Positions 1 through 25,835 of a DNA stretch of 25,835 bases are shown in pieces. Made by a program: the position numbers and the translations under genes. The notes under the pieces are model-generated. The model was not told the origin of the DNA. It saw only the letters and a list, made by a program, of their open reading frames with translations, and did not search any database. The number at the start of each line of letters is the position of its first letter. Within the stretch, counting starts at the first letter, position 1. The DNA comes from a virus, in the IMG/VR virus record IMGVR_UViG_3300049445_000073, positions 1 to 25,835 of that record. The stretch is one strand, 5' to 3'.

Positions 1-1693
1 CTTGCGCTGACGGCGGCTCGACCTCGGGGAGAGCCGCCTGCTCGCCGCCGGGCCGCGCCGGCGGTGGCGCGCGGTCGGGCGGCGGGGTCGGTCGGCCGAT
101 CCCGAAATCACCCGGTTCTCCACCACCCGGCGGCGGGCCGGGTGGCTCGGGCGGCGGACGCGGCGGGGGTGGGGGCGGGGGTATATCCGTGCCCGGCATC
201 GGTGGCCGCTGGCTCGGCTCGAAATCGGGACGCCCGGTTGGCGCTGCTGCGGCACCGGCGGGCGGCGTGCCGAACTCGGGACGCCCGGTCGGCGGCGGCT
301 CGACGGTACGCGTAGGCGGCTCAGGCGCAGGTGGTTGTGTCGCGTCGAGTGCCGCCGCCGCATCCGGGTCGACCCCGCCGCGTGAGAAATCCGCTGGTGT
401 CGTCTGGTCCGGTGTAGCCCGGCGCAACGGATTAACCGGCGGCGGAGATCCGGGTGGCGGCGGTGGGTTAGGGTTGAAATTAGCCGGGCCGGTAAAGGTC
501 ATCGGCTGGTCGGTGCCCGGCGGCATCGGCCCGCCTTCACGACCCGGCGGAACCTCGCGGCCAGCCAGGGTCTGCCCCATTGCCGCCGCTGCGTCGGGGT
601 CGACCTCGCCCTCTGATGGCAACGTCTCGGTCCCGCCCTCGGTTTTTACTGCCGGCCTGGGACCCTGCGGCCCGTGTAATAGTCTTTGCGTCGCCATCAG
701 CGCCGGGGTCATCGCGACGCTGCCCAGCACACTCGACCCGACTTGCTCCGCCGAAGGTGCCTGATAACCTTGCGAGCCGGTGTGCAGTGCTTCGGTGATC
801 TGATCAGCGAACGGCGTCACCGCGCCAAACACCCCAAGCTCGCCGGCTTGGGCCAGCGCGCGGGCGACAAATTGTTTGCCGGCGAATGACTGGGCGATCT
901 TGAGGTTCAACCCCATCGACGCGCCGCCGATAGTGGCTTGCGACAACACGCTGGCGGCGGTCGCGTCGGGTTTTCTGGCTTCGTCGTTACCGGCGGTGAC
1001 CACCCCATAAATTATCGGGATCATCGGACTGATCGATCCGGCGGCGACCGCGAGCGCGCCTACAGGCAAACCTTCGCCGACCTTCTCGGCGATCAGGTTC
1101 ATAAAATTACCGGTCTTCCACGCCTGGGCGATCGACATGTCGCCTACCGTGCCGACCTTCTTGGCACCCTCGTCGACATCGGTAGTTACCTTGTCGAGCG
1201 CGTCGGCCCCGGCCTTTAGCCAGTCCTGATCGGTCCACTCGCCGGTCTTGCGCAGGACGGTGGAGACGACCCGGCCGATCTGCCCGTGCAGTGCCGCGCC
1301 GCCGCGCTCGAGGCCGCCGGCAAACGAGCCGAGCACCCCGGCCGGTGGCGGCGGCGGGGTATCCTCGGCACTGCCCAGGGTAAACAACTCACCCGGTGCC
1401 GGCCGTTGCTGCGCCGGTTGCGCTCCCGCCGGCGGCAGGACCTGATCCTCGTCACCTGTCGGTACTGATGGCGGTGGTGAAGGTTGTGCTGGTGGTGGCG
1501 GGGCCAGGGCGGATGCCGGCGTGCCGCCGATCGCCATGACCCGCGCCATCGACGGTGGTAGGCTCTCGTCGTTGGGCTGGCGGGTCCGGCTCTGGACCAG
1601 CTGGTCCTCGGCATCCTGGTTAGGCTGCGCCTCGGGTGGTTCCGGTGTCTGGAACGCCTGTTGTTCCAGGTACTCGGAGTATGGGCTGCTCAT
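1..1693 (-). CDS. Large proline-rich internal virion protein, 3' end beyond window
   Basis: Open frame of at least 564 codons that runs off the left edge without a stop. The start ATG overlaps the stop of the upstream gene as ATGA, so translation is probably coupled. The N-terminal 110 or so residues are rich in Pro, Gln and Glu. Residues about 125-340 look folded and include an Ala/Gly/Ile-rich hydrophobic stretch around residues 200-235 that could contact a membrane. From about residue 345 the chain becomes Pro/Gly-rich, with a repeated VDPDAAAA motif (near residues 365 and 440) and a repeated TGRPEF/TGRPDF motif. It is last in a run of internal virion genes, so I infer an ejected virion protein, possibly a long multidomain (polyvalent-type) protein continuing outside the window. 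No catalytic motif is visible in the part present. Confidence 0.75.
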   Translation of the reverse strand, partial: MSSPYSEYLEQQAFQTPEPPEAQPNQDAEDQLVQSRTRQPNDESLPPSMARVMAIGGTPASALAPPPPAQPSPPPSVPTGDEDQVLPPAGAQPAQQRPAPGELFTLGSAEDTPPPPPAGVLGSFAGGLERGGAALHGQIGRVVSTVLRKTGEWTDQDWLKAGADALDKVTTDVDEGAKKVGTVGDMSIAQAWKTGNFMNLIAEKVGEGLPVGALAVAAGSISPMIPIIYGVVTAGNDEARKPDATAASVLSQATIGGASMGLNLKIAQSFAGKQFVARALAQAGELGVFGAVTPFADQITEALHTGSQGYQAPSAEQVGSSVLGSVAMTPALMATQRLLHGPQGPRPAVKTEGGTETLPSEGEVDPDAAAAMGQTLAGREVPPGREGGPMPPGTDQPMTFTGPANFNPNPPPPPGSPPPVNPLRRATPDQTTPADFSRGGVDPDAAAALDATQPPAPEPPTRTVEPPPTGRPEFGTPPAGAAAAPTGRPDFEPSQRPPMPGTDIPPPPPPPRPPPEPPGPPPGGGEPGDFGIGRPTPPPDRAPPPARPGGEQAALPEVEPPSAQ

Positions 1694-4629
1694 GGCGGTG
1701 CCGGTGCTGCTATCCGCTGCGCCGTGGGCGGCGGTCTCGCGGCCGGTGGGCGGTACTGCCCGGGCAGGATCGAGCGGATCGCCGAGAACGGCAGGTACGC
1801 CACATCGACCGAGTCGCTCCCCGGCTTGGGCATCGTCCTGACGGCATAGATCGGGTCGCCGGTCTTGGTCACTTCGCTGGTCAGCCCCAGCCCGTATTTG
1901 CGCAGATCGAGCTGCCCTTGACCGGGTGCCGCTGCGGTAAGGCTCCTGACGATATCCTGCACAGTCCCCGAGGTCATGTTGTCGTTGTACATGATCAACC
2001 CGTGATAGAGTGTCTGCGCGTTGTTGCGTTGGGTTGGCGACATCGGCGTCTTGCCGTCGAGGGTCAGCGGCGGGTCACCGGTCAGCTGGGTATCGTCGGT
2101 GCTGTACAACCCCTTGCCCTCTTCGCGGGTCGCGTGGTCGAGCTGTTTGTTAAATGCCGTGTTGGCGTTGTCGACCCGGTACTTGACCCGGTCCATCGCC
2201 GCCTTGCGGTTAGCTTCGGCGATAGCTTCGCGCGACTCGCGGGTCGCCGCCGCCTGGGCGGCGAGCGCCTCATGGTAAGCCCGCTGGTTTTTCTCTTCCT
2301 CGATGTTATGCCGCCCAGTCTCGGCGGCGGTTACCCGGTTGTGCTCTTCGTCCTGGATGTTATGCGCGATGGTCTCGTTGGTTTTCTTTTCCTCGTCGAC
2401 CAGTGATTGAAACTTCGCCGGGTCCTGGATCTGCTTTGCCATGTCCAGGATGCCCTGCTTGGTAACCGGAAAGGGGCTGCCCAAAGGCTGGTGGGTATTC
2501 TCGTCAAATCGCTGACCGACGATCTGATTATTAACAACCTGGAAGCCGCCCACCGAGCCATCGTTAAAGAAAGCGTGACTCCGCGCCAACAGGCTCGCAG
2601 CGGCTTGTTTATCAGTGTCGAACGCCGCCCACGCCGCCTGTAAATTCTGCACCGCGCCGGCATGTTGGAGAGTAAAGACGTACTGATGGGCGTGGATGAT
2701 GTCGTCGACGCTGCCGCCCATCGCCGCGACACCCATCAGGTTGCGCTGGAAGCTGTTCCAGTTCTGCCCCGGTGTCGCCCCCGCCCTGCCGTTGTCGGAC
2801 ATGTAGGTGAGGACGCCGTTGGGGCCGCCGGTGGCAGCCGCTTGCACTGCGCCTTGCGGGGTCATCCGCGACGGGCCGCCGGGCAGGCTGGTGATCGGGC
2901 CTTCGCGCGTCGGTCGCGCCGGCGGTGTTGCGCCGCTGGTTTGCGGCGCTGGCTGGGCTACCAGCGGCGCGCCTCCCGGCGTACCCGCCTGGGGCGGCGC
3001 GGCCCCGGCCGATGGCGGCTGGTCTTCGGGAGTAACCGTCGGTTTTGGTGGTGGCTCACTACCGGTAGTAGGAGCTGGAGCCGCTCCCGGTGCCGGGCCA
3101 AGCGCAGCCGACGGCAAGGGTGCCGGCGCGGCGGGCGCGGACGCCGGGACGATGTCGCGCATCCCGGTGCCGTATTGCGCCGGGGCCAGCGCCGCCGGTG
3201 CGGCCGGTGCGGCGGGCGTAGCTGGTGTAGTCGGTGTAGCCGGCGCGGCTGCTGCTGCGCCGCGCGGTTGCATATAGGCAATTTCCGGGTCGACCGCTGC
3301 TGGTGCCGACGGCGGGACAAACCCAGGCCCGAGGCGGGTGGGCGGCAGGGTATCATCCGGTGCCCGCGACGCGGCGATGTCCTGTTTGACTTTTTGCGGG
3401 TCCTCGCCAGAAGCGACCCGTCCCACCGTCCGGGCGTAGTCGCCAACAGCGGTGACCGCACGGCCGATCGCCGGCGCGATTATCCCCGGCCCCGCTTCGA
3501 GGTCGCTCTCGGGCATGATGTCGGCGGGTGTGCTCGCCCCGCGCAGCGCACCGGCGACATCGCTCGACACGCCCTGGCCGATGTTGCGGATCGCCGTGCC
3601 GAGTTTGGCCGGGTCGCTCAGGGTCGAGGCCAGCCTGCCTGGGGCGCTGGTGATCGACCCTATGGCAGACGGGAGATCGCGGTTCAGACGCTCGGCGGTC
3701 GAAGACGCAGGCTGTTGGCTAAGACCGCCGGTATCGTCCTGGTAACCCTCCGGCATGCCGCGCGGCGGGATCTCGGTCGGCGGCATCCGCTGCTCGGCGA
3801 TCAATAAGTTAGGATCAAGCGCCCGTTGCGGCGCGTTGCGGCCCACCACCTTATTGACAAAATCGAACATCCCCGGTGGGGCGATCGACTGGTGGTCGCT
3901 TTGATTATGACGGTGCAACGAGTTAACCACCGGCTCGCCCGAGTGATACGCAGCCAGTGTTTCAGGCGTAAAAAACCCGTATTCGTGCGACAGGTCCAAG
4001 TATTTCTTGGCACCGAGCCAGATGTTATCGAGCGGATGGTTGGGGTCGAGATGCCCTTCCGGGTCGTACTTCGCCTGATCAGCCGGGGTGATCCCCATAT
4101 AGCCGATCCGGTTGCCCGACTTGGCGTTGGGATCGTCGTCGCTGTTGGCATAAATCAACGCCGCGAGGTCGGCACGCGGCACACCGACATCGTCGGCGAT
4201 GTGATTGATCGCCGCGTAAAGGGTGGGCTGGTCCTGCTCGAGTTGCTTGTAGCGGGCAAAGGGTGCCTTGAGGCGCGACTCGTGGTCGACATAGTCGTTA
4301 CCCGAGAGCGCGCTCGCACCGCCTTTGGAACCGCGCACCCTCATAGGTGCTGTCTGGGTGACATCCTCCGGCCCGCCGGCGTCGGGCAGCACACCCCCCG
4401 GTGCCTCGGTGGTGCGCGCCATTAGGGGCGGCGGAGTCGTATCGACCGGCGGTGGCGACGAGGTAGTGTCAGGCGGCGGCGCTACGTCCTGCTGCGGCGG
4501 TGGCGTGGTTAGCGCCGACGGTGCCCACGATATCGGGGGCGGCGGCGATACCGCACCCCCGATCGCCATATTGCCGGTATCGGCGTCGGGCGTCGGGTAC
4601 TGGAACTCGGTGTCGTCGAGCGGCGGCAT
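1690..4629 (-). CDS. Internal virion protein with a degenerate SLT (lytic transglycosylase-like) domain
   Basis: 979 residues. A Pro/Thr-rich N-terminus (1-100) leads into an SLT-like domain at about 128-235. The domain keeps the order of the family motifs: ALIYANS near 157-163, IGYMGITP, the DNIWLGAKKYLDL helix, and AAYHSGEP near 226-233. In the family the first motif normally holds the catalytic Glu followed by Ser; here the pair is Asn162-Ser163, so hydrolytic activity is doubtful. A long Ala/Pro linker (about 425-590) precedes a C-terminal half with a charged coiled coil (about 735-836). SLT domain plus long helical region resembles T7 gp16-type ejection proteins, which enter the cell envelope with the DNA. 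The start ATG shares one base with the upstream stop (TGATG) and the gene ends in an ATGA overlap with the next. Confidence 0.85.
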   Translation of the reverse strand: MPPLDDTEFQYPTPDADTGNMAIGGAVSPPPPISWAPSALTTPPPQQDVAPPPDTTSSPPPVDTTPPPLMARTTEAPGGVLPDAGGPEDVTQTAPMRVRGSKGGASALSGNDYVDHESRLKAPFARYKQLEQDQPTLYAAINHIADDVGVPRADLAALIYANSDDDPNAKSGNRIGYMGITPADQAKYDPEGHLDPNHPLDNIWLGAKKYLDLSHEYGFFTPETLAAYHSGEPVVNSLHRHNQSDHQSIAPPGMFDFVNKVVGRNAPQRALDPNLLIAEQRMPPTEIPPRGMPEGYQDDTGGLSQQPASSTAERLNRDLPSAIGSITSAPGRLASTLSDPAKLGTAIRNIGQGVSSDVAGALRGASTPADIMPESDLEAGPGIIAPAIGRAVTAVGDYARTVGRVASGEDPQKVKQDIAASRAPDDTLPPTRLGPGFVPPSAPAAVDPEIAYMQPRGAAAAAPATPTTPATPAAPAAPAALAPAQYGTGMRDIVPASAPAAPAPLPSAALGPAPGAAPAPTTGSEPPPKPTVTPEDQPPSAGAAPPQAGTPGGAPLVAQPAPQTSGATPPARPTREGPITSLPGGPSRMTPQGAVQAAATGGPNGVLTYMSDNGRAGATPGQNWNSFQRNLMGVAAMGGSVDDIIHAHQYVFTLQHAGAVQNLQAAWAAFDTDKQAAASLLARSHAFFNDGSVGGFQVVNNQIVGQRFDENTHQPLGSPFPVTKQGILDMAKQIQDPAKFQSLVDEEKKTNETIAHNIQDEEHNRVTAAETGRHNIEEEKNQRAYHEALAAQAAATRESREAIAEANRKAAMDRVKYRVDNANTAFNKQLDHATREEGKGLYSTDDTQLTGDPPLTLDGKTPMSPTQRNNAQTLYHGLIMYNDNMTSGTVQDIVRSLTAAAPGQGQLDLRKYGLGLTSEVTKTGDPIYAVRTMPKPGSDSVDVAYLPFSAIRSILPGQYRPPAARPPPTAQRIAAPAPP
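3057..3070. repeat. Dispersed palindrome, copy 1 (in gene)
   Basis: CACTACCGGTAGTA, with the 12-base core ACTACCGGTAGT perfect. It lies in the Ala/Pro linker of the SLT-like virion protein, where it encodes Thr-Thr-Gly-Ser. On the coding strand it is followed by GAG. Confidence 0.85.
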
Positions 4630-5798
4630 CAGGCACTGCCTTGGGGATACAACCCGCTGTTACGAGGATCATATTGCTGCGGCACCGCCAGCGCGGCTAT
4701 CTGCGATTGCTGCTGTTGATCGGGCAGGTAGCTCTGCTGATCACGCGGGCGCGGCGAGTAATTCGGTGCGCGCGGTGTTTGTTGCGGCGGACTGAACGAA
4801 CCACCCGGCGCGGTGTACTGCACGTTCGAACCGGAAGCAGGGGGCGCACCGGTGGCTGGTGGCGACGGTGCCGTAGCTGGCGGAGCCGACGCAGGTGGGG
4901 CCGGCGCTGCCGCCGCCGTCGTTGCAGGTGTGTTTCCGCCGATCGCCATAGGTGTGTTCCCCTGCGCGGTCGTCGGATAAGCCAGCGGCGCATGTGTCGG
5001 TACTTGTGGGACAGCTTGATTAAACTGCCCCGGCGCGGCGGCCTGCTGCTGTGGCGTCTGATAAGGCTGCCAGCTCTGTCCAAAGACACCCTGTATCCCC
5101 TGCACCGCCTTGGGGTGCAGCATCCCACCCTGCTCGTTGCGGATCATCGCCTCGACAAGGCGCGCCTTTACGTCGGGATTATTCCAATCGAGTTGAGCGT
5201 CGGGAGCGACGCCCATGATCTGCGACGCACGGTCGATTAGTAATTTTGTATTGTTCTCGTGCGGCGGTGCCCAGGTGCTGATGATTTGGTTTAACGTGGT
5301 CAGCGGCTTACCGGTTGTTGCCCCACTAACATACCGGTCTAGCTGGTGAACAATTCCATTGATACCATCCTCGGGGGTCGTGAATTGCTGCCACCCGGCA
5401 GGGTTCGAGCGCGGACCTCCTCCAATGGGCGCGTTGGGATTGCGCATCCCGGCGAAATTATTGGTATCGATCTCGGGATTGTTCGAACCGCCAACACCGC
5501 CGATTGTCGGTTGTTCTCCATCGCCGCTAGATCCGCCGTCCGAACCGTTACCACCGATAGCAGGCAGGTTCTGGGTGGTAGGCGCGTCGTTGCCAACGCC
5601 CCCGCCGGTCTTCTTAGTGTTTTCGTCGTCCATCAACCCAATGCGATACTTAGTCTCGCGCAGCTGGCGCTCGAGCAGGTCACTCTTTTTCTGAGTGTCC
5701 TGCGCCCAACTGTAGGACTTCATAAAATTGTCGAGACCCTGCTCCAACGGATTGGGTCCGAAATACGACCTGGGGTAAATAATCGGGCCGTCGGCCAT
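4629..5798 (-). CDS. Virion protein with P5-like (RNPN / WAPPxENN) domain
   Basis: 389 residues. The N-terminus (about 1-70) is polar and helical. Residues about 112-225 match the pattern of a phage virion domain often annotated as structural protein P5 or lysozyme-like: an RNPNAP start, GWQQFTTPEDGI, a LDRY segment, TLNQIISTWAPPHENNT, and a terminal AMIRNEQGG. The last 160 residues are Pro/Gln/Ala-rich and probably disordered. The family is usually linked to peptidoglycan binding or cleavage in the virion, but I cannot name its active-site residues from sequence. Its place between two ejection-type proteins suggests that it belongs to the internal core or the DNA-injection machinery. A GGAG Shine-Dalgarno lies just upstream of the ATG, directly joined to the palindrome at 5808-5823. 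Confidence 0.8.
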   Translation of the reverse strand: MADGPIIYPRSYFGPNPLEQGLDNFMKSYSWAQDTQKKSDLLERQLRETKYRIGLMDDENTKKTGGGVGNDAPTTQNLPAIGGNGSDGGSSGDGEQPTIGGVGGSNNPEIDTNNFAGMRNPNAPIGGGPRSNPAGWQQFTTPEDGINGIVHQLDRYVSGATTGKPLTTLNQIISTWAPPHENNTKLLIDRASQIMGVAPDAQLDWNNPDVKARLVEAMIRNEQGGMLHPKAVQGIQGVFGQSWQPYQTPQQQAAAPGQFNQAVPQVPTHAPLAYPTTAQGNTPMAIGGNTPATTAAAAPAPPASAPPATAPSPPATGAPPASGSNVQYTAPGGSFSPPQQTPRAPNYSPRPRDQQSYLPDQQQQSQIAALAVPQQYDPRNSGLYPQGSA

Positions 5799-5807
5799 GT
5801 GTTTTCT

Positions 5808-5823
5808 CCACTACCGGTAGTGG
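5808..5823. repeat. Dispersed palindrome, copy 2 (intergenic, joined to RBS)
   Basis: CCACTACCGGTAGTGG, a perfect 16-base palindrome filling most of the 25-base gap between two internal virion genes. On the minus strand its right arm runs straight into GGAGAAAACAC and the ATG at 5798, so the palindrome abuts the ribosome-binding site. Confidence 0.9.
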
Positions 5824-6894
5824 CTAAGCAAAGAGCGCAGTACCCGCAACCTTAGCGCCGATCCCGGCTATGGTGCCAATCGCTCCCCACGGTGAGTTTG
5901 CTTGGTTGGCTTGGTAGTTAGCCATCTGCGACGAGTACATGCTGTTGGTCGCACCGACCCCGGCCCCGATCGCCGCAGACATATTACCTAAGGCGTTGAC
6001 GCCGGTGCCTATCAGTCCGACGCCCTGCGTGCCATAGGAACTCGACAAATTGGTATACGGGTTGAGCGCCGCGTACTGGGTGGGCGACCCCATCGCATTG
6101 GTGCCGGCGTTGAGGAAATTACCTGCGGCGGATATGCCTCCACCGCCGATTGCCGAACCGCTCAACCCAGACGCGGTCTGGTTGAGACCGAGACCAGCCT
6201 GGGCTATCGCCTGGGCCGGGAGTTTCTGGCCGACCTCGAGGGCAGCCGCCTCATACTGTTTGCCCTGCGCCACGGTCTGCTGGCGCGCCATCGTCCCCGA
6301 GGCTGCGGTGGCCGCAGACCTGGAGATATCCGCCGCGCCCATACTTCGCTGGAACGCACCTTGCGACGGGTCAATACCATATGACGCTAACTGCCGTGTC
6401 GCCGCGTCTTTCTGCGCGGCAAAGGCGTTACCCACATCGGCTTGCGCCGCGCCCGCCGCTTGATCCTGCCGCGCCGGTGTCGCGTACCCAAACGCCTCAT
6501 CGGCGAACTGGGTCTCCTTGGGCATGAAGACGGTTTTGTACTGGTTGTAGGTGTCTTGCGCTTGCTGCGCCGATATCTGCGCGGCTTTGGTTTGCGCGTC
6601 CTGATTAGCCTGCGCCGCGTTAGTAAAATCGAGCTGCGACTGCATGTATTTCTGCAGATACGGCAAGGCGTCCTGGTATTGCTGCTTGCCAAACGCAGCT
6701 TGATCCGAGGCCATTTGCGCGTATTTGTCGCCAAGATCGGCCGCACGGCCCGAATATATATTTTGCTGATCCAGTTGCCTGTTGCCCAGATCCTCGGAGA
6801 CCTTGGCAGCGGCGGCGTCGGAATTCGACGCCTGCTGCGACGCCAGGATAAACGGCGTATAGTCGGGTGCTGGCGGGGGTGAGGCCTTGCCCAT
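5824..6894 (-). CDS. Internal virion / DNA-ejection protein
   Basis: 356 residues beginning MGKASPPPAPDYTP, an N-terminus typical of podovirus internal virion proteins. Residues about 20-170 are Gln/Ala/Asp-rich and predicted helical, with many QQ and QAQ runs. Around 165-185 is a RQLASYGIDPSQGAFQRSMG segment, a pattern I associate with phage DNA-transfer proteins. The C-terminal 90 residues are Gly/Ala/Ile-rich and non-charged, with repeated GxG steps, and could insert into a membrane when the protein leaves the capsid. Its start ATG shares a base with the stop of the GNAT gene (TGATG). Context and composition support an ejection protein; the exact family is inferred. Confidence 0.78.
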   Translation of the reverse strand: MGKASPPPAPDYTPFILASQQASNSDAAAAKVSEDLGNRQLDQQNIYSGRAADLGDKYAQMASDQAAFGKQQYQDALPYLQKYMQSQLDFTNAAQANQDAQTKAAQISAQQAQDTYNQYKTVFMPKETQFADEAFGYATPARQDQAAGAAQADVGNAFAAQKDAATRQLASYGIDPSQGAFQRSMGAADISRSAATAASGTMARQQTVAQGKQYEAAALEVGQKLPAQAIAQAGLGLNQTASGLSGSAIGGGGISAAGNFLNAGTNAMGSPTQYAALNPYTNLSSSYGTQGVGLIGTGVNALGNMSAAIGAGVGATNSMYSSQMANYQANQANSPWGAIGTIAGIGAKVAGTALFA

Positions 6895-7400
6895 CAGGCA
6901 GCCCGTTCATTGGCGTGCTGCAAGAACTTCGGAACGTAACCATCGCGCAGCCACGGGCAGCTATCCCGGGTCATGCCCAGGATGATCAGGTGCACGCCCT
7001 TCTCATAGGCGTCGTGCACAACTGCTTCGAGGTTCCACCCGGCACGCGTATCCATGGCGATCACCGATGACTGGTCGGAACGCAGTGGGGCCAGAACCTT
7101 ATAGCACCCGATCTGGGCAAACGCGTAGTGGAATACCAGCCAGAGAAGATCCCGCGAGCACCAGTGCTTGTCCTCGCCGGCCATGTGCACGGTTATGGAA
7201 TTACCGAGATACTGGCACAGCGCAAACCCGCCGATGATCTTACCGTCCCGGTGGGTGGTAAACGAATGATCGACGCCGGGCATGAAGTAACCCTTGACCC
7301 GTACCATCACCCACTCGCCGGCACCGGGATCGTCGATGCGGATCTCGCGGCTCACATCACACCAAACGCAGGTAGAGCGCGTTGACCTGTGGGATTTCAC
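6894..7400 (-). CDS. GNAT-fold acetyltransferase-like protein in the internal virion cluster
   Basis: 168 residues from a GTG that overlaps the upstream stop as TAGTG. From residue about 50 the sequence follows the GNAT pattern: DGKIIGGFAL (beta strands), VHMAGEDKHWCSRDLL, VFHYAFAQIGCYKVLAPLRSDQ, a helix ending in TRAGWNLEAV, and LIILGMTRDSCPWL. Phages of this type often carry such a gene beside internal virion genes, and T7 gp13 is reported to have a related fold, so it may be a virion or assembly factor instead of an enzyme. A clear acetyl-CoA loop (Q/RxxGxG/A) is not visible. The N-terminus is uncertain: a better Shine-Dalgarno precedes an ATG at 7413 in another frame (see findings), and the first 15 residues from GTG have odd composition. 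Confidence 0.75.
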   Translation of the reverse strand: MKSHRSTRSTCVWCDVSREIRIDDPGAGEWVMVRVKGYFMPGVDHSFTTHRDGKIIGGFALCQYLGNSITVHMAGEDKHWCSRDLLWLVFHYAFAQIGCYKVLAPLRSDQSSVIAMDTRAGWNLEAVVHDAYEKGVHLIILGMTRDSCPWLRDGYVPKFLQHANERAA

Positions 7401-7609
7401 TATACTGGATCATGGCTCGACACCTCGTAACTCGTCATCGGCGGGTGCGTGTCGAGGCCGTTGGTGGACGGTTCCTGGGCCTGGAGCTGTTGCATGACCA
7501 TCTGAAACACCGCCAGCCCGGTTTTGATCGGCAACTCGTTCATACCGGCCAGGACGATATTCCACTGCTGCGCTTCGAGTTTCACTACCAGTAGTGTAGT
7601 GGGTTCCAT
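7400..7609 (-). CDS. Small phage protein of unknown function (69 aa)
   Basis: The start chosen is the ATG at 7609 because GAGG lies six bases before it; an in-frame ATG at 7630 has no such site. The core reads QQWNIVLAGMNELPIKTGLAVF and then MVMQQLQAQ, a pattern seen in small proteins of tailed phages next to tail or internal virion genes, with no known function. The remaining 20 residues are polar. The stop overlaps the GTG of the GNAT gene. One copy of the dispersed palindrome lies 13 bases inside the gene and encodes Leu-Leu-Val-Val. Confidence 0.7.
   Translation of the reverse strand: MEPTTLLVVKLEAQQWNIVLAGMNELPIKTGLAVFQMVMQQLQAQEPSTNGLDTHPPMTSYEVSSHDPV
7583..7596. repeat. Dispersed palindrome, copy 3 (in gene)
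   Basis: CACTACCAGTAGTG, one central mismatch from the consensus. It sits near the 5' end of the 69-residue gene and reads CTA CTG GTA GTG in its frame. Confidence 0.75.
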
Positions 7610-7616
7610 GATTTCC

Positions 7617-7670
7617 TCACTGAGGTTCACAACTATAAGGCAGGCGGATCAGGCCGTCCGTGTCCGCCAT
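7617..7670 (-). other. Gap after tail spike: 17-codon frame or weak hairpin
   Basis: The gap between the tail spike stop and the next gene is filled by a 17-codon frame. Its ATG follows the TAG of the spike gene directly, and it ends in a TGA that overlaps the next Shine-Dalgarno. The same bases contain inverted arms GGCGGA and TCCGCC with a 14-base loop, without a good T-tract. It could be a minigene, a processing or pausing hairpin, or neither. Confidence 0.3.
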
Positions 7671-9563
7671 CTATTTAATGTGCCAGCAAGTACCATCATA
7701 AACGGCAAGCAAAGGAACGTTCGCTACCGTCGCCGGCGGCGAGCCGCAGATATCAGTCGCGCCCCAATTGAAGACGCCAGTTGGGATAATGGTCCGCGTC
7801 GTCGGGCCGCCGGTCCACACCATGTTGCCAATATCGGTCGTGCCCGAAATGTAGAAGGTAGGGTTTACCGGGACCATGATCGCGCTGGCGGACGCGACTG
7901 TCGGGTAAATTTCATCGATCCCGACATTGTTTCTTGCCATAAGCGTCCCGTTGATCGGGACAGTGCTGGGATTAAGGATCGGTGACGTTACCGAGGTATG
8001 GTCGAATGTATTGTCAGTCACCTGGACGAAATTATAGGCGGCTCCGGTCGCGAAGGCGATCCCGTCAGCAATAACCGCTGGGTTGTTCACGTCACAAGTA
8101 CCGAAGGTATTGCCTCGAATCGAAGTCCGACTGACCTTGCCGATGACGAGCAGTGAACTAGGATTGCTCGTTCCCCGGTTACAGATTTGGTTGCCGTCAA
8201 AGATCACGTCCTGGGCGGGATTTGCTGAACCGGCCAGCGCCCAAATCCCATCCGCGCCCTCTGGGGCTAGTATCCGGTTATTGCTGAACATGATGCTGCC
8301 GACCGTACCGCCGCCGGTGTTCTGAATATTGATTGCCGGCGTCGGCGGGTTTTTTGGATAGTTGGCAAACCATGCCCCATTAAACGAGATATGCGTTACC
8401 CAGTTGGCGGTTCCCGAGAGCGTGGTGTCGATCATCAGCGATGACAGGCTGTCGCTGTCGCCCACGACGCCGCCATTGACTTGCATATCATTGACGCCCT
8501 GACCGTTTGTCAGCGGGATCAGGTGGGTGCCATAGACGCAGCCGACGTTGCCGCCGCCGTAGAGATAGAGCGCCCCGACATCGTGGACGACGAGCCCTTC
8601 CGCCTTATGGTAGACGCCGGTGCCGCCAATGCCGGTCGGTGCCGGAAAGCAATAGATCGCGGTGTTGTACATCACCAGGTTAGTCGTCGCGCCGTTAGTC
8701 GAGAGCTTGCCGACCTCGATCCCCTTACAGCCCGTAGCGTTGGCCGGCATAAAGGCCCCGTGATCGATCGTGGTCGACAGGTTCTGGTTCGCGCTGTTAC
8801 CCCCGGAGACATCGAGCGGGATGCACGCGCCCGCCACCTGGACATCGCGCAAGACCATGTGCGATCCCTTGCCCAGGCTAATCCCGATACTGCCGGTCGT
8901 CGTGTTGCTGATCGTCGAATTGTCGATGCACAGACCGTCGAGGGTGATCCCGTCGCCCGTCATCGTCAGCGTCGCCACGTTGACCGCGATCTCGCGCAAA
9001 CCCACCGCACAGGCAGTCGTCGGCAACATCGATGTGCCAGACCCCTGCGGCACCTGCTTGATACGAACCGCCCCCGTCGCAGTCAGCGCACTCCCGGTCT
9101 TGTAGACGCCGCCCGCTATCACCAGCACCGTGCCGGTCCTGGCCACCGCGCTCAGCGCAGCTTGAATAGCCGGCTGATTGTCGGCGGCAAGTACGGACGC
9201 TCCCCATTCGCGGAGATCCGCCGCACCCCCATCGTAAATCGCGGCAAAACTGTTGCCCGCCGCCGAATTGACACACGAGCCGCCGTCATTGACGAGACTG
9301 TTGCTAGCGCAAGTGCCCGTCTTAGGCAGAAACCACAGCGGCGGCGCACCGTTCCCCGCCGCGTAATCATCGCGCCACACACCGCTCGGGTAATTTGCTG
9401 TTGTCGCCGCCGCGAGCGCGGCATTGGTCGCGACATGCGGCGGTACGCCAAGGTTTCCGCGCGCATCCGGCAGCTTGGCGTTCGAGCCATCCTGGTACAT
9501 ATCCGCGAGCGCCGGCGAGACAAGCGCCATACCGGCCAGCAGGGCAGTGAAAAGCCTGTTCAT
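7671..9563 (-). CDS. Tail spike with right-handed beta-helix and an N-terminal signal peptide
   Basis: 630 residues. The start chosen is the ATG at 9563, which overlaps the upstream stop as ATGA. Residues 1-20 form a textbook signal peptide: MNR, then the hydrophobic LFTALLAGMALV, then SPALA with cleavage expected after Ala20. After a NAKLPDARGNLG segment of the kind found in tail fibres, a DLREWGA motif near residue 124 marks the entry to a pectate-lyase-like beta-helix. That region is rich in Asn, Gly, Thr and Val repeats up to about residue 520, with turns such as GITLDGLCIDNSTI and VIFDGNQICNRG. The C-terminal 90 residues are beta-rich and probably trimerise. Such proteins bind and often cleave host surface polysaccharide. 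The enzyme class cannot be read from the sequence. Confidence 0.85.
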   Translation of the reverse strand: MNRLFTALLAGMALVSPALADMYQDGSNAKLPDARGNLGVPPHVATNAALAAATTANYPSGVWRDDYAAGNGAPPLWFLPKTGTCASNSLVNDGGSCVNSAAGNSFAAIYDGGAADLREWGASVLAADNQPAIQAALSAVARTGTVLVIAGGVYKTGSALTATGAVRIKQVPQGSGTSMLPTTACAVGLREIAVNVATLTMTGDGITLDGLCIDNSTISNTTTGSIGISLGKGSHMVLRDVQVAGACIPLDVSGGNSANQNLSTTIDHGAFMPANATGCKGIEVGKLSTNGATTNLVMYNTAIYCFPAPTGIGGTGVYHKAEGLVVHDVGALYLYGGGNVGCVYGTHLIPLTNGQGVNDMQVNGGVVGDSDSLSSLMIDTTLSGTANWVTHISFNGAWFANYPKNPPTPAINIQNTGGGTVGSIMFSNNRILAPEGADGIWALAGSANPAQDVIFDGNQICNRGTSNPSSLLVIGKVSRTSIRGNTFGTCDVNNPAVIADGIAFATGAAYNFVQVTDNTFDHTSVTSPILNPSTVPINGTLMARNNVGIDEIYPTVASASAIMVPVNPTFYISGTTDIGNMVWTGGPTTRTIIPTGVFNWGATDICGSPPATVANVPLLAVYDGTCWHIK

Positions 9564-9952
9564 TTCCAGTACACCCATCCACCAGTGGCATAGCGCAACA
9601 TCAGCGCCGCGCCGGGGCCGTAGGAACTTGTCGGCATATTCGCTAGCGCACCGCCGCCGCTATCCTGGATCGTCAACCCCGTCACTGGGGCGGCGAAGCT
9701 GATCTCGACATGACTGCTTGTCGACGGCGACGGGGGAAGCCTGATGGTCAGCGCCGCGAGCGTGCCGGTGTTGATAAAGACCGGGCGGAAATCGGCGAGC
9801 GTGACCGTCGCGCCCGTAGCGGGGGTTAGCGTGTTGACCGTGTACGACGTGTCGGCCGCGCCGGTAGTCTTCCATTTGACGCCATCCCACATCCAGCTCG
9901 GGCCGCTGGTAAAGACTTGGTTGACTGTTGGGGCATTGGGAAAATCAAGCAT
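9560..9952 (-). CDS. Tail fibre-tip or accessory protein with a C-terminal beta domain (130 aa)
   Basis: Starts at ATG 9952, giving MLDFPNAPTVNQVFTSG and a WMWDGVKW motif common at the ends of tail-fibre proteins. The longer frame only adds sequence that overlaps the fibre gene. It overlaps the fibre stop by 8 bases (ATGCTTGA), with GAGG upstream. The C-terminal 75 residues match the C-terminus of the 255-residue protein at 15953-16720: both share an LTIxLP strand, VEISF, SSYGPGA or SAYGPGA, and a final GWxYWK. This suggests a duplicated structural domain, perhaps a trimerisation or decoration fold at the tail. Lies between the S74 fibre and the tail spike, so it probably serves the receptor-binding apparatus. 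Confidence 0.75.
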   Translation of the reverse strand: MLDFPNAPTVNQVFTSGPSWMWDGVKWKTTGAADTSYTVNTLTPATGATVTLADFRPVFINTGTLAALTIRLPPSPSTSSHVEISFAAPVTGLTIQDSGGGALANMPTSSYGPGAALMLRYATGGWVYWK

Positions 9953-12896
9953 TTTCCAGCACCTCGATCCGCGCCTCAAGCTCGGCGATCCGAGCCTCGT
10001 GCTTCTGCCAGCCAAGAACGAGATCCGGGACCAGCTTGGAGTAATCCGCCATCCACGGTGTGTCTGGCATGTCGTCAGGCGGCGCGATAATCATCTCAGG
10101 CTTAACCGCTTGCTGGTCCTGGGCGAGGACGCCGCGTCCGCGCGAGCCATCGATCTTCCACTCGAAATCCCAGATCACCGTATCGCGCAGCGCGGTCAGA
10201 TCATCCGCGCGGACCTCGTTGGTCTTGAGGCGAGCGTCCGACGAAGTACCGAAGCCGGTGTTGGCTCCGTTGGTGGTGATCGAGCCGATCTGACCGTTTG
10301 GGTTGCGGAACATGATCTGATAGATCAGCGTGCTGATCGTCGTCGCCATCGAGGTGCTGGCAGCCGCACTGATCGACGTGTTGTGCTGGATAACGTGGCC
10401 CCAGGCATCGGTCGGCCCAGCGGTCCAGAACCATGTCCCGCCGTTGTTCACCGTCCGTATCGCCTCGGTACTATTACCTTGGACAACTACGTTCGAGCCG
10501 TTGATTACCAATGGCTGGAAGGAAGCAAGTCCCGTCTGGTCGGTGCCTGAGACGTAGGCGGCACCTGAGTCTGCGCCGAAACGAACAGCCTTGGTCGCGC
10601 CCGCGACGATACCGATAGCTCCAGCATCAGGACCAGACACATGAAGTTTGGCAGCGGGGGAAATGCCAATACCGACATTGCCGGTCAGGGTGCCACCGCT
10701 GAGCAACAGGTAAGGCCCACCGAACGTAATCGGCCCGATGTTGACCGAGTCGATCCAGAAATTAGCCGCGCTGCCGGTCCAGTCGATGTTGAAGCCGTGT
10801 CCGCCATAAGCGCCGCTCGCCCCGGCTCTAGTAGTGTAGAAAGTCGACGCGATGCCAGCGCTTGCCGTCAAAGTCCCAGTGACCGTACCCCCGCTCAGAG
10901 GAAGGTAGGCACCAGCCGCCGCCGATGTCGTCAGCACCGGCACATCGTTGACAAGCAGCTGTTGCGCGTTAACCGAGCCGATCCCCTGATCGCCGCCAGT
11001 TGGAGTGCCAACCACCATCCCTGCGCCGATGAAGGCGGCGTTGGTTGCATTGCTGTTGAAGGTGATGCCGCCGGACCCGATATTGACCAACGAGGCCCCA
11101 CCGTTGATCCCCGCCGCACGCAGCAGCCTGAACTCGAAATCAGTGCTCGGAGTGGCGTGGAAATCGATATTGGCCGACCCGTTGCCGGTCCGCGACCCGC
11201 CCACCTCGATGCCGACCGCTGCGGTCGAGACCCCGTTGCCGGTCACTAGGTTGGGACCGATCGTCATGCTGCCGGCGCTGTCGGTCGTTATCGCGCCGCT
11301 GGAGGCGGTGAGCGTCCCGTTGATCGTCAGGTTGCCGGTGATCGTGCCCCCTGCCGTGGCCAGGTAAGGCCCGCCAAACGTAATCGCGCCGAGGTCGGTC
11401 GTATCCACCCACAGATGCGAAATGCCGGCCCGGTTCTCTACGTTGAAGACATTACCCTGAAGCGCGCCGGCCGTACCCGCCCGGGTTACACGGCCCAGTC
11501 CGGCGATATTACCGGTCACGGTGAGCGCCCCGGTTACACCCAGCGGCCCCAGCGTCGTTGTCGAGTTGTCGGCGTTCCAGCGCATCGTCTCGATGCCGTT
11601 GGTGCTGACCGAGACTTGGTTGGTGCCGCTGCGCCAGAAGCCATTAGTGGCGGCACCGCTGAAACTATATGTCGGAGCCGTGACGGTGCCGGTTGGCCCC
11701 AGGTACGGAATGAAGCTGGTGATAGTGCCCCCAGCGCCGCCTACCGTCAGTCTGAGGGAGCTGCTGGTGGAGAAATTTATGACATTGTTGGCGTTCGTGC
11801 TCCACATGCCGCAGCCCGGACCGCCAAAGTTCAAACTTGTGGCGGCCACCGCACCAAGCGGAATGATCAGCGGGCCGGTCATCGTGTCGCCGGCCTTGGC
11901 GACCTTCTCGGCGTCCACCTCCGCAATCGCCGACTGAACATCGGCCGCAGCTACGTTTCCAGTGGGCGTGAAAGAGACGCCTGACGCTACGGTACTACCT
12001 GCTGGTCCGGTCCCTCCCGTTGGCCCCGCCGGTCCTGTCGCCCCCTGCGCTCCGGTCGGCCCCGTCGGTCCCGGCACCGTGCTCGCCGCCCCCGTCGCCC
12101 CCGTCGCCCCGGTCGGGCCAGGCGGCCCCGTCGGTCCCGGCACCGTGCTCGCCGCGCCCGTGGCTCCCGTCGCCCCTATCGGTCCCCCCGGTCCCATCGG
12201 CCCCGGCTGGTTTGTCGCAGCGACCCACTGCCCTGGCGGCCCGCTCGGATCGACGAACCAGATGTAAAGCTGGCCGCCGACGCTGTCCCACCATTCGTCG
12301 CCCGCCGCCGGGCTGGCCGGCGCGGTGTCGGCGATCGTGGCCCGCCCTGGCGGACCCGTCGGCCCGGTCGCACCTGTCGCGCCGGTCGGACCCGTCGGCC
12401 CCGCCGGCCCACTACCACTGACGAGCGACGTGAGCACGCCACCAGTCGCCGAGATCGTCACATTGTCGGGCTTAGCTAAACCAAAATGCGTCGAAGAAGA
12501 CAGCTGAACCGCAGGCGCTGCATCCGAGCGCATATAAGTATCCGCCGAACCATTGATGGCGACATCACCGGCTACGGCTGTGGGATCGCCCGGCTGTGCT
12601 GGCGGCCCTAAACCCTCGCCAGACGACGGTGGATGAGGGGTGGAACTGGTTAACGCATTCGGGTCTAACAGCCCGTAATCAGTCAGATCACGAAAGGTAA
12701 CCGCCCGGTTCGCCGCGTCGCCGCGCTGACCGTTAAGGCTCTCGACCCCGGCTTTTATAGCCTCGACGCAGGCTTGGAGATTAGCCGGGTCGGTGGTCGG
12801 CTGCGGGATCGGCGGGGTAAATGGGTTGCTCGACGGGTGAGTGTTGACGCGCCGCGCCGTCGTCGTACCCAGCGGTGGGGTGAGACCATGCGCCAC
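9945..12896 (-). CDS. Tail fibre with collagen-like repeats and C-terminal S74 chaperone domain
   Basis: 983 residues from a GTG that overlaps the nozzle stop as TAGTG. After a proline-rich N-terminus come two collagen-like Gly-X-Y tracts (about 160-184 and 228-298) separated by a WWDSVGGQLYIWF segment. A repeated fibre module follows: HLWVDTTDLGAITFGGPYL and FWIDSVNIGPITFGGPYL each precede an SGGT or AGGT strand. The C-terminus from Ser886 (SDARLKTNE) matches peptidase_S74, the self-cleaving intramolecular chaperone of trimeric fibres and spikes. Ser886 and Lys891 have the expected five-residue spacing for the Ser-Lys pair, and a final coiled coil reads HEARIAELEARIEVLE. Cleavage is expected just before Ser886. 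It should be a trimeric receptor-binding fibre. Confidence 0.92.
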   Translation of the reverse strand: MAHGLTPPLGTTTARRVNTHPSSNPFTPPIPQPTTDPANLQACVEAIKAGVESLNGQRGDAANRAVTFRDLTDYGLLDPNALTSSTPHPPSSGEGLGPPAQPGDPTAVAGDVAINGSADTYMRSDAAPAVQLSSSTHFGLAKPDNVTISATGGVLTSLVSGSGPAGPTGPTGATGATGPTGPPGRATIADTAPASPAAGDEWWDSVGGQLYIWFVDPSGPPGQWVAATNQPGPMGPGGPIGATGATGAASTVPGPTGPPGPTGATGATGAASTVPGPTGPTGAQGATGPAGPTGGTGPAGSTVASGVSFTPTGNVAAADVQSAIAEVDAEKVAKAGDTMTGPLIIPLGAVAATSLNFGGPGCGMWSTNANNVINFSTSSSLRLTVGGAGGTITSFIPYLGPTGTVTAPTYSFSGAATNGFWRSGTNQVSVSTNGIETMRWNADNSTTTLGPLGVTGALTVTGNIAGLGRVTRAGTAGALQGNVFNVENRAGISHLWVDTTDLGAITFGGPYLATAGGTITGNLTINGTLTASSGAITTDSAGSMTIGPNLVTGNGVSTAAVGIEVGGSRTGNGSANIDFHATPSTDFEFRLLRAAGINGGASLVNIGSGGITFNSNATNAAFIGAGMVVGTPTGGDQGIGSVNAQQLLVNDVPVLTTSAAAGAYLPLSGGTVTGTLTASAGIASTFYTTRAGASGAYGGHGFNIDWTGSAANFWIDSVNIGPITFGGPYLLLSGGTLTGNVGIGISPAAKLHVSGPDAGAIGIVAGATKAVRFGADSGAAYVSGTDQTGLASFQPLVINGSNVVVQGNSTEAIRTVNNGGTWFWTAGPTDAWGHVIQHNTSISAAASTSMATTISTLIYQIMFRNPNGQIGSITTNGANTGFGTSSDARLKTNEVRADDLTALRDTVIWDFEWKIDGSRGRGVLAQDQQAVKPEMIIAPPDDMPDTPWMADYSKLVPDLVLGWQKHEARIAELEARIEVLENA
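12058..12189. repeat. Two tandem 66-base repeats in the collagen-like region
   Basis: Two adjacent copies of a 66-base unit beginning GGCCCCGTCGGTCCCGG. They encode 22-residue units with GAASTVPGPTGP in the fibre. Such tracts can change length by slippage or recombination, altering fibre length. Confidence 0.75.
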
Positions 12897-14644
12897 TAGA
12901 CGGTCTTCAGCTCTTCGAGCACGGTGGCAAGCTGGATCGACGCCACCGGCACCCGGGCGATGATCTCAACCTGATGATCGAACGCCTTAAAGCCATTGGG
13001 CAGGCGGAAAATCTCCATCTGCTTGGTCAGGTTACGGGTCATGATCAACTGGAGCTTTGGCCCCGCGTAATATTTGAACTGGGCGTTGATCCCTACCGGT
13101 AGTGAGACCGTCGCATCGCCGTTATCTAGAGGGATACTCCCGCCCGGCGGCGCGGTGAGAATATCAGGGTCGCTCTCGACCTGACACGCGCCAAGACTGA
13201 GCGGCGTCGGCGTAAAGAACTGTTTCGAGCGCCAACGGTATATTTGAGACGGCGAGCCTGAATGATCCCACTCATAAATCAGACCCCCCGCACACATCAA
13301 AGTATCGCCGGTGTACTCGTCGTTCCAGATGCACACCACCCCATTGACCGTGGTCAGGTCCTCGACCCCCAGCCGCGCCTCGGCGTAATCTATGGTGAAA
13401 CCATAATTACTTCCGTTGACCGCCATATACTGGGATCGGTGTCGAGCACAGACGATGCTATTGGCTCGGTACTTAGTGTTCCACTGAACCTTGGAGATAA
13501 TCGCCTCGGTCACGTTCTGCATGCCGTAGCCAGTGAACTGGATCAACCCGTTCTGGGTCGAATAGAACACCCCCGACAAATCGACCACCACAGATCCCCG
13601 AGCTATACAGGGCGCGGCAACCTGGGTCTGGGTGATGACGATGTTCGACGGCATGTTGCCCGAGCCGGCCGAGGGGAACCCCTTGGTCATCACCATGAGG
13701 TATTGCTGCCACACCGCCAGCTCGACGATGTCGTAATGCGCGCTTTGATCGTACACTTGCGGCCACGTATGCGGCCGGTCGGGTTCGCTAAAATGCACAG
13801 TGTTATTGGTAAAGCCCACCAGAAACCCGCCTGGCATCGCGACCAGTCCGTCGAGATTGTCGGGCGGGTTGTCCCAGTTGGTAGACTCGAGGATCTCATT
13901 TAGAGAGATCACGCTGTCCGGCTGACTGTCGACAAACGTAGAACTCCCTTGCGGCAAACCTATAGGCCCGACGAGATAGAACTGCGCCCCCGTGGTCGCC
14001 CCGGTGATCGTCCTGTACAGGTTGAATTTGACGATCGGCGGGTAGTTGCGCCCAGCCGGGTTAGCGGGTGCGACGGTGGGTAGCCCGGTTATCGTCCAGG
14101 TCGCGTCAGGCGGCCCCGACATGTCGTTGCTGGCCGGCGACGGCGCGCTCTCCTCACCAAACGTATTGACGTAGGTATAGAGGTAAGACCGGTCGATGGC
14201 CTCGGCCCCGGGCGGCGGCGTGCCGCCGGTCACGCTGACGATCGTCGGCGCGGTCGTCGGCTGGACGATCCCCAGATTGTAGTGCGGATTACCGGCAAGC
14301 ACATCCGCGTGGGTGGTGAACCACGGGCAGACATCCCCGGGGTTGGTCCAATAAACCCTGTGTTTATCGTCATTTGCCAGCGGCGACCTGACCACGGACG
14401 AGTACCTGGAAGGCAGCGCCAGCCACGCCTCGGCCCCGGCGCTGTCCGCCGGGAAACGGTAAGCCCTCTCCACTATCGGTAGTGCGGCGGAAAGGTCGAT
14501 CCTAAATGCAGCCTGGGGCAGCCCCTGGAGCTGCCCCCCTGTTAAGTCACAATTAAGCGACTGCGTCGCCATGTTGTCGGCGATCAGGCGGCTGTCGGTG
14601 CGGGGGATAACGCCCCCCATAGAGCTGATCGCCCAGGCGACCAT
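12896..14644 (-). CDS. Tail nozzle protein (tail tubular protein B-like)
   Basis: 582 residues. The N-terminus (GGVIPRTDSRLIADNMATQSLNCDLTGGQLQGL) has the pattern of podovirus tail nozzle proteins, the T7 gp12 role: an IPR-D-LL-like start, a short helix, and an N-C-L-GxL strand. The rest is beta-rich with WTNPGDV, DRSYLYTYVNTFGEESAPS (an Ig/fibronectin-like insertion), a GFLVGFTNNTVHFSEP segment and many short strands, as expected for the beta-propeller part. A GGAG lies nine bases before the ATG. Located after adaptor and gatekeeper genes and before the fibre, as in other short-tailed phages. Two dispersed palindrome copies lie within it. Confidence 0.85.
   Translation of the reverse strand: MVAWAISSMGGVIPRTDSRLIADNMATQSLNCDLTGGQLQGLPQAAFRIDLSAALPIVERAYRFPADSAGAEAWLALPSRYSSVVRSPLANDDKHRVYWTNPGDVCPWFTTHADVLAGNPHYNLGIVQPTTAPTIVSVTGGTPPPGAEAIDRSYLYTYVNTFGEESAPSPASNDMSGPPDATWTITGLPTVAPANPAGRNYPPIVKFNLYRTITGATTGAQFYLVGPIGLPQGSSTFVDSQPDSVISLNEILESTNWDNPPDNLDGLVAMPGGFLVGFTNNTVHFSEPDRPHTWPQVYDQSAHYDIVELAVWQQYLMVMTKGFPSAGSGNMPSNIVITQTQVAAPCIARGSVVVDLSGVFYSTQNGLIQFTGYGMQNVTEAIISKVQWNTKYRANSIVCARHRSQYMAVNGSNYGFTIDYAEARLGVEDLTTVNGVVCIWNDEYTGDTLMCAGGLIYEWDHSGSPSQIYRWRSKQFFTPTPLSLGACQVESDPDILTAPPGGSIPLDNGDATVSLPVGINAQFKYYAGPKLQLIMTRNLTKQMEIFRLPNGFKAFDHQVEIIARVPVASIQLATVLEELKTV
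13093..13102. repeat. Dispersed palindrome, copy 4 (in gene)
   Basis: CTACCGGTAG perfect over ten bases. The right side continues TG as in the consensus, but the left outer bases differ. In the nozzle gene it reads CTA CCG GTA (Leu-Pro-Val). Confidence 0.6.
14471..14484. repeat. Dispersed palindrome, copy 5 (in gene)
   Basis: CACTATCGGTAGTG, one mismatch from consensus. On the nozzle coding strand it reads CTA CCG ATA GTG (Leu-Pro-Ile-Val) and is followed by GAGAGG. Confidence 0.7.
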
Positions 14645-14650
14645 GCAGGG

Positions 14651-15325
14651 CTACTCCCGGTGACGCCCGCGACGGTGGTTCTCTTCCTCGGCCTTTGGCT
14701 CCGGTTCATGGCGCGGCACCGCGCGCTGCGGCTCGGTAGACTGAACCCCAACCCCGGCGACAACGGTAGCGGCGACGGTAACCGCGTTAGACGGCGGTGC
14801 TTCGGTCGCGCCAAAGTCGTTGGTCGCGGTCACGACGCTGGTCAAGCTGTGACCGGCGTCGCCAGGCTGGACCGTGTAAAAAGTCCCGGCCTCGATCTCA
14901 GTTTCGCCGTCGCTCATCCAAACGCTCGAATAAAGCTTAGGCTCGTTCTCCCAGTTACCCATCGTGCAGCTAAGCACATCGCCGACATTAGCCGACGCGG
15001 CGACTGCCTCGTTGACCATCACCGCCGGCACATCGACGTTCTTAGGCCGCAGTCCCGGCTCTGGATTACCACCCTGGTCCTCCGGCAGACTATCGAGCAT
15101 CACCCCGACGGCGACCTGCCCTTCCTCAAGGACGATCGCAATCCCACCTTGCGACAAGGGCAGCCACGGGTCCGGCACGTTCGCCGGGTCAGCCGCCGCC
15201 CACTCTAGGTAAGCCTGCCAGTCCTCGTTATCGGCGGCGACGGGAACCCACTTGCCGCCCATGATCACCCCTGAGAACGGCGGGTGATCGGGGATAAAGT
15301 CCGACGCGTGTTGATAGGCTGCCAT
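14651..15325 (-). CDS. Tail-associated protein with an Ig-like domain (224 aa)
   Basis: Preceded by AAGGAG eleven bases before the ATG. The first 70 residues hold DWQAYLEWAAADPANVPDPW, a pattern found in phage tail-fibre assembly or accessory proteins. Residues about 97-190 form a bacterial Ig-like repeat: a P-V-NEAVAASANVGDVLSC strand, a W-S-VW pair, YTVQPGDAGHSLTSVVTATNDFG and a closing SNAVTV. Such domains on phage particles bind weakly to cell-surface glycans or decorate the tail. The C-terminal 30 residues are strongly charged (Glu, Arg, His). A structural tail role follows from position between small tail proteins and the nozzle; no enzyme motif is seen. Confidence 0.72.
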   Translation of the reverse strand: MAAYQHASDFIPDHPPFSGVIMGGKWVPVAADNEDWQAYLEWAAADPANVPDPWLPLSQGGIAIVLEEGQVAVGVMLDSLPEDQGGNPEPGLRPKNVDVPAVMVNEAVAASANVGDVLSCTMGNWENEPKLYSSVWMSDGETEIEAGTFYTVQPGDAGHSLTSVVTATNDFGATEAPPSNAVTVAATVVAGVGVQSTEPQRAVPRHEPEPKAEEENHRRGRHRE

Positions 15326-15336
15326 GGTGGTTCTCC

Positions 15337-15591
15337 TTAGACGCTACCGGCTGCGGTGGTGTTCTTGTTCGGACCACCGGTGCCGGGGGGATTGACGCTC
15401 GACCCGCTCTTCTTAGCCAGGGCCTTTCTGAGCGAGGCCGGCCCACCGGTAGACTGAGGTCCCGGAATAGGCCGCTGGGTCACGCTGTGCCCCGGCGTCC
15501 CGCCCGAGTTATTCACCGTGTTGTCGACCCCGCTGTCGGTCGTCTTCGACCCGCCGCCCTTGTAGTAAGGCCCGCCGATCTGCCCGTGCAT
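15337..15591 (-). CDS. Small Gly/Ser/Thr-rich basic protein (84 aa)
   Basis: I chose the ATG at 15591 because GGAGG lies just upstream; an upstream in-frame ATG only overlaps the neighbouring gene. The chain begins MHGQIGGPYYKGGGSKT, then is rich in Gly, Ser, Thr, Asn and Pro, with a basic SLRKALAKKSG patch. No fold is recognisable and it is probably disordered. Composition resembles the 64-residue protein at 21039-21233. It may be a minor tail component, but the function is unknown. Eleven bases separate its stop from the next ATG, and they contain the next Shine-Dalgarno. Confidence 0.6.
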   Translation of the reverse strand: MHGQIGGPYYKGGGSKTTDSGVDNTVNNSGGTPGHSVTQRPIPGPQSTGGPASLRKALAKKSGSSVNPPGTGGPNKNTTAAGSV

Positions 15592-15592
15592 G

Positions 15593-15748
15593 TCACCCTC
15601 CTTCAAGCGCGGCAATCTTGCCGTTCAATTCCTTAATAGCGTTCAACATAGCGTAGATGAGCGGGTTAGCATCGAGGGTGAGCAGCTCAGTTTCGTCCTC
15701 GTCGTCGGAGTTAAGCTTACCCTGCTGCGACCCCACCATCTCAGGCAT
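15593..15748 (-). CDS. 51-residue protein with a C-terminal helix, 8-base overlap with the gene before it
   Basis: The short frame starts MPEMVGSQQGKLNSDDEDE, continues ELLTLDANPLIYAML, and ends NAIKELNGKIAALEGG. The ATG overlaps the stop of the preceding gene by 8 bases (ATGCCTGA), the same arrangement as at two other junctions here. Its final codons supply the Shine-Dalgarno of the next gene. The terminal amphipathic helix (LIYAMLNAIKELNGKIAALE) resembles the short coiled coil at the end of S74-type fibre chaperones, so it may be a small trimeric or accessory tail part. Function unknown; reality is supported by gap-free packing. Confidence 0.6.
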   Translation of the reverse strand: MPEMVGSQQGKLNSDDEDETELLTLDANPLIYAMLNAIKELNGKIAALEGG

Positions 15749-15953
15749 AACCGGGCGGAACCGGCACCGCGCCGAGGTCGCCGATCACCGGATACATCAC
15801 ACTAGAAACCAATGTACCGGCAACCTCGTCACCGAGCCAGCAGGAGCAATCGAACACCAGCCGAACAATGTCGAGGTTCTCCTTCAACACCGGCCCAAAA
15901 GGTTTCAAGGTGTTGGGCATGACATCGAAAGTGAAGTCGGTGCTATCCACCAC
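15741..15953 (-). CDS. Small tail protein, paralogue of the N-terminal domain of the gene before it (70 aa)
   Basis: The start is taken as the GTG at 15953 that overlaps the upstream TAG as TAGTG. A TTG-started longer form adds six residues. The chain contains NTLKPFGPVLKENLDI, LVFDCSCWLG and PVIGDLGAVPVPP. These match NTSLPFGPVTKENLDI, LVFDFSCWLG and PVIALEGVPLIPP of the 255-residue protein immediately upstream. This is a clear tandem duplication of one domain as a separate gene. The alignment also supports the GTG start. Function unknown, presumably tail or fibre adaptor. Confidence 0.68.
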   Translation of the reverse strand: MVDSTDFTFDVMPNTLKPFGPVLKENLDIVRLVFDCSCWLGDEVAGTLVSSVMYPVIGDLGAVPVPPGYA

Positions 15954-16720
15954 TATTTCCAGTATATCCAACCGAGACCACTGAGATACTTAAAGTCCAG
16001 CCCAGCACCTGGCCCATAGGCGCTGGTCGGACTGTCGGCTATCGTCGCGCCAAGGCTGTCGGTTACGACCAAAGTAGTTACTGGGCGGTGGAACGAGATC
16101 TCGACAAAGTCCACCACCCCGCCGATCGGCGGAGTCGTCGACGGCAACTGAATAGTCAGCACCGCCAGCACTGCCGAATTGTTGATATAGACGTAGTTGG
16201 CATTGCCCGGAGCTACTGTGTCGCCGGAGGACGGAACGAGGATCACGACATCCCCAGGATCGACAGCGGGCACGTCACCAGCCGCAACCAGGGACGAGTT
16301 CAGCGGCTGCTCGATCGTGACAAAACAATCGACCTGCTTACGCCGGGCTGACGCAGCCCCGGCGCTGGCAAGCACCGACACGACATAGCTGAGACCCGGC
16401 GTCCCAGCGGACACCCGAACCTGGACCTGAGTGCTCGACATCGTCACCGACAGCGAGGTCAGGGGGTAAGTATCCACCGGCGGCGCGGACGGGGTGTCGT
16501 CGATCGGGTAGTCGCTCTGCCACGGCGGGATCAACGGCACGCCCTCGAGGGCGATCACCGGCTGTGCTACGCTGCCCAGCATCTCGCCGGTACCAAGCCA
16601 GCAAGAAAAATCAAATACCAGACAAGTAATATCCAAATTTTCCTTGGTGACCGGCCCAAACGGAAGGCTCGTATTAGAAAAAACGCTAAAGAAGTAGTCG
16701 CCGCCGTTACCACCGTCCAT
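15953..16720 (-). CDS. Three-part tail protein (fibre-tail adaptor-like), 255 aa
   Basis: The ATG at 16720 is preceded by GGGAGG at eight bases and overlaps the gatekeeper stop by 14 bases. The longer open frame upstream is a shadow of the gatekeeper gene. Domain A (residues about 8-70) has PFGPVTKENLDITCLVFDFSCWLG and is repeated in the next gene. The middle part (about 75-130) has SLSVTMSSTQVQVRVSAGTPGLSYVVSV and RRKQVDCFVTI, a pattern I associate with phage fibre-tail adaptor proteins. Domain B (about 175-255) ends SAYGPGAGLDFKYLSGLGWIYWK and is shared with the 130-residue protein beside the tail spike. A structural link between tail and fibres is inferred. Confidence 0.72.
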   Translation of the reverse strand: MDGGNGGDYFFSVFSNTSLPFGPVTKENLDITCLVFDFSCWLGTGEMLGSVAQPVIALEGVPLIPPWQSDYPIDDTPSAPPVDTYPLTSLSVTMSSTQVQVRVSAGTPGLSYVVSVLASAGAASARRKQVDCFVTIEQPLNSSLVAAGDVPAVDPGDVVILVPSSGDTVAPGNANYVYINNSAVLAVLTIQLPSTTPPIGGVVDFVEISFHRPVTTLVVTDSLGATIADSPTSAYGPGAGLDFKYLSGLGWIYWK

Positions 16721-17348
16721 CGGCGTGCCCTCCCGTAGCAAAATAAGGGAACGACCACTGGCTGCCGTCGCGCAAGTGCCCAACCTGAATGTCGGCGCGC
16801 GCCGAGGCGATCCCCGAGCGATAGAGCTTAGCCGAGATCTCCATCGCCTTGAGGTCCGAATACGGCTTGCCCGGCTGCAGGTAGAGCCGGTACAGCGCAC
16901 CATGAAGAAGTGTTTCCCAATAGGTCGTCCACACATCGTAAGGCAGCACGGTGTTGATGCTGCGGGGTTTAAGCGCGATCAGCACCTCGCCGTTGCGGGT
17001 ATTGTCCGGCGGCGGGGAGGTCAGGTCGCGAATGCGCCCCGGCGGCTCGAACTTAATATTGAAGCCCTTAAGCGCCAGAAACCGGCAAACCCGCCAGTCC
17101 TGGTCGTAAGGATCGAAACTGAGGGTGACGACACCAGGGTCCATCCGCCAGTAGATGTGCTCGCGGCGGTAGGTGGATTTTACGTAAAAATCCTCGATGG
17201 TGTTCCAGCACACCATGTTTGCCACGTCGACGACCAGACCGGGCACCAATGCCAAAAGGTTGTCAAATAAACGATCGACGCCCGGCGCATCGGTCATGTA
17301 CCCCGGCAGTTCGCAGATCGGGGTAAATGAATTAAACGAGCCGCTCAC
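16707..17348 (-). CDS. Gatekeeper / tail tubular protein A-like (213 aa)
   Basis: Starts at a GTG overlapping the adaptor stop as GTGA. The pattern fits the podovirus gatekeeper family: LPGYMTDAPGVDRLFDNLL, then VDVANMVCWNTIEDFYVKST (the usual helix with an aromatic pair), LIALKPRSINTVLPYDVWTTYWETLLHGALYRLY, and a C-terminal helix before WSFPYFATGG. The family forms a ring below the connector, through which DNA leaves the capsid. Size (T7 gp11 is about 196 residues) and position between adaptor and nozzle agree. Confidence in the family is moderate to high, based on motif order only. Confidence 0.78.
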   Translation of the reverse strand: MSGSFNSFTPICELPGYMTDAPGVDRLFDNLLALVPGLVVDVANMVCWNTIEDFYVKSTYRREHIYWRMDPGVVTLSFDPYDQDWRVCRFLALKGFNIKFEPPGRIRDLTSPPPDNTRNGEVLIALKPRSINTVLPYDVWTTYWETLLHGALYRLYLQPGKPYSDLKAMEISAKLYRSGIASARADIQVGHLRDGSQWSFPYFATGGHADGRW

Positions 17349-17719
17349 GACTGCACCCGCAGCAGCTGGGAGATAAACTTAGTCATCAGGGTCACCGCCC
17401 GGCCATCATCCGAGAAGGTATCCTCGATCAGCTCAGACCGGCCGACCACGTAAAACAGCAAGGGCGAATAAAACATATCGTCGAAGTCGAACACCAAGTC
17501 GGCGTCGCGCGGCAACGCGTAGGCCGGGACCGTCTTACGCAACCCGTAAGCCAGAAAGGCATCCGGCCGCTTGGCGCGGACCTGCAGTATCGCCTCGTTG
17601 AGCGCCGCCAACAGATCGTCGTCGGCATAGCGCGACGATCCCGAAATGGGGATCGTATCGTTGAGTATCGTCCGCGCCTCGGCGATCAGCTGACTGACCG
17701 TCCGGCTCGCTATTGGCAT
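17345..17719 (-). CDS. Head-tail adaptor protein (124 aa)
   Basis: The sequence follows a known phage adaptor pattern: SQLIAEARTILNDT, SSRYADDDLLAALNEAILQVRAKRPDA, a beta strand with a LP turn (AYALPRDADL), then FDFDDMFYSPLLFYVVGRSELIEDTFSDD and a final helix. Such proteins bind the portal ring and begin the tail. The ATG has GGAGG eight bases upstream, and the dispersed palindrome at 17728-17741 is fused to this site on its 5' side. It is the first gene downstream of the plus-strand endonuclease insertion, so its translation depends on a transcript that passes the endonuclease gene in antisense, or on a nearby promoter that I could not identify. Confidence 0.82.
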   Translation of the reverse strand: MPIASRTVSQLIAEARTILNDTIPISGSSRYADDDLLAALNEAILQVRAKRPDAFLAYGLRKTVPAYALPRDADLVFDFDDMFYSPLLFYVVGRSELIEDTFSDDGRAVTLMTKFISQLLRVQS

Positions 17720-17727
17720 TTACCCTC

Positions 17728-17741
17728 CACTACCGGTAGTG
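17728..17741. repeat. Dispersed palindrome, copy 6 (intergenic, joined to RBS)
   Basis: CACTACCGGTAGTG perfect. On the minus strand it continues GAGGGTAA to the ATG of the adaptor gene. It is also the first sequence past the 5' end of the HNH endonuclease insertion. Confidence 0.9.
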
Positions 17742-17809
17742 TGGGTCGCGACGAGCTGACGAGGACACGCCAGCCCGCCACTTGAAACCAGAAGCCCGAG
17801 GAGCCTCTG

Positions 17810-18355
17810 ATGCCCAAGGTCGATCATACCCCAAAACCGCTGCCATCGCTCGACTACCTGCGGGAGTGCTTTACCTACGACCCGCAGACCGGCGCGCTCA
17901 CTTGGTGCAACCGGCCGCGCGAGCACTTCAGTCACAGCCGCAGCTGGGCGCTGGTAAACACCCGGCAGACCGGGAAGACCGCAGGGCGCATCGCTAGCAA
18001 CGGCTACTACGCCGTCAAGCTCGACCAGACCTACTTTAAGGCCCACCGCATCGCCTGGAAGCTGATGACCGGCGACGAGCCGCCGCATACCATCGACCAT
18101 ATCAACGGCGTTCGCAGCGACAACCGCTGGGCTAACCTGCGCGCCGCAACGAAAGCGCAACAACAAGGAAACCGGCGACACGCCGACAACAACACGTCCG
18201 GGTATCGCGGCGTAACCCGTCAGGGAAACGGATGGCAAGTATCGATTAGCGGGAACTATCTTGGCTACTTCAGCACAAGAGAAGAAGCCGCCGCAGCATA
18301 TAACGCTGCGGCGGTTAAGGTATTCGGAAAATTTTTCCGAGAACCTCATAAGTAA
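17810..18355 (+). CDS. HNH endonuclease with AP2 DNA-binding domain (homing type)
   Basis: 181 residues, on the opposite strand to all neighbours except the terminases. GAGGAG lies a few bases before the ATG. Residues about 79-115 form an HNH module: AHRIAWKL, TIDHINGVRSDNRWANLR, with His79, His97, Asn99 and Asn109 as likely active-site or metal residues. Residues about 128-180 form an AP2 domain (NTSGYRGVTRQGNGWQ, YLGYFSTREEAAAAYNAAAVKVFG), which binds DNA. HNH-AP2 proteins are free-standing homing endonucleases common in phages; they cut DNA lacking the gene and spread by repair. The stop abuts the convergent capsid stop with no base between. Its probable target is the cognate capsid-adaptor junction. 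Confidence 0.92.
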   Translation: MPKVDHTPKPLPSLDYLRECFTYDPQTGALTWCNRPREHFSHSRSWALVNTRQTGKTAGRIASNGYYAVKLDQTYFKAHRIAWKLMTGDEPPHTIDHINGVRSDNRWANLRAATKAQQQGNRRHADNNTSGYRGVTRQGNGWQVSISGNYLGYFSTREEAAAAYNAAAVKVFGKFFREPHK

Positions 18356-19309
18356 TCAGCTAGGTGCGCAGTAGAGTTCTACTAAGCAAGTCCCGTCGAT
18401 TACTTTGTAACCGTAGACCTGCAACCCACGGAGGAGTGTTCCAAAAGTACTCTCGCTGCGGAGCGTTTCCATTTGTGATATTTGACTTGCAAAAGTCAGC
18501 CCGGCGTCAAAACCCGCGAAGACCCTTGTGGCGGTGTGCGTCCCGTCGACCACGGTGGGGAGCAGATTTGACGAGTAGAGGGTGAACCGGTCGATCATGC
18601 CAAGGCGACCGTTCCTCTGCAGCGACACCCCGTCGCCCGAGATCGACGCGTTGGACAGCGAGGACTTCTTGATCATGCTGCCGAGCCAGGGTGGGATGAT
18701 CAGCCATCTGCCGGTCTCCGGGATGTTCTGCTCGTCCAGGCACTGGCCCATGTCGACGATGTGATTGATAATGTCGGTGGTCGTCGGGATCACCGGGGTG
18801 CCGGTCACGCCAAGGTTAATGTTGGACGAGATCTTCCCCGCCGTCGCGCCCTTGTTCTTGACATCCACGCCGGCGTCGATGCCCGAGAGAACCGCTGTAT
18901 CGATGACGATCTTCATCTGCTCGGCGGCATCGTCGGCCCACATGGACATCAAATTCATGTCCGACTGGCGCTCCATGATGTCGTCGAGCACCAGATTAAA
19001 GTACTTCGCGTAGTCGATGGTCAGCTCCACCGACGTGCTGGACGGGCGGTCGACCGTGAGCTGCTGGTCGATCGTGTAGTCGCGGATCTGAATGGTGGGC
19101 TTGGTGCGAATTTTAACCTTGTCGCCCATGTTCTTGATCTCGCCCTCGTAATCGGTGTTCGAGATCGCAGCAAGAACAGTGGCGGCGTAGAATTTCTCGA
19201 TGAGTTTTCCCGACCAGATTTCCGGGATGAACACACCGCCGGCGGCTGCGCCGGAATAGGCAGGGTTAGCGGCGACGCCGGTATAAGGCGTACCTTGTGC
19301 AATAGCCAT
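18356..19309 (-). CDS. Major capsid protein (HK97/P22 fold)
   Basis: 317 residues. The N-terminal arm (about 1-25) is Gly/Ala-rich, followed by GVFIPEIWSGKLIEKFYAATVLAAISNTDYEG, typical of phage capsid proteins of this group. Then come KVKIRTKPTIQIRDYTIDQQLTVDRP (the extended loop region), a YAKYFNLVLDDIMERQSDMN helix, WLIIPPWLGSMIKKSSLSN and a C-terminal beta strand pair. It follows the scaffold gene directly, as usual. AAAGGA lies upstream of the ATG. The gene ends exactly where the plus-strand endonuclease ends, so no terminator can lie between them. Confidence 0.9.
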   Translation of the reverse strand: MAIAQGTPYTGVAANPAYSGAAAGGVFIPEIWSGKLIEKFYAATVLAAISNTDYEGEIKNMGDKVKIRTKPTIQIRDYTIDQQLTVDRPSSTSVELTIDYAKYFNLVLDDIMERQSDMNLMSMWADDAAEQMKIVIDTAVLSGIDAGVDVKNKGATAGKISSNINLGVTGTPVIPTTTDIINHIVDMGQCLDEQNIPETGRWLIIPPWLGSMIKKSSLSNASISGDGVSLQRNGRLGMIDRFTLYSSNLLPTVVDGTHTATRVFAGFDAGLTFASQISQMETLRSESTFGTLLRGLQVYGYKVIDGTCLVELYCAPS

Positions 19310-19324
19310 CTGAGCTGTCCTTTC

Positions 19325-20401
19325 CTATGCCAGGACACGCCCCTCCGAGGCTGCTGCGAGGATGTCGCGCTCGAGGGCTTCACCCTCTTGCTCGCGACCT
19401 TTGTACCGTCCCTCGGTGCGGTCCCGGTAGAAGCGTGAGATTTCGGGTCGTGACCAGAAACGCGGTTGAGGAGCGCCGTCCGATCCGCCCGAACCGCCTG
19501 CGGCCCGGCCAGGAACCACCAGATCCTCCAAGCGGGTCCTCGCTGCAGTCGCACGCCCGTTTCCGTTGGAGTTTGGGCGCGGCGTGCGACCAGTCTGAGG
19601 TGCCGCATAGGTCTGTGGCACGGTATGCTCTGCCATGTACTTCTTAAAGAACCTGCCCGTCCGGATGGCGTCGCCGTTCGAGTAGGCGTGCTGGAGCATT
19701 TGGTTGCGGGGCACCCCAGCGTATTCGTCCTGCCCCTGTAGCCAGTTGATAAACTCAGGATTAGTGTTGATCTCGCGCCAGCCGTCAAGCTCGGGATCTT
19801 TATCGAGCGCCTCGAACACCTGATCGCGGATCTGCATCGCCGAGATGTTCTGCTGGCCGCCCTCGAGACGCTGGATGGTGTTCTCGAGCCGGGCGATCAT
19901 CGGCTCGTATCTGGCAGCGGCGGCGCGGGCGGCGGCCTGGAGAAAATCCTCGCCGTAGAGGTCGATGTCCTCCTGGTTAAAGGTTGCCGCAGACCCCGCC
20001 GGCGGCGGGGTCTGCGGTACTTGGCTCTGCGGCGCGGGCGACTGCATGGTCGCCAAGAGGCGTTCCATGCTGGCGACCTGGGCGCGCAGCCCCGAGGTCT
20101 CGGCGTCGTACTTGCCCTGCAGGGTGCGGTAACGCTGTTCCCAGTCCGTCGTGTGGCGAGCCGTGCGGGTATCGACCGGAGGGGCCGCAGCACGTTCCTC
20201 CACACGGGTCTCGGAGGGGGGAGGACCTCCTCCACTACCCGTAGTGTGGCCTTCACCTTCGTGTTGCGACCCCTCCTCCAGCGGCAAAGTCTCGTCCCCA
20301 CGCTCCGCCGCCAGTTCGCGTTGCAGTTCTTCCGCGCGCGCCGCCTGCCGGCGGATCTGCTCGGGAATAAAATTAGTCTGGGTGGTGGGGTCTTCAGCCA
20401 T
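19325..20401 (-). CDS. Capsid scaffold protein
   Basis: 358 residues, acidic to neutral. Residues 10-130 are Glu/Arg/Gln-rich and helical (IRRQAARAEELQRELAAERGDE, WEQRYRTLQGKYDAETSGLRAQVASMERLL), with disordered Ser/Gly/Pro breaks. The middle is helical with EDIDLYGEDFLQAAARAAAARYEPMI and a TIQRLEGGQQ coiled coil. A typical scaffold C-terminus ends FWSRPEISRFYRDRTEGRYKG with EGEALERDILAAASEGRV. It lies immediately before the capsid gene. The start ATG overlaps the upstream stop by 8 bases (ATGGCTGA). It should direct procapsid assembly and be removed or cleaved later. Confidence 0.85.
   Translation of the reverse strand: MAEDPTTQTNFIPEQIRRQAARAEELQRELAAERGDETLPLEEGSQHEGEGHTTGSGGGPPPSETRVEERAAAPPVDTRTARHTTDWEQRYRTLQGKYDAETSGLRAQVASMERLLATMQSPAPQSQVPQTPPPAGSAATFNQEDIDLYGEDFLQAAARAAAARYEPMIARLENTIQRLEGGQQNISAMQIRDQVFEALDKDPELDGWREINTNPEFINWLQGQDEYAGVPRNQMLQHAYSNGDAIRTGRFFKKYMAEHTVPQTYAAPQTGRTPRPNSNGNGRATAARTRLEDLVVPGRAAGGSGGSDGAPQPRFWSRPEISRFYRDRTEGRYKGREQEGEALERDILAAASEGRVLA
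20233..20246. repeat. Dispersed palindrome, copy 7 (in gene)
   Basis: CACTACCCGTAGTG, one central mismatch. In the scaffold frame it encodes Thr-Thr-Gly-Ser within a Gly/Pro/Glu linker. On the coding strand it is followed by GAGGAGG. Confidence 0.75.
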
Positions 20402-20654
20402 GGGTTTTCACGCTGGGCTTGGGGTTCCTGTTGCCGGGAACCGGGTTCTCGACTAGCTCGATATGGGCGACGATGTCGCGGATGCCCCGGGCGTAACCCG
20501 TGGCATCCGCGCGCTCGTCGTGCGGAACCTCGATGGCACGGTGCATAAAGACGTTCATCTGCTCGCGCAACGCGTCGACGAAGCGCCGCCAGTCGGCGGT
20601 GTTTTTCATATTGGAGATGGCGTCGTATGCCGCCGGGCCGAGGTTTAGAGCCAT
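20394..20654 (-). CDS. Small helical protein upstream of scaffold (86 aa)
   Basis: The start chosen is the ATG at 20654, one base after the upstream TAG; the longer frame runs into the neighbouring gene. The core is MALNLGPAAYDAISNMKN, then DWRRFVDALREQM, then ATGYARGIRDIVAHIE, all predicted helical. A protein of this type often sits between portal and scaffold genes in podoviruses, but its role is unknown. The last 20 residues are Pro/Lys-rich. It ends in an 8-base overlap with the scaffold gene. Confidence 0.7.
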   Translation of the reverse strand: MALNLGPAAYDAISNMKNTADWRRFVDALREQMNVFMHRAIEVPHDERADATGYARGIRDIVAHIELVENPVPGNRNPKPSVKTHG

Positions 20655-20655
20655 T

Positions 20656-21039
20656 CTAAAATAAACCCCCCGGCCCCACGCCACCACCGCCAAGACCGCC
20701 TACGCCGCCGCCACCCGGGGCCTTCTTGCCGTAACGCTGGACCGAGTGAAGGTCCTGATCGCCGCCGGCCACTGCCGCGATACCCGATCCACGCCTACCT
20801 ACGACCGAACCCAGATCCTGGGTGCGGATCGACTTGCGTGGGCCGAACCGCTGCGGGTCGGCGGGCGGGCCGAACATCCCCAGGATGCCGGATTTGGGCG
20901 AGCTGGGGGGCGCGGCACCGCCGACATATGACGGGGCCTGCCGGGGGGCGGCGGCGTGTTCCAACGCCGTCGGCATCCCGGCGATGCGGCCACCTCCCCC
21001 GAGGGAGGTGGGGGCTTTTGGCGCGGAGAACGCGACCAT
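20656..21039 (-). CDS. Glycine-rich protein of unknown function (127 aa)
   Basis: Starts at an ATG sharing a base with the upstream stop (TGATG). Gly/Pro/Ala-rich throughout, with MVAFSAPKAPTSLGGGGRI, several GG runs, and a QRFGPRKSIRTQDLG segment. It ends in a Gly-rich tail (GGGGVGGLGGGG). No fold or motif is recognisable. Position among head genes suggests a minor head component or assembly factor. The next gene starts one base after its stop. Confidence 0.6.
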   Translation of the reverse strand: MVAFSAPKAPTSLGGGGRIAGMPTALEHAAAPRQAPSYVGGAAPPSSPKSGILGMFGPPADPQRFGPRKSIRTQDLGSVVGRRGSGIAAVAGGDQDLHSVQRYGKKAPGGGGVGGLGGGGVGPGGLF

Positions 21040-21233
21040 CAGGCACCTACCCCGCCGGTGTATTTGGAGGTCGCGGCGACCTTTTGCGGGTTGAACGGCG
21101 CAGCCTGGGAGTCGCCCGGAGTGGATTTACCCTTGGGATAAGTCCGCGAGCTGCCCCCACGACTGTCGCCCGACGACCCGCCGCTGACCGCCGGCGTCGA
21201 CTTGTTCGAGATCTCCTTGGTTTCGCCGATCAT
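21039..21233 (-). CDS. Small Ser/Gly-rich basic protein (64 aa)
   Basis: A strong AAGGAG site lies nine bases before the ATG. The sequence is Ser/Gly/Lys-rich (MIGETKEISNKSTP, SSGDSRGGSSRTYPKGK) and probably disordered. It is similar in composition, but not alignable with confidence, to the 84-residue protein at 15337-15591. Function unknown; it lies between the metallopeptidase and the glycine-rich protein in the head cluster. Confidence 0.6.
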   Translation of the reverse strand: MIGETKEISNKSTPAVSGGSSGDSRGGSSRTYPKGKSTPGDSQAAPFNPQKVAATSKYTGGVGA

Positions 21234-21245
21234 CCTGGTTCTCCT

Positions 21246-22742
21246 TTAATAAGCCTGTGCGTAGTTGGGGTAATCCTGGGGCTGCGTGATATTAAGCGCG
21301 ATATTCTGCGGATCGGCCGGGTTGTTGGGTGCCGGCGCGGCGTACTCGTTGCCCCACGACCACTTCAGGTTAGCGTCGCCGGAGTCGGGGCCGGACGGAG
21401 CTAAGGCAGCAATCGGCTGGGCCGGCACTACCGGTAGTGGCATCTGCTGTTGTGCGGGAAGCTGATAGCTCGAGCTGTCCGGCATCTGAGTTTGCTGGGC
21501 GAAGGGATCGCCGGGATGCTCGGTGTAATTAAACTTCCACGGGTCGCCTTCGGTCGGGGTCAGGGTCATCGGTGTGCCCGCTTCGGCCGGGGCACTGAAG
21601 GGGTCGTGCTCGACCGGGGTGAGCTGAAAATTCCGCCCTTTAAGCAAGGGTCCGTGCCCGGTATCGACCAGTTGCTCGCTACCCGGCGCGTAGCCCGGCA
21701 TGCGCGAGGGCAGCTGATAGTTGCCGGTAGTTCGTTGCTCCGACGCCTGCCGCGCCTCGGTCTCGCCGGCTAGCCTCTGATATTTGTCAAAGGCGTCATT
21801 GCGCATACGCCTAATGGAGTCAGAAGCTACCGCTGCCCGGGTAAACTGCGTAATCACGTCCTCCGGGAGCTTACGCATCTCGGCAGAATAAGCCTGCATC
21901 ATCCCAGGATACTTATCGGCCTCGCCCTCCGCCATTACACGCCAACCCGAGCGCAACGTATCAGGATCGGCACCTGCCTTCTCGACGGCGCTGACAGCCG
22001 CGTCGAGGCCTTCGCGCGCCGCCTTGGCCTGCTTGTCAAAATCATCGGGGTAAAACCGCGTGTCGAGATCCGACCCACCCTGTCCAAAAGTCCCCTCGCC
22101 GTGTTTTTCCTGAATGCCGTGCTGCAGCTCGTGGGTCAGGTCGCCGATAATCTCCTGTTCGGTGTTGCCGCTCCGCGATAATTTGACCGTATTGGTGTGG
22201 GAACTATAGCTAGCGCGGACACCCGCAGAAGCATCAGGGTCCAGAAAGCCGATTGTAGCGCCGCGCAGTTCGGGGTAGGCCTGATAGAGGCTAGGGCTGT
22301 CAAACACCGACCCCAGTGTCGCCCCGACCATCGAAGATTTGAGCTTAAAGTTTTCCGGAACCGGGTCATGTTTAGCTATAACCGGCTGACCTATCGGACT
22401 TGTCTGCCGGTAGACGCTCGCCGGCGACCCTGGATTTATATCGAATGCCGCGCGGTTAAGTTTACTATTGTCGTCGCGCAGTATCCACTTCCACTGCCAG
22501 TCGGGGGCGAGATACCACCCGGTCGACTGGAAAATACTATCGGCGTTGTGGCCCGCCTCGGCCATGTCCTGCGCCACCCTGACAGGCTGACCGGGGCCGA
22601 TCTGCGGGGGAGCCAAGGATTTTACCCAGGACGGCGCGTCCTCGGGACCGGCGAGTCGAGCCGCGCCCTTCTCGCCGCCCATCATCACCGGCGTGATGTA
22701 CGGATTTTGGGTTGGCAGGTTTCCTATGGCGCGCATCGTCAT
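21246..22742 (-). CDS. HExxH metallopeptidase of the phage polyvalent-protein type
   Basis: 498 residues, start ATG overlapping the portal stop as ATGA. Residues about 68-95 read SIFQSTGWYLAPDWQWKWIL, and about 145-185 read SPSLYQAYPELRGATI; both are patterns that precede the metallopeptidase domain in phage polyvalent proteins. The zinc motif is His204-Glu-Leu-Gln-His208 (DLTHELQHGIQEKHG), with a distal RLAGETEARQA segment (Glu327, Glu329) that probably gives the third ligand. The C-terminal 150 residues are Pro/Gln-rich with repeated YQLP motifs. The family is known from large proteins injected with phage or plasmid DNA; here it stands alone between portal and head genes, so it may be packaged, or may process virion proteins. 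Function is inferred. Confidence 0.78.
   Translation of the reverse strand: MTMRAIGNLPTQNPYITPVMMGGEKGAARLAGPEDAPSWVKSLAPPQIGPGQPVRVAQDMAEAGHNADSIFQSTGWYLAPDWQWKWILRDDNSKLNRAAFDINPGSPASVYRQTSPIGQPVIAKHDPVPENFKLKSSMVGATLGSVFDSPSLYQAYPELRGATIGFLDPDASAGVRASYSSHTNTVKLSRSGNTEQEIIGDLTHELQHGIQEKHGEGTFGQGGSDLDTRFYPDDFDKQAKAAREGLDAAVSAVEKAGADPDTLRSGWRVMAEGEADKYPGMMQAYSAEMRKLPEDVITQFTRAAVASDSIRRMRNDAFDKYQRLAGETEARQASEQRTTGNYQLPSRMPGYAPGSEQLVDTGHGPLLKGRNFQLTPVEHDPFSAPAEAGTPMTLTPTEGDPWKFNYTEHPGDPFAQQTQMPDSSSYQLPAQQQMPLPVVPAQPIAALAPSGPDSGDANLKWSWGNEYAAPAPNNPADPQNIALNITQPQDYPNYAQAY
21426..21439. repeat. Dispersed palindrome, copy 8 (in gene)
   Basis: CACTACCGGTAGTG perfect. In the metallopeptidase gene it reads CTA CCG GTA GTG (Leu-Pro-Val-Val) inside the Pro/Gln-rich tail. 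Confidence 0.88.
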
Positions 22743-25021
22743 CGCACTTGAAGGTATTTGCCCTGCCTGCCGGGCCGGGGGTCAGGTATGTAGTGAAACC
22801 CATCGGGTGCCAACCTAGCGCCCGGCAACGGCGGCGGTCCCGGTGGTGGTCCCGGCGGCGGTCCCGGTGGTGGTCCCGGCGGCGCGCCTGGGCCGCCCCC
22901 AGGAGGACCGCCGACACCTAGCGCCGCGCCGACCGGACCCTGGCCCACGGCTTTCGAGGCGGCCATCGCAAGCTGTGCCTGCTGGGCTACCTGTTGCTGT
23001 TGATTTTGCGCCTGTTCTTTCTGTTGGAGCGTATCGTCGTCGGGCACGATGTCGTCGGGCATCCCCAACCCGCTGGCAAGCGCGCGCAATACTCGACCGC
23101 GACCGGTCATCCCGACGATGCCCATATCCATCGGATTAGCGGTTATTTGTAAAAACTGGAGTTGTTTCTGGTTCTCGGTTTCTTTCTGGAGGGCTACGAC
23201 CACACCGTTTACTTTAATTTGTTCATCCCCCGACAGGAGGCCAGACTGATCGGTCAACATAATCATGTCATACAAAGATTGCAGGACGCCGTGCATCACG
23301 TCGACATCGACGTTGGCCGCTACGGTCTGCAGGACTTTCTGGGCGTTGCCCATCAACATGGAGAGGCCGGACGCTGTTCTCCCAGCGCCGCCGGAGACCG
23401 CCTCGCCGGTGGTGTACCTCGGTATCGCCGAGGTATCATCACCCATCGCGTTCATGCTCTGGTAGATCGTGATGAGTTCCTGGGCGTTGGACTGCGGCTG
23501 GAAAAAGGTAATCGGCTGCTGGGTGGAACCCAGCGGATCGGAGTTAACTTTCCAGCGTTTCCACGGGTAGAGCTGGTCCTCGTTGTTGGTGGGATCTAGT
23601 AGTTCAGTGTTGATCACCACCTGCGGGCCAGAAGCTATGCTCATATTGTTGACGAGCGCGCGCAAAGTTGCATTCGCAACTTCCTGGATGTCTTCCAGAA
23701 TATCCGGCAGCCCGTGCCCGGCGATGTTGCCGGGGACTTTCTCGAAGCTGGTGATGTAGTAAGGGTGTCGTCTTCGCGGGGACGGGGTGATCTGGGTTTT
23801 GATGGTGTGACGACCAACTACCCAAGACTGCACCAAGTAATCACGATCAGGGTCAGGGATCTGACTTTCATCGACACCCTCGTCGAGCAGGGTCGTCCCT
23901 TGTATGTTCCCATGATACTCGATCGCGTCTATTAGGTTGGACCTGTTCTGTTGGGGTGCTTCCCGGCCGGCGTTGAGCGCGGCCTCGGTGTCGGGCGCGT
24001 CCATCCAGTCGCGCAGCCCGTGTGAATAATCCTCCAGCGCCGCCCTGACCGCCGCGTCGTTGTAACCGGGCAACCCCAAAACATCGTTGAGGTCCTTGCG
24101 GGATAATTTTTTGCGCTCGATCAGCTCGGAGTTCTCTACTGAAGTAGCGCCAGGGTCCCAATAGAGGTTAAACGGGTCGACGCGTTCCCAAAAGAGTTGG
24201 GGTACGGTATCCATCTGCGGCTGGCGGTTAACCCAGGTTAATTTCGACACCATGCGCACCACCGGCCCCTTCAGCACGGCGAAGGGAAACAGCGCCAGAT
24301 CGACCAGGAACTCGGCCAACGCGTCGTAGAAGTTACCGGCCTCGAGGATGTCCTCGACCTTGTTGGACGCCGCCTCGGCCTGCAGGTCCGCTGTACGTTT
24401 GGCGGCCTGCTGCGCTTGGCGGACCATCGAGACAAATCTTGCACGCACGTCGATCGGCTGGGGCGGCATGCCCACCTGAGCATGGGCCTCCCCTGCCTCG
24501 CTGGCGATAAGCTGGGCAATGGAACTCATGATCTCAGGCGGCACCGGCGGGTCAGGCTGCGGGTCGATCGACCACGGGCGCTCGGCACCCAAGTAAACAT
24601 CCCGAAGTAAACTGGTGGCCCCCCGGCATTTTACTGCGACTATTCTTGAATAAACTTCACTCCCGCCGAATTTTCTGATCTCGGCCAGCTTAGACGGGTC
24701 GTACTGCCCCTCGAACATACGTTGTGCTCGTAACAATCTTTCGTTCAGAGGGTTCCTATTCTGATTGCGGTGGTTGCGCATCGCATCCCACCGTGTGCGA
24801 ATGTAATGGCCCAGATCGTCGGGGGTTTGCTGGACAGGGCCTCGTAAACGCGCGTTCTCCTCGGCGGTTCGTTGGTCAAGCTCGGCGGGCGAGATCACCC
24901 GGAGAAACCCGGGACCACTCTCGCGAGACAAGGGGATTACGTTAACTCCCGCACTACCAGTAGACTGCGGGGTCGAGTACCTTGGCCCGGGAATAGGCAG
25001 GGCGTTCGCCAAACTGTACAC
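22739..25021 (-). CDS. Portal protein
   Basis: 760 residues from a GTG start near the putative late promoter. The body matches podovirus portals: a helical N-terminal region (NERLLRAQRMFEGQYDPSKL, SEVYSRIVAVKCRGATSLLRD), FPFAVLKGP, FNLYWDPGATSVENSELIERKKLS, SWVVGRHTIKT, GHGLPDILEDIQEVANATLRALVNN (the channel helix region), AIPRYTTGEAVSGGAGRTASGLSMLMGNA and a long C-terminal helix. The C-terminus has a Gln-rich coil (QQKEQAQNQQQQVAQQAQ), then a PPG repeat tail before a final basic segment. Portals form the dodecameric ring for DNA packaging and tail attachment. The exact start is uncertain: no strong Shine-Dalgarno is visible. Confidence 0.92.
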   Translation of the reverse strand: MYSLANALPIPGPRYSTPQSTGSAGVNVIPLSRESGPGFLRVISPAELDQRTAEENARLRGPVQQTPDDLGHYIRTRWDAMRNHRNQNRNPLNERLLRAQRMFEGQYDPSKLAEIRKFGGSEVYSRIVAVKCRGATSLLRDVYLGAERPWSIDPQPDPPVPPEIMSSIAQLIASEAGEAHAQVGMPPQPIDVRARFVSMVRQAQQAAKRTADLQAEAASNKVEDILEAGNFYDALAEFLVDLALFPFAVLKGPVVRMVSKLTWVNRQPQMDTVPQLFWERVDPFNLYWDPGATSVENSELIERKKLSRKDLNDVLGLPGYNDAAVRAALEDYSHGLRDWMDAPDTEAALNAGREAPQQNRSNLIDAIEYHGNIQGTTLLDEGVDESQIPDPDRDYLVQSWVVGRHTIKTQITPSPRRRHPYYITSFEKVPGNIAGHGLPDILEDIQEVANATLRALVNNMSIASGPQVVINTELLDPTNNEDQLYPWKRWKVNSDPLGSTQQPITFFQPQSNAQELITIYQSMNAMGDDTSAIPRYTTGEAVSGGAGRTASGLSMLMGNAQKVLQTVAANVDVDVMHGVLQSLYDMIMLTDQSGLLSGDEQIKVNGVVVALQKETENQKQLQFLQITANPMDMGIVGMTGRGRVLRALASGLGMPDDIVPDDDTLQQKEQAQNQQQQVAQQAQLAMAASKAVGQGPVGAALGVGGPPGGGPGAPPGPPPGPPPGPPPGPPPLPGARLAPDGFHYIPDPRPGRQGKYLQVR
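22830..22877. repeat. Two 24-base direct repeats (PPG tail of portal)
   Basis: Two identical adjacent units starting GGCGGCGGTCCCGG encode repeated Pro-Pro-Gly steps near the portal C-terminus. The tract is prone to slippage and may vary among relatives. Confidence 0.75.
24952..24965. repeat. Dispersed palindrome, copy 9 (degenerate, in gene)
   Basis: CACTACCAGTAGAC: left arm intact, one central mismatch and two at the right end. In the portal frame it encodes Ser-Thr-Gly-Ser near residue 20. Confidence 0.5.
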
Positions 25022-25040
25022 CCCCGCAAAATCCAGGCTA

Positions 25041-25068
25041 TTTATACCTTTAAGTTTGACGTTAGCAA
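25041..25068 (-). promoter_or_regulatory. Candidate sigma70-type promoter for the late operon
   Basis: On the minus strand TTGCTA (25068-25063) and TATAAA (25046-25041) are 16 bases apart, in an unusually AT-rich 64-base gap between the divergent portal and terminase genes. The implied start is near 25034, giving a leader of about 13 bases before the portal GTG. No equally good plus-strand promoter was found. Confidence 0.42.
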
Positions 25069-25085
25069 TAGTAGCGAGGTCTGAA

Positions 25086-25649
25086 GTGGCTTTGCCGATG
25101 GTCCTCGACCAAAATCCCTATCATGACGACGCGCTGATCCAGCGATTACAATACGATCTCGCGACGGGGATGCACCAGCCCGACGAGATCGCCCGGCGGT
25201 ACGGGCTAAAAGACAAAAACGAATTAAGAAATTACCTGCGGCAGCACCCGATGCTGGTCGAGGAAGCCCGCAAAATCAAGGCGTTGTTTAATTCGGCAGA
25301 GGGAACTGAGACTAGGGTACGAGCGAAGTTCCAGCGGGCGACCGAGGAGCTGATCGTACCCATAGCTCACGTCGTGCGAGATCCCTTAACCCCCGTAGGC
25401 GCGCGGATTGACGGTTTTAGGCAACTTCAGAGAGGAGCTGGCCTCGACGGAGTGAGCGCGCTGGCCAGGGGAGATGGCGCGGGCCGGCAAACCGGGACTG
25501 CGTTTAACCTGACGATAAATTTCGCTGGGGGTCGCCAAGAGGTGATCTCCGGCACGACGGTGCTCGACGCCGACAGCATACCCCCGCCGTCCTCCGGTCA
25601 GCTGCTCACTACTGGTAGTGAGGAAGACTATCCCGAGGAAGAAGTCTGA
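25086..25649 (+). CDS. terS: Terminase small subunit
   Basis: 187 residues from the GTG at 25086, chosen because GCGAGG lies six bases upstream; a TTG at 25056 would add ten residues. Residues about 28-55 form a helix-turn-helix (GMHQPDEIARRYGLKDKNELRNYL), followed by helices EEARKIKALFNS, TETRVRAKFQRATEELI and a PVGARIDGFRQLQRGAG segment. A beta-like NLTINFAGGRQEVI follows, then an acidic tail (EEDYPEEEV). The family recognises the packaging site and activates the large subunit. It runs away from the portal and shares one base (TGATG) with the large-subunit start. A palindrome copy lies in the disordered C-terminal tail. Confidence 0.82.
   Translation: MALPMVLDQNPYHDDALIQRLQYDLATGMHQPDEIARRYGLKDKNELRNYLRQHPMLVEEARKIKALFNSAEGTETRVRAKFQRATEELIVPIAHVVRDPLTPVGARIDGFRQLQRGAGLDGVSALARGDGAGRQTGTAFNLTINFAGGRQEVISGTTVLDADSIPPPSSGQLLTTGSEEDYPEEEV
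25607..25620. repeat. Dispersed palindrome, copy 10 (in plus-strand gene)
   Basis: CACTACTGGTAGTG, one central mismatch. It encodes Thr-Thr-Gly-Ser in the small terminase tail and is followed by AGGAAG, 29 bases before the large-subunit ATG. Confidence 0.75.
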
Positions 25650-25835
25650 TGTTCTACCAGCCGCCGCCGACGATCCAGGATTTTATGCTGGACAACGAGC
25701 ACAGGATACGAGTGCTGGTCGGGCCGCTGGGTAGTGGTAAGACCATGGGCTGCGTGATGGAGTTGTTACGTAGGTCCTGCGAGCAAACCCCCCACAACGG
25801 CGTGAGGTACACGCGATGGGCGCTGATCAGGAATA
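25649..25835 (+). CDS. terL: Terminase large subunit, N-terminal part
   Basis: Partial; 62 codons before the right edge. The ATG shares a base with the small-subunit stop. Walker A is clear: VGPLGSGKT, with Gly25 to Thr32 as the P-loop. The flanking pattern (TIQDFMLDNEHRIRVLVGP, then VMELLRRSCEQTPHNGVRYTRW and ALIRN) is that of podovirus packaging ATPases. The nuclease domain would lie beyond the window. It is the motor that translocates DNA through the portal. Confidence 0.9.
   Translation, partial: MFYQPPPTIQDFMLDNEHRIRVLVGPLGSGKTMGCVMELLRRSCEQTPHNGVRYTRWALIRN

Follow-up and report, generated by a model that had tools for sequence, protein, structure and literature searches.

Based on our analysis, we propose that a 498-aa protein encoded directly behind a phage portal gene is a zincin effector, an optional component of the virion that is docked at the portal through a pair of short motifs and is probably ejected, a reading that we consider fairly likely. 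The gene lies in the window, by which we mean the whole 25,835-nucleotide stretch analysed (IMG/VR record IMGVR_UViG_3300049445_000073); the window is a metagenomic fragment, and most of the other loci compared are also metagenomic contigs. The wider proposal is that many unrelated tailed phages share a plug-and-socket loading of interchangeable effectors, in which the portal tail binds PVDHDPF, and to which a second pair (an FKGGDP..WEKV tail with PWEKY motifs) runs parallel. That proposal seems to us evenly poised between right and wrong.

The cargo gene and its predicted fold

On the minus strand, the portal and cargo genes are followed by three ORFs of 64, 127 and 99 aa, and these in turn by a scaffold-like gene (phrog_13678) and that of the major capsid protein (Table 1). 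The cargo ATG overlaps the portal stop codon as ATGA (22739-22742), the coupling noted in the preliminary description of this DNA. That description had also placed the gene between portal and scaffold; it does adjoin the portal, but the three small ORFs separate it from the scaffold-like gene. Immediately beyond the downstream end of the major capsid gene, the opposite strand encodes an HNH_3 endonuclease of 181 aa (17810-18355, +). A divergent gene of 197 aa with a weak phrog_36773 match (25056-25649, +) lies upstream of the portal; its counterpart in a sibling record (L003:3172-3921, -) is followed by a terminase-like ORF on the same strand.

Table 1. Features of the cargo locus, in window positions
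Feature	Positions	Strand	Basis or remark
Metallopeptidase cargo gene, LPD23 + zincin (predicted), stand-alone, 498 aa	21246..22742	-	ORF calls, Pfam, alignment, AlphaFold2
Portal gene, SU10-type, phrog_332/1216	22739..25021	-	overlaps cargo gene by ATGA
LPD23 domain, cargo residues 56-96	22455..22577	-	Pfam
HELQH, residues 204-208; assigned zinc ligands H204 and H208, assigned general base E205	22119..22133	-	alignment, model
GETEAR, residues 326-331; E327 the probable third zinc ligand	21750..21767	-	alignment, model
PVEHDPF, residues 376-382, proposed plug motif; L009 DNA breakpoint (21614) within	21597..21617	-	
Portal C-terminal tail codons LPGARLAPDGFHYIPDPRPGRQGKYLQVR, proposed socket	22742..22828	-	sibling comparison, tail scans
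Cargo C-terminal end, about residues 457-498; placed like the C-terminus of tail-less sibling portals	21249..21374	-	

Only LPD23, a domain without known activity, and a metallopeptidase were detected in the window protein by Pfam. The LPD23 match (E 5.6e-10) passes the cut-off and accounts for the conserved patterns previously noted upstream of the active site; the region of HELQH also gives a weak match (E 0.043) to the metallopeptidase family DUF6782. Both HELQH and the later GETEAR, the motifs on which the first assignment was based, are present, and their residues H204, E205, H208, G326, E327 and R331 are near-invariant across 16 aligned relatives. A search of the fetched loci with an HMM built from the closest members gave about 20 distinct relatives. 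HExxH, whose loss in close homologues had been named as evidence against the assignment, is kept in all of those that span the site, and GExx[AS]R in nearly all. The near-invariance in the 16 relatives and the retention of HExxH in the wider set indicate conservation beyond chance. A sequence search of the PDB with the cargo gave no significant match, and ART-PolyVal, looked for across the window's own record, was not found there.

The AlphaFold2 model of the cargo core is mostly confident (pLDDT 75-95 in most ten-residue blocks of residues 51-336), and residues 373-498 are mostly below 50. HELQH falls on a predicted helix (195-213) with three strands ahead of it, and GETEAR on a predicted helix at 325-335, a placement that, with its near-invariance, makes E327 the probable third zinc ligand. 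Searching the PDB with the whole model of the window protein gave results dominated by a helical insert, with sigma-factor and coiled-coil structures, and a few IrrE/PprI matches (Z 5.7-5.8, spanning residues 71-337) appeared among unrelated helical ones. We repeated the fold search with the AlphaFold2 core of a loop-poor relative that has a short insert (L021). This core matched mainly zincins: IrrE/PprI, Spartan, selecase, the lethal factor catalytic domain, Wss1, ArdC, CapP and PPEP-1. The Z-scores are low (3-4.8), so that the support for the fold lies in the families matched. The top viral structural matches were large-polyvalent-protein domain (LPD) proteins. A zincin core is thus consistently supported by the predicted structures, short of proof, and together with LPD23, HExxH and GExx[AS]R these matches bear out the earlier naming of the protein as a polyvalent-type metallopeptidase. 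Its zinc binding and peptidase activity are putative.

An accessory gene in an exchangeable slot

We compared 51 IMG/VR loci with related portals, and the cargo gene proved to be an accessory gene, lacking from most sibling phages. In about 21 records, the 64-aa gene comes immediately after a tail-less portal and the slot is empty; some of these portals are 77-81% identical to that of the window. The metallopeptidase occupies the slot in the window, L008, L003/L009, L020-L023 and L209. The slot of L014 instead holds an ART-like, non-peptidase-like protein. In L029, where the portal has a C-terminus of a third kind, the slot is taken by an unrelated open frame. This frame (L029:7124-8758, about 545 aa, without a clear start) resembles by eye a cell-wall peptidase of the D-Ala-D-Ala carboxypeptidase type (M15). 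On the portal tree, the presence of cargo changes state at least three times, two of the changes being forced by well-supported branches.

From its place in the head-gene cluster, the protein had been likened to a prohead protease, an enzyme that would cut capsid, scaffold or portal during assembly. A location between the portal and a scaffold-like gene would suit such a maturation protease, but the gene is missing from the siblings with the closely similar portals just described, which have the same portal, scaffold and capsid order. No metallopeptidase homologue was found anywhere in eight sibling records, six of them of 59-63 kb and none certified complete, and L014 carries its non-peptidase-like cargo in the same slot. 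The absence from siblings argues strongly against a role that the clade needs for head maturation; this reading is largely refuted, and we regard it as highly improbable.

The body of the enzyme can also change while its surroundings stay. L009 and the window share 95% protein identity in the portal and 99.7% in the capsid, and their DNA is 88% identical up to the cargo start. Across the cargo body there is no DNA match but for 93 nt, and 92% identity resumes from 21614, inside the PVEHDPF codons. Breakpoints at the cargo start and within HDPF suggest that the enzyme body was exchanged and the C-terminal end retained. In this nearest sibling (L003/L009), the cargo is a 940-aa protein whose N-terminal ART-like region, recognised by eye from an HGSPHDF motif and given no score by Pfam, precedes a metallopeptidase 50% identical to that of the window; the ART-like region is an addition to the LPD23 and metallopeptidase that make up the window cargo.

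The C-terminus of the metallopeptidase in L209 and L021 clearly resembles that of tail-less portals (QAQGNQPPMPQ...VNTVTQ; PPVNTVSP), a likeness that is degraded in the window. From this, the cassette seems to lie inside what is a single portal gene in other siblings, by insertion or by deletion there. HNH_3 endonuclease ORFs of 168/169 aa stand between portal and metallopeptidase in two records (L003:6136-6642 and L023:10250-10759), where they assume the ATGA overlap; the first bases are common to L003 and the window (ATGACGATG). Endonucleases at this junction may be drivers of cargo exchange.

Paired motifs at adjoining gene ends

Among the siblings with cargo, every portal ends in PGAxxAPDGxHYxxDPRPGRxGKYxxV; no such cargo lies behind any of the tail-less sibling portals read, and wherever a clade portal has both the tail and readable downstream DNA, the cargo ORF is always next. 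The sibling cargoes carry PVxHDPF-type repeats, the truncated L020 and L023 copies stopping short of that region. In the window, a portal tail of the form DGxxYxxDP..RPG..KYLxV is followed by a gene with PVxHDPF. The general arrangement is a portal C-terminus with the consensus GARxAPDGxxYVPDPxRPGKYLxV and a next gene that bears PVDHDPF.

When IMG/VR was scanned for PVDHDPF, an HDPF ORF lay directly behind 35 of 38 distinct tails. A second scan used the tail alone (RPGKYLMV), avoiding selection on the cargo motif. The strict motif P[VI][DE][HYN]DPF was present in 27 of 33 next ORFs and in 2 of 1,226 other ORFs of at least 100 aa (Fisher p 1e-47; the rows include near-copies). Four of the six exceptions carry one-residue variants (PVDHNPF, PVDHDPY and, twice, PVDHDPW). 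Of the other two, L199 has its motif ORF alongside in a different frame, and L162 has the motif one gene away. The pair recurs in each of the nine clusters into which the upstream proteins fall at 30% identity. The tail is a conserved feature common to 27 aligned non-redundant carriers, which belong mostly to the portal families phrog_156, 12082, 1216, 18470 and 332.

Searching INPHARED by tblastn with the tail consensus gave one convincing isolate, the otherwise unrelated Pseudanabaena phage Pam5, in which a lysozyme-domain protein, and not the portal, bears the tail, and HDPF repeats open the product of the next gene. The HDPF consensus gave no tblastn matches in INPHARED. A tail match in Bradyrhizobium phage BDU-MI-1 was weak (E 5), lay amid a run of small hypothetical genes and was set aside. 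A tail scan of genome contigs returned 12 stretches, with the pair in one (Bradyrhizobium, L218) and none in the Bacteroidetes stretches. The Bacteroidetes contigs L220, L223 and L229 encode proteins that reach about 2,300 aa and have a similar end (GNPAWFVADPERPGKYLMVK), and the next ORF is without HDPF. Six loci (L062, L072, L082, L099, L100 and L131) encode large HDPF proteins of about 770-1,120 aa that start with M(A)SSPNDYDVxPVDHDPF or similar. No GKY tail was found upstream of these six, which may mean that the cargo motif pairs with something else.

The proteins that carry HDPF, at the N- or the C-terminal end depending on the protein, are diverse. Forty were sorted by domain: ART-PolyVal in ten, DUF7178 in five, LPD23 in two, and InPase, GNAT, histidine phosphatase, WHH nuclease and cell-wall hydrolase in one each. 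Among the cargoes are thus ADP-ribosyltransferases and stand-alone metallopeptidases as well as a pyrophosphatase, an acetyltransferase and a nuclease. The separateness of the gene, stressed in the preliminary description, holds in the window but is not unique to it: L106 and L164, whose tailed portals (phrog_156 and phrog_1216, respectively) are unrelated, also have a stand-alone metallopeptidase of this family as the next gene, L160 has one a gene further on, and in L103 one with a C-terminal HDPF comes just before the portal gene.

A second pair has the same layout. Gp60 of phage H66 is a giant protein that contains a segment homologous to the window metallopeptidase and whose annotation states that mass spectrometry verified its presence in the virion. 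PWEEF repeats open gp60, and FKGG...NWEKV closes gp59, the product of the gene upstream. In a scan for the FKGG..WEKV tail, 106 of 108 usable terminal tails had PWxxY/F/H/D near the start of the next ORF, a motif found there in 35 of 8,836 other ORFs. At these loci (L230-L309 and L007:404-13854), the tail reads GYRFKGGDPxxxxxWEKV and the next protein has PWEKY/PWEEF-type motifs. The carriers tested belong to phrog_11341, phrog_13634 or no family and are not portals. That two dissimilar peptide pairs share one arrangement argues for a functional rather than an accidental coupling.

The main rival to docking is passive linkage: tail and cargo gene would form one mobile cassette that moves as a unit, and their co-occurrence, which does not in itself show binding, would reflect shared history without interaction, the enzyme perhaps being an effector all the same. 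Tail and motif do stand at adjoining gene ends, where one DNA segment could carry both, and the HNH endonuclease ORFs at the L003 and L023 junctions would fit such movement. Yet the pair persists although the cargo domains differ widely and HDPF may stand at either end, the cargo body is swapped while both peptides remain, the upstream proteins fall into nine dissimilar clusters, and the second, dissimilar pair is arranged alike. We consider passive linkage unlikely. The tail/HDPF pairing is apparently unreported: we found no description of it, or of a docking signal, in the literature searched, which covered few subscription papers and leaves novelty unproven.

Proposed mechanism and known systems

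We propose the following scheme, in which physical docking, packaging, ejection and proteolysis are all inferred. PVxHDPF near the cargo C-terminus would pair with the C-terminal tail of the portal made from the preceding gene, and this pairing would keep the enzyme within the head, at the channel through which the DNA leaves. The enzyme would then leave the virion and enter the host with the first DNA; judged from its context, the metallopeptidase is plausibly ejected in this way. Once there, its substrates may be proteins of the host or of its defences, or the enzyme itself.

For polyvalent metallopeptidases, Iyer et al. (2017, PMC5512222) proposed either autoprocessing or an action on proteins of the host. 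The first of these options would make the cargo a virion processing enzyme that acts on itself, the HDPF tail or other packaged proteins, with no host effector involved. The sibling copy fused behind an ART-like region would suit this role, but the window copy has no fused partner, and the slot and motif also serve cargoes for which the domain search returned no peptidase. The lone-domain form makes it more likely that the target is something else than a fused partner, and a pure processing role appears to us quite improbable.

The enzyme is of a known kind, and its setting suggests a general loading of effectors next to the DNA exit channel. If our docking proposal is true, the signal could predict which phage proteins get packaged and injected, many genes behind portals would become candidate early effectors (ADP-ribosyltransferases, proteases, nucleases and acetyltransferases), and the exchange of effectors between phages would be easier to explain.

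The cargo recalls the polyvalent-protein zincins (Iyer et al. 2017) in its LPD23, its HExxH and the later glutamate of GExx[AS]R, and the giant proteins of Pseudomonas phages AF, 8P, F116 and H66 contain a segment homologous to it. Polyvalent proteins are described as joining two to 15 domains of disparate activities in one polypeptide and as entering the host along with the DNA (Iyer et al. 2017); their zincins usually form a single domain within a protein about 2,000-5,000 aa long. In contrast, the window cargo stands alone at 498 aa, in an exchangeable slot behind the portal, and has the HDPF motif. The gp59-gp60 type pair of H66 and F116 resembles the present one in having an upstream-gene tail and a repeated short motif that opens the next giant protein, and differs from it in the letters of the peptides and in its carriers, those tested not being portals. 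Capsid-targeting sequences route injected effectors into the head in the case of the T4 internal proteins and P1 DarB (PMC9024508). These are likewise short peptide signals, by analogy with which HDPF is a candidate; for them we found no partner peptide described in the papers searched, whereas the motif here is paired with a specific C-terminal tail, usually that of the adjacent portal, across several portal families. Known fusions of MuF or portal domains with effectors (PBECR, 2H and InPase; Iyer et al. 2017) share with our scheme the coupling to the portal vertex for delivery, and InPase occurs in both; there the effector is part of the fusion, whereas here it is encoded by a separate gene and its apparent coupling, by short motifs, would be non-covalent.
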